A stretch of 64,000 bases of DNA from Comamonas testosteroni ATCC 11996. Lineage in GTDB: Bacteria; Pseudomonadota; Gammaproteobacteria; Burkholderiales; Burkholderiaceae_C. The position numbers and the translations under genes are program-made. The stretch is from positions 434,001 to 498,000 of the forward strand of contig NZ_AHIL01000043.1 in the NCBI RefSeq assembly GCF_000241525.1, written 5' to 3'. The notes under the pieces were generated by a model that was given only the letters and a program-made list of their open reading frames with translations, was not told where the DNA came from and searched no databases. Positions 1 through 64,000 of the stretch are shown here, piece by piece; the first letter of the stretch is position 1; the number at the start of each line of letters is the position of its first letter.

Positions 1-293
1 GCGCCAATGTGCTGGAGATCAAGGGCGGAGCACTGACCGGCGGCCTGGTGGAGCAAGCCTGGGGCGATATCTGCGACGGTGCGGAAAAGCGCCGTACCCT
101 GCTGGAAGTGGCCTCGCTGATCGGCATCGATGCCAGCCAGTGCATTGCCGTCGGCGACGGCAGCAACGACATTCCCATGATGCAGGCGGCCGGTCTGTCT
201 GTGGCCTTCCACGCCAAGCCGCGCGTGCGCAACGAGGCCAAGGTCGCCATCAACGAAGGCGGCCTGGATCGCCTGCTGGAAGTGCTCCGCTAG
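1..293 (+). CDS. serB: Phosphoserine phosphatase, C-terminal part (cut by window start)
   Basis: Last step of serine biosynthesis: hydrolysis of O-phosphoserine in the cytoplasm. The frame is already open at base 3 (A-N-V-L-E-I-K-G-G), so the true start lies before the window. The visible 96 or so residues hold the end of a HAD-family domain: the motif IAVGDGSNDIPMMQAAG carries the paired Asp residues that bind Mg2+, followed by a typical SerB tail (AFHAKPRVRNEAKVAIN). A strong hairpin terminator follows directly. The family assignment is from recognised motifs; other HAD phosphatases are less likely because of the SerB-like tail. Confidence 0.9.
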   Translation, partial: ANVLEIKGGALTGGLVEQAWGDICDGAEKRRTLLEVASLIGIDASQCIAVGDGSNDIPMMQAAGLSVAFHAKPRVRNEAKVAINEGGLDRLLEVLR

Positions 294-317
294 TCTGAGA
301 CAGATTCACCCAGCACC

Positions 318-355
318 AAGCCGCAGTCCCTGCTCCCGGGGACTGCGGCTTTTTT
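318..355 (+). terminator. Intrinsic terminator after serB
   Basis: AAGCCGCAGTCCC pairs with GGGACTGCGGCTT across a short loop, followed by a run of six T. It lies 25 bases after the serB stop. Confidence 0.85.
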
Positions 356-436
356 GCGTGCGCTGAGGCGCGGCATTTCTCTGCGGCTTTGCTAAAGTGC
401 CATGCATCTTCCTCAACCCGGTCGAAAGGTCAGAGC

Positions 437-994
437 ATGAGCCAACTCAGAATCGCCGTCATCGTGGGCAGCCTCAGCAAGCAGTCCATCAACCGCCAGC
501 TCGCCCAGGGCCTGGCCGCACTCATGCAGGACAAGGCCGAGTTCGAATTCATCGATATCAGTCGCCTGCCGGTCTACAACCGCGACTTCGACAACACCCC
601 CGATTTCAAGCCCTTCGACGAGCTCAAGCCCCTGATTCGCGCCAGCAACGGCGTTCTGTTCGTGACGCCCGAATACAACCGCTCCATCCCCGCATCGCTC
701 AAGAACGTGCTCGATGGTCTGAGCCGTCCCTATGGCCAATCCGTCTGGGCAGGACTGCCGGCCGCCGTGATCGGCAGCTCGCCCGGCGCGGCCGCAACCG
801 CCATGGCCCAGCAGCACCTGCGCAATGTACTGGTGTCGCTGGACATGCCCACCCTGCCCCAGCCCGAGGGCTTTGTGCGCTGGTCCGACACGCTGCTCGA
901 CGCCGACGGCAAGATCGGCCAGGGCAGTCATGACTTCCTCGTCAAGTACATGACACGCTTTCTGGACTGGGTGCAGTTGCACCAGAAGCGCTAA
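437..994 (+). CDS. NADPH-dependent FMN reductase (ChrR/YieF-like quinone or chromate reductase family)
   Basis: A 185-residue flavodoxin-fold oxidoreductase, probably cytoplasmic, that would use NAD(P)H and bound FMN to reduce quinones or similar acceptors. The N-terminus (RIAVIVGSLSKQSINRQLA) is the FMN phosphate-binding loop. The central PEYNRSIPASLKNVLDGLSR is the family signature, and a third loop GSSPGAAA also fits. The ATG at 437 is chosen because AAAGG lies 7 bases before it and the conserved beta-strand starts there; an upstream in-frame start at 389 adds only non-conserved residues. The family is clear, the physiological substrate is not. Confidence 0.85.
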   Translation: MSQLRIAVIVGSLSKQSINRQLAQGLAALMQDKAEFEFIDISRLPVYNRDFDNTPDFKPFDELKPLIRASNGVLFVTPEYNRSIPASLKNVLDGLSRPYGQSVWAGLPAAVIGSSPGAAATAMAQQHLRNVLVSLDMPTLPQPEGFVRWSDTLLDADGKIGQGSHDFLVKYMTRFLDWVQLHQKR

Positions 995-1308
995 AGCGAT
1001 TTCCCTCTGATTCGATAGCATGCCCCGCTTACGCTTCAGGCGCTGCGGGGCGCTTCATGACTATTTCCCTGCATTGAAGACTGCTGGAACTTTTGCGCGT
1101 GCAGACTGTTCCTACAATAGCGTGCGGCCTCATACATCACACAACATCCGGCCGCCAGGGTCTGAGCCCTGTCCTTTTACGGACAGTTTCAGTTCAGCAC
1201 CTTGAAAATCCACCCATTGACTTTAAATACCATAGCAAGCAAGTCTGATGCGACAAGAGTCGCAAGGCATGCTGGTTGCCTGCATCCTTGAGAAGCAGAC
1301 GGCCATCT
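995..1308. other. Intergenic stretch, 314 bases
   Basis: No convincing gene, RNA or terminator seen. Short open frames here lack a ribosome-binding site and coding character. It must hold the promoter of the exported protein that starts at 1309. Confidence 0.4.
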
Positions 1309-1827
1309 ATGACAACCATGACTGGAAACCAATTCGTGAAGACTTCGTACCGTGCTGCTGCCTCCGTGATTGCTATCGCCATCGCATCGCTGACCGTGCC
1401 TTCCCTGGCTCAGGCCAAGCGCATGGGCAGCAGCAAGTCCGTTCGCCCTGCCAGCATCGGCAGCAAGGCGCCCGCTCAGCCCGCACCCGTGGCTCCTGCC
1501 GCCGCCCCCAAGGCTGCTGCACCGGCCACACCAGCAGCCCCCGCCGCGGCAGCAGCTCCTGCGGCCGCTCCCGCAGCTGCAGCGGCTCCTGCCGCTCGTG
1601 GCTCCGGCATGATGGGCACCATGGCAGGTGCTGCCGTTGGCGCCGTGGCCGGCACCATGGCTGGCAATGCCATTGCCGGCGCCATGGGTGGCGGCGACAA
1701 GGAAGCCGAAGCCAAGAAGGCCAAGGAAGAAGAGGCCAAGAAGGCTGAAGCGGAAGCCGCCGCTCTGCAAAAGAAGCTGGACGAAGCCAAGGCCAAGGCG
1801 GAAGCCGCACGCGCAGCTGTCAAGTAA
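1309..1827 (+). CDS. Exported Ala/Pro-rich protein with glycine-zipper segment and charged C-terminal helix
   Basis: Function unknown. The 172-residue product starts with a Sec signal peptide (basic start, hydrophobic ASVIAIAIASLTVPSLAQA, likely cut after AQA), then an Ala/Pro-rich linker. A glycine-zipper stretch follows (GMMGTMAGAAVGAVAGTM then AGNAIAGAM), of the type found in outer-membrane or membrane-inserting small proteins. The C-terminus is a highly charged Lys/Glu/Ala helix, probably a coiled coil. The ATG at 1309 is chosen because it puts the signal peptide at the N-terminus; a second ATG at 1318 is possible. A perfect hairpin terminator follows. Low-complexity composition makes homology calls unsafe. 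Confidence 0.7.
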   Translation: MTTMTGNQFVKTSYRAAASVIAIAIASLTVPSLAQAKRMGSSKSVRPASIGSKAPAQPAPVAPAAAPKAAAPATPAAPAAAAAPAAAPAAAAAPAARGSGMMGTMAGAAVGAVAGTMAGNAIAGAMGGGDKEAEAKKAKEEEAKKAEAEAAALQKKLDEAKAKAEAARAAVK

Positions 1828-1875
1828 TCAACAGGCCTTGTTGCCGCTAGGCACACCGGGCCTGCGGCCACTGTC

Positions 1876-1904
1876 AAAAAGGGATGCACCTGCATCCCTT
1901 TTTT
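1876..1904. terminator. Bidirectional intrinsic terminator
   Basis: AAAAAGGGATGCA and TGCATCCCTTTTTT form an almost perfect hairpin with a two-base centre, A-rich on the left and T-rich on the right. It can end both the gene at 1309-1827 and the converging minus-strand iron operon. Confidence 0.85.
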
Positions 1905-2031
1905 GCATCCTTTTTCGTCACGCTCTGCATGATTTTGTGCCACCCGGCACACGCAAGATGAAGGACCACAGCCATGCACCATGAGCTGGCCGTGGCCGCC
2001 GATGCCGGCCTCCGCCGCGATCTCAGGCGCG

Positions 2032-2373
2032 CTAGACAGCGGCCATGATCGCTGCAGCCGCAGCCAGAATGCAGGCAGCCACAGCGACCCATCGGGCAGC
2101 GATGCTGATCAGGGCAACGACGAGCAATGCGCCCGCCGATAGCCAGCCCAACCATGCCACAACGCCTACGGACCAGCCCCAGGCCTGTACGCAGGGCATG
2201 ACCGCCGCAGCCAGCAGCCCCGCTCCCACTGCGCGCAGCAGCCCTGCTCGCGCCGCAGAGATCTCCATGGCAGCCGTGAGCTGCTCGTGGTGGCGCTCCA
2301 TGGCAAACGCCAGCGCCGCCATGCCCGCAAAGCTCAGCGCAAACGCCAGCCACGATGCTTGCAAGACATTCAT
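2032..2373 (-). CDS. DUF3325 family small membrane protein (iron-uptake operon)
   Basis: A 113-residue hydrophobic protein with about four predicted membrane spans (for example SWLAFALSFAGMAALAFAM and ALLVVALISIAARWVAV). It matches my memory of the DUF3325 family, which is found behind PepSY-type membrane proteins and siderophore receptors. The start (MNVLQASW, 2373) overlaps the stop of the PepSY gene as ATGA, so the two are translationally coupled. Biochemical role unknown; context suggests an accessory of ferric-siderophore handling at the inner membrane. Confidence 0.75.
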   Translation of the reverse strand: MNVLQASWLAFALSFAGMAALAFAMERHHEQLTAAMEISAARAGLLRAVGAGLLAAAVMPCVQAWGWSVGVVAWLGWLSAGALLVVALISIAARWVAVAACILAAAAAIMAAV

Positions 2374-4049
2374 GCTCCCACCTCCATCTTGCCCTTTGAA
2401 ACCGGGCTTTCCGAACGGGCGCTGCGGCGCCGCAGATAACGCCAGGCCCAGGCTGCAAGCAATCCCATAGCCATGGCGCTCAGCTCCACCCCTGCGCTCT
2501 CCCAATCGCCGCGAGCGATCTGCGCAGGCAGACTGTCACCGACCGTGATCCAGTTCAGCAGCGGCAGCAGCAGGCATAACAGGGCCAGCAGGCCCAGTTG
2601 CTCCTGCCATGCCGCGGCGGGCGCACGCACCAGGGCATGCAGCAGCGCCAGACTCCAGAGCCCAAAGAACACCGCCAGCTCCCAGTTCGCTCTATGGGAC
2701 AGCCCGACGGGAACCAGGCGGTTGGCCCACAGATAGCCGATGCAGCCCAGACTCAGACCCGCGATGGCCGCCACATTGAGCCCTTCGACGAGCCGGTACA
2801 CGCGCGCCGTGGCGCTGCCGAACTCGCCAGCCTGCCGGCCCAGATGCTTGTTGCGACGCTTGACCATGAACAGGATTGCCCCGGTTGCCATCATGGCGCT
2901 GCCCGCCAGCCCGCAGAGGAAATACAGCCACTTGAGCGGCTGACCGCCGAACTCCACCTGGTGCAGACTGCCTATCAACGACTTGGCCATGGAGGCGTCA
3001 CCACCGTCCACCTCGCCAGGCTGGCGCAGCCTCAGCACCTCGGCTGTCGCCGCCGAAAACATCACCATGCCGGTCGACGAGTTCAGGCGCTGCTGCATTT
3101 CCTCGTCGCTGTTCCAGCCGTAGACACCGATGCGCGCCGCCACGTCACCGGGGTTGTCCACGACCACGGCCCGCACAGGCTGTCCCATCAGTTCCTGACC
3201 GCGCCGGGCAAACGGCTCCAGATCCGGAACAGCCATGACCTTGCCCGATCGCTCAGGCCTGTCCGACTCGTTGAGCGCCACCACATAGGAGCGCAGCCCC
3301 TGACTGCCGGTACCAAAATAGGCCGCAATGCCGGCCGGCATCAAGGTCGAGGCGGAGATGGCAATCCCCGTATAGGCAATCATGACCTGAAACGGCAGCG
3401 TCAGCACCGCCACCGCATTGTGGGCATCCAGCCAACTGCGCTGCCCCTTGCGAGCACGAAAGGTGAAGAAATCCTTGAAGATGCGCCTGTGCGTGATGAC
3501 CCCGCTGAGCAGCGCCACCAGCATGGCCATGCCCGCAATGCCGACCACCCAGAGTCCTGCCTGCCCTGCATGCAGCCGATAGTGGAAATCCACGAAATGG
3601 TGACCGCCCTGGGTGGCGCGCACGACGCCACGAGCTGGGTCTCTGACCAGCGGCTGGCCGGTGGCGGAATCCAGCTGGGCCGAGGCGTACTGGTGCTTTT
3701 CATCGAACCAGTAGACACGCAGGTCGCCGGCGCCCTCGGCATCCGAAGGCCATAGCTCCCACATCTCGGCCCCCGGATGGTGTTTTTCCATATAGGCCAA
3801 GCCCCAGGCCAGGCGCTGGCCCAGATCACCCCCACGCTGGCCGGAAGCACGGGCGGCCGCCTGCTCCTGGGCGTGATGCTCGGGTGTCATCCAGTGGGAG
3901 ATGGGCTCCTCGAAGACCGCCAGCGTCCCCGTGAAAAAGACCGCGAACAGCAACCAGGAAAACCACAGGCCGCACCAGGTGTGCAGCCAGGCCTGGGCCT
4001 GGCGAAAACCGCCCTGGCCTGCTCCGCCCGCATTTTTACGCTCGGCCAT
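2370..4049 (-). CDS. PepSY-associated transmembrane protein, probable inner-membrane ferric-siderophore reductase
   Basis: The 559-residue protein begins with a cytoplasmic segment and a helix (WCGLWFSWLLFAVFFTGTLA) followed by a large periplasmic PepSY region, as in the PepSY-TM/PiuB family. Further helices lie near residues 140-165 (GLWVVGIAGMAMLVALLSG), 190-220 and in the last third. Family members sit next to TonB receptors and are thought to release or reduce iron from siderophores; that role is inferred. The start MAERKNAG at 4049 is chosen because it lies two bases after the DUF3649 stop; an upstream open extension is only overlap with that gene. Confidence 0.8.
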   Translation of the reverse strand: MAERKNAGGAGQGGFRQAQAWLHTWCGLWFSWLLFAVFFTGTLAVFEEPISHWMTPEHHAQEQAAARASGQRGGDLGQRLAWGLAYMEKHHPGAEMWELWPSDAEGAGDLRVYWFDEKHQYASAQLDSATGQPLVRDPARGVVRATQGGHHFVDFHYRLHAGQAGLWVVGIAGMAMLVALLSGVITHRRIFKDFFTFRARKGQRSWLDAHNAVAVLTLPFQVMIAYTGIAISASTLMPAGIAAYFGTGSQGLRSYVVALNESDRPERSGKVMAVPDLEPFARRGQELMGQPVRAVVVDNPGDVAARIGVYGWNSDEEMQQRLNSSTGMVMFSAATAEVLRLRQPGEVDGGDASMAKSLIGSLHQVEFGGQPLKWLYFLCGLAGSAMMATGAILFMVKRRNKHLGRQAGEFGSATARVYRLVEGLNVAAIAGLSLGCIGYLWANRLVPVGLSHRANWELAVFFGLWSLALLHALVRAPAAAWQEQLGLLALLCLLLPLLNWITVGDSLPAQIARGDWESAGVELSAMAMGLLAAWAWRYLRRRSARSESPVSKGKMEVGA

Positions 4050-4051
4050 GC

Positions 4052-4342
4052 TCAAGCACCTCCAGCCAGCCAGGCCGAGACGCCCGCCAGCACGACGCTG
4101 GGCAGCAGCAGCCCCAGCCAGACGCGGCCCGGCGACACCGGCGAGAAGGCCCAGATCACGGCCAGAACATACACAGCGAAACTCCACAGCATGCCCGCCA
4201 GCACCGACTCGGCACGCGGCTCGGACAGGACCGTCGCCAGGAATACGGCCAGGGCGCTGGCCAGCAGATAGCCACCCAGGACGGCGGCCAGCAGCCGGGA
4301 CAGGACGCTGCTGCCCACAAAGCGTAGAAAGAATGGAGTCAT
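4052..4342 (-). CDS. DUF3649 family small membrane protein
   Basis: A 96-residue protein with three hydrophobic helices (VLGGYLLASALAVFLATVL, MLWSFAVYVLAVIWAF and LLLPSVVLAGVSAWLA). The order TonB receptor, DUF3649, PepSY protein, DUF3325 is a recurrent iron-uptake arrangement. The ATG at 4342 is taken for the usual family length, but its ribosome-binding site is weak and an in-frame start at about 4440 (MTLFGFSF) remains possible. It ends two bases before the PepSY gene, so the three small genes form one unit. Function unknown. Confidence 0.65.
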   Translation of the reverse strand: MTPFFLRFVGSSVLSRLLAAVLGGYLLASALAVFLATVLSEPRAESVLAGMLWSFAVYVLAVIWAFSPVSPGRVWLGLLLPSVVLAGVSAWLAGGA

Positions 4343-4627
4343 GACATAAGGAAAGAGATGGAGGCCCTGGACAGCCCGGGGCGAAGCAAGCCGCAAGGCC
4401 CTTTCTCTATGTATGACAAACGAAAACCCGAAAAGGGTCATCCGCGCCGCGCCCTGGCACAGGCCGGCCCGAGCAGCAGTGCCGCAGCGACGCGTGCTTG
4501 CCGCCGCCAGCCCGCACAGGGCTTTGGCTGAACTAGGGCAGGGCGGGCCAGCAACAGCCCGCCTGGCGCGCCTCCGCACTCAGGCAGAAGTGGCTGGCGG
4601 ACTCGAGGACCCGAGTACTGCCAGCCC

Positions 4628-7069
4628 TCAGAAGTCGTAGCGCATGCCCACATTCACGCTGCGCGGTGCACCCCAGGTGTAGTAGAGGCCACCCAGACTG
4701 CTGACGCCGGCAAAGTATTTCTTGTCCAGCAGATTGTTCACGTTCAGGCTCAGCGACAGATGCTTGTCGACCTGGTAGCGGGCCATCAGATCCAGCACGG
4801 CATAGGACTGCTGGGCCAGTGTGTTGTGGCTGTCGCTGGTCGAGGTCTTGCTTTGCCAGCGAGTCGCAGCCCCCAGCGTCAGACCGCGCAGCGCGCCGCC
4901 TTCGAAGCGGTAGGTGCTGCCCAGCTTAAGCTGGTACTTGGGGTATTGGCTGGAGCTGGTCAGCGAGCTGTTTTGCTGCACCAGACTGCCCTGCACCTGC
5001 CAGCCGCGCGCCAGCTCGCCCGACAGCTCCAGCTCCCAGCCGCGCCGCGTGGCGCCGCTGACGGCACGGTAGGCCATGTCGCCGCCAGGCGTGAAGCTGC
5101 CTGTCTCCTCGGCCGAGTTGTCGGTCTTCATCCAGAAGTGAGCGATGCTGGCGTTGAGCCGCTTGTCGAAGAACTCGCCCTTGGCCCCGACCTCATAGGT
5201 CTTGCCTTGCTCGGGATCGAGGGTACGCCCCTGTTCATCCTGGGCGCTTTGCGGCTTGAAGATGGTCGCGTAGCTGCCGTACAGCGAGACCTGGGGATGC
5301 ACTTCGTAGACCAGGCCGGCATAGGGCGTGGTGACGGTCTCGCGCATATCGTAGTTCCACCAGGTGGGCGTCACGTCATGCTGGCGGTACTGCGTCACGC
5401 GCATGCCGGCTATCAGCTGCAGCGGATCTGCCAGGCGGAAGCGCCCTGCCGTATAGGCATACTGCTGACGCTGGTTGAAGACATGGCGGTCATAGTTCCA
5501 GTTGCGGAAATCGGGCTGCGCCAGCGCACCACCGCCCTGGGCATAGCTCAGGCCCAGATTGGCCAGAGGTACGTTCTTGGAGCTGCCGTAGAGCAAGCCG
5601 CTGTGGTAGCGCGACACACCCACGCCGGCCAACAGCTCGTGCGTGCGTCCCAGCAAGGTGAAAGGGCCTTTGACATCGAGATTGACCGACCAGTTGCGGT
5701 TTTCCACGTCCTGCCACGGCAGATAGGCAGCGGTTGTGCTGTTCCAGAGGTAGCCCAGCGTCATGTCGTCCATCTTCACGCTCTGATGGAAGAACTTCAG
5801 GGTTGCCGTCCAATCATGGGCCAGACGCTGCTCCACGCTGCCGAACAGCTCGGTGCTTTCCTGTTCATAGCCCGACCAGGGCGCACCGTTATTGAACGAG
5901 CGCGGCATCAGCCCCACTTCGGCACCCGCTGCGGTGTAGCGCTGGATGGGTCGGGTCGTGCCAAAGCCGCGTGCCTCGCGCTGACGCAGCGTGATGCCCA
6001 GATTCAGCAGGGTATCGGGCGTGAGGTCGGCCTCCAGCGTGCCGAACAGCATCTTGCTGTTGCTCTTTTCGTTGTCGCGAAAGCTGCCCGCATCTGTCAT
6101 GGACGCAACCACGCGGCCGCGCAGCGTCCCCGCCTCGTTGAGCGAGCCGCTTATATCGGCCTGCGCACGGTAGGTATCCCAGCTGCCGGCATTGGCGCGC
6201 GCACTGGCCTGGAACTCACGCGTGGGACGCTTGCGGATCAGATTGACGGTGGCGCCATAGCCGCCTTTGCCGACAACCAGTCCCGACGAGCCTTTGAGAA
6301 CCTCGACACGGTCCATCTCCGCCATATCGTCCAACGCATACATGGTGCTGGTGACGAAGTACCAGCCATTGCTGAGCTGGGACATGCCGTCGACCTGCAG
6401 GTTCACCTCCGAGCCGCGGGCCTGGAAGTCCGTCGCGTTGTTCTGGCGATAGACGCCAATGCCCGGCGTCTGCTCCAGCACATCTGCCAGTGTCTCCAGC
6501 TTGAAGTCGTCCATCCGCTGGCGTGTCATCACGCTCACCGACTGCGGCGTCTCGCGCAGAGTCAGGCCCAGGCCCGTAGCCGTGCGGCTGGGCCCCGTCT
6601 GGGTGTAGCTGCCCGTGCCTTCCGTGGTGCCGCTGCGCTCGGCCTGGGCCGTGACGCGCACCTCCGACAGGGTGCTGCCCTCCTCACTCGAGACGGGCGC
6701 CACTGCCTGCCTTTGCAGGGTATAGCTGCCGCCAGGACGCGACACCAGCTCCAGCCCGCTGCCAGCCAGCAAGCGCTGCAGTGCCTCGCGCGGCGTAAAG
6801 CTGCCGGAAAGCACCGGGCTTTGCCGGCCTTGTGTGAGCGCAGGATCGAACGACAGTGCCATGCCGGCCGTAGCCGCCACCTCGGACAGCACCCGGCCCA
6901 GCGGTCCTGCTTCTATCCGGTAGGCCTGAGCCTGCCCGGCTGCAGGCTGCTCGGCCGCCTGTACGGCGGTCGCTGCCAGCGCCCAGCCCAGCAAGGCAAG
7001 CTGCGCGGCGCGCGCAACGGGGCTGAATACAGGATTCGATAGGGAACGGGAGGCCATGGAAGCAGGCAT
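4628..7069 (-). CDS. TonB-dependent siderophore receptor with N-terminal signalling (STN) domain
   Basis: Outer-membrane receptor of 813 residues for an iron-siderophore complex. A signal peptide ends near VQAAEQ. The STN domain at residues 45-120 (YRIEAGPLGRVLSEVAATAG, then LTQGRQSPVLSGSFTPREAL) is the segment that talks to FecR-type anti-sigma factors. A TonB box region and the plug domain follow (TPQSVSVMTRQRMDDF, DRVEVLKGSSGLVVGKGG), then a 22-strand barrel ending in Phe (NVGMRYDF). The start at 7069 has AAAGGA 9 bases upstream. It lies directly downstream of fecI/fecR-like genes, so ligand binding should induce its own transcription. The siderophore is not predictable. Confidence 0.92.
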   Translation of the reverse strand: MPASMASRSLSNPVFSPVARAAQLALLGWALAATAVQAAEQPAAGQAQAYRIEAGPLGRVLSEVAATAGMALSFDPALTQGRQSPVLSGSFTPREALQRLLAGSGLELVSRPGGSYTLQRQAVAPVSSEEGSTLSEVRVTAQAERSGTTEGTGSYTQTGPSRTATGLGLTLRETPQSVSVMTRQRMDDFKLETLADVLEQTPGIGVYRQNNATDFQARGSEVNLQVDGMSQLSNGWYFVTSTMYALDDMAEMDRVEVLKGSSGLVVGKGGYGATVNLIRKRPTREFQASARANAGSWDTYRAQADISGSLNEAGTLRGRVVASMTDAGSFRDNEKSNSKMLFGTLEADLTPDTLLNLGITLRQREARGFGTTRPIQRYTAAGAEVGLMPRSFNNGAPWSGYEQESTELFGSVEQRLAHDWTATLKFFHQSVKMDDMTLGYLWNSTTAAYLPWQDVENRNWSVNLDVKGPFTLLGRTHELLAGVGVSRYHSGLLYGSSKNVPLANLGLSYAQGGGALAQPDFRNWNYDRHVFNQRQQYAYTAGRFRLADPLQLIAGMRVTQYRQHDVTPTWWNYDMRETVTTPYAGLVYEVHPQVSLYGSYATIFKPQSAQDEQGRTLDPEQGKTYEVGAKGEFFDKRLNASIAHFWMKTDNSAEETGSFTPGGDMAYRAVSGATRRGWELELSGELARGWQVQGSLVQQNSSLTSSSQYPKYQLKLGSTYRFEGGALRGLTLGAATRWQSKTSTSDSHNTLAQQSYAVLDLMARYQVDKHLSLSLNVNNLLDKKYFAGVSSLGGLYYTWGAPRSVNVGMRYDF

Positions 7070-7123
7070 GAAAGACAGTCCTTTGGAAGCAAAAATGAGT
7101 GGTTCACCTTGCTTGCCAAACAA

Positions 7124-7129
7124 CTTTCC
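7124..7129 (-). promoter_or_regulatory. Possible ECF-type -35 element of the TonB receptor gene
   Basis: On the minus strand GGAAAG occurs 55 bases before the receptor start, resembling the GGAAAT -35 element of FecI-type promoters. No firm -10 sequence is visible, so this is a weak suggestion. Confidence 0.25.
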
Positions 7130-7179
7130 AGAAAGTCTCACCTTCGTGCATTTTTTTAGAAGATGCCTTGCTTGTGAAC

Positions 7180-8142
7180 TCAGCGGGCCGCCACCGTGAC
7201 CCAATAACCCTGCCAACGCCGGTGCACCGTCACGGCATAGGTTTCGACCAGCATGGCCAAGGCCCGGTCGGTATCGGCTAAGGGGTACGCACCCGAAACT
7301 TTGATGGACACCGCCTCCGGGGCACAGTGCAGCAGGCCGGGCCGGTAACGCGACAGCTGGGCACAGACTTCTGCCATGGGCATGGCATCCGCCACCAGCA
7401 TGCCGTGCACCCAGGCCAGTTGCTGCGGCCCTGCCGTCTGCAGCTCCCCTGCGCCCAGCGCAGTCAACCTAGCCCAGTTGCCCGCGGGCACCACCAGCGC
7501 GGGCCGGGAGGCTCCGAGTAATGTGACTTCGACCGCACCCTGGGTTACGGCCAGATCCACGAATTTGCCTTCGCTGCTCTGCTGTACCGAAAAGCGTGTG
7601 CCCAGTGCCCGCAGGCGCCCCACGGCCGTCTCAACCAGCAACGGCCGGTCCACGCCGCTGGGATCGGCGGCAGTTTCCAGCAGGATCGAGCCCCGGTGCA
7701 GATGTATCAGGCGCTGATGAGCATCAAACCGGATATCGACAGCCGTTCCTGTATCCAGCAGCAAACGGCTGCCATCGGCCAATGTCACGAGGCGCTGCTC
7801 GCCCGTGACAGTACGCAGATCGGCTGCCCATCCCTGCTGCTGTGCCACACGCCAGCTCATCCAGCCACCAGGCACGGCGGCCAGCAAAACAGCCAACTTG
7901 GCCACTGCGGCCCGTCGGCTGCGACGCTGCGATCGGCCCAGCGCCGGCATGGCCAGCGCCGGCGGTAACCCTCCCAGCTTGTCCATCAGCCGCTCGGCCC
8001 GCATCCAGGCGCCTTCATGGGCGGGACTGGCCTGGCGCCAGCGCTCGAAGGCGACGCTTTCGGCAGCCGTCAGGCCTTCATCGTTCAGGCGGACCAGCCA
8101 GTCCGCAGCTTCGTCCAGCAAACGTGCATCCATTGCAGTCAT
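7180..8142 (-). CDS. FecR family anti-sigma/regulatory protein
   Basis: A 320-residue inner-membrane regulator that relays the state of the TonB receptor to the ECF sigma factor. The N-terminal DUF4880-like region (ARLLDEAADWLVRLNDEGL) is cytoplasmic. A single membrane helix lies near residues 85-105 (AKLAVLLAAVPGGWMSW). The periplasmic FecR domain follows (TVTGEQRLVTLADGSRLLLD) and a C-terminal STN-like part. The start at 8142 overlaps the sigma gene stop as ATGA; an ATG at 8133 is an alternative. The gene order sigma, FecR, receptor is the classic surface-signalling set. Confidence 0.9.
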   Translation of the reverse strand: MTAMDARLLDEAADWLVRLNDEGLTAAESVAFERWRQASPAHEGAWMRAERLMDKLGGLPPALAMPALGRSQRRSRRAAVAKLAVLLAAVPGGWMSWRVAQQQGWAADLRTVTGEQRLVTLADGSRLLLDTGTAVDIRFDAHQRLIHLHRGSILLETAADPSGVDRPLLVETAVGRLRALGTRFSVQQSSEGKFVDLAVTQGAVEVTLLGASRPALVVPAGNWARLTALGAGELQTAGPQQLAWVHGMLVADAMPMAEVCAQLSRYRPGLLHCAPEAVSIKVSGAYPLADTDRALAMLVETYAVTVHRRWQGYWVTVAAR

Positions 8143-8645
8143 TCCATCAGCGCCAGACACTGCCTGAAAGCCTGGGCCATGTAACGCTTGACGCTGGTCA
8201 GCGACACGCCCAGCTGCAAGGCGATATCGTCGTACTTCATGTCCTCCAGCTGTGAAAGCAAAAAAGTGCGTCGTACCAGCGGCGGCAAGGCATCAAGCAT
8301 GGCATCTATCTCATGCAGGGCCTCCAGCACCAGGGCCCGGTGCTCAGGCGACGGCGCTTCAGGTTCGGGCAAGAGGGCCAGAGCCTCCAGATAGGCACGC
8401 TCCAGCGCCTGCCGCCGGCACCAGTTGACCAGTACCCCTTTGGCCACTGTGGTCAGATAAGCGCGCGGCGACTCTATGCGCGGCGGCTCGCGCACGCCCA
8501 GGATTCGGACAAAAGTGTCTTGCGTCAGATCTGCTGCATCAAAGGCATTGCCCACCTTTCGGCGCAACCAGCCCTGCAACCAACCGTGATGATCTGTGTA
8601 AAGCGCGGCGACTTCACGATGGGAGGCTGTTTCGACAACGGGCAT
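8139..8645 (-). CDS. ECF RNA polymerase sigma factor, FecI-like
   Basis: A 168-residue extracytoplasmic-function sigma factor. Sigma region 2 is at residues 10-75 (LYTDHHGWLQGWLRRKVGN, AADLTQDTFVRIL) and region 4 at 105-160 (LPPLVRRTFLLSQLEDMKYD, IALQLGVSLTSVKRYMAQ). It should direct RNA polymerase to the promoter of the adjacent TonB receptor when released by the FecR protein. A Fur-box-like palindrome lies 36 bases upstream of the ATG, which fits iron-repressed expression. Confidence 0.92.
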   Translation of the reverse strand: MPVVETASHREVAALYTDHHGWLQGWLRRKVGNAFDAADLTQDTFVRILGVREPPRIESPRAYLTTVAKGVLVNWCRRQALERAYLEALALLPEPEAPSPEHRALVLEALHEIDAMLDALPPLVRRTFLLSQLEDMKYDDIALQLGVSLTSVKRYMAQAFRQCLALME

Positions 8646-8680
8646 GGTGCAATGGGGATAGATCTCAAACAGACCTCAAA

Positions 8681-8695
8681 TGATATCAATTCTCA
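8681..8695 (-). promoter_or_regulatory. Fur-box-like operator upstream of the sigma factor gene
   Basis: TGATATCAATTCTCA matches the 7-1-7 Fur consensus TGATAATNATTATCA at 11 of 14 informative positions. It sits 36 bases before the sigma gene start, where a repressor would overlap the promoter. Confidence 0.65.
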
Positions 8696-9038
8696 TTTCA
8701 GGTTTCTCAATGCCTTCACTATTTCCGCATATGTTTCAGCTCCATCTTCTGCCGGCCGCATCGCCTTGTGCCCGCGACAAGCTTGGTGGAAGGGCCGGCC
8801 CTGCACAATCACTCACACGCAATACTTCGATGCCTGGAACTCCGCTACTGACCATTCACGCACGCGGCACACCCTCTCGGACGCCTGCTCGCATCAACCT
8901 CCCGGCACCTGCTGGATGATTGCAAGACTATTGCGCTGTTGAGCTCTGCGATGCTTTACTCGGCAGGTGATTGATGCAAATGTCTGGAACCGAGCCGTTT
9001 CATATCCAGGTTGGTATTCAAGGACCTCAAGAATCAAG
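8696..9038. other. Divergent intergenic stretch, 343 bases
   Basis: Lies between the minus-strand sigma gene and the plus-strand diguanylate cyclase. I see no gene, hairpin terminator or repeat. An in-frame GTG at 8967 could extend the cyclase by 24 residues, but those residues do not look like a signal or domain. Confidence 0.4.
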
Positions 9039-10868
9039 ATGACAAGCTTTCGCTCTCACAAGCTTTTACATCGCATCGTGCTCGGCAACCTGCTGGTAGC
9101 GGCCTTGCTGTGTTTTGCCACATGGCTGGGCGTGCATGCCAATTACCGTGCGGACATGGACCTGGGAGTGGCCGTCACCAGGCATCAGGCGCGCAGCCTG
9201 AGCTTGGAGCTGGCTGCCGAGGTGCGACTGGTGGACAACGCTCTGTCATCGATTGCCAGTCGTTACCGCGCGCGCAGCTTTGACGGCCTTGCCGCTGCCA
9301 ACTTTGCCCTGTACGAAATGCTCCATGAGCAGCGTGCCCTGATTCCTTTTGTCACCGCCCTGCGCATCACGGACAGTGCTGGCGAGGTACTCATCACTCC
9401 CAGCGAAATTGATGTGCCGTTTTCAGTTGCGGAACGCGCCTATTTCGCCCAAGCCCGCGAAGCAGACCGAATGGTGGTGTCCGAGCCTTTGATCAGCCAT
9501 TCCTTCGGAAAATGGTCTATCGTGCTGGCGAGGCGTCTTCAGGCCGAGGGCGGTCAGTTCCAGGGCATCGTCTATGCCATCGTCGCGGCCGAGCATTTTC
9601 ACCAGCTATTCCAGCGCCAGTCGTTCGGCACGAGCAGCGCCATGGCATTGCGCACCGATCAGGCACTGCTGGTAGCGCGCTATCCGGCTGCAACCCAGGA
9701 CGCCGACGCGGGTATCGGCAAGGCCGCCGTCTCGTCTGAATATCACCAGGCCATCAGCCGCAACAGCGAGGAAGGCTGGTACATCACACCGACCCTGATC
9801 GATGGCGTGGAGCGCATCACGGCCTACCATCGGTTGCCTGGATATCCTCTGACGGTGTTTACCGGGCTGGGTACGGAAGCCTATATGGCCATGTGGCGAG
9901 CCTCAGCCTGGCGTGCATGGGGTCTTACCGGCTTGTGCATTGCCCTGATCGCTCTGGGCTCAGTGGCACTTTACCGGCTGCAGCAGCGTGAACGCCGTAT
10001 CCGCAAAGAGCAGGAGCTGGTCATCAACAATGACCTGATCGGCATGGCTCGCCTGCGCGAGCGCAAGATCGTCTGGACCAACCCCGCCATGCGCCGTCTG
10101 CTCAAGCAGCCAGCAGCTGCACTGCAGGGCGCATCCACGCGCATGCTTTACCCGGACGAAGCCTCCTACAGGCGTATCGGCGAAAAAGCCTATGCCTCCT
10201 TGCTGGCTCGGGGCAAATTTCACGCGCAGTTCCAGGTACAGAATGCCGAGGGCAAGCTTTTGTGGGTGGATGCATCCGGCACACTGCTGAATGCCGAAGA
10301 GTCGCTATGGATTCTGGTGGACATCGACGCCCTCAAGCAAGGTGAACAAGCCGCCAATCACCTTGCCAACCACGACGCTCTGACGGGTCTGGCGAACCGC
10401 CGAGCACTTGAGGAAACGCTGAACCAGGAGCTCGCCGACGGCCAGATGCTTGCCGTGTGCTTCATGGACCTGGATGGTTTCAAACAGGTCAACGACACCC
10501 AGGGTCACGATGCGGGCGACGAAGTTTTACGTGTGGTGGCTGCCCGACTGACGGCCCAGGCTCGTGCCGGCGACTGCGTTGCCCGCCTGGGCGGCGATGA
10601 GTTCGTGGTGCTGCTATCCGGCTTGCGCACTTCCGGTGAGGCCATGTCTGTCATGAAGCGCTGCATGGAAGCCGTGCGCCAGCCCATTGCGCTGGATGGT
10701 GGAGTGATGGTGCAAGTCGGCAGCAGCATCGGTATCTCCATCAGCACCGCAGGTAGTTCCTCGGCCAACCTGATGCAGAGTGCGGACGAGGCCATGTACT
10801 CAGCCAAACATGCAGGCAAGGGGCGCATTGTTCAACATTCGGACCTCTCGCAAGACTCAAAGGCGTGA
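9039..10868 (+). CDS. Membrane diguanylate cyclase: periplasmic sensor, PAS-like and GGDEF domains
   Basis: Makes cyclic di-GMP from two GTP at the inner membrane. The 609-residue protein has a first helix near residues 12-34 (IVLGNLLVAALLCFATWLGV), a periplasmic dCACHE-like sensor of about 250 residues, a second helix near 295-315 (LTGLCIALIALGSVALYRL), a PAS-like region with WTNPAMRRLL, and a C-terminal GGDEF domain. The active-site motif RLGGDEFVVLL is intact, and RAGD sits five residues before it, so the inhibitory I-site is present. The ATG at 9039 is preferred over an upstream GTG. It stands alone; the ligand is unknown. Confidence 0.9.
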   Translation: MTSFRSHKLLHRIVLGNLLVAALLCFATWLGVHANYRADMDLGVAVTRHQARSLSLELAAEVRLVDNALSSIASRYRARSFDGLAAANFALYEMLHEQRALIPFVTALRITDSAGEVLITPSEIDVPFSVAERAYFAQAREADRMVVSEPLISHSFGKWSIVLARRLQAEGGQFQGIVYAIVAAEHFHQLFQRQSFGTSSAMALRTDQALLVARYPAATQDADAGIGKAAVSSEYHQAISRNSEEGWYITPTLIDGVERITAYHRLPGYPLTVFTGLGTEAYMAMWRASAWRAWGLTGLCIALIALGSVALYRLQQRERRIRKEQELVINNDLIGMARLRERKIVWTNPAMRRLLKQPAAALQGASTRMLYPDEASYRRIGEKAYASLLARGKFHAQFQVQNAEGKLLWVDASGTLLNAEESLWILVDIDALKQGEQAANHLANHDALTGLANRRALEETLNQELADGQMLAVCFMDLDGFKQVNDTQGHDAGDEVLRVVAARLTAQARAGDCVARLGGDEFVVLLSGLRTSGEAMSVMKRCMEAVRQPIALDGGVMVQVGSSIGISISTAGSSSANLMQSADEAMYSAKHAGKGRIVQHSDLSQDSKA

Positions 10869-11090
10869 GAGCATCCCCTGCGAGCAGCTGCATCCATATA
10901 TGTCCAGAGCCGGGAATTGACAACGCCTTCGGGCCAAAGCAGGGCATTTTGAAGACTCGCGGCCAAGCCGCAGTCAGCCAAGCCCAAAGGCCTGCTACCT
11001 GCTTCCGACCAAGGGCGAACGGCCAGGGCTTGTGCAGGCCCGCCTGCCGCATATCTCATCTGGCCGTCTGAAGCCTGCCCTCTCTGCGAC

Positions 11091-11330
11091 CTATACCTGT
11101 GCTCTTGGCGGCAGCCCTGCAGCCTTGCGAATGGGCTCCAGCAAACCGCTGAGTCCGTTGTGATCGAGCTCCTGCATCAAAGCCAGCAATTGACCGATCT
11201 CGCCTTTGGGAAAGCCCTCGCGGGCAAACCAGTTGAGGTAGTTGCCGGGCAGATCGGCAATCAAACGGCCCTTGTACTTGCCATAAGGCATAGGCACGCG
11301 CACCAGGCGCTCCAGCATTTCGGGATTCAT
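11091..11330 (-). CDS. DUF3820 family protein
   Basis: A 79-residue cytoplasmic protein with the hallmark PMPYGKYKGRLIADLPGNYL and NWFAREGFPKGEIGQLLALM of the DUF3820 family, sometimes labelled putative quorum-sensing-regulated virulence factor. The core resembles a small nucleic-acid-associated fold seen next to exonuclease domains in larger proteins, but no activity is established here. The ATG at 11330 is preferred over a TTG nine bases upstream. It is monocistronic and divergent from the MetQ-like gene. Confidence 0.8.
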   Translation of the reverse strand: MNPEMLERLVRVPMPYGKYKGRLIADLPGNYLNWFAREGFPKGEIGQLLALMQELDHNGLSGLLEPIRKAAGLPPRAQV

Positions 11331-11370
11331 GGCAGTCAATCGGAATGAAATTTTGTATAAAAAACGACGC

Positions 11371-11388
11371 TCTTATAACCAAATAAGA
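11371..11388. promoter_or_regulatory. Inverted repeat upstream of the MetQ-like gene (possible operator)
   Basis: TCTTAT and ATAAGA are perfect 6-base arms around AACCAA, in an AT-rich island 110 bases before the metQ start. The position suits an operator for a sulfur or methionine regulator, but the cognate protein is not identifiable. Confidence 0.35.
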
Positions 11389-11497
11389 AAAATGTCCTGC
11401 AGACGTCGGTACACGGCACTAGACTATGTACCTTAGTTCACTGCGGTCCAGATGAGGCCCGGAATTTATTGCAACTTGCTGAAGAAGGTCAGAACCA

Positions 11498-12283
11498 ATG
11501 TTGAAGAAAGCTCTCTCTGCTATCGCTATTGCCACTCTGGCGCTGTCGGCCCAGGCTGCTGACGTGCTCAAGGTGGGTGCCACGGCTGTTCCTCACGCCG
11601 AAATCCTCAATCACATCAAGCCCGCACTGAAGGCTCAGGGCATCGATCTGGAAATCAAGGAGTTCAGCGACTACGTGCAGCCCAACGCCGCCGTGGAAGA
11701 CAAGCAGCTGGATGCCAACTTCTTCCAGCATCAGCCCTATCTGGACAGCTACAACAAGGACCGCAAGACCTCGCTGGTGGCGGTGCCCAACGGCAAGGTT
11801 CATGTGGAACCCTTCGGTGCCTACTCCAGCAAGATCAAGAACATCAAGGATCTGAAGAATGGCGCTACCGTAGCCATTCCCAACGACCCTTCCAACGGTG
11901 GCCGTGCGCTGATTCTGCTGGCCAAGCATGGCCTGATCGAGCTCAAGGACCCCAAGAGCCTGACCCCTACTGCTCTGGACGTCGTCAAGAACCCCAAGAA
12001 GCTGAAGTTCAAGGAACTGGAAGCGCCTTTGCTGCCCCGCGCCCTGGCTGATGTCGATCTGGCTCTGATCAACACCAACTACGCAATCGAAGCCAAGCTC
12101 AACCCCACCAAGGATGCCCTGTTCATCGAAGGAGCCGACTCGCCCTACACCAATATCGTGGTGGCCCGCAAGGATCGCGCCAACGGTGCCGACATTGCCA
12201 AGCTGATGAGCGCTCTGCACTCTGCAGACACCAAGAAGTTCATCCAGGAAAAGTACAAGGGCGCCGTGGTTCCTGCGTTCTGA
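11498..12283 (+). CDS. metQ: MetQ/NlpA family substrate-binding protein
   Basis: Periplasmic binding protein of 261 residues for D/L-methionine or a related sulfur compound. The signal peptide (KKALSAIAIATLALSAQAAD) is followed by the family core KVGATAVPHAEILNHIKPAL, DYVQPNAAVEDKQLDANFFQ and the ligand-site region AIPNDPSNGGRALILLAKHG. Unlike many members it has no lipobox Cys, so it should be soluble in the periplasm. No metN or metI lies nearby, so the ABC partners must be elsewhere. The symbol rests on family likeness; other NlpA ligands are possible. Confidence 0.82.
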   Translation: MLKKALSAIAIATLALSAQAADVLKVGATAVPHAEILNHIKPALKAQGIDLEIKEFSDYVQPNAAVEDKQLDANFFQHQPYLDSYNKDRKTSLVAVPNGKVHVEPFGAYSSKIKNIKDLKNGATVAIPNDPSNGGRALILLAKHGLIELKDPKSLTPTALDVVKNPKKLKFKELEAPLLPRALADVDLALINTNYAIEAKLNPTKDALFIEGADSPYTNIVVARKDRANGADIAKLMSALHSADTKKFIQEKYKGAVVPAF

Positions 12284-12430
12284 TTCGCAAAAGTCTTAGA
12301 AGCGCTGGCGCGCCCCTCATCGACAGGGGTGACGGTCGCGCTCGAAAGGGTACGGTGGGCACAAGCTCCTGCTGTTGTCCCGGGGCCGGACAGAACCGGC
12401 CGCCGACCACACCTGACGACCTGACCCAGA

Positions 12431-12457
12431 AAAAAGCGCTGCTTCTGCAGCGCTTTT
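12431..12457. terminator. Bidirectional intrinsic terminator
   Basis: AAAAAGCGCTGC, TTCT loop, then GCAGCGCTTTTT. It lies between converging metQ and spoVR and can serve both strands. Confidence 0.85.
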
Positions 12458-12462
12458 TCTTT

Positions 12463-12510
12463 TCATTTGATAGCTTATAGCGCTTTACAGGCAAGGGCCT
12501 TAAGCAATTT
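12463..12510 (-). repeat. Short palindromic intergenic element, copy A
   Basis: Contains TTTGATAGCTTATAGCGC followed by TTTACAGGCAAG and a partial complement. It aligns, in opposite orientation, with the elements at 30597-30652 and 36341-36394 (core GATAGCT, ATAGCGC or TTAACGC, loop, complementary arm). Confidence 0.55.
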
Positions 12511-12524
12511 CCACTTGAGATTTC

Positions 12525-14159
12525 TCAATGCGAGGGGGCAGGCACCGAGTGCCGCAAAACCGGTGTCTCGCCATCGCCGTTGACGCTTTCCAGATGCACG
12601 CCAAATCCCCACAGGCGAGCCACATGCTTGAGAACCTCCTGCGCATCTTCTGCCAGCGGCCTGCCCTGGTACTGGGTATGCCGCAGGGTAAGACTGCGGT
12701 CGCCGCGCAGATTCACGCTCCAGGCCTGAATATTGGGCTCACGCGTCCCGAGGTCGTATTGCTGAGACAGCAACTGGCGCAGCGTGCGGTAGCCATCTTC
12801 GTCGTGAATGGCGCTGACCAGAACATCACGTTCGTCAGGGTCATCGTGCAGAGAGAACAAACGCATGTCGCGTATCAGGTGCGGGCTCAGAAACTGGCCG
12901 ACAAAGCTCTCGTCCTTGTAATTGCGCATGGCGTGGTGCAGCGCCGGCAGCCAGGGCGTACCGGCCATGTCGGGAAACCAGCGGCGATCTTCCTCGGTCG
13001 GCTTTTCGCAGATCCGCCGAATATCACGGTACATGGCAAAACCCAGCGCGTAAGGATTGATGCCGCTGAAAGCCCGGTGGCCCGCTGGAGGCTGGTAGAT
13101 CACATTGGTATGCGATGACAGCCACTCCAGCATCACGCCATCGGTCAACCAACCCTCGTCATACAGAGTGTTGAGCAATGTGTAATGCCAGAAGGTGGCC
13201 CAGCCCTCGTTCATCACCTGAGTCTGGCGCTGCGGATAGAAATACTGGGCGATCTTGCGCACGATGCGCACGATCTCTCGTTGCCAGGGTTCGAGCAAGG
13301 GAGCGTTTTTCTCGATGAAATAGAGAATGTTCTCTTCGGGCTCTCGGGGAAAGCGCTCGCTGCCTTGCGTCGTGCTGTCCTTGTCCTTGTCCCTTCGTGC
13401 TGGAAGGGTGCGCCACAGCACATTGACCTGTTGCTGCACATAGGCTTCACGTGCCTCTCTCTCGGCGCGCTCGCGCGACAGGCTTTTATGCGAGGGACGG
13501 CAATAGCGGTCCACACCAAAGTTCGACAACGCATGGCAGGAGTCCAGCAACTGCTCCACGGTGTCAAAACCATAGCGTTCTTCGCATTGCGCCACATAGT
13601 CGCGTGCATAGACGAGATAGTCGATGATGCTGCCCGCGTCGGACCACATGCGAAACAGATAGTTGTTCTTGAAAAAGCTGTTGTGCCCATAGGCCGCATG
13701 CGCAATCACCAGGGCCTGCATGGCCGTGCTGTTCTCCTCCATCAGGTAGCTGATGCAAGGGTTGGCATTGATGACGATCTCATAGGCCAGTCCCATGTGA
13801 CCTCGTCGGTAGCGGCGCTCCGTGGCCAGAAACTCCTTGCCATAGCTCCAGTGCCGGTAGTTGACCGGCATGCCCACGCTGGAATAGGCATCCATCATTT
13901 GTTCGGCCGTGATGATCTCCAGCTGATTCGGATAGGTATCCAGGCCGTAGCGCTCAGCCGTGGCCGCAATCGCCGCGTGATACTGTTCGATCAGCTCGAA
14001 AGTCCAGTCGCTGGGGTCGGGCAAGGGAGACGCCGGTCGCTGGGACGCCATCAAAGGCGCCTGCGGCACATCGCGAAAGCGCGGCTCCCCTTGAACATGC
14101 GAATTTCCGGCCTTTCTGCTTGCGCTGAGATCCAGCACGGGATAGAGATTGAGGTTCAT
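12525..14159 (-). CDS. spoVR: SpoVR family protein
   Basis: A 544-residue cytoplasmic protein of the SpoVR/YcgB family. It carries the family landmarks YGLDTYPNQLEIITAEQMMD, NANPCISYLMEENS, YGHNSFFKNNYLF, MNEGWATFWHYTLLN and the C-terminal EPNIQAWSVNLRGDR. In enterobacteria the homologue is coexpressed with yeaG and yeaH in stationary phase and nitrogen stress; the biochemical role is unknown. The start at 14159 overlaps the yeaH stop as ATGA. Last gene of the prkA-yeaH-spoVR operon. No sporulation is implied. Confidence 0.95.
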   Translation of the reverse strand: MNLNLYPVLDLSASRKAGNSHVQGEPRFRDVPQAPLMASQRPASPLPDPSDWTFELIEQYHAAIAATAERYGLDTYPNQLEIITAEQMMDAYSSVGMPVNYRHWSYGKEFLATERRYRRGHMGLAYEIVINANPCISYLMEENSTAMQALVIAHAAYGHNSFFKNNYLFRMWSDAGSIIDYLVYARDYVAQCEERYGFDTVEQLLDSCHALSNFGVDRYCRPSHKSLSRERAEREAREAYVQQQVNVLWRTLPARRDKDKDSTTQGSERFPREPEENILYFIEKNAPLLEPWQREIVRIVRKIAQYFYPQRQTQVMNEGWATFWHYTLLNTLYDEGWLTDGVMLEWLSSHTNVIYQPPAGHRAFSGINPYALGFAMYRDIRRICEKPTEEDRRWFPDMAGTPWLPALHHAMRNYKDESFVGQFLSPHLIRDMRLFSLHDDPDERDVLVSAIHDEDGYRTLRQLLSQQYDLGTREPNIQAWSVNLRGDRSLTLRHTQYQGRPLAEDAQEVLKHVARLWGFGVHLESVNGDGETPVLRHSVPAPSH

Positions 14160-15424
14160 ATCGATACCCCATCCTTTTTGAAGAGATCGCGGAACACCGG
14201 GTAGATCTCGTTGGCGGCCGATACCTTGCGCATGGCGAAATGGGGGAACAGCGGCAGCAGGCGGCTGTACTCCTCCCAGAGACTCTGCTCCTCGAGCACC
14301 ACTTGCAGGTATGCGTAGTAGCGCACCAGCGGCAATATTCTCTCGGCCAGAAGGCTGTGGCATTTGCCACCATCGTCGCTGAAGTTGTCGCCATCGCTGG
14401 CTTGGGCAACATAGATATTCCAGTCGTTGACCGGATAGCGGGCCCTGATGATCTGTTCGAGCAGGACCAGCGCGCTGCTGACTACCGTGCCACCGCTTTC
14501 CGTGGAGTGAAAGAACTCGTCTTCGCTGACTTCTGCAGCCTGGGTGTGGTGGCGGATGAAAACAATCTCGATCTTGTCGTAATGCCTGGTGAGAAACAGG
14601 TACAGCAGAATGAAAAAGCGCTTGGCCAGTTCCTTGCGCTCCTGATCCATGGAACCGGACACGTCCATCACACAGAACATCACGGCCTGGCTGCTCGGCA
14701 CAGGCACCTTGCTGCGATTGCGAAAGCGCAGATCCAGTTGTTCCAGGAAAGGCACTGCGCCGATACGCTCACGCAAGGTATCGATACGGCGCTGCAACTC
14801 GGCTACTGACTCACTGGTGCCGTCATCCTGCGCCAGCAGAGTTTCAAGCTGTTCTTCCAGCACCTTGAGCTCACGGTGCGGAGCTTTGGTCAGCGCAATG
14901 CGCCGCCCCAGGGCGCCGCGCATGGTGCGCACCAGCGCCAGATTGCTGGGCGTGCCGTCATGGCTGTAGCCGGCGCGCCTTGTCTTGTATTGCAAGGTGT
15001 TGCCGATGTGGTTGCGCAGCAGGCGCGGCAGGGCCAGATCTTCAAAGAAAAGCTCCATGAACTCTTCCTTGGTCAATGTGAAAGTGAAGTCGTCCTGCCC
15101 CTCACCGCTATCGCTGGCCTGCGATCCCGAGCCGCCGCCTCCACCAGGCGGCCGGGCAATGCGATCACCGCGCACATGCTCGCGATTGCCGGGCAACACC
15201 ATATCGCGGATACCACCCTGCCCATGCCTGAAGACCGGCTCCTGAATGTCTTTTTTCGGAATGGTGATGCTTTCCGCCTGATCGATATGGCGGATGTCGC
15301 GCGCAGACACGGCTTTGCGCACCGCCTCCGCGATCTGCTCTTTGAAACGCCGCACAAACCGCTCGCGGTTGCCCACCGATTTATTCTTGCCTGCGAGCCT
15401 GCGGTCGATGATATGCAGTGCCAT
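14156..15424 (-). CDS. yeaH: YeaH/YhbH family protein (DUF444, VWA-like)
   Basis: A 422-residue partner of the PrkA kinase. The N-terminus is basic (IDRRLAGKNKSVGNRERFVR), a Gly-rich linker follows (ARPPGGGGGSGSQ), and the C-terminal half is a von Willebrand A-like domain with an intact metal site motif DVSGSM and later TGGT-like (STESGGTVVSSAL) and ASDGDNF segments. The ATG at 15424 (MALHIIDRR) is chosen by comparison with the usual family start. It lies 71 bases after prkA and couples to spoVR by overlap. Confidence 0.94.
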   Translation of the reverse strand: MALHIIDRRLAGKNKSVGNRERFVRRFKEQIAEAVRKAVSARDIRHIDQAESITIPKKDIQEPVFRHGQGGIRDMVLPGNREHVRGDRIARPPGGGGGSGSQASDSGEGQDDFTFTLTKEEFMELFFEDLALPRLLRNHIGNTLQYKTRRAGYSHDGTPSNLALVRTMRGALGRRIALTKAPHRELKVLEEQLETLLAQDDGTSESVAELQRRIDTLRERIGAVPFLEQLDLRFRNRSKVPVPSSQAVMFCVMDVSGSMDQERKELAKRFFILLYLFLTRHYDKIEIVFIRHHTQAAEVSEDEFFHSTESGGTVVSSALVLLEQIIRARYPVNDWNIYVAQASDGDNFSDDGGKCHSLLAERILPLVRYYAYLQVVLEEQSLWEEYSRLLPLFPHFAMRKVSAANEIYPVFRDLFKKDGVSI

Positions 15425-15495
15425 CTGTGCTCCCATCTCAAGGGGCTGTTCTCAACCGTCCTGCCGGTGGCCGCGCCGGGCCACCGACACCGCTG

Positions 15496-17418
15496 TCAGC
15501 TGCTCTTGCGCACGCGCAGATACCACTCGCAAAGCAGACGCACTTGCTTGGGCGTATAGCCCTTGGCTTCCATACGGGTGACGAAGTCCTCATGCTTGCG
15601 CGCATCCTCCGCACTGGCCTTGGCGTTGAAGCTGATGACGGGCAGCAACTCCTCGGTGTTGGAGAACATCTTCTTCTCGATCACCACGCGCAGCTTCTCG
15701 TAACTGGTCCAGCTCGGGTTCTTGCCCTGGTTGTTGGCCCTGGCCCGCAGCACAAAGTTGACGATCTCGTTGCGGAAATCCTTGGGGTTCGCAATGCCAG
15801 CCGGCTTTTCAACCTTCTCCAGCTCGGCATTGAGAGCATTGCGATCGAACACCTCGCCGGTATCGGTGTCGCGGTACTCGCTGTCCTGAATCCAGTAGTC
15901 GGCGTAAGTGACATAGCGGTCAAAGATGTTCTGGCCGTACTCGCTGTAGCTCTCCAGATAGGCGGTCTGGATTTCCTTGCCGATGAATTCGGCATAGCGC
16001 TGCGACAGATATTCCTTGATGAAGCCTATGTACTTGGTCTCCAGTTCGGCCGGGAACTGCTCGCGCTCGATCTGCCGCTCCAGCACATACATCAGGTGCA
16101 CAGGGTTGGCCGCCACTTCGGTGCTGTCGTAGTTGAAGACCTTGGCCAGAATCTTGAAGGCAAAGCGGGTGGAGATGCCTTCCATGCCCTCGTCCACGCC
16201 CGCATAGTCGCGGTATTCCTGGTAGCTCTTGGCACGGGGATCCGTGTCCTTGAGGCTTTCGCCGTCATAGACCTGCATCTTGCTGAAGATGCTGGAGTTC
16301 TCCGGCTCCTTCAGGCGCGTGAGCACGGAGAACTGCGCCATCATCTTGAGCGTGCCGGGCGCGCAGATGGCGTTGGCCAGCGAAGACTCCCGGATCAGCT
16401 TCTCGTAGATGCGGACTTCCTCGCTCACGCGCAGGCAGTAAGGCACCTTGACGATGTAGATGCGGTCGAGGAAGGCCTCATTGTTGCGGTTGTTGCGGAA
16501 GGCCTTCCATTCGCTTTCATTGCTGTGTGCCAGCACAATGCCATCAAACGGAATCGCACCAAAGCCTTCCGTGCCCTTGTAATTGCCTTCCTGCGTGGCC
16601 GTCAGCAAGGGGTGCAGCACCTTGATCGGGGCCTTGAACATTTCCACGAACTCCAGCAGACCCTGATTGGCCAGGCACAGGCCGCCGGAGTAGCTGTAGG
16701 CGTCGGTGTCGTCCTGCGAAAAGTTCTCCAGCTTGCGGATGTCCACCTTGCCCACCAGACTGGAAATATCCTGGTTGTTCTCATCGCCGGGCTCGGTCTT
16801 GGCAATGCCTATCTGCTTGAGAATGCTGGGGTAGCGTTTGACCACTCGGAACTGCCGAATGTCTCCGCCGAACTCCTCCAGCCGCTTCACTGCCCAGGGC
16901 GAGAGCACATGCTGCAGACTGCGACGCGGAATGCCGAACTCATCTTCCAGCACCGGGCCGTCTTCCACGGGGTCGAACAAGCCCAGTGGCGACTCGTTCA
17001 CCGGCGATCCCTTGAGCGCGTAGAACGGTGCCTTTTGCATCAGGTATTTGAGGCGCTCTGCAATCGAGCTTTTACCGCCGCCAACAGGCCCCAGCAGATA
17101 GAGAATCTGTTTGCGTTCCTCCAGACCCTGGGCCGCATGGCGAAAGAAGCTCACCACCTGCTCGATGGCATCTTCCATGCCGTAGAACTCGGAGAACGCG
17201 GGGTAGCGGCGGATGACCTTGTTGGCAAACAGACGCGACAGCACAGGATCGTTGCGGGTGTCCACCATTTCGGGTTCACCGATGACGGACAGCATGCGCT
17301 GTGAGGCTCCGGCATAGGCCATGGGATCACGCTGGCAAAGGCTAAGGTACTCGTCCAGCGACATTTCTTCTTCACGCAGACGAACGTAGCGTGCTGCAGA
17401 ATTGCTGATGACATCCAT
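15496..17418 (-). CDS. prkA: PrkA family serine protein kinase / AAA protein
   Basis: A 640-residue stress-related kinase (YeaG in E. coli). Walker A is at residues 110-117 (GPVGGGKS) inside an AAA+ PrkA domain, and the C-terminal PrkA domain carries the kinase-like part. Familiar blocks include FSEFYGMEDAIEQVVSFF, LLTATQEGNYKGTEGF, VLAHSNESEWKAFRNN and FLDRIYIVKVPYCLR. The start at 17418 has GGAGG five bases upstream; open extension beyond it is not conserved. First gene of a three-gene operon with yeaH and spoVR. Confidence 0.96.
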   Translation of the reverse strand: MDVISNSAARYVRLREEEMSLDEYLSLCQRDPMAYAGASQRMLSVIGEPEMVDTRNDPVLSRLFANKVIRRYPAFSEFYGMEDAIEQVVSFFRHAAQGLEERKQILYLLGPVGGGKSSIAERLKYLMQKAPFYALKGSPVNESPLGLFDPVEDGPVLEDEFGIPRRSLQHVLSPWAVKRLEEFGGDIRQFRVVKRYPSILKQIGIAKTEPGDENNQDISSLVGKVDIRKLENFSQDDTDAYSYSGGLCLANQGLLEFVEMFKAPIKVLHPLLTATQEGNYKGTEGFGAIPFDGIVLAHSNESEWKAFRNNRNNEAFLDRIYIVKVPYCLRVSEEVRIYEKLIRESSLANAICAPGTLKMMAQFSVLTRLKEPENSSIFSKMQVYDGESLKDTDPRAKSYQEYRDYAGVDEGMEGISTRFAFKILAKVFNYDSTEVAANPVHLMYVLERQIEREQFPAELETKYIGFIKEYLSQRYAEFIGKEIQTAYLESYSEYGQNIFDRYVTYADYWIQDSEYRDTDTGEVFDRNALNAELEKVEKPAGIANPKDFRNEIVNFVLRARANNQGKNPSWTSYEKLRVVIEKKMFSNTEELLPVISFNAKASAEDARKHEDFVTRMEAKGYTPKQVRLLCEWYLRVRKSS

Positions 17419-17883
17419 ATGACCTCCCGTGGCGGCACCAGGGCTCGAATCAGTGCCGCAAAGTTGCAAGGCATTCGTTACCGTGTGCATCCGTTGTAGC
17501 ACCTCGCTCCTAATTTGAATAGACCGAGATTCCTACAAATACGCAGTAGCCACGACAGCCAAAACCGCAAACCGGATAGCGTAAAAATCGGTCAAGAAAT
17601 ATGACTCGAAATGAGCATAGAAGTCTGCCCTCATTGAAGCAACAAAGCCCCCTATCTATCTGCCATCATTCAAGATTTCGACGACTCGAAAAACTGATCG
17701 GAACATCGATTTACAGGCAGTCGAGGTGGCATAAAAAAAGCGCTGAACAAGCAGCGTTTTGAACTATTGCAGCTACAGAAAACAGAGCTTCCCGCCTAAA
17801 TTTCAAGGGTTATTCACTAGAAATATTTCAGCAAAGCATTGATGAGCAAGCGCTAGCAGCATCTCTTTTCATAGCATGGGTAT
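17419..17883. other. Intergenic stretch, 465 bases
   Basis: Holds the prkA promoter region (AT-rich, 17500-17700) and, at its right end, the probable terminator of the EamA transporter gene. No gene or RNA seen. Confidence 0.4.
17733..17760 (-). terminator. Intrinsic terminator downstream of the EamA gene
   Basis: On the minus strand AAAACGCTG, a six-base loop, CAGCGCTTTTTTT. It lies about 120 bases after the transporter stop. Confidence 0.65.
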
Positions 17884-18783
17884 TCATCCGGAAGTGGCTG
17901 CCGAAGCATCCACCGCGGGCGATTTGGCGCCTGGGCGCGTCACTGCACTGCCCATGGCCGCAGCCATGATGCAGGCAATGGCGGTCCACTGCGTGGCCGT
18001 CAGGTTCTCGCTGAGCAGCAGCATGCCCATCAGCGCTGCAATGGCTGGCTCGGTCGCCAGCGCAATGCCGAAGGTTGCAGGTGGCAGACGACGCAGAGCC
18101 AGCATTTCCAGTGAGTAGGGCAAGGCACTGGAGATGGCCGCCACCATCAGCCCGAACAGAAGGATCGACGGCGTCAGCAGCTTGAGCCCTGCCTCGGCCA
18201 CACCAAACGGCACCACCACCAACGCCGCGCACAGCAAGCCCAGAGAGACGGCCTGGCCGCTGGGGATATGGCCCAGCCTGCGCCCCAGCACGATGTAGGA
18301 GGCCCAGCAGACAGCGGCTCCGAGCGCGCAGGCAATGCCCACTGGTGACAGGTTAAGGCCCGAAGCATTGCCGCCCAGAGGAAGAATCAAGGCTAGGCCG
18401 ACCACCGCCAGCGCCAGCCAGACAAAGTCCAGCGCGCGGCGTGAGTAGTAGATGGCCACAGCCAGCGGTCCCGAAAACTCGATGGCCACGGCCAGGCCAA
18501 ACGGAATATCGCGCAGCGCCATGTAGAACATCAGATTCATGCCGCCCAGTGCCATGCCGAAAACCAGCAGAGCCAGTGCCTGCTGACGGTTGAGCGACCA
18601 GCGCCAGGGCCGCCAGACACACACCAGAATCAACGCTGCAAAGCCCACTCGCAGTGCCGATGTGCCCTGGGCACCGATCAGGGGAAACAGCTGCTTGGCC
18701 AGCGAAGTCCCCAGCCCGAGTGCAGTGACCGAGCCCAACACGGCCAACACGGGCCACCAATGATTCCAGCTGTTCTTTGACAT
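17884..18783 (-). CDS. EamA/RhtA family drug/metabolite or amino-acid exporter
   Basis: A 299-residue inner-membrane protein with about ten hydrophobic helices and two EamA repeats. Motifs SALRVGFAALILVCVWRPW and ALPYSLEMLALRRLPPATFG, with EPAIAALMG in the last repeat, resemble the threonine/homoserine exporter RhtA. It is divergent from an Lrp/AsnC regulator 88 bases away, which supports an amino-acid export role. Substrate not proven. Confidence 0.85.
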   Translation of the reverse strand: MSKNSWNHWWPVLAVLGSVTALGLGTSLAKQLFPLIGAQGTSALRVGFAALILVCVWRPWRWSLNRQQALALLVFGMALGGMNLMFYMALRDIPFGLAVAIEFSGPLAVAIYYSRRALDFVWLALAVVGLALILPLGGNASGLNLSPVGIACALGAAVCWASYIVLGRRLGHIPSGQAVSLGLLCAALVVVPFGVAEAGLKLLTPSILLFGLMVAAISSALPYSLEMLALRRLPPATFGIALATEPAIAALMGMLLLSENLTATQWTAIACIMAAAMGSAVTRPGAKSPAVDASAATSG

Positions 18784-18871
18784 AGGTGAGTACGATATTG
18801 CATGTCACCCGCGAAATTTGCTCGTTTTCAGCATTGAATCTGCAAGTTTCGCTCTCAACACATCCAACACC

Positions 18872-19348
18872 ATGCCTGCTGCCGATCTGGATTCCTTTGA
18901 CCACGCGATTCTTGCCCTGCTCCAGCGCGACAACCTCATGCCACAGCGTCTGATTGCGGAGCACATCAACCTCTCGGCCCCAGCCGTGCAGCGGCGCATC
19001 AAACGATTGCAGGAAACCGGGGTGATTGCCGCCAATGTGGCCGTGCTGGAGCCCATCAAAGTGGGCCGCACGCTGACTGCGGTCATCACCGTGCAGTTGG
19101 TCAACGACAGGCCGGATCTGTCGCGCGGTTTCAGAGCACGGATAGCCGAGGAAGCGGCTGTGCAGCAGTGCTTCTATGTGACGGGCGAAACCGACTACAT
19201 CCTGGTCGTCACGGCAACCGACATGGATGATTACCAGGCCATCTGCAGACGCCTGTTCGAAGGGGACGAGAACATTCGCCGCTACAGCACCTCGATCGCA
19301 CTGGAGCGTATCAAGACAGGGCTTCAGCTGCCACTGTCTGCGCCATAG
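18872..19348 (+). CDS. Lrp/AsnC family transcriptional regulator
   Basis: A 158-residue DNA-binding protein. The N-terminal winged helix-turn-helix (FDHAILALLQRDNLMPQRLI, HINLSAPAVQRRIKRLQETG) is followed by a RAM/AsnC ligand domain (VTGETDYILVVTATDMDDY). The ATG at 18872 is chosen because it starts just before the helix-turn-helix; an upstream frame from 18818 adds unrelated residues. Divergent from the EamA exporter, which it probably controls in response to an amino acid. Confidence 0.9.
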   Translation: MPAADLDSFDHAILALLQRDNLMPQRLIAEHINLSAPAVQRRIKRLQETGVIAANVAVLEPIKVGRTLTAVITVQLVNDRPDLSRGFRARIAEEAAVQQCFYVTGETDYILVVTATDMDDYQAICRRLFEGDENIRRYSTSIALERIKTGLQLPLSAP

Positions 19349-19504
19349 GGTGGTGCGACTGCCCGGTCGGAGTTGATGTCGGACGAGGTCTGCCACCTGC
19401 CATGGAGATTGGCACTGGCGCCACCGGAAACAAAATGCAACAATTACGTCATAAACCGGCTCAAATTCTGCACACAAACAAGAGTCCACTCTTGAGGAAA
19501 CACG

Positions 19505-19813
19505 ATGAACGCTTCTTCCGCTACCTCGCCCGATATGGCCACGCTGGTTGCCGATCGCACTCTGGACAAATATGCCAAGGACTACTTCCCCCGGCGAGAG
19601 CAAGTGACGATTGCCTTTCGTGGCGATATTGCCGAGAGGCACAACTACGACAAGATCCGCCCGCTCTCCGAAGCCCAGCGTCACGGCAAGCATATTGTGG
19701 TGATCGAGGGCCAGAGCCAGAAGACCGGAGCCACAGGCCACTATCGCATTGAATGCAATAGCTGGAACCTCATCGAGGCCGTAGGCCTGTGGGAACAAGC
19801 CTCAGAGGCTTGA
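19505..19813 (+). CDS. Conserved-looking hypothetical protein, 102 residues
   Basis: I do not recognise the family. The ATG at 19505 has GAGGA eight bases upstream, and codon use matches the neighbours. The sequence is soluble and mixed charge, with no signal peptide or membrane span (LDKYAKDYFPRREQVTIAFR, then GHYRIECNSWNLIEAVGLW near the end). It is flanked by an Lrp regulator and converges with argO. Confidence 0.6.
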   Translation: MNASSATSPDMATLVADRTLDKYAKDYFPRREQVTIAFRGDIAERHNYDKIRPLSEAQRHGKHIVVIEGQSQKTGATGHYRIECNSWNLIEAVGLWEQASEA

Positions 19814-19871
19814 AACCCAATACAGGAGTGTGAAAGAGCCTGCAATGAATGGCGCTGGCGCAACTTGAGAC

Positions 19872-20522
19872 TCAAATTTCCATTCCCAAAGCGCTGCTCG
19901 CCACCCACCAGGCCAGACACAGCATCATCACACCAGTGATGCCATCCATGACGCGCCAGGCACCGGGGTTCGCAAACAGGTGCTTGAGACGGCGCCCCGC
20001 CATCGCCAGCAGCACAAACCAGAGGCAGCTGGCCGAGGCCGCCCCAATCACATAGGACCAGCGGCCTGCACCCTCCTGCTGGGCGCCAATCGAGCCCATC
20101 AGCAACACCGTATCCAGGTACACATGAGGATTGAGCAAAGTGATGGCTGCCAGCGCAGCCAGCACGCTCATCATTCCGCGTGGTGCCGCCCTGCGCTCGC
20201 CGGCCTCCATGGCCGCATCCGGCGCCAGCCACATGCGCCGCAAGGCGAAAAGGCCATAGGCCAGCAAGAATGCGGCTCCGCCCAGCGTCAGATACTGGGC
20301 CAATGCCGGATACCTGGCCAGCATCTGCGCCATGCCGGCCACCCCCAGCGCAACCAGCAGCCCGTCGCTGAGCACACACAGAGCCACGCAGGCCTTCACA
20401 TGTTCGCCCTGCACTGCCTGACGCAGCACATACAGGTTCTGGGCACCTATGGAAACGATGAGCGAAGCGCACACTGTAAAGCCTGCAATCCAGGCGGAAT
20501 AAAAATTAGTTGTCATGTCCAT
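19872..20522 (-). CDS. argO: LysE/ArgO family amino-acid exporter
   Basis: A 216-residue inner-membrane exporter with six predicted helices. The N-terminal SLIVSIGAQNLYVLRQAVQG and the central LLNPHVYLDTVLLMGSIGAQ are hallmark LysE/ArgO motifs for arginine or lysine export. The gene is divergent from an ArgP-like LysR regulator with 91 bases between starts, the standard argO/argP arrangement. Two in-frame ATG codons (20522 and 20516) lie together and cannot be separated. Confidence 0.92.
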   Translation of the reverse strand: MDMTTNFYSAWIAGFTVCASLIVSIGAQNLYVLRQAVQGEHVKACVALCVLSDGLLVALGVAGMAQMLARYPALAQYLTLGGAAFLLAYGLFALRRMWLAPDAAMEAGERRAAPRGMMSVLAALAAITLLNPHVYLDTVLLMGSIGAQQEGAGRWSYVIGAASASCLWFVLLAMAGRRLKHLFANPGAWRVMDGITGVMMLCLAWWVASSALGMEI

Positions 20523-20574
20523 GAGCCGCTGACTCCTCCAAACCGGCCCGGATTCTTGCTCTGCGCAGCAATTA

Positions 20575-20592
20575 AGTAAAATTACATTTACT
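20575..20592. promoter_or_regulatory. Inverted repeat between argO and argP (possible ArgP operator)
   Basis: AGTAAA, ATTACA spacer, TTTACT: perfect 6-base arms, 22 bases before the argP start in an AT-rich stretch. Position fits a LysR-type binding site controlling both genes. Confidence 0.45.
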
Positions 20593-20613
20593 CAATTCAA
20601 TGAAGAATTTCTA

Positions 20614-21534
20614 ATGTTGGACTACGCGGGACTGGAAGCACTTGCCGCCGTATTGCGCGAAGGGAGCTTCGAGCGTGCAGCGCGCAAGCTGCATGTCACA
20701 CCCTCCGCCATCTCCCAGCGCATCAAGCTGCTCGAGGAACGCGTGGGGCAGGTACTGGTGCTGCGCGGCACGCCCTGCACCGGCACGGAGGCTGGCCGGC
20801 GCCTGTGCCTGCATGTGGAGCAGGTAGCGCTGCTGGAAAACGATTTGCGACGCAAGAACCCCGAGCTGATCCCGGAAGGACAGACCGCCCTGCCCACGTT
20901 GAAGCTTGCAGTCAATGCCGACTCCCTGTCGACCTGGTTCATGGATGCCATGGCGACCTTCACGCAGGACGGCAACGAATTGCTGGACATCAGCATTGAC
21001 GACCAGGACCACACGGCCAAACGCATCAAGGAAGGCGAAGTCATGGCCGCGGTCACGGCCACGGGTTCGGCGATTGCAGGGTGCAACACCTGGCCGCTGG
21101 GCCGCATGCGCTATATCGCCGTGGCCAGCCCTGAGTTTGTGCAGCGCCACCTGGGCCAAGCCGAATCAGACCGGGAGTTGGCCCAGATGCTGGCCAAGGC
21201 GCCAATGATGTACTACGGGCGCAAGGACAGCCTGCAGGACCAATGGCTGCACGGCCTGGGGCTGGACGGACGACGCAACAATGCACGTCACTTTCTGCCC
21301 TCCAACCAGGGCTACACCCGTGCCGTGGAACTGGGCATGGGCTGGGGCATGCACCCGGCCCAGTTAATCACCCCGCAACTGGCCAGCGGCGATCTGATGG
21401 AACTGCTTCCGGGCAGAGATCTCCACATCCCCATGTACTGGGCCCACACCCGCAATGCCCAGACCAGCCTGCAGCGACTGACCGACTGCATCATTCATGC
21501 TGCAGCTGCCTGGCTGGAGCCCATGCAGGACTAG
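20614..21534 (+). CDS. argP: LysR family regulator ArgP (IciA)
   Basis: A 306-residue transcriptional activator of lysine/arginine export. The N-terminal helix-turn-helix is at residues 1-60 (SFERAARKLHVTPSAISQRI), followed by the effector domain with LPTLKLAVNADSLSTWFMDA and LGMGWGMHPAQL, both typical of ArgP. Divergent from argO. Confidence 0.93.
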   Translation: MLDYAGLEALAAVLREGSFERAARKLHVTPSAISQRIKLLEERVGQVLVLRGTPCTGTEAGRRLCLHVEQVALLENDLRRKNPELIPEGQTALPTLKLAVNADSLSTWFMDAMATFTQDGNELLDISIDDQDHTAKRIKEGEVMAAVTATGSAIAGCNTWPLGRMRYIAVASPEFVQRHLGQAESDRELAQMLAKAPMMYYGRKDSLQDQWLHGLGLDGRRNNARHFLPSNQGYTRAVELGMGWGMHPAQLITPQLASGDLMELLPGRDLHIPMYWAHTRNAQTSLQRLTDCIIHAAAAWLEPMQD

Positions 21535-21535
21535 C

Positions 21536-21865
21536 TCAGGCGGCAGCAGGCTTTTTCAGGCCGTAATAAAACACCCATGCAGCCGCCAGATACAGCAAGG
21601 GATAAAGCGCCAGATAAGGAGCCAGGTGCAGATAGGCGGGCCAGCGCTGTGGCGCGAAAAAGCTTGCATACACCAAGGCCGCGAGCAATGCCCCGCTACC
21701 CGTCAGCAGACCGGCATAGGCCAGCAAGGTGGCCAGGCGCAAGCCCGGCCTGCCGCGCTCGACCAGCCGCAACCGCCCCGAGCGCAGCTGCACGGGAATC
21801 TGATAGAGGCGAGCAAGTGCCATCAGAAAGACGATGGGCACCAGGATCAGAGGCAGAAAAAACAT
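21536..21865 (-). CDS. Small membrane protein, 109 residues
   Basis: Family not recognised with certainty. Three hydrophobic helices (MFFLPLILVPIVFLMALARL, TLLAYAGLLTGSGALLAAL, PYLALYPLLYLAAAWVFYYG) with a basic loop between the first two. It starts 14 bases after the DUF2721 gene and its stop lies one base from the argP stop, so it is the end of a two-gene minus-strand unit. Confidence 0.65.
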   Translation of the reverse strand: MFFLPLILVPIVFLMALARLYQIPVQLRSGRLRLVERGRPGLRLATLLAYAGLLTGSGALLAALVYASFFAPQRWPAYLHLAPYLALYPLLYLAAAWVFYYGLKKPAAA

Positions 21866-21879
21866 GTCTCGCAGATCCC

Positions 21880-22377
21880 TCAGGGACGGCGCTCGGACTC
21901 CCCCACATGGCGCACGGCCGCCCTGGCCTGGCTGAGCATATGAAAGTCAAGAATGCGTGTCGCCATGATGGTCTCCCAGAGAAAGCAGCACAGCGCCAGC
22001 ACAAAGGCCAGCACCCCCAGCAGAAAGCTGAAAACGGCATAGCCGTGGCCGCTGACGCCGTAGGCCTGACCCACGAACAGCAGCACGATGGTCAGCCCTA
22101 TGCACATGCCGCACAGCGTCAGCAGCGCAATGGAGACGTTGGCCAGCCGCCCGCGCTCGCGCAGAAAATGCAGCTCCTTGAGGTGGCGCGCGATCAGATC
22201 GTGATCCTCCAGCGTGCGCAGGCTTTCCTCCAGCTTGCGGGCTCGGTCAATGATGCGGGCCAGCCGCCCCGCTACGGAGCCAATCATGCCGGCCACGGCA
22301 GTCAGAAAAAAAACCGGCGCGACAGCGAGCTGAATGCTGTGGGTGACGGTCTGTGCGTCGATGGACCAGATACTCAT
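21880..22377 (-). CDS. DUF2721 family membrane protein
   Basis: A 165-residue inner-membrane protein. A first helix (LAVAPVFFLTAVAGMIGSVA) is followed by the conserved cytoplasmic stretch GRLARIIDRARKLEESL, then two more helices (LLTLCGMCIGLTIVLLFVG and AVFSFLLGVLAFVLALCCF). This layout matches my memory of DUF2721. The ATG at 22377 (MSIWSIDAQTVTHSIQLAVA) is preferred over an upstream in-frame start at 22452. Function unknown. Confidence 0.75.
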   Translation of the reverse strand: MSIWSIDAQTVTHSIQLAVAPVFFLTAVAGMIGSVAGRLARIIDRARKLEESLRTLEDHDLIARHLKELHFLRERGRLANVSIALLTLCGMCIGLTIVLLFVGQAYGVSGHGYAVFSFLLGVLAFVLALCCFLWETIMATRILDFHMLSQARAAVRHVGESERRP

Positions 22378-22699
22378 GATGTCCTCAGAATCGGGGGCTT
22401 TCTCAGCCTCTATTTTGTGCACAAATGTCAGCTCAGTTTTGACTGCGGACACTCAAAAATAGCCGCCGCCGACATTTCAGGCGGCTGCAGCCTGTTTGGA
22501 CATCGGATATCGATCACGGGCAGTGCCGCCACAGTGCCTGAACCTGCACCAGCGCCTTGCTGAACGCGATGCCTACCTTGTGCCGTGCCTCGTTGCCCCA
22601 AAGGAATCGCCCTGATCTCCCAGACGATGTCTGGATGCGCTGCTATATAATTTTTCGTTGAAACAAGTCTCGGCACGGCCGTGCCGCAGGCTTTTTCTC

Positions 22700-22925
22700 C
22701 ATGCGACAGGTGCCCGGTGCTTCATCGGGTTAAACGGGAACAAGGTTCAAAGCCTTGGCTGCCCCCGCAACGGTAAGCAGATCAAACCACTTCATGGCTT
22801 TTGCGCTTGCAGGAGCCTGTCACTGGTGTTTTACGTGGCCTCTTCGACGAGGTGCGCGGCAACGCCGGGAAGGCGAAGTAACATGCCTCGCGCAATCTGC
22901 CAGCCCGGATACCGGCCTGTTGAGC
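22700..22925 (+). promoter_or_regulatory. Cobalamin riboswitch 1 (upstream of btuCD)
   Basis: Landmarks in order: GGTGCCCGGTGCTTC, TTAAACGGGAA (22730-22740), GCTGCCCCCGCAACGGTAA (the B12-box region near 22760-22777), GGGAAGGCGAAG, and GCCAGCCCGGATACCGGCC near 22899-22917. These are the conserved elements of the AdoCbl aptamer. B12 binding should reduce expression of the import genes that follow. Confidence 0.93.
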
Positions 22926-23061
22926 GCTGACCGTCCGGACCCAGTTCCGGCAGTCGGCATGTGCAACGAACGTCTGCGGGGAGCAGCGTGACGGCAACAG
23001 GCTGCGAGGCCCGCCCTCCGCCCGATCTCGTCACCAGCATGCAGACCGTCTGCCCTGGCTA

Positions 23062-23154
23062 ATGACAATGAGACACCTTGCACAGGCTTTTGCCTCGCGC
23101 CTCGGGCCCGCTGGCGCCATGCCCACCCGGGCCACCGCCTGGCTGCAGCCATGA
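23062..23154 (+). CDS. Short ORF (30 residues) coupled to btuC, possible leader peptide
   Basis: ATG at 23062 (MTMRHLAQAFASRLGPAG) runs 30 codons and ends with a TGA that overlaps the btuC ATG as ATGA, the same coupling used at most other junctions of this cluster. It has no clear ribosome-binding site. It may be a translated leader linking the riboswitch to btuC, or the remains of a lost gene. Confidence 0.35.
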   Translation: MTMRHLAQAFASRLGPAGAMPTRATAWLQP

Positions 23155-24236
23155 CCCAGCCGTTGACACAGATGTTCGTCCAGCAACGCCATCAGCTGAA
23201 GCTATGGCTGGCCGTGTTGACGGCAGTGCTGCTGCTGTCTCTGACTCTGGCCATCACCTTGGGGCCGGTACGGATCGCCCCCGGGCAAGCCTGGCAGATC
23301 ACGGCTTATGAGCTGGGTCAGCGCCTGGGCCTGGACTGGCCTTCAGGCAGCTGGAGCAGCGCCCAGTACCAGATTGTCTGGCGCGTGCGCCTGCCGCGCG
23401 TATTGCTGGCAGCCCTGACCGGCGCAGGCCTTGCGCTGGTCGGCGTAGCCATGCAGGCCATGGTGCGCAATCCGCTGGCCGACCCCTATCTGCTTGGCGT
23501 TTCATCCGGTGCGTCGGTCGGGGCCGTAAGCGTGCTGGCCTTCGGTGCACTGGCATTCGCCGGCGAGCTGGCCTTGCCGCTGGGCGCTTTCAGCGGTGCG
23601 CTGCTGGCCTGTGTGGCCGTGTACTTGCTGGCCCATGCCAATGGACGATTGCAGGCATCGCGACTCATTCTGGGCGGCGTGGCCATTGCCTACTGCCTGG
23701 GCGGCGTCACCAGCCTGATTGTGCTGACGGCAGATCAGCGTGAGCTGGCCAACTCCGTGCTCACCTGGACCCTGGGCAGTCTGGCCGGAACCCGCTGGCA
23801 GGAGCTGGGCCTGCCGGCTGCCTTGCTGGCGGCGGGCGTGGCCCTGCTGCTGGCACAGGCCCGCTCACTCAATGCACTGCTGGCAGGCGAAGAGACCGCC
23901 GCCACGCTCGGGGTGGACACCACCCGCACCAGGCGCTGGCTATTCGTTCTGGTCTCGATGGTGACGGGCGTGCTGGTGGCGCTGACGGGTCCGATCGGCT
24001 TTGTCGGCCTCATCGTGCCCCATGTCGCCCGCATGCTGGTCGGCTCCGAGCACCGGCGCGTGCTGCCTGTGGCCGCGCTCACAGGTGCCATCTTCCTGAT
24101 CTGGGTCGATGTGTTCTCGCGCATCAGCTTTGCCCCCGCCGAAGTACCCGTGGGGGTCATCACCTCGCTGCTGGGCGGCCCCTTCTTTGTCTGGATGCTG
24201 TGCCGCAAGAGCGTGCGGGAAAAGGGCAACCCGTGA
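23151..24236 (+). CDS. btuC: Cobalamin ABC transporter permease (FecCD family)
   Basis: A 361-residue inner-membrane permease with about ten helices. Typical FecCD blocks are RLPRVLLAALTGAGLALVGV, MQAMVRNPLADPYLLGVSSG, and GPIGFVGLIVPHVARMLVG. The preceding cobalamin riboswitch and the following ATPase identify B12 as likely substrate; by sequence alone iron-siderophore permeases look the same. Starts as ATGA on the short upstream ORF and ends as GTGA with btuD. Confidence 0.9.
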   Translation: MTQPLTQMFVQQRHQLKLWLAVLTAVLLLSLTLAITLGPVRIAPGQAWQITAYELGQRLGLDWPSGSWSSAQYQIVWRVRLPRVLLAALTGAGLALVGVAMQAMVRNPLADPYLLGVSSGASVGAVSVLAFGALAFAGELALPLGAFSGALLACVAVYLLAHANGRLQASRLILGGVAIAYCLGGVTSLIVLTADQRELANSVLTWTLGSLAGTRWQELGLPAALLAAGVALLLAQARSLNALLAGEETAATLGVDTTRTRRWLFVLVSMVTGVLVALTGPIGFVGLIVPHVARMLVGSEHRRVLPVAALTGAIFLIWVDVFSRISFAPAEVPVGVITSLLGGPFFVWMLCRKSVREKGNP

Positions 24237-25030
24237 GTGCCGCACCCAGCTCTTCCTGCCTGCTGGAGGCCAGCCGCCTGCATTGGCAAACGGCGGCCGC
24301 CTCCATTGTCAAGGACATCAGCCTACATATCCGGCATGGCGAACTGGTCGGCCTGCTCGGCCCCAACGGCAGCGGCAAGTCCACCCTGCTGCGCATGATC
24401 TACCGCATGCTCAGGCCTGCCAGCGGTGCGGTCTGCATAGATGGACAGGACGTCTGGCAGCGAAGCGCTCGCGACAATGCCCGCTCCATGGCGGTACTGA
24501 CCCAGGAAAACACCAGCGAGTTCGATCTGCGCGTCTGCGATGTGGTGCTCATGGGTCGCACGCCTCACCAGAGCTCTTTCGCCCGGGACAGCGAGCAAGA
24601 CTTTCACATCGTCGCCCAGTCCCTGGCCCAGGTCCGTGCCCAGTCGCTGGCGCAGCGCATGTTTTCGACCCTGTCAGGGGGCGAGAAGCAGCGCGTGCTC
24701 ATGGCCAGAGCACTGGCCCAGCAGACCAGGCTGCTGGTGCTGGACGAGCCCACCAACCACCTGGACGTACGCCACCAGTTCGAGCTGATGAACCTGATCC
24801 GCAGCCTGGGCCTGACCACGCTGGCCGCGCTGCACGAGCTGCCACTGGCTGCCCACTACTGCGACCGTCTGTACCTGCTCAAGGCAGGAGAACTGGTGGC
24901 ACAGGGCACACCGGCCCAGGTGCTGACCTCCCAGACCATTGCCGAGGTCTACGGCGTGCATGCCCAGGTACGCCTGAGCGAGCGCAGCGGCAGACCGCTG
25001 ATCGAGTTCATGCCGGACGAGTTGCTCTAA
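24233..25030 (+). CDS. btuD: Cobalamin ABC transporter ATP-binding protein
   Basis: A 265-residue cytoplasmic ATPase. Walker A is GPNGSGKST, the Q-loop is VLTQENTSEF, the signature is LSGGEKQRVLMARAL, Walker B is LLVLDEPTNHLD, and the switch His lies in ALHELPLAA. The GTG at 24233 overlaps the btuC stop as GTGA and is preferred over an ATG at 24200 that lies in the btuC coding region. Confidence 0.92.
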   Translation: MSAAPSSSCLLEASRLHWQTAAASIVKDISLHIRHGELVGLLGPNGSGKSTLLRMIYRMLRPASGAVCIDGQDVWQRSARDNARSMAVLTQENTSEFDLRVCDVVLMGRTPHQSSFARDSEQDFHIVAQSLAQVRAQSLAQRMFSTLSGGEKQRVLMARALAQQTRLLVLDEPTNHLDVRHQFELMNLIRSLGLTTLAALHELPLAAHYCDRLYLLKAGELVAQGTPAQVLTSQTIAEVYGVHAQVRLSERSGRPLIEFMPDELL

Positions 25031-25093
25031 ATCCCTCTGCGTTTCGCCCGGGGACTGATAAACTCTCGCGGCGCCTTGATGGCGCTTCGTTTC

Positions 25094-25325
25094 GGAAGGT
25101 GCTCGCTTGAAGCGAGTGAAACGGGAACAAGGTCTGATCGCAAGCTCAGGAAGCCTTGGCTGCCCCCGCAACGGTAAACAGGTCAACACACTCATGCGAG
25201 CGCATCAACGCTTGCAGCCACTGGACATGATCCGGCCCCTCGCATCGCGACGGTCTGCATCTTTCGGGAAGGCGAGTCGTGAATTCAGCAATGAATTGCC
25301 TGTGAGCCCGGAGACCGGCCTGCCG
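25094..25325 (+). promoter_or_regulatory. Cobalamin riboswitch 2 (upstream of the TonB receptor)
   Basis: GGTGCTCGC, AAACGGGAACAAGG (25118-25131), GCTGCCCCCGCAACGGTAA near 25159-25177, CGGGAAGGCGAG and GTGAGCCCGGAGACCGGCC near 25302-25320. A GC hairpin (CCGCCC, CTCG loop, GGGCGG at 25337-25352) follows and may be part of the expression platform. Confidence 0.94.
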
Positions 25326-25472
25326 ATGACTCAACTCCGCCCCTCGGGGCGGTCTTTACGAAAACTGTCTGCGGGGTGCGGATAGCGGCCAGAAAGTGGA
25401 TTGCGTCATGCCTGAAAAAGGCGGACCTGTCTGCGGCACAGCTATCCCTTCAGGCAGTTTCGGCCTCGTGAT

Positions 25473-27614
25473 ATGTGCTCTCATCCACAAACCTCTGCTG
25501 CTCTTCATTCCGCCCTCAACTCCAAGCCTCAGCTGCGCCATTTAGGCAGCACCGCAATCAAGCTGCTTCTGCTCTGCCCCGCCGTCGGCATGGCCCAGCA
25601 GTCCCTGCCCGAAGTCACGGTGCGGGAAAACCGTCTGCCCTCGCATGAGTTGCAGACCAGCCAGCCGTCAACCACTGCCTCCCATGTGAACGTACCCGTG
25701 CTGGACCTCCCGGCCAGCGTCAGCGGCGTGTCTTCACTACAGATCGAAGAGCGCGCTGATTACAGCGTGGCCGACGCCGTCACCCGCACCGTGGGCCTGA
25801 GCACATCGGGTGCCCCCGGCAATGGGGGGCTCTCTTTTTCAAGCCGCGGCTTCAATGGCGTGAACTCCATCGGCATTGCCGAGGACGGCATCATGCTGGG
25901 CGTGGCCTCGGGCACCGTCAACTATCCGGGCGACAGCTGGGGCTATGAGCGCATCGAGGTGCTGCGCGGCCCCGCATCGCTGATGTATGGCAGCGGCACC
26001 ACAGGTGCCACCATGAACGCCATCCGCAAGCAGCCCAGCCGCGAACGCTCCACCGAAGTGCTGCTGGGAGCAGGCAGCCACGGCAGGGCCTACGCCGGCA
26101 TCGGCGCCAGTGGCGCACTGGGCGAGACCCTGAGCTACCGGCTCGATGCCTATGGTGACCGCACCGACGGCGAGCGCGAGCTGGGCAAGGCCAGCAGCGG
26201 CAAGCTGATGAGCGCACTGCGCTGGACACCACGCAGCGATCTGACCGTGGACCTGAGCGCCGACATCAGCCAGCAAAAGCCCGAGCGCTATTTCGGCTCG
26301 CCCGTGGTCGGCGGGCAGATCGTCAAGGAGCTGCGCAACAAGAACTACAACGTGCTCGATGCCATCGACCAGTTCAAGGACCAGCGCTTCCGTGCCAAGG
26401 CCCAGTGGCGTGCCAGCGACGCGCTGACGGTGCGCAACGAGCTCTATCACTTCAAGTCCGATCGCCACTGGAAGAATATCGAGGCCTACGACTACCAGCC
26501 TGCCACCGGCCAGGTGGAGCGATCCGACTATCTGGAAATCGGCCACGATGTGCAGCAGACGGGCAATCGCATGGGGCTGGACCTCAAGGCCGCCAACCAC
26601 CAGATCGCCATGGGCTGGGACATCTCCAACGCCCAGTTCACCAGTACCAGCAACTCGCCCTACACCGGCCAGTCCACGGTCTCGGCCTTCAGCCCGCAGC
26701 ACGGATATTGGGACAGCCCCGATGCCTATCTGCCGCGCATGAACTCCAGCATCCGCCAGAATGCGCTGTATCTCGAAGATGCCTGGAAGATCAGCGAGCA
26801 ATGGCTGCTGATGGCCGGCATGCGCCGCGACTGGTATGCCTTCTCACGCAACAATATTCAGGATGGCTCGGGCTTTGACAAGCCGCTGAACGGCACCTCC
26901 TGGCGCCTGGGCCTGACCCACAAGTTCGATGCACTCAGCAGCGCCTATGTGCAGACCAGCACCGGCCATGACCCCGTCACCAGCCTGCTGTCGATTGCCC
27001 AGTCGCAATCAGGCTTCAGCCTCAGCCAGGGCCGCCAGGTCGAAGTCGGCTACAAGCAGCAACTGGCCGATGGGCGTGGCGAATGGACTGTGGCGGCCTA
27101 TCGCATCGTCAAGGACGACATCATCACCCGCGACCCCGATCGTCCGGCACTGTCGGTCCAGGGCGGCAAGCAGTCGTCCAAGGGGATTGAACTGACCGGC
27201 CTCATCCATGCCAGCAAGGCGCTGCGCTTCGAAGGCAATATTGCCTATGTGGATGCAAAGTTCGACCGTTTGCTCGAAGGCAGCAAGGGCGTGGACCGTG
27301 CAGGCAACCGTCCCAGCAACGTGCCGCGCATGACTGCCAACCTCTGGGGCCACTACCGCACCGGCCCCTGGCAGGCATCGCTGGGCATGCGCTATGTGGG
27401 CGACCGTTTTGGTGACAACGCCAACACCGTTCGCATGCCTTCCTATGTGGTGACCGACGCCGTGCTGAGCTGGGATATGAACCCACGCACCACGCTGCGC
27501 CTGGTGGGCCGCAACCTGACCAACCGTCTCTACGCCACCTATGCCTATAGCGGCAACCAGTGGCTGCTGGGACGCGGGCGCAGCGTGGAACTGTCCGCGC
27601 TGATGCGTTTCTGA
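25473..27614 (+). CDS. TonB-dependent outer-membrane receptor under cobalamin riboswitch control
   Basis: A 713-residue receptor: signal region ending near GMAQQ, TonB-box-like PEVTVRENRL, plug domain (LDLPASVSGVSSLQIEERAD, ERIEVLRGPASLMYGSGTTG) and a beta-barrel ending in Phe (RSVELSALMRF). The riboswitch and the following BtuF-like gene point to cobalamin or a corrinoid as ligand. The protein is longer than typical BtuB and its plug looks more like ferric-siderophore receptors, so a BtuB symbol is withheld. Its stop overlaps the next start (TGATG). Confidence 0.9.
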   Translation: MCSHPQTSAALHSALNSKPQLRHLGSTAIKLLLLCPAVGMAQQSLPEVTVRENRLPSHELQTSQPSTTASHVNVPVLDLPASVSGVSSLQIEERADYSVADAVTRTVGLSTSGAPGNGGLSFSSRGFNGVNSIGIAEDGIMLGVASGTVNYPGDSWGYERIEVLRGPASLMYGSGTTGATMNAIRKQPSRERSTEVLLGAGSHGRAYAGIGASGALGETLSYRLDAYGDRTDGERELGKASSGKLMSALRWTPRSDLTVDLSADISQQKPERYFGSPVVGGQIVKELRNKNYNVLDAIDQFKDQRFRAKAQWRASDALTVRNELYHFKSDRHWKNIEAYDYQPATGQVERSDYLEIGHDVQQTGNRMGLDLKAANHQIAMGWDISNAQFTSTSNSPYTGQSTVSAFSPQHGYWDSPDAYLPRMNSSIRQNALYLEDAWKISEQWLLMAGMRRDWYAFSRNNIQDGSGFDKPLNGTSWRLGLTHKFDALSSAYVQTSTGHDPVTSLLSIAQSQSGFSLSQGRQVEVGYKQQLADGRGEWTVAAYRIVKDDIITRDPDRPALSVQGGKQSSKGIELTGLIHASKALRFEGNIAYVDAKFDRLLEGSKGVDRAGNRPSNVPRMTANLWGHYRTGPWQASLGMRYVGDRFGDNANTVRMPSYVVTDAVLSWDMNPRTTLRLVGRNLTNRLYATYAYSGNQWLLGRGRSVELSALMRF

Positions 27615-28684
27615 TGCTGCCCAGGCCTGCTGCCATGCAAGCTCTTGGCTTGAATCGACCCCGCGCCTCGGCGCTGCTGGTGGCATCGCTGCTGCTGGCC
27701 GGTTGCGGCAAAGCACCCGAGCCGCAGGCGGTTGCGGTGCCGATGCGCCAGCATCAGCCAGCGCTGGAGTTGCCGGTGTGCGGGCAGACCGTGCGCTACG
27801 ACAAGGTTCCTCAACGCGCCGTCACCCATGACGTCAACATCACCGAGAGCTTTCTCTATCTCGGTCTGGGCCGGCGCCTGGTCGGCTACTCGGGCATCCC
27901 TTCCAGCAAGGAGATCAGCCCCCAGCTCAAGCCCTGGCTGCAGCGTCTGCCCGATCTTTCATCCCAGGGCATGAACCTGGAGGTATTGCTGGGCGCCGAA
28001 GCCGACTTTGTCTTTGGCGGCTGGAGCTATGGCTTTCGCCAAGGTGGCGTGACCCCGGAGCGCCTGGCCAGCCACGGGATCGCCTCCTATGTGCTGTCCG
28101 AATCCTGCATCCGCGTGCAAAAGCGCGAGCGCATCGCACTGGACGATGCATTGCTGGACATGGAGAACATCAGCCGCATCTTTGGCGTCCTCCCGCAGAC
28201 CCTGCCACGCATAGACAAACTGCGGGCCTCCCAGGCCCAGTTGCGCCAGCAGATGCAGGGCAATCGCACGCTGCCGCGCGTCTTTGTATACGACAGCGGC
28301 CAGGAGATTCCCGTCACCGTCGGTCACTTCGGCATGCCGCAAGCCATGCTGGACGAAGCCGGTGCCAGCAACATCTTTGCAGACCTGAGCCAGAACTGGC
28401 AGCGCGGCAACTGGGAAGACGTGATCGAGCGCGACCCCGAGTGGATCGTGATCATTGACTACGGCCAGCCCGATGCTCAGGGCAAGATCGACTTCCTACT
28501 GCAAAAAAAGGAACTTGAGGCGGTTTCCGCCATTCGCAATCGCCGGTTCTTCGTGATGAGCTATGCCGAAGCCACACCCGGCCCGCGAAATATCGAAGCC
28601 GCACAGCGCCTGGCAGCCGCCTTGCACCCCGAGCGCAAGATCGCCGTCCAACGCGTGGAGTTTTCTGCAGGAGAGCTCCCGTGA
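27614..28684 (+). CDS. BtuF-like substrate-binding lipoprotein
   Basis: A 356-residue periplasmic binding protein with a lipobox (LLLAGC, Cys near residue 28), so it should be membrane anchored. The body has the helical-backbone binding-protein layout (RAVTHDVNITESFLYLGLGR, then LEVLLGAEADFVFGG and NWEDVIERDPEWIVIIDYG). It would deliver cobalamin to BtuCD encoded just upstream. The ATG at 27614 overlaps the receptor stop; ATG at 27635 is an alternative. Ends as GTGA with the next gene. Confidence 0.85.
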   Translation: MLPRPAAMQALGLNRPRASALLVASLLLAGCGKAPEPQAVAVPMRQHQPALELPVCGQTVRYDKVPQRAVTHDVNITESFLYLGLGRRLVGYSGIPSSKEISPQLKPWLQRLPDLSSQGMNLEVLLGAEADFVFGGWSYGFRQGGVTPERLASHGIASYVLSESCIRVQKRERIALDDALLDMENISRIFGVLPQTLPRIDKLRASQAQLRQQMQGNRTLPRVFVYDSGQEIPVTVGHFGMPQAMLDEAGASNIFADLSQNWQRGNWEDVIERDPEWIVIIDYGQPDAQGKIDFLLQKKELEAVSAIRNRRFFVMSYAEATPGPRNIEAAQRLAAALHPERKIAVQRVEFSAGELP

Positions 28685-29502
28685 ACAAGCATCTCCCCAC
28701 CTCCCAACCGGCCGATCTCAAGCAGGCCGCAGCGCCTTCGCTGGCCATCATCCTGCTCAGCCGGGGCGGCGCCTATACCGCAGGCCTGACGGAGCTCAGT
28801 GATCTGGCCGGGCGGCTGGAGGCCGCCATGAGGGCCTCAGGCCAGCCTGTGCAGCAGGTGACCACGGCCTATGTGGACCGCGCCCAGCCCACGCTGGGCG
28901 AGGCGCTGGACCTGTGTGCCAAAGCCCGCAGCATTCTGATCCTACCCGTGATGATGCCTGACGAAGCCTCGCTGCGCCGCTGGCTGCACAAGCTCATCAT
29001 GCGCTGGCGTGCAGCACGTGATTCCTCACAGCCCCCTCCGCGTCTGGTATTAGGTCAACCGCTGCTGCAGCTACCCGGACTGACCGAGTTGCTGGCTCGG
29101 TCCGTGGAAGATGCACTGCGCCAGCCCGATGTGCCCGAGGTGCTGGGCGACGATCCATGGGAGCATGACCCCAAGGGCTGGTCGCTGGTGCCAGAGCACC
29201 GCCAGCATGTGCTGTGGTGCGTGGGCCCGCGCTGCGCGGCCAAGGGAGCGCTTCAGCTATGGCCCACACTGACGCGAACGATACGTGAAACCCCGGGGCT
29301 GAAAAACCGGCTGCAGCCGCTGCAGACCGGCTGCCAGTACCCCTGCAACCATGGCCCGTTGATGATCGTCTACCCCGACGGCGTCTGGTACGGCCCCATG
29401 GATGCCGACAATCTGGCGTCCACGCTCACAGGCCATGTGCTTGATGCGCGCGTCAACCCACAATGCCATGTCCACGGACCGGCTGTCCTCGAACGCTCCT
29501 AA
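28681..29502 (+). CDS. CbiX-like domain fused to a 2Fe-2S ferredoxin domain
   Basis: The 273-residue protein has an N-terminal chelatase-like domain (AIILLSRGGAYTAG to residue 120) and a C-terminal thioredoxin-like ferredoxin domain with four Cys (CVGPRC near residue 181 and GCQYPC near 220). In active CbiX enzymes the first loop reads GHGS and a second His follows a beta-strand; here the loop is SRGG and the second site (LPVMMPDEASLRRW) also lacks His. It may therefore be a cobalt carrier or redox partner rather than a chelatase. GTG start overlaps the BtuF-like stop. Confidence 0.75.
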   Translation: MNKHLPTSQPADLKQAAAPSLAIILLSRGGAYTAGLTELSDLAGRLEAAMRASGQPVQQVTTAYVDRAQPTLGEALDLCAKARSILILPVMMPDEASLRRWLHKLIMRWRAARDSSQPPPRLVLGQPLLQLPGLTELLARSVEDALRQPDVPEVLGDDPWEHDPKGWSLVPEHRQHVLWCVGPRCAAKGALQLWPTLTRTIRETPGLKNRLQPLQTGCQYPCNHGPLMIVYPDGVWYGPMDADNLASTLTGHVLDARVNPQCHVHGPAVLERS

Positions 29503-29535
29503 TTTCTATTGCTTTCCTCCACCGGAGATAGATCC

Positions 29536-30591
29536 ATGCAAACCACCAAGATCCCCGCCACCATCGTCACCGGCTTTCTCGGCAGCGGCAAGACCACGCT
29601 GATGCGCCATATCCTCGAGCAGGCCAAGGGTCTGCGCGTGGCCGTCATCGTCAACGAGTTCGGCGAACTGGGCATTGACGGCGAAATCCTCAAGACCTGT
29701 GCCATAGGCTGCCAGGAAGAAGGTGGCGCGGATACGCAGTCGGGCCAGATCTACGAGCTGGCCAACGGCTGCATGTGCTGCACCGTGCAGGAAGAGTTTT
29801 TCCCCGTCATGAAGGCCCTGGCCGAGCGCCGTGCAGATATCGATGTGCTGCTGATCGAAACCAGCGGCCTGGCCTTGCCCAAGCCCCTGGTCCAGGCCTT
29901 TCAGTGGCCTGATATTGCCAATGTCTTCACGGTCGATTCCGTGGTCACCGTGGTCGACACGCCCGCTGCGGCCGCCGGCCAGTTTGCCCATGACCCGCAT
30001 GCTGTCGACGAGCAGCGCCAGGCCGATCCCAATCTCGACCATGACGCCAGCCTGCATGAGCTGTTCGAAGACCAACTCTCGGCCGCCGATCTGGTGGTGC
30101 TGTCCAAGGCTGATCTGGTCACGGCCGAACAACTCGGCCAGGTACGTGCCCTGGTGGCCGAAGAGGTGCCTGCCAGCGTGAAGATGATCGAAGCAGTGCA
30201 GGGCCAGGTGCCCCTGAACGTGCTGCTGGGCCAGCATCGCGCCGCCGAGCTGTCGATCAACGACAAGCACAGCCACCATGACCATGACGAAGACCATGAC
30301 CACGATGCCTTCGACTCCCTGCACCTGGACCTGGGTGCCGTGGACCGTGAGCGCCTGATGCTGGCCCTGCAGTCCATCGTGGAGCAGCATGGCGTGCTGC
30401 GCGTCAAGGGCTTTGCCGCGCTGCCGGGCAAAAAGATGCGTCTGCTGGTGCAAGGCGTGGGCCGCCGCTTCGATGCCTATTTCGACCGTGCCTGGGCTGA
30501 GGGCGAAGCTGCAGCCACGCGCCTGGTGTTCATCGGCAAGCAGCTGGACGCCGCCGCGCTGCGCCAGGCCTTGCTGGGCGCACAGGCATAA
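29536..30591 (+). CDS. cobW: CobW family GTPase metallochaperone
   Basis: A 351-residue G3E GTPase thought to supply metal (cobalt) for corrin synthesis. The P-loop is GFLGSGKTT at residues 13-21, the metal-binding CxCC motif is in ANGCMCCTVQEEF, and the NKxD-like segment is LSKADLV. A His/Asp-rich loop (SHHDHDEDHDHD) likely adds metal ligands. GGAG lies eight bases before the ATG at 29536. It sits between the CbiX-ferredoxin gene and cobN, consistent with cobalt delivery to the chelatase. Confidence 0.93.
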   Translation: MQTTKIPATIVTGFLGSGKTTLMRHILEQAKGLRVAVIVNEFGELGIDGEILKTCAIGCQEEGGADTQSGQIYELANGCMCCTVQEEFFPVMKALAERRADIDVLLIETSGLALPKPLVQAFQWPDIANVFTVDSVVTVVDTPAAAAGQFAHDPHAVDEQRQADPNLDHDASLHELFEDQLSAADLVVLSKADLVTAEQLGQVRALVAEEVPASVKMIEAVQGQVPLNVLLGQHRAAELSINDKHSHHDHDEDHDHDAFDSLHLDLGAVDRERLMLALQSIVEQHGVLRVKGFAALPGKKMRLLVQGVGRRFDAYFDRAWAEGEAAATRLVFIGKQLDAAALRQALLGAQA

Positions 30592-30596
30592 ATCCA

Positions 30597-30652
30597 AGCA
30601 AAATCAGCCTCAGTCGCTTTACTGGCAAGCGAATAAAGCTATCTTTTTGAAT
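30597..30652 (+). repeat. Short palindromic intergenic element, copy B
   Basis: CAGTCGCTTTACTGGCAAGC, then GAATAAAGCTATCTTTTTG, fills the gap between cobW and cobN. Same core as copies at 12463-12510 and 36341-36394. Confidence 0.6.
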
Positions 30653-30653
30653 C

Positions 30654-33600
30654 ATGCACCTGCTCAGCTCCCGCCCCGGCGGCTTTGTCGAAGACGACAG
30701 CATCATCACCCGTCTGGACCAGACGCCTGCCGACATGGTGGTGCTCAGCTCTGCCGACACCACGCTGTCGCTGCTGGCCGATGCCTACCGGATGTGGCAG
30801 CAAGCCGAAACCGATGCCCCCACGCTGCGGCTCGCCAATCTGCTGCATCTGCGCCAGAGCGCCTCGCTCGATCTGTATATCGACGAGGTGCTGCAGCATG
30901 CCAGGCTGGTCATCGTCGACCATCTGGGAGCCGAGTCCACCTGGCCCTACGGCATCGAGCAGCTGCAAAAGCTGGCGCGCCGCAAGGGCCAGAAGCTGGC
31001 CATGTTCTCTGGCGACAACCAGGAGGATCCCGAACTGCTGGCCAAGGGCACGCTTGAGCCCGAGCAAAGCCGTGCGCTGTGGCAATATCTGCGCGCCGGC
31101 GGCCTTGGCAATGCCCGCGAGTTCCTGCGCATGGCGGCAGCCTGGGGCCTGAACCAGGGCTGCGAGGGCGCGCCCGTGCGGGTGCTGCCCCCCGTGGCCG
31201 TTCATGTGCCACAAAGCTGGCTGGCAGACGATGCCGGGCATCTTCCGGGCCTGGACGATCTGCAGGCGCGCTGGCAGCCCGGAGCCCCCGTGGCGATGCT
31301 GGTGTTCTACCGCTCGCATCTGCTGGCGGCCAATACCGAGGCCTTTGATGCCATGGCCGACGCCCTGCTCGCACGCGGCCTGAACCCGCTGCCGCTGGCC
31401 CTGGAGTCGCTCAAGGACGGGCTGTGCCTGCAGACGCTGCGCTCCCTGTGCATTGCGCACCAGGTGCAGATCATTCTCAACACCACGGCGTTTGCTGCCC
31501 TCGGAGAACATGCGCGCACAGGCGAAGCGGCCGATGCGCTGGCCGGCGACATTCCGGTGCTGCAAGTGATTGCCAGCGGAAGCAACCGCGAAGACTGGCT
31601 GGCTGACAGCCAGGGCCTGCGCCCGCGCGACATTGCCATGCAGGTGGTGCTGCCCGAGATGGACGGCCGCATCATGACGCGCGCCATGAGCTTCAAGGGC
31701 CTGGCCCATCGCTGCGAGCTGACGCAGACCGATGTGATCAGCTACCAGGCCGAGCCCGACCGCGTCGCCTGGATTGCCGAGCTGGCCTGGCGTTGGTGTC
31801 AGCTGCGCAGCAAGCCAGCGGCGCAGAAGAAAGCCGCGCTGATACTGGCCAACTACCCGGGCAGCGAGGCACGCATGGGCAGCGGCGTGGGCCTCGATAC
31901 GCCGGAATCCGTGATCGCGCTGTTGGATCAGCTGGCAAGTGACGGCTGGCAACTGGGCGATGCTGCTGCGCGGCCCGACTCCGGTCTGGCTCTGATGGGC
32001 CTGCTGCAGCAAGGCATTGCCAATGACCCCAAAAAATGGCCACTGCGCCCTGCAAGCCAGGGCTATTCGCTTCAGGCCTATCAACAGCGCCTGGCAAAGC
32101 TGCCCGGCGATATGGCCCAGGCCATAGCCGAGCGCTGGGGTGCGCCCGAACAGGACCCCATGCTGCGCGATGGCTGGTTCATGATTGCGGGCCTGCAGCT
32201 GGGTCATGTCTTTGTCGGCATACAGCCCGCACGTTCTCTCGATGGACGCAATGACTACGCGAGTTACCACGACGCCGAGCTGGTGCCGCCCCATCACTAT
32301 CTGGCGTTCTACTTCTGGCTGCGCGATGTGTTCGGCGTGGACGCCATGGTCCATGTGGGCAAGCACGGCAATCTGGAATGGCTGCCGGGCAAGAGCCTGG
32401 CGCTTTCGCAGCAATGCTGGCCCGATGCCATCCTCGGCCCGCTGCCGCATGTCTATCCCTTCATCGTCAACGACCCGGGCGAAGGGGCTCAGGCCAAGCG
32501 CCGCAGCCAGGCCGTCATCATCGACCATCTGATGCCGCCGCTCATGCGCGCCGAAAACCACGGCCCCATGCAGGAGCTGGAACGTCTGGTGGACGAATAC
32601 TACGAAGCCCTGCTGGTCGATCTGCGCCGCTCCGGCATGCTGCGCAAGCAGATTCTGGACTGCGCCAGGCAGCAGGATCTGCTGCGCGAACTTGGCCTCG
32701 AAACGGCGAGCGCGCAGCCCGATGCCGACGAGCAGCTGCTGGAACGCATCGATGCCTATCTGTGCGAACTCAAGGAAACCCAGATCCGCGATGGCCTGCA
32801 TATCTTCGGCAGCTCGCCCCAGGGCCAGCTGCGCGAATCCACCCTGCTGTCTCTGGCGCGCTATCCGGGCGGTGGTGGCAACGAGCAGGGCCTGCTCAAC
32901 GCACTGGTCGCCGACCTGCTGCCGGCCATGGACTGGAACCCGCTGGACATGGATGCCGCCGCGCCCTGGAACGGCCTGCGCCCGGCCGCGCTGCAGCAGC
33001 AGGATGCCGGTGCCTGGCGCCATGGCGGCGACACGCGCGAGCGGCTCGAGCTGCTGGCCCTGCAGGTCATTGCCCGGCCCGAGCTGGCCCGCGACTGGCC
33101 GCACACACTACAAGTGCTGACGCGCATAGAGCAGCAGATTGCACCTTCACTGGACGCCTGCGGCCCCCAGGAGCTGCTGCAGTTCTCGCGCGCACTGCAA
33201 GGATGCTTTGTTCCGCCGGGCCCCAGCGGCTCGCCCTCGCGCGGGCGCTGTGACACCTTGCCCACGGGTCGCAATTTCTACACTGTGGACATCCGTGCCA
33301 TCCCCACCCAGACCGCCTGGGCGCTGGGGCAGCAGTCCGCGCAGCGCCTGCTGGAGCGTTATCTGCAGGAGCATGGCGAATATCCACAGGCCATCGGTCT
33401 TTCCGTCTGGGGAACAGCCACCATGCGTACCGGCGGTGACGATATCGCCCAGGCCTTCGCCCTGATCGGGGTTCGCCCCAAATGGGCGGCCGGCAGCCAG
33501 CGCGTGACCGACTTTGAAGTCATTCCGGCCGTCGGGCTGCGTCGCCCGCGCGTTGACGTGACGCTGCGCATCAGCGGCTTTTTCCGCGATGCCTTTCCCA

Positions 33601-34478
33601 ACGTGGTGCAGATGTTCGATGCTGCGGTGCGTGCCGTGGCCGAGCTCGATGAGGACGCCGAGGACAACCCTATCCGCGCCCGCATGCTGCGTGACACGCA
33701 AACCGCAATGGACCATGGCCTGAGCGCCGACGCGGCCCGCGAACAGGCCCTGTGGCGCGTCTTCGGAGCGCCCACAGGCAGCTATGGTGCCAGCATGCAC
33801 GAGATGCTGCGTAGCGGCCAGTGGACCGACGCAGGTGACTTTGCACGCCACTACCTGCACTGGGGGGCCTATGCCTACGGCCAGCAGGCCGATGGCGTGC
33901 CGGCCCGCGCCGCGCTGGAGCGGCGTCTGCAGGCGTTGGACGTGGTGCTGCAGAATCAGGACAGCCGCGAGCATGACCTGCTGGATTCCAGCGAGTACTA
34001 CCAGCATCAGGGCGGCATGGTGGCGGCCGTCCGGCACCTGGGCGGCAGCGACCCTGCCGTCTATCATGGCGACCACGGCAATCCTCAGTCTGCCAGGATT
34101 CGATCCCTGGCCGAGGAGATCGGCCGCGTGGTGCGCGCCCGCGTCACCAATCCCAAATGGATTGCGGGCGCCATGCGCCACGGCTACAAGGGCGGCTTCG
34201 AGATGGCGGCCACGGTGGACTATCTGTTCGGCTTCGATGCCACCACCGCGCTGGTCTCGGACCAGCATTACGCCCTGGTCACCCAGGCCTATGTGGAAGA
34301 TGAGAGCGTGCGACAGTTTCTGCGCCAGCACAATCCACAGGCGCTGGGCGATATCGTCTCGCGCCTGCTGGAAGCCATAGACCGCGGCATGTGGGAGCAG
34401 CCCGGCGAGCATCGCCAGAGCCTGCTGGCCCAGATGCTGGAGCACGAAGAATTCATGGAAGGACAGGTTTCCCAATGA
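30654..34478 (+). CDS. cobN: Cobaltochelatase large subunit CobN
   Basis: The 1274-residue subunit binds hydrogenobyrinate a,c-diamide and inserts cobalt with help of AAA+ subunits. Length matches the family. Recognised blocks include the start MHLLSSRPGGFVEDDSIITR, HVGKHGNLEWLPGKSLALS, GPLPHVYPFIVNDPGEG, GLSVWGTATMRTGGDDIAQA and GGFEMAATVDYLFGFDATT. The stop overlaps the next start as ATGA. Both small-subunit activities appear to come from the following gene. Confidence 0.96.
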   Translation: MHLLSSRPGGFVEDDSIITRLDQTPADMVVLSSADTTLSLLADAYRMWQQAETDAPTLRLANLLHLRQSASLDLYIDEVLQHARLVIVDHLGAESTWPYGIEQLQKLARRKGQKLAMFSGDNQEDPELLAKGTLEPEQSRALWQYLRAGGLGNAREFLRMAAAWGLNQGCEGAPVRVLPPVAVHVPQSWLADDAGHLPGLDDLQARWQPGAPVAMLVFYRSHLLAANTEAFDAMADALLARGLNPLPLALESLKDGLCLQTLRSLCIAHQVQIILNTTAFAALGEHARTGEAADALAGDIPVLQVIASGSNREDWLADSQGLRPRDIAMQVVLPEMDGRIMTRAMSFKGLAHRCELTQTDVISYQAEPDRVAWIAELAWRWCQLRSKPAAQKKAALILANYPGSEARMGSGVGLDTPESVIALLDQLASDGWQLGDAAARPDSGLALMGLLQQGIANDPKKWPLRPASQGYSLQAYQQRLAKLPGDMAQAIAERWGAPEQDPMLRDGWFMIAGLQLGHVFVGIQPARSLDGRNDYASYHDAELVPPHHYLAFYFWLRDVFGVDAMVHVGKHGNLEWLPGKSLALSQQCWPDAILGPLPHVYPFIVNDPGEGAQAKRRSQAVIIDHLMPPLMRAENHGPMQELERLVDEYYEALLVDLRRSGMLRKQILDCARQQDLLRELGLETASAQPDADEQLLERIDAYLCELKETQIRDGLHIFGSSPQGQLRESTLLSLARYPGGGGNEQGLLNALVADLLPAMDWNPLDMDAAAPWNGLRPAALQQQDAGAWRHGGDTRERLELLALQVIARPELARDWPHTLQVLTRIEQQIAPSLDACGPQELLQFSRALQGCFVPPGPSGSPSRGRCDTLPTGRNFYTVDIRAIPTQTAWALGQQSAQRLLERYLQEHGEYPQAIGLSVWGTATMRTGGDDIAQAFALIGVRPKWAAGSQRVTDFEVIPAVGLRRPRVDVTLRISGFFRDAFPNVVQMFDAAVRAVAELDEDAEDNPIRARMLRDTQTAMDHGLSADAAREQALWRVFGAPTGSYGASMHEMLRSGQWTDAGDFARHYLHWGAYAYGQQADGVPARAALERRLQALDVVLQNQDSREHDLLDSSEYYQHQGGMVAAVRHLGGSDPAVYHGDHGNPQSARIRSLAEEIGRVVRARVTNPKWIAGAMRHGYKGGFEMAATVDYLFGFDATTALVSDQHYALVTQAYVEDESVRQFLRQHNPQALGDIVSRLLEAIDRGMWEQPGEHRQSLLAQMLEHEEFMEGQVSQ

Positions 34479-35677
34479 GCCCGAACCACGATCCGGCACC
34501 CGTATTCCCTATCTCTGCCATACAGGGACAGCCCGCCCTGGTACAGGCCCTGCTGCTGGCCGCAATCGAGCCACAGCTGGGAGGCGTGCTGATCCGGGGC
34601 CCGCGCGGCACGGCAAAGTCCACGGCAGCACGTGCGCTGGCGGATCTGCTGGCACCTGCACCTTTCGTCACCCTGCCGCTAGGTGCCTCCATCGAGCATG
34701 TGACCGGCAGCCTGGACCTGTCCAAAGCTCTGGCGGGCCATGAATTGGCTTTTGCGCCGGGCCTGATCGCCAAGGCGCACGAAGGGGTTCTCTATGTCGA
34801 TGAGATCAATCTGCTGCCCGATGCCATCGTCGATGTGCTGCTTGATGTGGCAGCCTCCGGCATCAATCGCATAGAGCGCGACGGGATCTCGCACAGCCAT
34901 GCTGCACGCTTTGTACTGGTCGGCACCATGAACCCCGAGGAAGGCATGCTGCGCCCTCAGTTGCTGGACCGCCTGGGCCTTTGTGTGCAATTGGACAATG
35001 CCCAGGACCCGCAGCTGCGCAGCAGCATCGTCAAGGCCAGGCTGCGCTTTGACCTGGACCCCCAGGGCTTTGTGCAATCCCATGCGGCCCGCCAGCAGGA
35101 GATCCGCCAAAGACTGGCGCAGGCCCGCAGCCGTTGCCGCAATGCCTCGGAACTGGCCTGGAGCGATGCCGTCCACGAGGCCGTGGCCCTGCAGTGCATT
35201 GCCGCCCAGGTGGACGGACTGCGTGCCGACCTGGTCATGCTGCGCGCTGCACGCGCCCTGGCAGCCTGGCAAGGCAGTCACAGCATCACGCCAGCCCATG
35301 TGTCCGAAGTCGCACCACTGGTACTGCAGCATCGCGCTGCCCAGCCAGACCCCGGCAGCGCCAGTCAACCCCGACAGGCACCGGCCAGCACACCTCCAGC
35401 CGCGCCCGCAGCGCAATCCGGCAAGGACAGCAAAGACCTCACAGAGCCTGATATCCAGGCATCAGCATCCCCTTCAACGGCCTCCCGCGAGCCCGGCGCT
35501 ACCAGCTCCTTGCCTCCAGACGCCGGCCCGGGCCTCGAACAGCCGCCTGCCGGCTGGGGTCAGGCTCAAGCCGTGAGCAGCGTCGTCTTCGAACCGCAAC
35601 AGGCCGACGCCATGGCACAGGCAGCCCTGGAGGCCCTGGCCGCAAAAAAAGCCCGGGCCTCCGGTCTGCTGCGCTGA
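34475..35677 (+). CDS. chlD: Cobaltochelatase AAA+ subunit, 0-frame (ChlI-like) product of a chlD-type gene
   Basis: The 400-residue product has an AAA+ core: Walker A GPRGTAKST near residue 45, Walker B VLYVDEINLL near residue 110, sensor region VGTMNPEEG and the lid. It then continues into a 100-residue Pro/Ala/Ser-rich linker (APASTPPAAPAAQSG) as in ChlD proteins rather than stopping where ChlI would. The 0-frame ends nine codons after an A7 run at 35644-35650, and the -1 frame carries the missing VWA domain. No cobS or cobT is present in the window. Confidence 0.88.
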   Translation: MSPNHDPAPVFPISAIQGQPALVQALLLAAIEPQLGGVLIRGPRGTAKSTAARALADLLAPAPFVTLPLGASIEHVTGSLDLSKALAGHELAFAPGLIAKAHEGVLYVDEINLLPDAIVDVLLDVAASGINRIERDGISHSHAARFVLVGTMNPEEGMLRPQLLDRLGLCVQLDNAQDPQLRSSIVKARLRFDLDPQGFVQSHAARQQEIRQRLAQARSRCRNASELAWSDAVHEAVALQCIAAQVDGLRADLVMLRAARALAAWQGSHSITPAHVSEVAPLVLQHRAAQPDPGSASQPRQAPASTPPAAPAAQSGKDSKDLTEPDIQASASPSTASREPGATSSLPPDAGPGLEQPPAGWGQAQAVSSVVFEPQQADAMAQAALEALAAKKARASGLLR

Positions 35678-35692
35678 GCGCCGGCCGGGGGC
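35629..35692 (+). promoter_or_regulatory. Programmed -1 frameshift signal in the chlD-type gene
   Basis: Slippery heptamer A AAA AAA at 35644-35650, read in the 0 frame as GCA AAA AAA. An internal SD-like GGAGG at 35629-35633 lies ten bases before it. A stem GCCTCCGG (35657-35664) with CCGGGGGC (35685-35692) begins six bases after it. After a -1 shift, reading resumes at 35650 in the frame of the VWA domain, which is open to 36342. Confidence 0.8.
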
Positions 35693-36342
35693 AAGTCGGC
35701 TCTGCCGACCAAGGTCTGACTCTGGCCAGCCATGCCGTATCCAGCGTCCACAAGATGCCAGGGGCATCGATTGACTGGACTGCCACCCTGCACCAGCGCC
35801 AGGGGCTGCCGCTGGCACCCGCCCATCTGCGCTGGCACCAGCCCGAAGGAGAGGTGCGCAGGCAACACCTGTTCCTGCTGGACTGCTCGGCCTCCATGGT
35901 GGAGAGCGGCGCGTTCGCCCGGGCCAAGGGCCTGCTGCTGCAGTGGTTGCGCCGGGCTTATCAGCAGCGCGAATCCGTGGCCCTGCTGTGCTTCGGCGCA
36001 GGCCGGCTCCATTGGCTGCTGGAGCCCACGCGGGCGCCACGCTGGAATGCCGACCTGATCGAGCCGCTGCGCGGCGGTGGCGGCACGCCGCTGGCCCAGG
36101 CCCTGGAGTCAGGCTGGCAGATGGCGGCCAGATACTCCCGGCAACCGTCCTGCCTGTGGCTGATCAGCGACTTCCGCAGCCCCGATGTGCTGCAGCTGGA
36201 ACGCGGCCCCATACCTGCCCTGGCGCAGATTCTGGTGGACTGTGAAACTGCTGCAGGCCAGAGCAGGCGTCTGTTTGGCGGCGCCGAGCGGCTGGCAAAG
36301 GCCTGGCCGGATACTCTGCGACTGCCGCTGAAATTCAACTAA
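35650..36342 (+). CDS. chlD: VWA domain of the chlD-type cobaltochelatase subunit, -1 frame part
   Basis: About 230 residues with a von Willebrand A domain: MIDAS motif DCSASM, RGGGGTPLAQALESG and LWLISDFRSPD. The frame has no ATG, GTG or TTG until ATG 35755, which has no ribosome-binding site and would cut conserved-looking residues; this supports entry by frameshift from 34475 (about 622 residues in all, a normal ChlD length). A CTG at 35674 overlapping the upstream stop is a weaker alternative start. Confidence 0.85.
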   Translation, partial: SPGLRSAALSAGRGQVGSADQGLTLASHAVSSVHKMPGASIDWTATLHQRQGLPLAPAHLRWHQPEGEVRRQHLFLLDCSASMVESGAFARAKGLLLQWLRRAYQQRESVALLCFGAGRLHWLLEPTRAPRWNADLIEPLRGGGGTPLAQALESGWQMAARYSRQPSCLWLISDFRSPDVLQLERGPIPALAQILVDCETAAGQSRRLFGGAERLAKAWPDTLRLPLKFN

Positions 36343-36394
36343 AAACCACCTCTATCGCTTAACAGAAAAGCGTTAATAGCTATCTATTTTGATA
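36341..36394 (+). repeat. Short palindromic intergenic element, copy C
   Basis: CTCTATCGCTTAACAGAAAA, then GCGTTAATAGCTATCTATTT. The outer arms TATCGCTTAA and TTAATAGCTATC are partly complementary. It lies between chlD and riboswitch 3; same orientation as copy B. Confidence 0.6.
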
Positions 36395-36519
36395 GTCACC
36401 TGACAGGGTATAACGCCCCCCTGCCCGCCCTATCGATACCCTGTCACCGCACAGGCGGCAGGAAAGCGGCTGCCAGGCCGATGAGTTCGGCCGTGTGGAC
36501 CAGGTTATCGCGTAAGATC

Positions 36520-36745
36520 GCGCCACCACAGGTGCCTCATGGCGTGCTTTTGCACGCGGAGGTGAAACGAGAAGCAGGTCAATGGAGTCTCCATCAATCC
36601 TGCACTGCACCCGCAACGGTAATCAGAGATATGGCGATGCACGCTCTGGCCCACGGCCATGGCCGCCACTGCGAAAGCGGGAAGGCGCATCGACATGCCA
36701 CCCTCAGGTGGGCTCTGTAAGTCCGGAGACCGGCCTGATGTGTAC
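36520..36745 (+). promoter_or_regulatory. Cobalamin riboswitch 3 (upstream of cobGHIJ)
   Basis: ACAGGTGCCTCATGGCGTGC at the start, GGTGAAACGAGAAGCAGG near 36562-36579, CTGCACCCGCAACGGTAATC near 36605-36625, GCGGGAAGGCGC near 36678 and GTAAGTCCGGAGACCGGCC near 36717-36735. B12 binding should shut down ring synthesis genes. Confidence 0.93.
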
Positions 36746-36881
36746 AAGGCGCAGCGGGATTGCATGTGGCTTGTGATATGCCAGCGCCTGCGTGCGGCTC
36801 ATCACCTCTTCATTTCCCTCTGCACATTTTGTTTGTCTGGCCCGGGTATCGGCCAAACCGACCGTGGATGACCTATGTTGC

Positions 36882-38222
36882 ATGGAATTTTCCAGTCAGA
36901 TTTGTCCCAGCGGGCCGGCCGTGCCCTGGCCTCGTCGCCTGGAGCAGCGCTTGTCCAGCCCTGAGACCGTTCAGATTCGCGGCTGGTGCCCCAGCACCTG
37001 GAAGCCCATGCAGGCACAGGACGGCTGGATCGTGCGCGTGCGCCCTCGCTGCGCGTCTCTAACCGCCGCTCAGTGGCTGGTACTGGCCGAGCTCGCACGA
37101 ACCCATGCCTCGGGCCAGATCGAGCTGACCCGCCTTGGCAATCTTCAATTGCGCGGCGTGCACGAATCGGCCCTGCCTGCCTTGCGCGCAGCGCTCGTTG
37201 TCTCCAGGCTGGCCCCTGCCAATGAACAGGCAGATCTGGCGCCTGCCGTGCACTGCACGCCGTTCTACGCCAGAGGAGATCGCACCCATGCACTGGCTCT
37301 GGCACTTACTGTGGCGGCGGCGCGTGATCTGTCTCCCCTGGCCCTGCAACAGCAGGACATTCCGGCCCTGCCCGGCAAATTCGACATGCTGGTCGACGAT
37401 CCGCAGCACCATCTCCAAAGCCTGAGCTCCGATCTTCAGCTATGGGCCTGCGCCGATGGACGCTATGGGCTTGCACTGGGTCAGTCGGCAGACTGGTACG
37501 GTTTCGAGAGCGCACCGGCAACCGTCCAGGCCGCCATACGGATTGCACTGTGGTTTGCCCGTGAGCGCAGCGCGCAGGCGGCAGGCCGATTGCGCGCCCT
37601 TGCAAAGCCCATCGACCTTCAGGCCTGCGGACTCGCCAGGGCCAGTCATCACCTGGAGCCCCGCACTCAGGACAAGACCACTGCCAAGCCGTTGCGGCCC
37701 GGAGCACTCAACCCTCACGGCCTGCTGCTGGGCGCCCCCCTGGGGCGCCTGGACGCATGGGCCATACAGAAGCTGGCGGCTCCGATGCCCGAACAGGCGG
37801 AGATCCGGGTCACGCCCTGGAAATCCTTGCTGCTTCCGAACAAGCATCTGGATTCACTGCCTGCCCGGCTCGATGCCAGGGACTGGATCAGCCAGTCTGC
37901 GGATGTGCGCCTGCGGGTCTCGGCCTGCACCGGCGCCCCCCACTGCCCTCAGGCCCATATCCCGGCCCAGTCCATGGCCTTGCGGTTCGCCAGCTCACAG
38001 GCGGCAGACCGCCATCTTCATATCAGCGGCTGCGCCAAGCTCTGTGCCCTGCCTGCCGATGCGACAAATGTGGTGTTTGCCAGCCGGGACACAGCGGGCC
38101 AGATATGGCTGCACGCCAGCCCCGCCGAAGCACAACCGTCGGCCCGGGTATCCATTCCCTATCGGCCTCTGAACTCCGATCCTCACGAGATACAGCAACA
38201 ACTCAATGACCTACAACTATGA
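36882..38222 (+). CDS. cobG: Precorrin-3B synthase
   Basis: A 446-residue siroheme/4Fe-4S-type oxygenase that hydroxylates precorrin-3A, the oxygen-dependent step of the aerobic pathway. The cluster motif is present: Cys 349 and Cys 355 (ACTGAPHC) and Cys 384 and Cys 388 (SGCAKLC). The nitrite/sulfite reductase half-domain at residues 80-150 (ELTRLGNLQLRGVHESALPA) also fits. The ATG at 36882 is used since riboswitch sequence and non-conserved residues precede it. It overlaps cobH by 17 bases. Confidence 0.9.
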   Translation: MEFSSQICPSGPAVPWPRRLEQRLSSPETVQIRGWCPSTWKPMQAQDGWIVRVRPRCASLTAAQWLVLAELARTHASGQIELTRLGNLQLRGVHESALPALRAALVVSRLAPANEQADLAPAVHCTPFYARGDRTHALALALTVAAARDLSPLALQQQDIPALPGKFDMLVDDPQHHLQSLSSDLQLWACADGRYGLALGQSADWYGFESAPATVQAAIRIALWFARERSAQAAGRLRALAKPIDLQACGLARASHHLEPRTQDKTTAKPLRPGALNPHGLLLGAPLGRLDAWAIQKLAAPMPEQAEIRVTPWKSLLLPNKHLDSLPARLDARDWISQSADVRLRVSACTGAPHCPQAHIPAQSMALRFASSQAADRHLHISGCAKLCALPADATNVVFASRDTAGQIWLHASPAEAQPSARVSIPYRPLNSDPHEIQQQLNDLQL

Positions 38223-38835
38223 AAAGTGCGGTGAAGAGATTTACCGGCAATCGTTCAGCATCATCCGCCGCGAGGCCGATCTCAAGCGCTTCAACCCCGT
38301 GGAAGAGAGGGTCGCCTGCCGCATGATTCACGCAGCCGGCATGGTGGAGCTGGCCGCGCATATCCATTTCTCCCCGACCTTTGCCGAAGTGGCGGAAGCC
38401 GCGCTGCAGCGCGGAGCACCCGTGCTCTGCGATGCACGCATGGTCAGCGAGGGCATCACGCGCAAGCGCCTGTCGGCCCAGAACCCCATCATCTGCACCC
38501 TGCAGGACCCGCGTGTGCCAGCGCTGGCCGCCGACATGGGCAACACCCGCAGCGCCGCAGCACTGGAGCTGTGGCGCGAGCATCTGGACGGCGCCGTGGT
38601 CGCCATCGGCAATGCGCCAACGGCCCTGTTTCATCTGCTCCATATGCTGCAGGACCCGGACTGCCCGCGCCCGGCTGCCATCGTCGGCTGCCCGGTCGGA
38701 TTTGTGGGAGCTGCTGAGTCCAAGGACGCGCTGCGCGAATGGGGACAGATTCCGTTTGCCATCGTGCAAGGGCGCCTCGGCGGCTCCGCCATCACGGTTG
38801 CCGCCATCAACGCGCTGGCAACCACGGTGGAGTAG
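38206..38835 (+). CDS. cobH: Precorrin-8X methylmutase
   Basis: A 209-residue enzyme that moves the C-11 methyl group to C-12, giving hydrogenobyrinate. Landmarks are SFSIIRREADLKRF, RMIHAAGMVEL (with the catalytic His), CDARMVSEGITRKRL, AIGNAPTALFHLLHML and GCPVGFVGAAESKDAL. Its start lies inside the end of cobG. Confidence 0.95.
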   Translation: MTYNYEKCGEEIYRQSFSIIRREADLKRFNPVEERVACRMIHAAGMVELAAHIHFSPTFAEVAEAALQRGAPVLCDARMVSEGITRKRLSAQNPIICTLQDPRVPALAADMGNTRSAAALELWREHLDGAVVAIGNAPTALFHLLHMLQDPDCPRPAAIVGCPVGFVGAAESKDALREWGQIPFAIVQGRLGGSAITVAAINALATTVE

Positions 38836-38846
38836 GAAGAGTCACC

Positions 38847-39587
38847 ATGAATCACGGAAAAATCTTCTGCGTGGGACTGGGTCCCGGCGATCCCGACATG
38901 ATGAGCGTGAAGGCCGACCGCCTGCTGAGAAATGCCCGTCATGTGGCCTACTTCCGCAAGCGCGGTCACCCAGGCAAGGCACGGCAACTGGTCAACGGCC
39001 TGCTGCATGCCGAGGTCACGGAGTACCCGATGGAGTACCCGCTGACCACGGAAATTCCGCACGACGACCCGCGCTACATCGCCCAGCTGTCCAGTTTCTA
39101 TCAGGACTGGCAGGCCCGGCTGACGCAGCTCACGCGCAGCGAGGATGTGATCGTGCTCTGCGAAGGCGATCCGTTCTTCTACGGCTCCTTCATGCACCTC
39201 TATGTGCGTCTGCGCCAAGCGGAACAGGTGACCGTGGAAGTGCTGCCCGGCATACCCGGCATGGTGGGCTGCTGGCATGCCACCGGCATTCCCATGACCT
39301 GGGGTGACGATGTGATGAGCGTGCTGCCCGCGACCCTGCCCGATACGCCGCTGCGCGAGCATATGGCGCGCTCGGACGCGCTGGTCATCATGAAGGTGGG
39401 ACGCCATCTGGGCCGCATCCGTGCGCTGCTGGACGAGCAAGGCAAGCTGGACCGTGCCTGGCTGGTCATCAACGGCACCATGAGCGATCAGCAGGTCATG
39501 CCGCTGCGCGATGCGCCCGAGCGCTGCCCTTACTTCGCCATCATCGTCGTGCACGGCCAGGGCCGCCGCCCAGCCAATGACATGTGA
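38847..39587 (+). CDS. cobI: Precorrin-2 C20-methyltransferase
   Basis: A 246-residue SAM-dependent methyltransferase of the cobalamin type. Motifs VGLGPGDPDMMSVKADRLL at the N-terminus, VLCEGDPFFYGSFMHLYVRL and VLPGIPGMVGCWHATGIPM are those of CobI. The ATG at 38847 has GGAAGAG upstream; an open upstream frame overlaps cobH and is ignored. Part of cobGHIJ. Confidence 0.94.
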   Translation: MNHGKIFCVGLGPGDPDMMSVKADRLLRNARHVAYFRKRGHPGKARQLVNGLLHAEVTEYPMEYPLTTEIPHDDPRYIAQLSSFYQDWQARLTQLTRSEDVIVLCEGDPFFYGSFMHLYVRLRQAEQVTVEVLPGIPGMVGCWHATGIPMTWGDDVMSVLPATLPDTPLREHMARSDALVIMKVGRHLGRIRALLDEQGKLDRAWLVINGTMSDQQVMPLRDAPERCPYFAIIVVHGQGRRPANDM

Positions 39588-39597
39588 TCGCGCCGCC

Positions 39598-40401
39598 ATG
39601 AGCAAGACCTCAATGCCTCCACAACTCCTGGTGCTCGGACTCGGCCCGGGCGATGATGCCTTGCTGACGCAGCAGGTACGCGACAGCATTGCCAGCGCCA
39701 GCGATGCATTCGGCTACTTTCCCTATGTGGCGCGGCTGCAGGGCCTGGAGCACCTGCAACTGCATGCCAGCGACAACCGCGAGGAACTCGATCGCGCACG
39801 CGACGCCTTGAATCTTGCAGCCCAGGGCCGCAAGGTGCTGATGCTCTCGTCAGGCGACCCCGGCGTGTTCGCCATGGCCAGTGCCGTGTTCGAGACGCTG
39901 GAGCAGGCCAGCCCCGAGGAGCATGCCCACTGGCAGAGCGTGGATGTGCAGGTGCAGCCAGGTATCACCGCCATGCTGGCAGCAGCAGCCCGCCTGGGCG
40001 CCCCCTTGGGACATGACTTCTGCACCATCAACCTGTCCGACAACCTCAAACCCGCCAGCATCATCGAGCGCCGCATCCGTCTGGCCGCCCAGGCCGATTT
40101 CGCCATGGCCTTCTACAACCCCTGCTCGCGCTCGCGCCCCGAAGGCTTCTCGCGCGCCCTGCAGGTGCTGCAGCAGGAGTGCGAGCCCGAGCGCCTGATC
40201 TGCTTTGCCCGCAACGTCAGCCGCCCCGATGAGACGCTGCAGGTCGTGCGGCTGCTGGATGCACGGGCCGATATGGCCGATATGCGCACTGTGGTGATCG
40301 TGGGCAACAGCCAGACTCGCCAGGTGGGCAAGCATGTCTACACCCCGCGCAGCTATGAAGCCTGCAGCAGCGCCCCTTCTGTCGTGAGCGACCATGCCTG
40401 A
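39598..40401 (+). CDS. cobJ: Precorrin-3B C17-methyltransferase
   Basis: A 267-residue SAM-dependent enzyme that methylates C-17 with ring contraction. Motifs LVLGLGPGDDALLTQQV, FGYFPYVARL, MLSSGDPGVFAMASAVFE, VQPGITAMLAAAARLGAPLG, FYNPCSRSRP and the tail VGNSQTRQVGKHVYTPRSYE are diagnostic. Last gene of the plus-strand run before the oppositely oriented cobK; an in-frame ATG at 39577 is an alternative start. Confidence 0.95.
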   Translation: MSKTSMPPQLLVLGLGPGDDALLTQQVRDSIASASDAFGYFPYVARLQGLEHLQLHASDNREELDRARDALNLAAQGRKVLMLSSGDPGVFAMASAVFETLEQASPEEHAHWQSVDVQVQPGITAMLAAAARLGAPLGHDFCTINLSDNLKPASIIERRIRLAAQADFAMAFYNPCSRSRPEGFSRALQVLQQECEPERLICFARNVSRPDETLQVVRLLDARADMADMRTVVIVGNSQTRQVGKHVYTPRSYEACSSAPSVVSDHA

Positions 40402-40432
40402 ACGCCCGCAAGGCCTTGCGAGGCAAAAGTGC

Positions 40433-41173
40433 TCAGCAGCGCAGCCACTCCATGGCCTGCTGCGGGCTTTGGCACTGGGTACGAGGGTCCAGCACCGGCC
40501 TGTCGACCATGATGACTGGAATGCCCAGTTGCCGCGCAGCCTCGATCTTGGCATAGGTATCTGCGCCACCGGCGTTCTTGCTGACGATGCAGTCGACGCG
40601 GTACTGCCTGAGCAGCGCGAGCTCATCGGCGAGCCGAAACGGACCGCGCGCCACGATCAGCTCATAGCAGGAAGCCGGCAACGGCAAGGCACCGCCCTCC
40701 TGGTCGATGACGCGCAGCACAAACTGGTGCTCGCCAGCCAGGCCCGCAAACGCCGCCAGCTGCTTGCGCCCTATGGCCAGAAACACCCGCTTGAGCATGG
40801 GGCTCAGGATCTTGGCGGCAGCCGCCATATCCGGCACATGCCGCCATTGATCGCCGGGCTGCGCCTGCCAGGCTGGCCGCTCCATGGACAGCAAGGGCAG
40901 ATCCAGTTGGGCGCAGGCCGCGATGGCATTGGCACTCATCTGTGCCGCGAAGGGGTGGGTGGCGTCAATCACATGGGTGATGCGCTGAGTACGCAAATAA
41001 TCGACCAACCCCTGCACGCCACCAAAGCCACCCACACGCACAGGCAGGGCCGGAGTACGGCGCGTCTGGGTGGCCCCGGCATAGGAATAGATGGCTTGCA
41101 CCCCGGCCTCGTGCAGCAGCGTGGACAACATATAGGCATCGAAAGTGCCGCCTAACAGGAGAACTTGGGTCAT
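40433..41173 (-). CDS. cobK: Precorrin-6A reductase
   Basis: A 246-residue NADPH-dependent reductase. The N-terminus VLLLGGTFDAYMLSTLLHEA is the nucleotide-binding start; VIDATHPFAAQMSANA, LFLAIGRKQL-like VFLAIGRKQLAAFAG and VSKNAGGADTYAKIEAARQL follow. It is the only minus-strand gene in the cob cluster. Its ATG (41171-41173) overlaps the cobL ATG (41172-41174) inside one CATG. An upstream TTG would add two residues. Confidence 0.94.
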   Translation of the reverse strand: MTQVLLLGGTFDAYMLSTLLHEAGVQAIYSYAGATQTRRTPALPVRVGGFGGVQGLVDYLRTQRITHVIDATHPFAAQMSANAIAACAQLDLPLLSMERPAWQAQPGDQWRHVPDMAAAAKILSPMLKRVFLAIGRKQLAAFAGLAGEHQFVLRVIDQEGGALPLPASCYELIVARGPFRLADELALLRQYRVDCIVSKNAGGADTYAKIEAARQLGIPVIMVDRPVLDPRTQCQSPQQAMEWLRC

Positions 41174-42368
41174 GGCCAATCCGTGGCTTTCAATTATCGG
41201 AATTCATCCGTCAGGGCTGGAAGGCCTGAGCCCCGCAGCGCGACGAGCCCTGGATGATGCCAGTGTTGTATTCGGCAGTCCGCGCCATCTGGCGCTGGCG
41301 CAAGCAGGGACGCGCGGCAGGGCCTGGCCCGTCCCCTTCAGCGTCGAGCCCGTGCTGCAACTGCGTGGACAGCATGGCGTGGCCGTGCTGGTGTCCGGCG
41401 ATCCGTTTCACTTCGGTGCCGGGGCATCGCTGGCCAGGCACCTGGAACTGGGCGAGTGGCGCAATTACCCTCAAGCCTCGACATTTTCCTGGGTTGCAGG
41501 CGAGCTGGGCTGGTCCCAGGAGCGCACCCATTGTCTGGGCCTGCATGCCCGCAGCCTGAGCAGCCTGACGCCTCTGCTGGCGCCTCACGAGCGCTTCATC
41601 TGCCTGCTGCGTGACGGCCCGGCCGCTCACACCCTGGCGCAATGGCTGCTGCAGCAAGGCTGGGGCGACAGCCCGCTGTGGCTGGTGGAGCAGGCAGGCA
41701 GCGATCAGCGGGCCATCCGCAGTGGCACGGTGCGCGAGCTGGCCGCGCTGCTGGCAGCCCAGCCGGCCAAGGCCCCCGTGACTGCTGCTTTCGAAGCGCG
41801 CGGCGGAAAAGGTCTGTCCCAGGTGCCAGGCCGGCCCGTCAGTGAGTTTGCACATGACGGGCAGATCACCAAAAGCCCGGTGCGCGCCATGACGCTGGCC
41901 GCGCTGGCACCGCGAAAAGGCGAGTGGCTCTGGGATCTGGGGGCAGGTTCGGGCTCGGTCGCCGTCGAGTGGTGCCTGGCTGGCGGCCAGGCTATCTGCG
42001 TGGAGCAGCATGCCGCGCGTGCAACCAATATTGCGCAGAATGCTGAGCACTATGCGGCAGCGATCGAAGTGGTTCATGACCACGCCCTGACAGCCCTGCC
42101 TCGTCTGCAGCCAGAGCCTCAGGCCGTCTTTGTCGGCGGAGGCTTTAGCGCCGAGCTGTTCAACGCCCTCTGCATGCGCCTTCCCGGGCCCTGGCGGCTG
42201 GTGGTGAATGCCGTGGCGCTGCACACCCAGGCGCTGCTGCTGGAGCTGCACCGCACGCATGGCGGCCAGCTGTATCAGTTGCAATGGAGCGAAGCTCAGA
42301 GCCTGGGCAGCATGCATTCCTGGACCCCGTCTCGCCCTCTGGTTCAGTGGGTCTGGAGCAGCCGATGA
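41172..42368 (+). CDS. cobL: Precorrin-6B C5,15-methyltransferase (decarboxylating)
   Basis: A 398-residue fusion of two methyltransferase domains: an N-terminal CbiE-like part ([40 protein letters not shown]) and a C-terminal CbiT-like part ([33 protein letters not shown]). AGGAGA nine bases before the ATG lies within the cobK coding region. Followed by cobE with an ATGA overlap. Confidence 0.95.
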
Positions 42369-42808
42369 GATATTTGTTCGCAGGCTGGGGCTTTCAAGCC
42401 GGCGCCTTGCCTCAATCATTCGAAAGCTGCTGGAGCCAGGCCACCCAGGCCCTGGCGAGCGCAGACACGGCCGGCTGCCGCTGGACCTTCGCCCTGCTCT
42501 CCAGCAAAAGCCAAACGCTGGCGGCTGGCGCCCTGCAGGACTGGGCCCGCCAGAGGCTTGCGCAGATAGACTGGGAAAGCTTTGCCGACAGCGCGATTGC
42601 GCATATCGCCACGCCATCGCATTCCCCAAGATTGCAACAGCGCTTTGCCACCGGCAGCGTCGCGGAAGCCCTGGCCCTGCATGCCAGCGCTGCCAATGCC
42701 TCAAGCCGGCTGTTGGTGCTGCGCACCGTTTCGGCAGACCGACGGGCCACGCTGGCGATTGCCGGCCTGCCGCTGCCCACCTCATTGATCCCTGGAGTTT
42801 TTCCTTGA
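42365..42808 (+). CDS. cobE: CobE/CbiG C-terminal-like protein
   Basis: A 147-residue cobalamin-pathway protein. The N-terminal hydrophobic strand ([19 protein letters not shown]) resembles the GxGxRxGA start of CobE/CbiG-C but without the usual Arg pair, so the match is looser than for its neighbours. Placement between cobL and cobM with ATGA and TTGA overlaps strongly supports the call. Its exact role in the aerobic pathway is not settled. Confidence 0.78.
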
Positions 42809-43599
42809 CCGTTCATTTCATCGGAGCCGGCCCCGGTGCGGCCGACCTCATCACCGTTCGCGGGCGTGATCTGCTGGCCGCCTCGCCTGTGTGCCTGTAC
42901 GCAGGCTCGCTGGTACCCAGCGAGCTGCTGGCGCACTGCCCTGCAGGTGCCCGTCTCGTCAACACCGCCCCCATGTCGCTGGAAGACATCGTGGCCGAAA
43001 TCCGGGCCGCACATGAGCAAGGGCAGGATGTCGCCCGCCTTCACTCCGGTGATCTGAGCATCTGGTCTGCCATGGGAGAGCAGCTGCGCGCCCTGCGCGA
43101 ACTGGACATCCCCTACACCGTCACACCCGGCGTCCCCTCTTTCAGTGCCGCAGCCGCTGCGCTGGAAGCCGAGCTGACTCTGCCCGGCTCCTGCCAGTCG
43201 GTGGTGCTGACACGCACCTCGGGCCGGGCCTCGAGCATGCCCGAGGGCGAGACCCTGGCCGCCTTCGCGGCGACCGGCGCCGTGCTGGCCATTCACCTGT
43301 CGGTCCATGTGGCCGAGCAGGTGCAGCAGGAACTCACCAGTCATTACGGCGCAGACTGCCCTGCAGCCATTGTCTGGCGTGCCTCATGGCCCGATGAGCA
43401 GCTGCTGCGCATCCGTGTCGGAGATATTGCCAGCGCAGCCCAGTCCAATCCGCTGCAGCGCAGCGCGCTGATTCTGGTCGGTGCCACGCTGAGCCAGCAG
43501 GACTTCGGCAACAGCCGACTCTATGCCAATGACTACGATCGCCGCTACCGTCCGCGCGGCGACGAACCGCGCTTCCCTCGCGGAACCGAAGGCGCCTGA
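42805..43599 (+). CDS. cobM: Precorrin-4 C11-methyltransferase
   Basis: A 264-residue SAM-dependent enzyme. Motifs [74 protein letters not shown] and [16 protein letters not shown] are typical CobM. The TTG at 42805 is the start: it precedes the conserved strand directly, GGAG lies nine bases upstream, and it overlaps the cobE stop as TTGA. Its stop overlaps the cobF start. Confidence 0.95.
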
Positions 43600-44357
43600 T
43601 GCTGGAGCTGTTTCTGATCGGAATCGGCACCGGCAACCCCGATCACCTCACCCGGGAAGCCGAAAAAGCGATTCGCAGCGCCGACCTGGTTCTGCTGCCG
43701 CACAAGGAAGACAGCAAGTCCGAACTGGCCCAGGTCCGTCTGTCGCTGCTGCAAAGCCTGGCCGTGGAAGAGAGCCGAATTGCTCACTTTGACATGCCCC
43801 AACGCCGCCAGGAGGGATCGGACTACGACCAGCAGGTGGATGAATGGCACGATGCCATTGCCCGGTGCTGGCAAGCCAGTCTTCAGCACCATCTGCCTGC
43901 TCGTTCGGGACGCGTGGCCCTGCTCGTCTGGGGCGATCCGGCCCTCTACGACAGCACGCTGCGCATTGCGTCGCGTCTGGGCCTGGCCCGCGAACAGGTG
44001 CGCGTCGTGCCCGGCATCACCTCCATGCAGGTGCTGTGCAGTGCCCACGGCATCGCTCTCAATGAAATTGGTGAACCCTTTCTGATCACCACCGGTCGCC
44101 AGTTGCGCGAAAACGGCTGGCCATCCGGGGTGAACACCCTGGTCGTGATGCTGGATGGTCAACGCAGCTATGAGCAGTTGCAAGACACCGATGTCGACAT
44201 CTACTGGGGCGCCTATCTCGGCATGCCCCAGCAATTGCTCATGCACGGCAGGCTTTGCGATATCGCGTCAGACATCACCAGCAGGCGCACCCAGGCCCGT
44301 GAGCAAAATGGCTGGATCATGGACATCTATCTGCTGCGCAGGGTCGCTGCCACCTGA
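43599..44357 (+). CDS. cobF: Precorrin-6A synthase (deacetylating)
   Basis: A 252-residue SAM-dependent C-1 methyltransferase that removes acetate from precorrin-5, specific to the aerobic route. Motifs LFLIGIGTGNPDHLTREAEK, LVLLPHKEDSKSELAQVR, VALLVWGDPALYDSTLRIA and VVPGITSMQVLCSAHGIALN match CobF. Start overlaps the cobM stop (TGATG). Last gene of the cluster; no clear terminator before the converging LysR gene. Confidence 0.95.
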   Translation: MLELFLIGIGTGNPDHLTREAEKAIRSADLVLLPHKEDSKSELAQVRLSLLQSLAVEESRIAHFDMPQRRQEGSDYDQQVDEWHDAIARCWQASLQHHLPARSGRVALLVWGDPALYDSTLRIASRLGLAREQVRVVPGITSMQVLCSAHGIALNEIGEPFLITTGRQLRENGWPSGVNTLVVMLDGQRSYEQLQDTDVDIYWGAYLGMPQQLLMHGRLCDIASDITSRRTQAREQNGWIMDIYLLRRVAAT

Positions 44358-44475
44358 CCCTGGCTTGCCAAGGCGCATCCGTCGCCTGACCGTCACACCT
44401 GATCAGCGCGTGAAGCGCTTCATGTCTGCAAGGACTCGATGGGCCGGGACGTTCAGCCTGCTTGCCGGTGCCAGC

Positions 44476-45483
44476 CTATGCGGACGCCAGTACTGCTGCA
44501 TGAGGCAGCTCGAGCCGATGCCAGAGCTTGAGCATCTCCTGCAGCAGCGCTGGCGCATGATCTGTGCGATACACCGCGCCCAGCGGCGGCAAACCGCCCT
44601 CTAAACGCACATCCAGCGCACGCACACGCCCCTGGGAACGCAGTCCCGGCAGGATGCTGCGGGGCACCAGCGATACGGCCCCAGGCTGGGTGAGCAGGCC
44701 CTCCAGCACGGGCAGGGACACGGTGGAGGCCGGAAACCAGGAGGCATCCTCCAGCACGGGCAGCACCTCGGTCTCCACGATATTGCGCACCGCGATGCCA
44801 AAGCTCGGCAGCACCCAGCGCGCGCCCCTCAAGGCAGGCAGCGGCACATCGCACCGCCCGACGAGAGGATGATCAGCATCCGCAATCACCACGGCCGCAT
44901 CCAGCAGCAGCGGCTCGAAGGAAAACTCCACCGGCAAAAGCTGGGGCTGGCGACAGAACACCACATCAAGACCGGAAGCCATGAGCTGCGACAGCAAAGG
45001 GGCGCTGGCGTCCTCATGCACATCCACATAGACCTGCGGATGTGCCTCGTAAAAGCGCGGCAGCAGCTGGGACAGCACCGAAAGCGCAGCTGCCGGAATG
45101 GCCCCGAGGCGTAGCGCTGCCGAAGCCCCGCGACGGATGGAGGCCAGCGATTCGGACACTTCCTGCAATCCCACCAGCATGCCGCGTGCCGCATCGATCA
45201 ATGCCTGGCCTGCTACAGTGGGCCGCATGCCGCGTGCATGGCGCTCGAAGAGCTTGATGTCCAGTACCCGCTCAAGCTCGGCCAGGGCCTGGGTAGCCGC
45301 TGACTGGCTCATGTTCAGCTCCACTGCCGCCTGCATGACCGAGCCGCATTGCTGCAAAGCCAGCAAAAGCTGCAACTGACGCAGCCGCACCTGCTTGACC
45401 ATACGGGAAAAGAGCAAGCGGCCCTCAGGGCTTGCAGCCCCTGCTCCGGCCTGTATCTGGGAAAAAGAAGAGTCAGCAGCCAT
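44476..45483 (-). CDS. LysR family transcriptional regulator
   Basis: A 335-residue regulator. The helix-turn-helix is at residues 28-85 (MVKQVRLRQLQLLLALQQCG, MQAAVELNMSQSAATQALAE), followed by a substrate-binding effector domain (LRLGAIPAAALSVLSQLLPR). It resembles the GbpR/PcaQ type of LysR proteins. It is 267 bases from the end of an amino-acid transporter operon on the same strand and converges with cobF; target not identifiable. Confidence 0.88.
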   Translation of the reverse strand: MAADSSFSQIQAGAGAASPEGRLLFSRMVKQVRLRQLQLLLALQQCGSVMQAAVELNMSQSAATQALAELERVLDIKLFERHARGMRPTVAGQALIDAARGMLVGLQEVSESLASIRRGASAALRLGAIPAAALSVLSQLLPRFYEAHPQVYVDVHEDASAPLLSQLMASGLDVVFCRQPQLLPVEFSFEPLLLDAAVVIADADHPLVGRCDVPLPALRGARWVLPSFGIAVRNIVETEVLPVLEDASWFPASTVSLPVLEGLLTQPGAVSLVPRSILPGLRSQGRVRALDVRLEGGLPPLGAVYRTDHAPALLQEMLKLWHRLELPHAAVLASA

Positions 45484-45750
45484 GATTTCAACGGGTGTCG
45501 ATCGCTTCCACAAAGTTCGTTGCAGCCTCTCGCCAACGCCGGCACCGAACATAGCCGGTGTTCAAGAGCGGACCGCTCGCATCGAGCATCGAAGTGACCG
45601 TGATTCGGGTAATGTGCACGCATCTGACTATGCACTCACTCCCGCTTGAGCTGTCGGAGGAAACGCTGCGACACCGCATTGTCGTGGCAATTGCCCCGTC
45701 TGCTGATAACAGAGCGCCGTAGCAGCCGCCCGCGAACCTCCCGAAAGCGA

Positions 45751-46551
45751 TCAATGCATGGGCCTACCTAGTCGCTGGCTCGCCTTTGAAATCGCATAGT
45801 TCACAAGGCAGTAAAGCGCTGCCACGACCAGGTACACCGGCACCAGCGAGTGGTAGTTCGCTATCAGCACCTTGGCGTTCTGCATGAGTTCACCATAGGT
45901 GACGACATAGCCGAAGGTGGTGTCCTTGACCACGATGACCAGTTGCGCAACCAGTGCCGGAACAATGTAGCGAACGGCCTGAGGAAAGACAACGGAGAAA
46001 AAGACCTGGACTTCGGTCAACCCCAGGCTTCGCGCGGCATCGGTCTGGCCGCGCGGAACGGCGAGCACGCCCGCACGATATACCTCGGCAACCACGGCTG
46101 CGGTACTCAGACCTATGGGCAAGGTCAGCATCCAATAGGTGCTCAGCTTGATCCCGACCGATGGCAGCACCAGAAAGCAAACATAGATGAGCAGCAGCGT
46201 CGGCGTGCCGCGCAGGAACTCGATGACAGCAATGCTGGGCCAACGCATCAACCTCAGCCGCGACAGCCGCCCCAGCAGCAGCACCAGCCCGAGGGCCAGA
46301 GCAATGACGGCGGCCATCGCCGACGATGCCAGCGTGCCGAGCAGTCCTTTGGCAAGAAAGCTCCAGGTCGTCGGCCAGGCAAAGAATTCCCAGTACGGGG
46401 CATCGAACTGCCCTGCCGAATGGAAGCGGAACACAATTGCCACCGCCAGCAAAAGCAGCACGGCTGCGGCGATCACGCTCACCGCGTTGGTGACGGCCCG
46501 GGCCTGGGGGCCTGGCGCAGCAAACAGAATGTCCTCCAGAGAACGGCTCAT
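45751..46551 (-). CDS. Amino-acid ABC transporter permease (HisM/GltK type)
   Basis: A 266-residue polar amino-acid permease. Hydrophobic helices surround the EAA-type loop (EVYRAGVLAVPRGQTDAARS, LGLTEVQVFFSVVFPQAVRY), and SAMAAVIALALGLVLLLGRL marks the N-terminal part. It is coupled to the previous permease gene (ATGA-type overlap). No ATP-binding subunit follows, which is unusual. Confidence 0.88.
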   Translation of the reverse strand: MSRSLEDILFAAPGPQARAVTNAVSVIAAAVLLLLAVAIVFRFHSAGQFDAPYWEFFAWPTTWSFLAKGLLGTLASSAMAAVIALALGLVLLLGRLSRLRLMRWPSIAVIEFLRGTPTLLLIYVCFLVLPSVGIKLSTYWMLTLPIGLSTAAVVAEVYRAGVLAVPRGQTDAARSLGLTEVQVFFSVVFPQAVRYIVPALVAQLVIVVKDTTFGYVVTYGELMQNAKVLIANYHSLVPVYLVVAALYCLVNYAISKASQRLGRPMH

Positions 46552-47210
46552 CGCAGTATCCGCACTTTCTTTTCCAGAGCCGCGCCGGCCCAGGCGATGA
46601 GCAGGCCTGTCAACACATACATGGTGGCAGCCACTGCGAACGCGGCAATGCCGAGCGCCGAGTCGTTGGCGATCTTGGATACGAGCGCCGTGAGCTCCCG
46701 GCCTGGGAACGGCAACTGCGACGCCAGAGAAGTCGACAACATCAATGCAATCAGCAGCGAAGTCATCGGCTGCACCACCGAACGCAGCGCCTGCGGCAGG
46801 ACCACGGCAGACACAATCTGCAGCGGCCGCATGCCCAGGCTGAGCGCAGCCTCAATCTGGCTACCGGGAATGGTATTGATACCCGAGCGCAGGTAGTCCG
46901 CCGTGAATGCGGAGCAGACCAGCGTCAGCGTCAGGATCACGCTGGGCTCATAGTCAATCACGATGTTGAGATCGGGTAGCGCGAAAACGATGAAGATCAG
47001 CAGCGCTACGCTGGGTATATTGCGGAAGATCTCGACGTAGACGGTCAGTGCCAAGCGCAGCGGCGGCAATGGCATAAGCCTAAGCACCGCGACGACCGTG
47101 CCCAGCATAACCCCGGGCACAAAGGACACCAACGTAAGCTTCCATGTCAGCAAGAGGGCCTGCCAGAAGGCAGGCCCATAGTCGGCCAGGAGCCTGGAAA
47201 CCTCACCCAT
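46548..47210 (-). CDS. Amino-acid ABC transporter permease (GltJ type)
   Basis: A 220-residue inner-membrane permease with about five helices. LTWKLTLVSFVPGVMLGTVV is the N-terminal helix; the EAA loop is DYLRSGINTIPGSQIEAALS followed by LGMRPLQIVSAVVLPQALRS. It forms the membrane pair with the next gene and starts three bases after the binding-protein gene. Confidence 0.88.
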   Translation of the reverse strand: MGEVSRLLADYGPAFWQALLLTWKLTLVSFVPGVMLGTVVAVLRLMPLPPLRLALTVYVEIFRNIPSVALLIFIVFALPDLNIVIDYEPSVILTLTLVCSAFTADYLRSGINTIPGSQIEAALSLGMRPLQIVSAVVLPQALRSVVQPMTSLLIALMLSTSLASQLPFPGRELTALVSKIANDSALGIAAFAVAATMYVLTGLLIAWAGAALEKKVRILR

Positions 47211-47213
47211 CGT

Positions 47214-48116
47214 TCAAGGCAGAGCGGGCGGCGTCGGAACAGTCGTGCTACCGGTACGCTGCCCTATGGAGATAGTCCAAAGTTTGGCCCAGGTACCGTC
47301 AGCCTCCAGCTTCTTCAGGAAGGCATTGATGAATGCTACGCCGTCCGAGCCCTTGGGCAGTCCAACTCCATAGGGGTCCTGCGCGCCGAATGGCGCACCC
47401 GCCAGCCGCGCGTTGCTGGTGCCAAGGCTCAGGGCGTTGAGCAGCAGCGTGTAATCGGTCACGTAGGCATCGACGCGCCCCTGACGCAGTGCATCGAGGG
47501 CTTCCTGATGTGTCTGAAACTCTTGCACGACAGCCTTGGGAGCATACTGGGCCAATATCGCAGGCCCCGTGGAGCCCGCTTGCGTGGCCACCTTCTTGCC
47601 GCCCAGGTCGCTGTAAGACTGAACCGTCTTGTTGTTCGACTTGACCAGCACGCCGGACTGCGATGTGTAGTAAGGGCCGGCAAACGAGATCTTCTCGGCG
47701 CGAGCAGGAGTGATGGAGTAGGTGGCGAAGACCATGTCCACCTGATTATTGATAAGCACCTGCTCACGCGTGGACGAGGTCACCTGCGTGAACTGGTACT
47801 TGGCGGCGTCGCCCAGAATGTAGCGAGTGATGAGCTGGGCCAGCCCCAGGTCAAAGCCGCGGATCTTGCCGTCTTTCTCATTGAGCAGCGAGAAAAGATT
47901 CGATGTTTGCGTGCTGCCGAGGCGCAGCATGCCAGCCTGTTTGATCTTGCTGGCCCAGGTGCTCGATGCGATGGTCGTCGCATCGGCCACAGGCCCCTGC
48001 GCAACCAGAGCGTCATAGGCCGCTGCATTGATGGGAGTGCCCTGTGCGAAAAGCGACCCACCGGTCACGATCGTCAGTGCCACCACGGTGGATTTCAGAA
48101 TGGATTTGATCGACAT
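47214..48116 (-). CDS. Amino-acid ABC transporter periplasmic binding protein
   Basis: A 300-residue SBP_bac_3 protein of the glutamate/aspartate-binding type. Signal peptide near residues 1-25 (KSTVVALTIVTGGSLFAQG). Core motifs are LRLGSTQTSNLFSLLNEKDG, KIRGFDLGLAQLITRYILG, QVDMVFATYSITPARAEKIS and FAGPYYTSQSGVLVKS. First gene of the transporter operon. The ligand is probably an amino acid, not identifiable further. Confidence 0.88.
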   Translation of the reverse strand: MSIKSILKSTVVALTIVTGGSLFAQGTPINAAAYDALVAQGPVADATTIASSTWASKIKQAGMLRLGSTQTSNLFSLLNEKDGKIRGFDLGLAQLITRYILGDAAKYQFTQVTSSTREQVLINNQVDMVFATYSITPARAEKISFAGPYYTSQSGVLVKSNNKTVQSYSDLGGKKVATQAGSTGPAILAQYAPKAVVQEFQTHQEALDALRQGRVDAYVTDYTLLLNALSLGTSNARLAGAPFGAQDPYGVGLPKGSDGVAFINAFLKKLEADGTWAKLWTISIGQRTGSTTVPTPPALP

Positions 48117-48811
48117 GCGGTCTTCTTGGATGGTCTGCGACGCGAATCAATATAAAGCAGCATTTGGAATGCGCGAGCCGCTCGTCCGAGCGGAGCCACC
48201 ATTGTGCACACAATACAGCCCTTGTGCCCCAACACGGCACGACGCCGCCAACAGTCCCAGGCCTTGCCTAGCAATCATTCGAGAGTCTGCCCCGCCCGGC
48301 GTCCGGCTGTGGCAACTAGCGAACAGTTGAACTCAAGCTCGATGCGATTGCTCGTGCCCAAGCCGGCCAAGCAGCGCCGGCCGCAGACAAGGCAATATTG
48401 CTGCCGCTCGATCACACCGCCAAGGCAACCTGCTGAGAGAACCTCGACGGCAGCTTTCGAGTCATCAGCTTGAGAAGTCGAAACCTCCGCTGTCGCCGAG
48501 CGTGAACCAATACACAAGACCCGTAAATAGATCCAGCGATATTGAGCGGCACCTCTGTCCCAGGCACTGTCCATGGCAAACGTGATCAATGATCTCAATG
48601 ATTGCTAGCAATATAAGGGTTTTCACCAGTCAATATCAGACTCCATAGAGAGAGGCGCACCCAAGGTATCGGCAAAGCTTATAGCTAACCGCAAATAACA
48701 TGTACTGCCAAGGCTCCGAAATTTCTATATTTCATTCCCATGACGGCAGAAATTCGTGAACAGCACTGATGGTGTAGGCATGGATTGGCCGATATCTTTC
48801 AGGAGCCCTCC
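48117..48811. other. Divergent intergenic stretch, 695 bases
   Basis: Separates the minus-strand transporter operon from the plus-strand Bug gene. No gene, RNA or clear terminator seen. The right part (48600-48760) is AT-rich and probably holds the promoter of the Bug/amidohydrolase pair. Unusually long for this genome, so a lost gene is possible. Confidence 0.4.
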
Positions 48812-49837
48812 ATGTCCATCTCTTCACGCACTCGCGGCTGCACAAATGGCCTCACTCGCCGCGTCGGCCTGCTCTCTCTGGCGATTGCCAGCTCCTTGTG
48901 GACCCTGGCCGCGCCGCAGGCACTGGCCGCTGAGGTCTATCCAAGCAAACCTGTCAAGCTCATCGTACCTTTTGCCGCCGGCGGCTCCACCGACATCGTG
49001 GCACGCGTGATTGCCGAAGGCATGCGCACCACGCTGGGGCAACCGGTGATCGTGGACAACAAGGGCGGCGCTGGAGGGCTGATCGGCAGCGAGGCCATCG
49101 CCCAGGCAGCTCCGGACGGCTACAGCATTGGCATGGCTACCGTGAGCACGGCCACCATCAACCCCCTGCTCTACAAACGCGCCAGCAAGATTGAGGGCAA
49201 GCTGCTGCCGGTGGCCAATCTGGTGACCATGCCTTCGGTCTATATGGCCCACCCCAAGATGGGCGTGAACAACTTCAACGACTTCCTCGCCAAGATCAAG
49301 GCACAGCCCGGTACCTACAGCGCCGGAGTACCGGGAATGGGAACGCTGGGACATCTGATGGTTGCCTCGTTCAACGAAACCATGAAGACCCAGATTCAGA
49401 TCGTGCCCTATCGCGGTAACGGCCCTGCACTCAATGACGCCCTTGCCGGCATGGTCCAGATCATGACCGACCAGCTGCCCTCGGCAATGCCGCAGATCAA
49501 GGGTGGCAAGCTGCTGCCTGTTGTGGTCGCCTCACATGGCCGCTCGCCCGACCTACCCAATGTACCGACCTTCAAGGAGCTGGGCTACGACGAACTCAAC
49601 GAACTGGGCATCAGCTGGTTCGGTCTGGTCGTCCCCAGCAACACACCGGCCCCCATCGTGAAGCAGTTGCAGGATGCGGCTGTCAAAGCCGTCCACCTGC
49701 CCGAGGTGCAAAAGCATCTGAAGAATCTGGGCGCTACGGCGACCGAGACGGCGCCCTCCCAGTTCCCGGCCCAGATCGCCGCCGAACTCAAGCGCAACAA
49801 GGCCCTGCTCGACAAGGCCGGCGTCAAGCCCGAATAA
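48812..49837 (+). CDS. Bug/TctC family periplasmic solute receptor
   Basis: A 341-residue tripartite tricarboxylate-type receptor. A signal peptide (GLLSLAIASSLWTLAAPQAL, cleaved near ALAAE) precedes the family core YPSKPVKLIVPFAAGGSTDI, VIVDNKGGAGGLIGSEAIAQ and PDGYSIGMATVST. AGGAG lies seven bases before the ATG at 48812. No TctA or TctB genes are near, common for the many orphan Bug proteins of this family. It is followed by an amidohydrolase, so the ligand may be an amide substrate. Confidence 0.92.
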   Translation: MSISSRTRGCTNGLTRRVGLLSLAIASSLWTLAAPQALAAEVYPSKPVKLIVPFAAGGSTDIVARVIAEGMRTTLGQPVIVDNKGGAGGLIGSEAIAQAAPDGYSIGMATVSTATINPLLYKRASKIEGKLLPVANLVTMPSVYMAHPKMGVNNFNDFLAKIKAQPGTYSAGVPGMGTLGHLMVASFNETMKTQIQIVPYRGNGPALNDALAGMVQIMTDQLPSAMPQIKGGKLLPVVVASHGRSPDLPNVPTFKELGYDELNELGISWFGLVVPSNTPAPIVKQLQDAAVKAVHLPEVQKHLKNLGATATETAPSQFPAQIAAELKRNKALLDKAGVKPE

Positions 49838-49927
49838 GAGCCTGCCCTGCAGCCGGCGCTCGCTGCAGTCGGCCAATTTCCTCCTCATGCCCCATCTTCT
49901 TCACCACAGCTCAAGGACCCTTTTGCC

Positions 49928-51355
49928 ATGCAAGCGATGAGCGCCCTGCAGAATTTCTTTCAACGTGAGACACCACGCATGACGGCGCTGGCCGACCAGA
50001 TCTGGTCTCTGGCCGAGCTGCGCTATGCCGAGAATGCTTCGGTCCAGCTCCACATCGATGCGCTGCAGCAGGCTGGATTCCGCATCACACGCGATGTGGC
50101 AGGCATCCCCACCGCCTTCATGGCCGAATGGGGCGATACCGGCCCGGTCATTGCCTTGTTGGGTGAATACGACGCCCTATCAGGCCTGAACCAGCAAAGC
50201 GGTGCACTGGTGTGCACCCCGTCCACCGAAAGCCCCGGCCTGGCCGGCCACGGATGCGGCCATCATCTGCTGGGCACTTCGGCGCACTTTGCCGCTATTG
50301 CTCTGCAGCAGCACCTGAAAAGCACCGGAACGAATGGGCGTGTGCGCTACTACGGCTGTCCGGCCGAGGAAGGCGGCTCCGGCAAGACCTTCATGGCCCG
50401 TGCCGGCGTGTTCGATGATGTGGATGCAGCACTGACCTGGCACCCAGCCAGCTACACCGGTCTGTTCAGCCAGAGCACGCTGGCCAATATCCAGGCGAAG
50501 TTTGTCTTCCACGGCAAGGCATCGCATGCTGCGCACTCTCCCCACCTGGGCCGCAGCGCCTTGGATGCAGTGGAGCTGATGAACGTAGGGGTGAACTATC
50601 TGCGCGAACACATGCCCTCGGACGCTCGTGTGCATTACGCTGTCACCGATAGCGGTGGTCTGTCGCCCAATGTCGTGCAAGCGCGCGCCGAAGTGCTGTA
50701 TCTGGTACGGGCAGCACGCAACCACGAAGCCGCCGAACTCTATGAGCGTGTTCAGAACGTGGCGCGTGGCGCCGCGCTGATGACAGACTGCAAGCTCGAA
50801 ATCATCTTCGACAAGGCCTGCTCCAATCTGCTGCAAAACAGCACGCTGAACAGCGTGATGCATGCGCAGATGCAGGCACTGGGACAGTTGCAAGCCGATG
50901 CACAGGCGCATGCTGTTGCCGGCCAGTTCCAGGCCACGCTGGACAAAAACGATGTTGATGCCGTCAGCCGCCCTTTGGCGAGCGTGTTGCGTGGCAAGGT
51001 GCCAGCCATTTTTGAAGGTCTGACGCCCTACGACCCGAACGCCAAAGACATCATGTTCGGCTCCACCGACGTGGCCGATGTGAGCTGGATTACGCCCACG
51101 GCTCAAGCCTGGGTGGCCTGCTATGCCTTCGGCACGCCGCTGCACTCCTGGCAGATGGTGTCGCAAGGCCAGTCCGGCCTGGCCCACATCGGCATGGTGC
51201 ACGCCGCAAAGATTCTCACGGCCACCGCCGTGGAGCTGTTCGCCCAGCCCGAACTGCTGGAGCGCGCCAAGGAGGAGTTGCTACAGCGCCGTGAAGGCAA
51301 GCCCTATGTCTGCCCCATTCCCGCGGAGGTAGCCTTGCCTTTTCTGCGCAAATAA
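49928..51355 (+). CDS. M20 family amidohydrolase (AbgB-like)
   Basis: A 475-residue metal-dependent amidohydrolase/peptidase. Metal-site motifs are intact: LLGEYDALSGLNQQSG, GHGCGHHLLGTSAHFAAIAL and CPAEEGGSGKTFMARAGVFD, and the dimerisation-domain His is in FHGKASHAAHSPHLGRSAL. Best likeness is to AbgB-type p-aminobenzoyl-glutamate hydrolases. It is coexpressed with the Bug receptor 90 bases upstream, which suggests uptake and cleavage of an N-acyl or amide compound. Substrate unknown. An ATG at 49937 is an alternative start. Confidence 0.85.
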   Translation: MQAMSALQNFFQRETPRMTALADQIWSLAELRYAENASVQLHIDALQQAGFRITRDVAGIPTAFMAEWGDTGPVIALLGEYDALSGLNQQSGALVCTPSTESPGLAGHGCGHHLLGTSAHFAAIALQQHLKSTGTNGRVRYYGCPAEEGGSGKTFMARAGVFDDVDAALTWHPASYTGLFSQSTLANIQAKFVFHGKASHAAHSPHLGRSALDAVELMNVGVNYLREHMPSDARVHYAVTDSGGLSPNVVQARAEVLYLVRAARNHEAAELYERVQNVARGAALMTDCKLEIIFDKACSNLLQNSTLNSVMHAQMQALGQLQADAQAHAVAGQFQATLDKNDVDAVSRPLASVLRGKVPAIFEGLTPYDPNAKDIMFGSTDVADVSWITPTAQAWVACYAFGTPLHSWQMVSQGQSGLAHIGMVHAAKILTATAVELFAQPELLERAKEELLQRREGKPYVCPIPAEVALPFLRK

Positions 51356-51571
51356 GAGAGAAGTGAGCCCCTCACCCTGAAAACGATCACAGCACTTCGC
51401 AGCCAGATTTCCTGAAAGCGTCTGACAGGATTGATCTTCCCCCTGTACACCAGCTTGCTCTGCCTCAACGCGACGGCTGCCAAAGCTTGATGCAACACAA
51501 GCCCCCGGCCCGGCCAAGCAGCCATAGTAAGACATGCCCGCAAGACTGCGGAGACTCAACAGGGAGGAACC

Positions 51572-51715
51572 ATGAAGCTGATGATCGATCTCTTTTCCAC
51601 CGACTACGGGCTGATGAGCCTTGCCGTGATTGTGCTGATCATCGTCATGGCCGCATTCTTCACCCGCCTCTTCCTGGGCAAGATGAAAAACGTTGCAAAC
51701 ACCCCGCTGGAATAG
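51572..51715 (+). CDS. DUF3149 family small membrane protein, 47 residues
   Basis: A very short gene with a strong ribosome-binding site (AGGGAGGAAC just before the ATG). The product MKLMIDLFSTDYGLMSLAVI continues with a single hydrophobic helix (VLIIVMAAFFTRLFLG) and a short basic C-terminus. This matches the small DUF3149 family as I remember it. Function unknown. Confidence 0.8.
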   Translation: MKLMIDLFSTDYGLMSLAVIVLIIVMAAFFTRLFLGKMKNVANTPLE

Positions 51716-52168
51716 TCCCGAGCTTCGCTGCATGCTGCATAGGTACTGCCTTGAGTTGCTGGCGGGACAACTTGGATTGAACGCAAAAAGCCGATGAGTT
51801 CGCTACTCCCCGGCAATTTATATATCCAGGACGAAGGAGTCAGTGCAAGCTCTCTCAGCCCCTCTTGCAGGGGCTTTTTTTCTTGCCAGGATTTTCTGCG
51901 GATAGGTATCGAAGACTTGGCTATTGTTTTTCAAGGCATTCTTGAATCTTTACACGTCAGGAAGCAAGAGTCGACCAAGAGTGCTCGGGGCATTTACTTG
52001 CCGAAGAAAATCCAGCTGCAGTGAAGCGCGCGCCACAGGCCCACCCCAACACTTCGGGTTCAGCGCCACAATCCGCCTTGCCAGCGGCAAACACCACGTT
52101 GGCCACATAAAGACCGACAGCCAGGAATACCTGTACGCCAGGGCACAAGCAGGAAGAAAGCGCCAAGG
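51716..52168. other. Convergent intergenic stretch, 453 bases
   Basis: Contains the terminator at 51857-51882. The remainder (51890-52168) shows no gene or repeat I can support. Confidence 0.45.
51857..51882 (+). terminator. Intrinsic terminator
   Basis: AGCCCC, seven-base loop TCTTGCA, GGGGCT, then a run of T. Probably ends the DUF3149 transcript. Confidence 0.8.
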
Positions 52169-54565
52169 TCAAGCGCATGTATGCCGGTCCCTGTCTCGAA
52201 CACCATGTCTTGAGGAGCTGCTTACTGCAGGGAGGACAGGCGCTACTGATTGTTCCGCACCGAACGCGGCAGCACTCCGTGAATCAAAAGAGAGCTCGAC
52301 CGGTGGCGCCATCAGTTGGGTGCGACTTTCTGCGTCTGCATCGAGGCAATGCGCCTGAAGCCATTCGAGGAGAGCGCTCTTGTTCATGGGCCTCGCGATG
52401 TAATAGCCCTGTCCTTCATAACAATCCATGGCGAGCAATGCCTGGCACACAGTGGCGTCCTCGATTCCTTCGGCGAGCACGCTCAGCCCGAGCTTGCGAC
52501 CCAGTTGAACGACCATTTCCGCTATCCGTGCGCCGTCCGGTTCGCTAAGCTGACACACAAAGGAACGGTCAATCTTGATCCGATCCAGAGGAAGCTGCTC
52601 CAGATAGCTCAGCGAAGAGTACCCGGTACCGAAATCATCGATGGCGATGGAGACGCCTTCTGCCCTCAGCGCCGACAGCGTTGATTTCAGCAAATCCGTG
52701 GGAAGCGCCGCCACTGATTCGGTGATCTCCAGCTCAAGGTGATCCCCTCGCAAACCACTGCTGGCGAGTGCTGCGCAGACGATCTCAAGGAATCCAGGGT
52801 CCTGAAGCTGCACCGTCGAGACATTGACGGCAATGCGCTGAGGCGCGACTCCTGCATCCAGCAATTCGCGCATCGCTGCACATGCGGCCATGAGCACCCA
52901 TTGGCCAAGGGCCACAATCAGACCCGAGTGCTCGGCAACAGGGATGAACTTGTCCGGAGGCACGAATCGGCCATCTTCCGTACGCCATCGCAGAAGCGCC
53001 TCAATTCCAACGACGCTATGCGTCACCAGGTTGAGCTGAGGCTGATATACCAGAAACAGCTCCCGGTTCTCGATCGCCTCTCTGAGTTCCGATAGCAACA
53101 ATGCCCTGGATCGTGCCTCGGATCCCATCTGATCGGAGTACCGCAGCACCTGACCGCGGTGATCTCGCTTCGCACGCTTGAGTGCAATCGTGGCATCCTT
53201 GACCAAGTCCGCCCCTGCTCGAAACTCTTGAGGCAAAAGCACATAGCCACAGGTGAGCGAGACCTTGTAAGGAGCCCCATCAATACTCAGCGGTTGGCGC
53301 ACGCACTCAAGCAGACGCCTGGGCTGCACCTGTCCAATAGCCCCCAATACCCCGAAGGTGTCTGCACCCAGCCTGGCCAACAGCACATCGCCTGGCAGCA
53401 CATCTTCAAGACAGCGAGCAACGCGCTCCAGAAGACGGTCCCCGAACAGATGCCCCATCAGGTCGTTCGTGGCACTGAAATCGTCAATGTCGATCAGCGC
53501 CAGAATGTAGTCGTGCAAGCCCTGTCTTGCGCATTCATCGACTGCCTCGACGAAATGGGCGCGATTGGGAAGATTCACCAGAGGATCATGATAGGCACTC
53601 TCTTTCAGGCGCCCGAGCAAACCGCGGTTATGCAGCAATGTGCTCAGGTTGGCACAGAAGACATCCAGCAGCTGCGGATGCAGTACAGCATGGTGCCTGG
53701 GCACATCGATAAACACCACGAAGTTCTGTCCATCATCGTGGCCGATATGCAGTGCCAGCCCGCCAGTCTCGCCGTAGACATTGCAGCGGCCTTCAACCGC
53801 CTTTCTTAGCAAGCCCAGTTCCGATGTCTGCGGCAACAACTCCAGAGGACGCCCAATCAGCTCGGAGAATCGGCCCGTTGCCGCCTGCACGAAGTAGCAG
53901 CCGTCGGGATTGGCCACCTCCTGAGCACACACCACACCTACTTGCGCAACCTTCAGCAAAGCCGCCAGCTGTGTCAGTACGCCGGATGCGAATTCGTAGC
54001 AATCCTTGATCTCCAGCAGAGATGCACTGGATCGCAGAACATGCTCCAGGCCGCCTCGGCTTGTGTCCGCCGCGCACAGCTGTTTATAGGAGCGAACTGC
54101 CGTGGCAACGATGACGTGCAACCGATCCGCAGTCAGTTCCGCTCTAGTTCTGTAATCACTGATGTCATTTTCAATCAGTGCATCGAGCCCGGGCTCCTGC
54201 CCCGGTTGGCCGGACAGAAGAATGATGCGGGTATTGCGCAGGGCCGCAGCATGGCGTATGAAATGCACCAGATCAATTCTCACGCCCGCCCGCTCCATCG
54301 CAAGATCGAGTATGACCACGGCCAGGTCGGTTTCGCTCAGAAGCAGCTGTCTTGCCTCGTCGCCAGAAAACGCATTCAAAAACAGCAGCGGGCGCTCGAA
54401 CAGCATCTGCGCATCCAAAGAGGAACGGCTTGCCGCGTGAACCTCTGGATCTGCGCTCACAATGAGGATGCGCCACCTTGGTCCAAAGGCCGAGTCTGCG
54501 CTTGGCATTGCATCGGCGGAGACCAGGCGCGACTGATCCCCCCCTGGAGCTGGCTCAGGTCTCAT
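52169..54565 (-). CDS. EAL-domain c-di-GMP phosphodiesterase with receiver-like, DUF3369-like and degenerate GGDEF domains
   Basis: A 798-residue protein. The N-terminus has a response-regulator-like domain (WRILIVSADPEVHAASRSSL, with VVILDLAM supplying the phosphorylatable Asp but a reduced acidic pair), then a DUF3369/GAF-like region. The GGDEF domain reads RLGADTFGVL, so cyclase activity is unlikely. The C-terminal EAL domain is intact (VVGIEALLRWR, LELEITESVA, IDDFGTGYSSLSYLEQLPLD, AEGIED), so it should hydrolyse c-di-GMP. The start at 54565 overlaps the upstream cyclase by 11 bases. It is the fifth gene of the sia-like operon. Confidence 0.9.
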   Translation of the reverse strand: MRPEPAPGGDQSRLVSADAMPSADSAFGPRWRILIVSADPEVHAASRSSLDAQMLFERPLLFLNAFSGDEARQLLLSETDLAVVILDLAMERAGVRIDLVHFIRHAAALRNTRIILLSGQPGQEPGLDALIENDISDYRTRAELTADRLHVIVATAVRSYKQLCAADTSRGGLEHVLRSSASLLEIKDCYEFASGVLTQLAALLKVAQVGVVCAQEVANPDGCYFVQAATGRFSELIGRPLELLPQTSELGLLRKAVEGRCNVYGETGGLALHIGHDDGQNFVVFIDVPRHHAVLHPQLLDVFCANLSTLLHNRGLLGRLKESAYHDPLVNLPNRAHFVEAVDECARQGLHDYILALIDIDDFSATNDLMGHLFGDRLLERVARCLEDVLPGDVLLARLGADTFGVLGAIGQVQPRRLLECVRQPLSIDGAPYKVSLTCGYVLLPQEFRAGADLVKDATIALKRAKRDHRGQVLRYSDQMGSEARSRALLLSELREAIENRELFLVYQPQLNLVTHSVVGIEALLRWRTEDGRFVPPDKFIPVAEHSGLIVALGQWVLMAACAAMRELLDAGVAPQRIAVNVSTVQLQDPGFLEIVCAALASSGLRGDHLELEITESVAALPTDLLKSTLSALRAEGVSIAIDDFGTGYSSLSYLEQLPLDRIKIDRSFVCQLSEPDGARIAEMVVQLGRKLGLSVLAEGIEDATVCQALLAMDCYEGQGYYIARPMNKSALLEWLQAHCLDADAESRTQLMAPPVELSFDSRSAAAFGAEQSVAPVLPAVSSSSRHGVRDRDRHTCA

Positions 54566-55316
54566 GCTCGAGAGATTGCAAAAAACACGACGAGAGGCAG
54601 ACCTGGTTGCGTCCGCCACGCTTTGCGACATAAAGCGCTTCGTCAGCGAAGCCATACGCGCTGTCGAAATCGCCGCCCGGGGGTGCCCAACTCACGCCAA
54701 AGCTGGCAGTGACAGCACTTCCATCGGGCAGACCGAAATCGCAGATCTCAATCGCGCGCCGGAGATCCTGTGCAAGTCTTTCGGAAACGTCCGCACTCTG
54801 ACGAGGTAGCACAACGGTGAACTCCTCACCGCCGACCCGGCCGATCTGCGCTGAGGAAGGCACCACGGCCTGAAGGCAGGCAACAACGCCGAGGATGACC
54901 TTGTCACCCGTCGGATGACCAAAACTGTCGTTGATTCTCTTGAAGTGATCGATATCCAGCACGATCAGTGAAAGATCATCATGCACAAAATACTGGTTCA
55001 CCAGTTCGATGACTGCAGCCCGGTTCAGGACACCAGTCAGCGTGTCGTGAGTAGCCCGATGTTCAAGCTCTGCCGCCAGATCCTGAAGCCGGGAATTCAA
55101 CTGATTCATCTCCAGTTCCGCGCGATCGCTGCGGCGCACCAGTCGGCGTGTTTCTCGCAACAGCCTTTCGTATGCAAGAAGCAGGTCACCCAAAGCCTGT
55201 CTGCATTGAGATGGCGCTGTGCAGGCGCAGCCGGTATGTGCCGCTCGCGCAGTCAACAGCGCCTGGTTCTCTGCTTCAAACAGATCTGGCGCCACTGAAG
55301 TGCCAGGGCTGTCCAT
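54555..55316 (-). CDS. siaD: SiaD-like diguanylate cyclase
   Basis: A 253-residue soluble cyclase. The N-terminal half has coiled-coil character (LLLAYERLLRETRRLVRRSD, LNSRLQDLAAELEHRATHD); the GGDEF domain at 95-250 carries DIDHFKRINDSFGHPTGDKV and the active-site motif RVGGEEFTVVL. No RxxD I-site precedes the motif, so feedback inhibition may be absent. In Pseudomonas SiaD is switched on by SiaC binding; here siaC lies directly upstream with no gap. Symbol by gene order and family. Confidence 0.87.
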   Translation of the reverse strand: MDSPGTSVAPDLFEAENQALLTARAAHTGCACTAPSQCRQALGDLLLAYERLLRETRRLVRRSDRAELEMNQLNSRLQDLAAELEHRATHDTLTGVLNRAAVIELVNQYFVHDDLSLIVLDIDHFKRINDSFGHPTGDKVILGVVACLQAVVPSSAQIGRVGGEEFTVVLPRQSADVSERLAQDLRRAIEICDFGLPDGSAVTASFGVSWAPPGGDFDSAYGFADEALYVAKRGGRNQVCLSSCFLQSLEHET

Positions 55317-55706
55317 TCAGGTTGCTCCAACTGGATGGGCAACAAACTCGAGAGCTGGAAAATCCTCGCTCAGCTCCTGCCCGAACTCAAGAATCGTGTC
55401 GTCTTCTTCATCGTGATACCAGTTGAGCACCACGTGATTACCGGCCTCTGCGCAGTTGCTCAAAGCCTCTATCAAATTGAAGAGCATTTTGGTACTGGAG
55501 CTATTGAAATACGCCAGCGCAATATTCACTTCGATCGTTGTCTCTATCTGTGCGGACAGGTAGTCCTTGAGCCGAGAAATGATGTCGCTGTAGAAAGCTG
55601 CAGCATTTTCCGGATAGGACTCGCCGCGCATGCTCAAGGTATGCGCATCAAAAATGAAATCCACCTCGGGAGAGCTGGGCGTTGGGGCAATGTAGAGGTT
55701 TTCCAT
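55317..55706 (-). CDS. siaC: SiaC family phosphoprotein (DUF1987)
   Basis: A 129-residue partner-switch protein that, when unphosphorylated, activates the SiaD cyclase in Pseudomonas. Family motifs IAPTPSSPEVDFIFDAHTLS, GESYPENAAAFYSDI and ALAYFNSSSTKMLFNLIEAL are present; Thr 72 in SSSTKML is the candidate phosphosite by position. Sits between siaB and siaD. Confidence 0.92.
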   Translation of the reverse strand: MENLYIAPTPSSPEVDFIFDAHTLSMRGESYPENAAAFYSDIISRLKDYLSAQIETTIEVNIALAYFNSSSTKMLFNLIEALSNCAEAGNHVVLNWYHDEEDDTILEFGQELSEDFPALEFVAHPVGAT

Positions 55707-55740
55707 CAGTTTTCTTTATTCGTTGACGGTCTCGCTGTGC

Positions 55741-56307
55741 CTATATGGCTGCCTTCAGGTAGAAGACAGGCGAATCGCCAGATTCCCCGTCGAAGTCGAA
55801 CTCCAACGGCTCCCTGGCATCCCGGGCAACGGTCAAGAAACCCATGCCCGCACCCTTGCTTCCCTCAGGCGTCTCCTCGCGAAGTGTCTGTCGATAAGCT
55901 TGCTTGATCTCTTCAAGCGTCATGCTCCGCAGTGCATTCAGTTTCACCCGCAGCGCTTCGGCCATCAGTGACTCGATAGGATTGGCGCAAAGCAGCAAAA
56001 AGCTGCCGTCCTCCTCTCGACGAATGCAGACCGAGCCATGACGTAGCTCCCCGTTGTTCAGACTGGAGGGGGTCAGCGAATCCGCTGAGTAGTGAATGAT
56101 GTTCTGCGCCATCTCCACGAACGAGGAAAACAGCTTGCGCCGGGTCGGAGCGGCAACCCCGGCAACTTCAAGCTGCAACTTCACTGCATCGGCCATGGCC
56201 GCAACGATGTGCTGCGAGAAATACCCGACGTAATAGAAAATGACTTGGTGCTGGCGCGCCAAATTGAAGAAGGATCCGTACTTCTCAGCAATCATGGGGG
56301 AAGGCAT
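55741..56307 (-). CDS. siaB: SiaB family protein kinase
   Basis: A 188-residue kinase that would phosphorylate SiaC. The N-box-like SFVEMAQNIIHYSADSL and the later GSKGAGMGFLTVAR resemble the ATP-binding blocks of GHKL-type kinases of this family. Lies between siaA and siaC; coexpression is evident from the 15- to 34-base gaps. Confidence 0.88.
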   Translation of the reverse strand: MPSPMIAEKYGSFFNLARQHQVIFYYVGYFSQHIVAAMADAVKLQLEVAGVAAPTRRKLFSSFVEMAQNIIHYSADSLTPSSLNNGELRHGSVCIRREEDGSFLLLCANPIESLMAEALRVKLNALRSMTLEEIKQAYRQTLREETPEGSKGAGMGFLTVARDAREPLEFDFDGESGDSPVFYLKAAI

Positions 56308-56322
56308 ATATGGGCCTTGAGA

Positions 56323-57555
56323 CTAGGCACGAAAACAGAAAAAAGTCAGATCGTCGCGGCGGTGGTGTTCACCTTGCCAGACGCGCAGAGATTCGAGCAA
56401 GGCCATATTGATCTCTGAAGGAGACTTCTGTCGATGCTCAAGCAGTGATTCCCGCACCCGGCGCTTGCCAAGAGCGATACCGCGTGGCCCGCCGATCTGG
56501 TCAATCAGTCCATCGGTGCTCACAAAGACAAGCGTGCCGCGGGGAAGGCTTACCTCCTGGTTGAGCCAGGCGAAATCGATTTCGCTGTCGACATAGCCGA
56601 CTCCCTTGCGCTGCCCCTCCAGCATCTCAACAGTGTCCGCATCAGGGCGCAGCAGGAACATGGACAGTCGTGCGCCCGCGAAGGTCAAGCGCCCGCTTGC
56701 GGGCTCAAACCAGAAGCAGGCCGCATCCATGCCGTCGTCCGAGCCCGGTGTTGCGTCCTGACCGTCGACTTGGCCCAGCATCTGCTTGATGCTGCGATTG
56801 ACATGCCCCAGCAGACTGGCCGGATCGCGGGACCCGTTCTGCTCTATCGCCTGGTTGAGGCTGGTCGACGCAATCAAGGTCATGAAAGCACCTGGCACGC
56901 CATGCCCCGTGCAATCAGCCACGGTCGCAAACCAGCCATCGGTGTCGGTGCTGAACTGGTAGAAATCGCCACCGACAATGTCACGTGGCTCCCACACCAG
57001 ATGTGCTTCGGGACAGGCTCTTGCGAGCGCATCCAGGGAGCTGCGAAGTGTCGACTGCTGAATCACGCTGGCATATTCGATGCTGTGCATGATCTGGCGA
57101 TTGCGCGAAGCCTGCATATCCGCCACTACCCGCATGAGCTGGAGCCCATTGCCTGTTCCGGCAAACACACCATCTCGGGTAACGATAAAGCCGTCGGACA
57201 GCGCTTTTTCGCCGTACTCCACTGTTTTGAAAGTCAGCGCCTCGATGTCCAAAGCTGCATCCACGATCAGCGGCTCTTTATCCATGAACGCGATACAGCT
57301 CTTGCGACCATAAAGCTCCATGCGGAACTGCTTGCTCATCTGCGACAGGAAGATGTTGCGATTGATGAGTCCGATGGGCTGTTTGCCCTCAACGACAGGC
57401 AGGCTGACAAGGTCACGGTAGCGGTTGAAAACCTCCATGACTTTCTCATTCGTGTCATCAGTCGTCATGCACGGAACCTCGGTGCAGAGATCGGCAGCAC
57501 TCGGTGGGCGAAAGCGTGGCCGGAAGTCGCTCAAATACTCGGGGATTTCTGGCAT
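56323..57555 (-). CDS. siaA: SiaA-like PP2C/SpoIIE phosphatase with N-terminal CBS-like domain
   Basis: A 410-residue phosphatase expected to dephosphorylate SiaC. The C-terminal PP2C domain has the metal-binding Asp motifs (VWEPRDIVGGDFYQF, VADCTGHGVPGAFMTLI, RRDDLTFFCF). The N-terminal part (VSLPVVEGKQPIGLINRNIF and DGFIVTRDGVFAGTGNGLQL) looks like a CBS pair rather than the membrane HAMP sensor of Pseudomonas SiaA. The protein is therefore probably soluble and senses a cytoplasmic nucleotide or state. First gene of the operon. Confidence 0.86.
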   Translation of the reverse strand: MPEIPEYLSDFRPRFRPPSAADLCTEVPCMTTDDTNEKVMEVFNRYRDLVSLPVVEGKQPIGLINRNIFLSQMSKQFRMELYGRKSCIAFMDKEPLIVDAALDIEALTFKTVEYGEKALSDGFIVTRDGVFAGTGNGLQLMRVVADMQASRNRQIMHSIEYASVIQQSTLRSSLDALARACPEAHLVWEPRDIVGGDFYQFSTDTDGWFATVADCTGHGVPGAFMTLIASTSLNQAIEQNGSRDPASLLGHVNRSIKQMLGQVDGQDATPGSDDGMDAACFWFEPASGRLTFAGARLSMFLLRPDADTVEMLEGQRKGVGYVDSEIDFAWLNQEVSLPRGTLVFVSTDGLIDQIGGPRGIALGKRRVRESLLEHRQKSPSEINMALLESLRVWQGEHHRRDDLTFFCFRA

Positions 57556-58347
57556 GCAGCATCGCCATAGGAATCATTGTGAGCAAATGTTACACACGCT
57601 ATATGGCGATTTCATGACAAAGCAATAGTGAAGCCATTTCACTGACACATTCAACAGCTCACAGGAACGAAACGGCCCCCTGCAGCCTCTGTGGAGTTTC
57701 AGCAAAGACGCTTTACAGCGCAGGTTGAGTGCATACGTAATCAAAAGAGATTCCAGCCTTGAACGCTGCATCGAAGCATCGAAGCATCCTGCTTGTGACT
57801 GGAATCAGCGCCACGGGACTTCCGTTCCCCTGCCCCCTGTTCTAGGCGGTATCGTCATCGCCTCCGTTGTGTGGACGTCCGATGTCTGCCGCTATACCGG
57901 GCTTGGTATTCCAGGCTTGGGGCGAGCGTTTGGCTAGCCCACCCTGCCTTACTGGGCAAGCTGCTGGAATCGGGCCTGCCTCAGGTACAGGTCGCCGAGA
58001 ATTACGGCGACGAATCGGAGCGCGTCTTTGCCCACGCCTTCAAGTGCTGGTGCGGCCTGCCGCCACGCGCCTACCAGCGCAAAAAACCAGGCACTCCGAA
58101 AAAAGCTTGCGGCGCTGAAACAAGGCTGTGCCGCCCTTGCCGGGCCGGCAATCGCTGGCTCGAGCCGCCGGCCTCCCTCAAACTTAGAAATAGGCACTCT
58201 GCGATGCGCCGCCCACGATCTCATGCGGGCAAAGCCCGCTTTGCGCTAACAGAGAAGGCAACCGCAGCGGAGATGCCTGCGGCTCGAGCATCCGCAGGCA
58301 TCTTGAATCTGCCGCAGCTCAAGCGGAAATTCCAGGCGCAGCCGCAG
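57556..58347. other. Intergenic stretch, 792 bases
   Basis: Holds the promoter region of the sia operon (left end, AT-rich 57590-57660) and a fragment resembling an AraC C-terminus at 57928-58089. Nothing else supported. Confidence 0.45.
57928..58089 (+). pseudogene. Remnant of an AraC-type regulator C-terminus
   Basis: The frame reads LAHPALLGKLLESGLPQVQV, then AENYGDESERVFAHAFKCWC and GLPPRAYQRK, which resembles the second helix-turn-helix of AraC regulators (SEAAFSRAFKRWFG..P..YR). No start, effector domain or first helix-turn-helix is found upstream, so it looks like a decayed fragment. Short, so chance likeness cannot be excluded. Confidence 0.4.
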
Positions 58348-58566
58348 TCAGTAATGCGGCGGCAATTCGTCGCGCAGATTGCGCACCGCCCCCCCGCCTT
58401 CTGGCGCTTGGCGCTTGAGTTCCCTCACCTCGTTGATCAACAGATCGATCTGCTGCTGCTGACGGTAGATCGTCATATTGAGTTGTTCGAGCAAATCCTC
58501 GGTGTAGCTGGCCTTGATCTCCAGCTCCATGATTCGCTCTTGCAGCGCTTCGTGACTGTCGCTCAT
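58348..58566 (-). CDS. slyX: SlyX family protein
   Basis: A 72-residue coiled-coil protein (LQERIMELEIKASYTEDLLE, QLNMTIYRQQQQIDLLINEV) with the short C-terminal DELPPHY tail of SlyX. Coupled to the aminotransferase by an ATGA overlap. Function unknown in the family. Confidence 0.92.
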   Translation of the reverse strand: MSDSHEALQERIMELEIKASYTEDLLEQLNMTIYRQQQQIDLLINEVRELKRQAPEGGGAVRNLRDELPPHY

Positions 58567-59759
58567 GCCTTGAGCGCCTTGGCAAGACGAGCAATACCTG
58601 CGCGAATCTTGTCCTCGTCAGCCGTGGCAAACGAGAGGCGGAAGGTCGCCGTATCAGGGTTTTGTGCATAGAACGGAGCGCCCGGCACAAAGGCCACACC
58701 CTCTTCAATGGCCTTCTTGGCCAGCACAGCCGCATCCGCCAATTGGCCACGCGCGCCCGTCAGACGCACCCACATGAACAGGCCGCCGGCAGGCTGTACG
58801 AACTCGACGGCATCGCCCAGTTGCTCGCGCAGCGCATCGCCCATGGTCTCGGCACGCTTGGCATAGACCTCGCGCACATGGGCCAGGGTCCTGGGCATGG
58901 CGCCGGACCTCAGGTACTGAGCTGCAGTGGCCTGGGCAAAGGTGCTCGTATGAGCATCGCTGAACTGCTTGCACATCACTGCGCGAGCAAGCAATTCGGG
59001 ATGTGCAATCAGCCAGCCGATACGCAGACCGGGGCTAAGCACCTTGGACAAGGAACCGCAGTGCGCCAGCCACTCGCGGCTGCCGGGGACTTCGCGTGTC
59101 AGTGACAGCAGACTGGCAGGAGGCGCTTCATTGAAGTACAGATCGCCGTAGGGGTCGTCTTCCACAACCAGAGTCTGGTACTTGACGGCCAGTTCCAACA
59201 CCTTTTTGCGGCGTTCCAGACTCAGCATGGCACCACTGGGGTTGCCAAAGGTCGGGATCAGATAGACCAGCTTGGGCTTGTGCTCGGCAATCAGCTTTTC
59301 CAGCTCGTCGGTCTTCACGCCATGCTCATCCACAGGGGCGGAGATCACCTCTGCGCCATAGAGGCGGAAACACTGAATCGTGGCCAGGAAAGTCGGGCCT
59401 TCGACGATGACCTTGTCACCCTCTCCCACCATGGTCTTTCCCAGCAAGTCCAGCGCCTGCTGGCTGCCGGTGGTGACGATGAGCTGATCAGGCGCCACAT
59501 CGGGCACGCCCTTGCCGGCCATAAAGGACGACAGTTGCTCGCGCAGCGGCTGGTAACCCTCTGTCGCACCGTACTGCAATGCGGCTCCCGCCTCCTGCTG
59601 CAGGGCTGCCGCAGAGGCAGCGCTGATCCCGGTTACGTCAAACATTGCACTGTCCGGAAAGCCGCCCGCAAAACTGATGATGCCTGGCTTGCCCAGCAGC
59701 TTGAAGAGTTCGCGGATCGCAGAGGTTTCTACGTTATCGAGTCGTTTGGCAAATTGCAT
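58563..59759 (-). CDS. PLP-dependent aminotransferase (class I/II, 2-aminoadipate/branched type)
   Basis: A 398-residue fold-type I transaminase. The PLP Lys lies in HCGSLSKVLSPGLRIGWLIA, with SFAGGFPDSAMF at the N-terminus, YGATEGYQPLREQLSSFMAG and VYLIPTFGNPSGAMLSLERR further on. The layout resembles LysN/2-aminoadipate and valine-pyruvate-like enzymes; substrate not determined. It stands alone with slyX downstream. Confidence 0.9.
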   Translation of the reverse strand: MQFAKRLDNVETSAIRELFKLLGKPGIISFAGGFPDSAMFDVTGISAASAAALQQEAGAALQYGATEGYQPLREQLSSFMAGKGVPDVAPDQLIVTTGSQQALDLLGKTMVGEGDKVIVEGPTFLATIQCFRLYGAEVISAPVDEHGVKTDELEKLIAEHKPKLVYLIPTFGNPSGAMLSLERRKKVLELAVKYQTLVVEDDPYGDLYFNEAPPASLLSLTREVPGSREWLAHCGSLSKVLSPGLRIGWLIAHPELLARAVMCKQFSDAHTSTFAQATAAQYLRSGAMPRTLAHVREVYAKRAETMGDALREQLGDAVEFVQPAGGLFMWVRLTGARGQLADAAVLAKKAIEEGVAFVPGAPFYAQNPDTATFRLSFATADEDKIRAGIARLAKALKA

Positions 59760-60058
59760 ACGTTTTCTTGGTTAAAGCGCTACGGGAATCTCGTCGCTGC
59801 TTGAGCGGCAGATGCCCATTGTGGCGCGCGAATCGCCCCAGAGACAGGAAGTGGCTTTTATGTAGGCGCTATTCCATGCAGCAAGTAATCAAACTCCTAC
59901 CAATTTTCAAAAGTTGATAGCAATTGTTAATTGCGCATAACTTCGTGTCTCAAACTTTGAATTGGACAGTACAGCCTCTCTGAAAAGAACATACGCCTAC
60001 CGATTCTCGGACCGCGTACTTGACGAATTTTTTCACTTGTTTTTGGGATGGAGGATTT

Positions 60059-61588
60059 ATGCGTACTACCACTTTTACCAGCAAGGCCTTGTCTGCCGCG
60101 ATTAACGGCAAGACCCCGTCGAGCTTGCGCACCCTGTGTGCTGTGGCTCTGGTTGCCAGCCTGGCAGCCTGCGGCTCGAGCGGCTCTTTGCGCAGCGACC
60201 TCGGCGGCACCGGCGGCGGAGACGTTGTCGCCGGAGGCGGCACCGGTGGAGGAACCGGCGGCGGTACTGGTGGCGGTACTGGCGGTACCGGAGGCGGCAC
60301 TGGTGGCACCGGCGGTGGCACTGGCGGCGGCACCGGTGGTGGCAACACCGGCGGCGGTGATGGCGGCACGGGCAATCCGCCTGTGGCAAGCACTCCGCTC
60401 ACTCCGGTGCGCGACACCGTGGCGGATGTCACTGGAACGCTTTCCGGGACAAGCGGCGTCATCAGCGACGTCAACAACATCGTGACTTCCACCCTGGGCA
60501 CGGCTACCAGCGGCACGCCTCTGAGCGGTGTGGCCCAGCCGGCCGGCGGCATTCTTGGCAATGTGAACAATGCCGTCAACAGCGTGGGTAGCGGCGTCAG
60601 TGCAGGTCTGGGCCAGATCGGCAAGACGGCCGACCCCATCGGCACCACCTTGCAAGGCGTGGCTCCCGCCGTCGGCTATCTGGGCGCGGCAGTCACTTCG
60701 GCAGGCAAGACGGTCAGTGCGCTGGACACTCCTCAGCTTGGCGTGGTCGGTGATGTGGCAGGCTTGGCGGGCGGCACGGTGCAAATCCTTGGCACCACCG
60801 TTTCCGGCGTCGAAGGCACGGTGGCAAAGCTGACCAGCAACCCGCTGGTCTCGGGTCTGACGACTCAGGTCAGCCAGGTCGCCACGCCGGTGTTGAGCAC
60901 CGTCCTGGGCACCACCCAGAATCTGGTTCAGACCACGGGCCTGGGCCAGCCGGTTAACAGCTTGCTGGGCACCGTGGGCGGCGTAGTCAATCATGTGGGA
61001 GCTTCCGTCACCAGCACCGGAGTTCCGGTTGTTGCTCCGCTGGGCGGCGTGGTCTCGGGTGTCGGCCAGACCGTGGCCGGCCTGGGTGGTGTGGCGACTG
61101 GTCCCGGCACACCTAGCGGCGGCCTGCTAGGTGGCGTACTTGGCAATGTCACGGGCGGTGCAGGCGGCTCTGCTGGTGGAGCAGGCAATATTGTCGGCGG
61201 CGTGCTGGGCGGCGTCACAGGCCTGGTCGGTGGCGTGACCGGTGGAGCAAGCGGTGGCGGCAATGCCGGTGGCCCTGTCGCTGGAGCAGGCAATCTGGTC
61301 GGAGGCGTGCTGGGCGGCGTCACAGGGCTTGTCGGTGGTGTCACAGGATCGGCAGGCGCTCCGGCAGGAGGCACCGGCAGTGCAGGCACTGCGGTGACGG
61401 GCCTGGTCGGCAACACCGTTGGCGCAGTCACAGGCCTCGTGGGCGGTGTACTTGGCGGCGTGACCAATGTCGCTGCAGGCGCAGGAGCAGCAGGTGGTGC
61501 AAGCACCTCGGGTGGCCTGCTGGGTGGACTGCTGGGCGGCAATCTGGCGCTCGGCCTGGGCGGTGGAGCGGTAGCCACCAGCAAATAA
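60059..61588 (+). CDS. Large Gly/Val-rich repeat lipoprotein (collagen-like label likely)
   Basis: A 509-residue exported lipoprotein. Signal region with a lipobox (VASLAACGSSG, Cys 38) is followed by a GGGTGGGTGG-type stretch near residues 49-105, then about 400 residues of small-residue repeats such as GNIVGGVLGGVTGLVGGVTG. There are almost no aromatic residues in the mature part. GGAGG lies just before the ATG at 60059. Automated tools may call it collagen-like, but GXY periodicity is weak; glycine zippers that pack in membranes or self-assemble are an alternative. Adjacent to a TpsB-type transporter. Confidence 0.75.
   Translation: MRTTTFTSKALSAAINGKTPSSLRTLCAVALVASLAACGSSGSLRSDLGGTGGGDVVAGGGTGGGTGGGTGGGTGGTGGGTGGTGGGTGGGTGGGNTGGGDGGTGNPPVASTPLTPVRDTVADVTGTLSGTSGVISDVNNIVTSTLGTATSGTPLSGVAQPAGGILGNVNNAVNSVGSGVSAGLGQIGKTADPIGTTLQGVAPAVGYLGAAVTSAGKTVSALDTPQLGVVGDVAGLAGGTVQILGTTVSGVEGTVAKLTSNPLVSGLTTQVSQVATPVLSTVLGTTQNLVQTTGLGQPVNSLLGTVGGVVNHVGASVTSTGVPVVAPLGGVVSGVGQTVAGLGGVATGPGTPSGGLLGGVLGNVTGGAGGSAGGAGNIVGGVLGGVTGLVGGVTGGASGGGNAGGPVAGAGNLVGGVLGGVTGLVGGVTGSAGAPAGGTGSAGTAVTGLVGNTVGAVTGLVGGVLGGVTNVAAGAGAAGGASTSGGLLGGLLGGNLALGLGGGAVATSK
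61178..61350 (+). repeat. Internal repeat pair in the Gly-rich lipoprotein gene
   Basis: A segment starting GGAGCAGGCAAT at 61178 recurs at 61283, 105 bases (35 codons) later, encoding almost the same stretch VGGVLGGVTGLVGGVTG. Indicates recent duplication inside the gene. Confidence 0.75.
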
Positions 61589-61626
61589 GGACAACGGCGG
61601 TGGCCTGCGTGCGCCGCTTGAGCCTG

Positions 61627-61651
61627 GCCCGCCTTGAGGCGGGCTTTTTTA
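61627..61651 (+). terminator. Intrinsic terminator between lipoprotein and TpsB genes
   Basis: GCCCGCC, loop TTGA, GGCGGGC, then six T, 38 bases after the lipoprotein stop and 38 before the TpsB start. Strong hairpin, so the TpsB gene may need its own promoter or be made from read-through. Confidence 0.85.
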
Positions 61652-61689
61652 CGACAGCCCCATACCCAGTTCTGGGGATGTAAGGAACA

Positions 61690-63432
61690 ATGAGAGTCAT
61701 AAAAATAGAACAGGAGGGACTTTTGCAGTCAAAAGCAAAACCAAAGGGCCGCATCGGCTCCAGGATTCAGGCGTTGGCACTTGTGGCCTGGGCTCCTCTG
61801 GCCTGGTCACAGCAGGGCGGCAATCCGCTCAACAGCCTGCCCCAAACGCCCGAATCGGCAAGGAATCTGCAACAGCAGCCCAGGCAGGTTCCGGTGCAGA
61901 TAGACAAGCCCCCGCCAAGTCCCCAGGATCTCGTCAACCTCCGCGTCGCGGTACGTGGCGTCAATGTGCAGGGAAGCACGGCGATTCCTTTCGAAGAGGT
62001 CAGCGCGCTTTTCACCCCCTTCATCAATGGCACGCATACGGTCGGTGAACTCAATGCCGCGACCCAGAAGGTCAGCGAGCTTTACCAGCGCCATGGCTAC
62101 GCCCTGTCTTTTGCCTACCTTCCTCCACAAGACTTTGCCAATGGCGCGGTGCAGGTCATCGTGGTCGAAGGCTATGTGCAGAGCCTGAATCTGGAAGGCA
62201 ATTTCGGCCGCTCCGAGGATCAGATACGCGAAATTGCCCAGCCGCTGCTCAATGAGAGGCCTTTGACCACCAAGACCTTTCAGCACCAGACCCAGCTGAT
62301 GGCACGCCTTCCCGGAGTGCAGATCACGGCATCTGCCAATCTGCCGACCACCACCGATGGTGCGGTGCCCCTGGTCATCAAATCCAAGCACAAGCCCATT
62401 GCCGTCACCGTCGGGGGCGAGGCGCGCAAGCCCACGCCGCGCATCATTGCTTCCCTCACCCTGAATGACCCCTTGTGGGCAGGCAGCCAGCTTCAGGCTT
62501 CGGCGATGTTGCAAAACCCCGACAAGGAGCGTTTCGGCAGCATCGGCTTCACTCAGCAACTGACACCCGAGGGCACGCAAGCACGTGTCAGCTATTCCGA
62601 CTACCGCAGCTTCAACCCGCCGGCAACGCGCATTCCAGGCATTGATGACCTGACACAGCAGCGCAAGCTGGACTTCAATATCAGCCACCCGTGGATCTTG
62701 AGCAATACCACCCAGCTCAGCACCACGGCGGGTCTGTATGCCATCAATTACAGCCGTGAACTGGCCGATAGCCAGGCCTCCCTGCTGCGTGAGGAAAAGG
62801 TTCGCACGCTCTATGCGCAAATGGCCTGGGCGTCCTTTGGCAAGACCACTACCCGTTCGGCTTCGGTCCTGCTGGCCCACGGTCTGGACAGCCTGGGGGC
62901 CTACAAAAACCTGGACCTCTACTATCGGCAGGGCTTGCAGCAAAAGTTTGAAAACCCGGCCAAGCTGGACTTCACGCGCATTACCGCCGACTATGCACAG
63001 CGCCATCGCTTCGCCAACAAGATGGGTGCCGCTTTTGCCGTTGGCGGGCAATACAGTGCCGACATTCTTCCCGTCCCGGAGAAAATCTCCTTTGGCTCCA
63101 CCCGCTTCGGCCGTGGCTATCAGGCTGGCGAGTTTTCTGGCGATTCCGGCATGGGCGCCAGTGCCGAGCTCAACTACCAGTTCCTCATCAACCAGGCCTG
63201 GATCAAGTCGGCCGAACCCTATCTGCTCTATGAGTGGGCACGCACGCATCAGCAAACCAGCGGCGTCAGCGGCAATACACTGCGCTCTGCCAGTCTGGGG
63301 CTGCGCCTGTCCGACAGCCGCCATTACGCACTGGACCTTGCCATGAGCAAACCGCTGGGCGATCGCTCTGTCAACAACCCCGATCGGGAACTGCGCTACA
63401 GCCTTGTGTTGAGCTACAACCTGGATCCCTGA
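61690..63432 (+). CDS. TpsB/ShlB/FhaC family two-partner secretion transporter
   Basis: A 580-residue Omp85-type outer-membrane transporter. A signal peptide (RIQALALVAWAPLAWSQ) precedes a POTRA_2 domain (VRGVNVQGSTAIPFEEVSAL, ELYQRHGYALSFAYLPPQDF, VQVIVVEGYV) and a ShlB-type barrel (FGSTRFGRGYQAGEFSGDSG is the RGY-like loop 6 motif). The end LRYSLVLSYNLDP fits an outer-membrane barrel. ATG at 61690 has AAGGA close by; a TTG at 61723 with AGGAGGG upstream gives a more usual signal peptide and may be the real start. No TPS-domain exoprotein is nearby. Confidence 0.88.
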   Translation: MRVIKIEQEGLLQSKAKPKGRIGSRIQALALVAWAPLAWSQQGGNPLNSLPQTPESARNLQQQPRQVPVQIDKPPPSPQDLVNLRVAVRGVNVQGSTAIPFEEVSALFTPFINGTHTVGELNAATQKVSELYQRHGYALSFAYLPPQDFANGAVQVIVVEGYVQSLNLEGNFGRSEDQIREIAQPLLNERPLTTKTFQHQTQLMARLPGVQITASANLPTTTDGAVPLVIKSKHKPIAVTVGGEARKPTPRIIASLTLNDPLWAGSQLQASAMLQNPDKERFGSIGFTQQLTPEGTQARVSYSDYRSFNPPATRIPGIDDLTQQRKLDFNISHPWILSNTTQLSTTAGLYAINYSRELADSQASLLREEKVRTLYAQMAWASFGKTTTRSASVLLAHGLDSLGAYKNLDLYYRQGLQQKFENPAKLDFTRITADYAQRHRFANKMGAAFAVGGQYSADILPVPEKISFGSTRFGRGYQAGEFSGDSGMGASAELNYQFLINQAWIKSAEPYLLYEWARTHQQTSGVSGNTLRSASLGLRLSDSRHYALDLAMSKPLGDRSVNNPDRELRYSLVLSYNLDP

Positions 63433-63454
63433 CTTGCTGCGGTTCCGCCCGCCG

Positions 63455-63482
63455 AGCCGCTGTGTACCCCAGCGGCTTTTTC
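63455..63482 (+). terminator. Intrinsic terminator after the TpsB gene
   Basis: AGCCGCTG, seven-base loop, CAGCGGCT, then TTTTCTTT. Confidence 0.8.
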
Positions 63483-63520
63483 TTTGTTCCGCCCCTGAAC
63501 GACAAGCCACAATATCGCCC

Positions 63521-64000
63521 ATGAAGAAAAACGATATAGCGCCGTTTTTTGCTGCGCTCAAGGCCGCCAACCCCACGCCACAAACCGAGCTGGAATACAC
63601 CACGGTGTTCGAGCTGCTGACCGCCGTGCTGCTGTCTGCCCAGGCCACCGACGTAGGGGTGAACAAAGCCACGCGCAGGCTTTTTCCTGCTGCCAACACT
63701 CCACAGGCCATTCTGGATCTGGGGCTTGATGGGCTGGAGAGCTACATCAAGACCATAGGCCTGTACCGCAGCAAGGCCAAGCATCTGATGGAAACCTGCC
63801 GCATGCTGGTTCAGCTGCATGGAGGCACGGTACCCCGAACCCGCGAAGAGCTGGAGGCCCTTCCCGGTGTGGGCCGCAAGACCGCCAATGTGGTGCTCAA
63901 CGTGGCTTTCGGCCAGCCCACCATGGCCGTGGACACGCACATCTTCCGTGTCGGCAACCGCACGGGGCTGGCCCCCGGCAAGAATCCGCTGGAAGTCGAG
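63521..64000 (+). CDS. nth: Endonuclease III, N-terminal part (cut by window end)
   Basis: DNA glycosylase/AP lyase for oxidised pyrimidines. The visible 160 residues cover the helix-hairpin-helix LEALPGVGRKTANVVL with the catalytic Lys, and VDTHIFRVGNR with the catalytic Asp. The last part, including the FeS cluster Cys residues, is beyond the window. Confidence 0.95.
   Translation, partial: MKKNDIAPFFAALKAANPTPQTELEYTTVFELLTAVLLSAQATDVGVNKATRRLFPAANTPQAILDLGLDGLESYIKTIGLYRSKAKHLMETCRMLVQLHGGTVPRTREELEALPGVGRKTANVVLNVAFGQPTMAVDTHIFRVGNRTGLAPGKNPLEVE

Follow-up and report, generated by a model that had tools for sequence, protein, structure and literature searches.

The window analyzed here is a 64,000-nt stretch of Comamonas testosteroni ATCC 11996 (GCF_000241525.1; NZ_AHIL01000043.1, positions 434,001 to 498,000 of the forward strand), to which all coordinates below refer. 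Its plus strand carries cobN (30654 to 34478), encoding the large cobaltochelatase subunit (TIGR02257; 1506.4 bits, above the cut-off), and, directly 3' of it, a chlD-type gene (34475 to 36342) in which the VWA frame lies at −1 relative to a ChlI-like AAA+ frame and overlaps it, an arrangement claimed in an earlier note on this DNA and borne out by the ORF coordinates. The 0-frame ORF (plus strand, 34475 to 35677) begins with an ATG at 34475 that overlaps the cobN stop codon (ATGA), ends with a TGA, and encodes a ChlI-like AAA+ protein with a linker (400 amino acids); the closest solved structure to the AAA+ part is 1g8p (254.5 bits). The −1 frame is open after a stop at 35449 up to the stop at 36340 to 36342, which gives a frame overlap of 226 bases. 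Past the shift (plus strand, 35650 to 36342), it encodes a VWA part of 230 amino acids, for which the closest solved structure is 2x31_A (E value, 1.2e-8). Joined by the shift, the two parts make a ChlD-like product of 622 amino acids. These computed lengths, together with the matches to ChlI/ChlD-type models, agree with the earlier description of a ChlI-like 0-frame product and a ChlD-like shifted product of about 622 residues.

The fused reading aligned with TIGR02442, the putative cobaltochelatase model (hypothetical equivalog), in a single stretch (61 to 569) that spans the junction, with a score under the curated cut-off (451.5 versus 779.45 bits). The CobS and CobT models TIGR01650 and TIGR01651 did not match the chlD gene in a search of its own genome at an E value of 0.001. 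The surroundings of chlD are those of B12 synthesis (cobN, cobW, cobG, cobH, cobI, and cobJ, as well as riboswitches), and a cobalamin riboswitch (RF00174; 65.9 bits; plus strand, 36513 to 36752) was identified between chlD and cobG.

Three elements lie at the junction on the plus strand: (i) a slippery heptamer, A AAA AAA (A7; 35644 to 35650), in the correct phase (GCA AAA AAA G); (ii) a Shine-Dalgarno-like GGAGG (35629 to 35633) ten bases 5' of A7, to which we assign a putative role in the shift; and (iii) a hairpin (35657 to 35692; arms 35657 to 35666 and 35683 to 35692) that starts six bases 3' of A7. The heptamer and the GGAGG are placed and phased as the earlier note had proposed, and so is the start of the stem, but the stem length, given there as 8 bp, is 10 bp with G-U pairs counted. 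The fold of this hairpin alone is moderate (z score of −1.73; 11 of 200 shuffles were equal or better). The 0-frame stop TGA (35675 to 35677) is located between the hairpin arms, at +24 from A7. Runs of at least seven As occur four times on the plus strand of the window, and by simple arithmetic the 226-base overlap is expected to contain ~0.014 such runs by chance, or ~0.005 if the right phase is required. The GGAGG sits in conserved codons, and GAG accounts for 233 of the 341 Glu codons in the upstream ORFs of the clade to which this gene belongs. It had also been stated that the VWA frame lacks an early start codon and a ribosome-binding site; indeed, its first ATG, GTG, or TTG is at 35755, and no Shine-Dalgarno-like word was seen by eye in the 18 bases preceding this ATG. 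A second hairpin just 3' in the window was rejected as a candidate because, by eye, C. testosteroni JL40 does not share it.

The relatives were collected in two sets. The best 80 of 501 relatives were kept for the first set, which comprised 81 loci. Further searches used the best 30 places of 40 matching genomes among 53 and the best 30 of 118 among 399, from which 56 new loci remained after 4 repeated ones were removed; judging by scores, many of the weaker places are other VWA proteins. From the 81-locus set, we left out loci without a VWA match (L018, L071, L073, L076, L077, and L079), in-frame loci (L013, L070, and L080), and L081, which has no A run and a VWA match more than 1 kb downstream. 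From the 56-locus set, L139 (no AAA+ match), L132 (in-frame and from the same organism group as L013), and L143 (no A run) were left out. The earlier note had named, as an observation that would count against frameshifting, related genomes that lack A7 and carry a VWA gene of their own with an ATG start; such genomes were not found among the relatives sampled: a shifted junction with a run of at least six As was present at 124 of the 137 loci (repeats of one gene counted), and L143 speaks partly against this pattern. After removal of L058 (Ns) and merging of 22 identical junctions, 101 distinct junctions were obtained, the gene under study among them. L027, one of five A AAA AAG rows, was kept in this set and was the only row omitted from the tree, for its length. 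The junctions are related, and therefore the counts given here are not independent.

The heptamer of the 101 junctions is A AAA AAA in 95, A AAA AAG in 5, and A AAA AAC in 1, and A_AAA_AAR (ending in AAA or AAG) is in phase in 100 of them. In all 101, A is the last base of the codon that precedes the two Lys codons, while third-position A amounts to 15.0% in the upstream ORFs. The helix starting at +6, an offset spotted by eye before being tested, has a mean length of 8.8 bp, versus 4.4 bp after shuffling, and reaches at least 6 bp in 92 junctions; its arms occur as 46 distinct pairs with two-sided changes. Helices of at least 6 bp were found at offsets +4 to +8 in 97 of the 101 junctions, compared with 41 of 101 at the control offsets +24 to +28. 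Such covariation supports the view that the hairpin of these chlD genes is under selection and keeps a constant spacing to the slip site. The position of the 0-frame stop is likewise fixed (+3 in 82 junctions and +24 in 17), with all three stop codons used in each set. The proposed alignment of relatives thus found the heptamer, its phase, the six-base spacer, and the covarying stem to be kept. As to the suggestion that the signal of this copy is unusually complete, the slip site and stem turned out to be the rule in the family, whereas the GGAGG and the late stop are special to one clade.

Counting variable columns by codon position gave a weak result in the clade of the window (8, 9, and 12 at positions 1, 2, and 3, respectively) and clearer results in Variovorax (7, 3, and 9), Pseudorhodoferax (3, 2, and 8), Delftia (4, 2, and 9), and Paraburkholderia (12, 11, and 28). 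An argument based on missing start codons failed: merely 6 of 100 loci have no ATG, GTG, or TTG before the match to D-x-S/T-x-S/T, a pattern too loose for the purpose, which in the window picked residue 41 past the slip, before the likely DCSAS. Some loci depart from the common arrangement. At five distant loci, A9 is accompanied by little stem, and in L027 the run is A6 and the frame is +1. L143 has no A7 and instead shows C CCA AAA, followed by a stop at +3 and, from +6, by a helix of 17 bp; an ATGA overlap also occurs in its VWA frame. The relative G377 has an in-frame fusion, a weak second AAA+ match, and no CobS match in our search, which is at odds with a strict requirement for two products.

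Programmed −1 frameshifting is the best reading of this junction because of the comparison with relatives. The shift could also arise in transcription, with RNA polymerase adding an A at A7 and the altered mRNA being read by ribosomes that do not shift. A kept homopolymer is consistent with such slippage, as are the distant loci with A9 and little stem and the published increase of efficiency with A-run length (PMC3711429), which slippage would also give. However, a covarying stem fixed six bases past the slip site is expected for ribosomes; five loci of the −1 class (L029, L035, L044, L045, and L056) have A6 with the last A replaced by G or C, so that the tandem-slip heptamer is kept or nearly kept while the run is shorter; and L143 retains C CCA AAA, in which the run is down to four As. 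We consider transcriptional slippage improbable. Still less probable is a VWA gene of its own, translated from ATG 35755 or through reinitiation past the 0-frame stop. By eye, this ATG does precede the clearly conserved VWA part, in 94 of 100 relatives a start codon occurs somewhere ahead of the match to the loose metal-site motif, and the ATGA overlap of L143 would suit such a gene, but there is no Shine-Dalgarno-like word at 35755, which is 77 bases from the 0-frame stop, a ribosome-binding-site-like word precedes the first start in just 12 of the 94, and the heptamer and stem would be left unexplained. Homopolymers are prone to sequencing errors, and L027, with its A6 and +1 frame, may be one; nevertheless, the same −1 junction recurs in separate assemblies from many genera, and we reject sequencing error and gene decay because the relatives share the junction, leaving them hardly any probability.

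A different question is whether the products of a real frameshift serve CobN. A search of the whole genome with TIGR01650 and TIGR01651 identified a sole CobS/CobT-like pair on another contig, outside the window. The earlier note had pointed to the lack of cobS, cobT, and a separate chlI in the window, an argument that carries less weight in view of this pair. No second ChlI was found in the whole-genome search apart from a weak 36.8-bit match on another contig. The CobS/CobT-like pair could act as motor and adaptor for CobN, with the shift products being redundant or otherwise employed; the pair scores 500.7 bits (CobS-like) and 300.3 bits (CobT-like), and CobS-like proteins near 500 bits occur in 6 of the 10 relatives searched. 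This supply is nonetheless unlikely, since both proteins are under their cut-offs (558.55 and 759.05, respectively), the pair adjoins xsc and taurine transport genes rather than B12 genes, G187 and G056 have a late-stop chlD and merely weak matches (26.0 and 21.0 bits), and chlD directly follows cobN.

We favor, with a probability of roughly 0.9, a chlD gene whose two subunits arise by programmed −1 frameshifting and serve, together with CobN, as an aerobic cobaltochelatase; the gene very probably makes both through a one-base backward slip of ribosomes at A7. Most ribosomes would decode GCA AAA AAA without shifting and terminate at 35675, producing the 400-amino-acid ChlI-like motor subunit. 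Some would be held up by the hairpin, six bases past A7, perhaps aided by pairing of the GGAGG with 16S rRNA, and both Lys tRNAs would then re-pair one base back, so that translation would enter the VWA frame and yield the 622-amino-acid ChlD-like subunit. Both products presumably join CobN. For annotation, this means merging two ORFs into one recoded gene.

The 17 junctions with the 0-frame stop at +24, between the stem arms, instead of at +3 form one clade with a single origin on the tree, and 16 of them have GGAGG at the same upstream place. Its members include C. testosteroni, C. terrae, C. odontotermitis, Acidovorax sp. MR-S7, and others (Comamonadaceae). We did not find this late-stop/GGAGG signal in print within the literature searched. 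Tentatively, the clade might have rebuilt the order of slip site, stop, and stem. In this scenario, the +3 stop would have been lost and a stop fixed 21 bases later between the hairpin arms, and the Shine-Dalgarno-like element inside the gene would have assumed some of the stimulatory function, so that the proportion of ChlI to ChlD would be altered or would become linked to termination and the queueing of ribosomes. The family offers a natural series for how A-run length, stop position, Shine-Dalgarno-like element, and stem set the ratio of two subunits, from A9 with little stem through A7, stop, and stem to GGAGG, A7, stem, and late stop, and including the C CCA AAA of L143 with its 17-bp stem.

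In Escherichia coli dnaX, one gene gives two products by means of a Shine-Dalgarno-like element about ten bases before the slip site, the heptamer A AAA AA(A/G), and, some five or six bases past the latter, a stem. Judged from its sequence, the chlD junction appears to have all three parts at the usual dnaX spacings, but the gene is another one, its heptamer ends in A, and its GGAGG is a putative stimulator. BchI/BchD and ChlI/ChlD of Mg-chelatase also combine an AAA+ motor with an AAA+-linker-VWA adaptor; these are encoded by two genes, whereas here one recoded gene adjoins cobN and not chlH. CobS and CobT of CobNST would have an equal role with CobN, but the protein in the window matches ChlI/ChlD-type models, and in this genome TIGR01650 and TIGR01651 match the other locus only. 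Frameshifted chlD (fs-chlD) genes are reportedly also treated by Antonov (2020, Mol Biol Evol). Frameshifting in the chlD family has been published, as the earlier note correctly held, and reporter assays are among the evidence; Delftia and Burkholderia belong to the published set (PMC3711429; also PMC9227772 and PMC5009743). Three published genes of this family with 11, 9, and 7 As gave 63, 40, and 10%, respectively, in E. coli reporters (PMC3711429). The gene described here belongs to this published kind, with which it shares the −1 AAA+/VWA overlap, the A_AAA_AAR slip site, the downstream structure, and the occurrence in B12 producers (PMC3711429, PMC9227772). The additions are those of its clade, in which the stop at +24 and the upstream GGAGG stand in contrast to the +3 stop of most relatives.

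The chlD-type cobaltochelatase gene starts with an ATG at 34475, which overlaps the stop codon of cobN (30654 to 34478, + strand; TIGR02257, 1506.4 bits) as ATGA. From this ATG, a 0-frame ORF of 400 amino acids, in which a domain search identified an AAA+ domain and lid, extends on the + strand to a TGA at 35675 to 35677. The second frame is -1 relative to the first and contains a VWA domain, which confirms the overlapping arrangement proposed in the earlier note. The -1-shifted reading yields a product of 622 residues, the predicted size, and the putative cobaltochelatase model TIGR02442 matched it in a single stretch crossing the junction (residues 61 to 569; 451.5 bits, under the cut-off of 779.45). 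By far the best explanation of this organization, judged from sequence, is programmed -1 ribosomal frameshifting.

The two frames occupy the interval from cobN to a cobalamin riboswitch (36513 to 36752) located ahead of cobG. Other cobalamin riboswitches precede the genes for a BtuC-like permease (22691 to 22934) and a TonB-dependent receptor (25080 to 25337), and adjacent genes match cobW, cobG (under its cut-off), cobH, cobI, and cobJ. An ORF of 273 amino acids (28681 to 29502), flanked by cobW and the gene for a periplasmic binding protein, had no NCBIfam match at E 1e-20.

At the junction, the slippery heptamer A7 (35644 to 35650, +; in-frame reading GCA AAA AAA G) and an upstream GGAGG (35629 to 35633, +) are both found where the earlier note placed them. 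The stem begins six bases past A7, as claimed, but its helix is 10 bp long (35657 to 35666 paired with 35683 to 35692, +) rather than 8 bp, and the 0-frame stop codon sits between its arms. On its own, the junction folds only moderately well (z, -1.73; an equal or better fold in 11 of 200 shuffles), and the case therefore rests on the comparison with relatives.

A contig scan of relatives, from which the best 80 of 501 were retained, identified Comamonas testosteroni JL40 as the closest of these (90%). Genus (53 genomes, 40 matching) and family (399 genomes, 118 matching) searches, with loci taken for the best 30 places in each, together provided 56 new loci, some of which are genes already in the set. 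A run of at least six As was present at the shifted junction in 124 of 137 loci (repeats counted), giving 101 distinct junctions, including that of the window; these are related by descent, and the counts are not independent trials.

Among the heptamers, 95 were A AAA AAA, 5 were A AAA AAG, and 1 was A AAA AAC. Immediately ahead of the two lysine codons, the codon ended in A in all 101, while A occupies 15.0% of third positions in the upstream ORFs. The helix starting at +6 (six bases after the heptamer) averaged 8.8 bp, compared with 4.4 bp in dinucleotide shuffles; it reached at least 6 bp in 92/101 junctions and was individually significant (p ≤0.05) in 78/101. Thus, the conservation of A7 and stem expected among relatives was borne out. 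Across offsets -20 to +59, the mean helix was ~4 at most positions, and the elevated values at +7 to +10 are inner parts of the +6 helix. By a looser control, helices of at least 6 bp occurred at +24 to +28 in 41/101 junctions versus 97/101 at +4 to +8. Both arms vary, with 46 distinct arm pairs among the junctions with at least 6 bp; pair 4, for example, is CG in 16, TA in 11, GC in 10, AT in 6, and TG in 3. In five distant relatives, of which four are gammaproteobacterial MAGs and the fifth is filed under Aquificaceae, the slip run is A9 and the helix at +6 measures 1, 5, 3, 3, and 6 bp (L062, L068, L072, L075, and L078, respectively), as if the longer slip run stood in place of the stem; excluding them, 91/96 junctions had at least 6 bp.

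The 0-frame stop is at +3 in 82 junctions (TGA, 72; TAG, 6; TAA, 4), at +24 in 17 (TGA, 11; TAG, 3; TAA, 3), and elsewhere in L027 and L038. The 17 late-stop junctions, including that of the window, formed one group (SH-aLRT, 100) on a 102-row protein tree built by a quick method and containing some long branches. All 17 had a helix of at least 8 bp at +6, and 16 had GGAGG at the same position, where the mean anti-Shine-Dalgarno duplex energy was -8.9 kcal/mol, compared with a mean of -2.6 kcal/mol when each of the 82 +3-stop junctions is taken at its best position. Conservation of GGAGG thus held in this clade but not outside it, where GGAG, GAGG, or AGGA was within range in 22/82 junctions. 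GGAGG may owe its retention to the protein sequence instead of to selection on the RNA: by eye, it falls within codons of the conserved LEALAAKK/MEALAAKK stretch, and GAG accounts for 233 of 341 glutamate codons in the upstream ORFs of the clade.

Some relatives depart from this pattern. Three loci are in frame: L070, L080, and L013 of Acidovorax sp. SUPP3334 (genome G377). In G377, the second match to the AAA+ part is weak (32.8 bits) and a genome-wide profile search yielded no CobS match, so this fusion does not accord with two products being strictly required. L143 (genome G345) has C CCA AAA instead of A7 near locus base 1366 (strand as read); its stop is at +3, and its helix begins at +6 and spans 17 bp. 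Its VWA frame has an ATGA overlap, making re-initiation possible there. L027 (Variovorax sp. E3, near 7047) carries A6 with a +1 frame relation, in contrast to the A7 of its relatives, and is perhaps a sequencing error or a damaged copy. In L081, the VWA match is >1 kb distant.

Another source of small subunit was also considered. Over the window's own genome, TIGR02442 matched this chlD (in three pieces) and, weakly, one further site (36.8 bits), where the ORF looks, by eye, like a MoxR ATPase. The CobS and CobT models TIGR01650 and TIGR01651 located a CobS/CobT-like pair on another contig (G000:C60:77342-79938; L145, about 7157 to 10005), under both cut-offs (500.7 of 558.55 and 300.3 of 759.05). 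It adjoins genes for sulfoacetaldehyde acetyltransferase (xsc), a taurine-binding protein, taurine transport, and an IclR-like regulator; in four other genomes, picked for having the pair, xsc adjoins it in all four and taurine transport genes turned up in two of the four stretches inspected, one stretch stopping at a contig end. CobS matches in ten genomes were near 500 bits in six, no more than weak in G345, G187, and G056, and absent in G377. G187 and G056 carry late-stop chlD, and the pair is therefore not a constant companion of this gene, although it could contribute in Comamonas.

Frameshifting in chlD is already known, as the earlier note acknowledged: it occurs in B12 producers (PMC9227772), and three frameshift cassettes gave 63, 40, and 10% in E. 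coli with 11, 9, and 7 As (PMC3711429). One study that names Delftia (PMC5009743) describes strong purifying selection on A_AAA_AAR and a strong potential for structure that lacks strong sequence conservation. Excerpts of PMC8211752 and PMC7242693 added nothing decisive on this question, and no printed description of the late-stop clade's signal was found in a literature collection of limited coverage. New here are the stem covariation, the combination of late stop and GGAGG in one clade, and two caveats, one from the CobS/CobT-like pair and one from G377. The suggested likeness of the 0-frame product to ChlI was upheld, with matches to BchI-ChlI (301.2 bits), BchD-ChlD (209.3 bits), and TIGR02442 (373.9 bits), all under their cut-offs. 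Compared with Mg-chelatase, the 0-frame part resembles the 38-kDa subunit (best solved relative, 1g8p; 254.5 bits), and the VWA part resembles the 60-kDa subunit (best solved relative, 2x31_A; E 1.2e-8).
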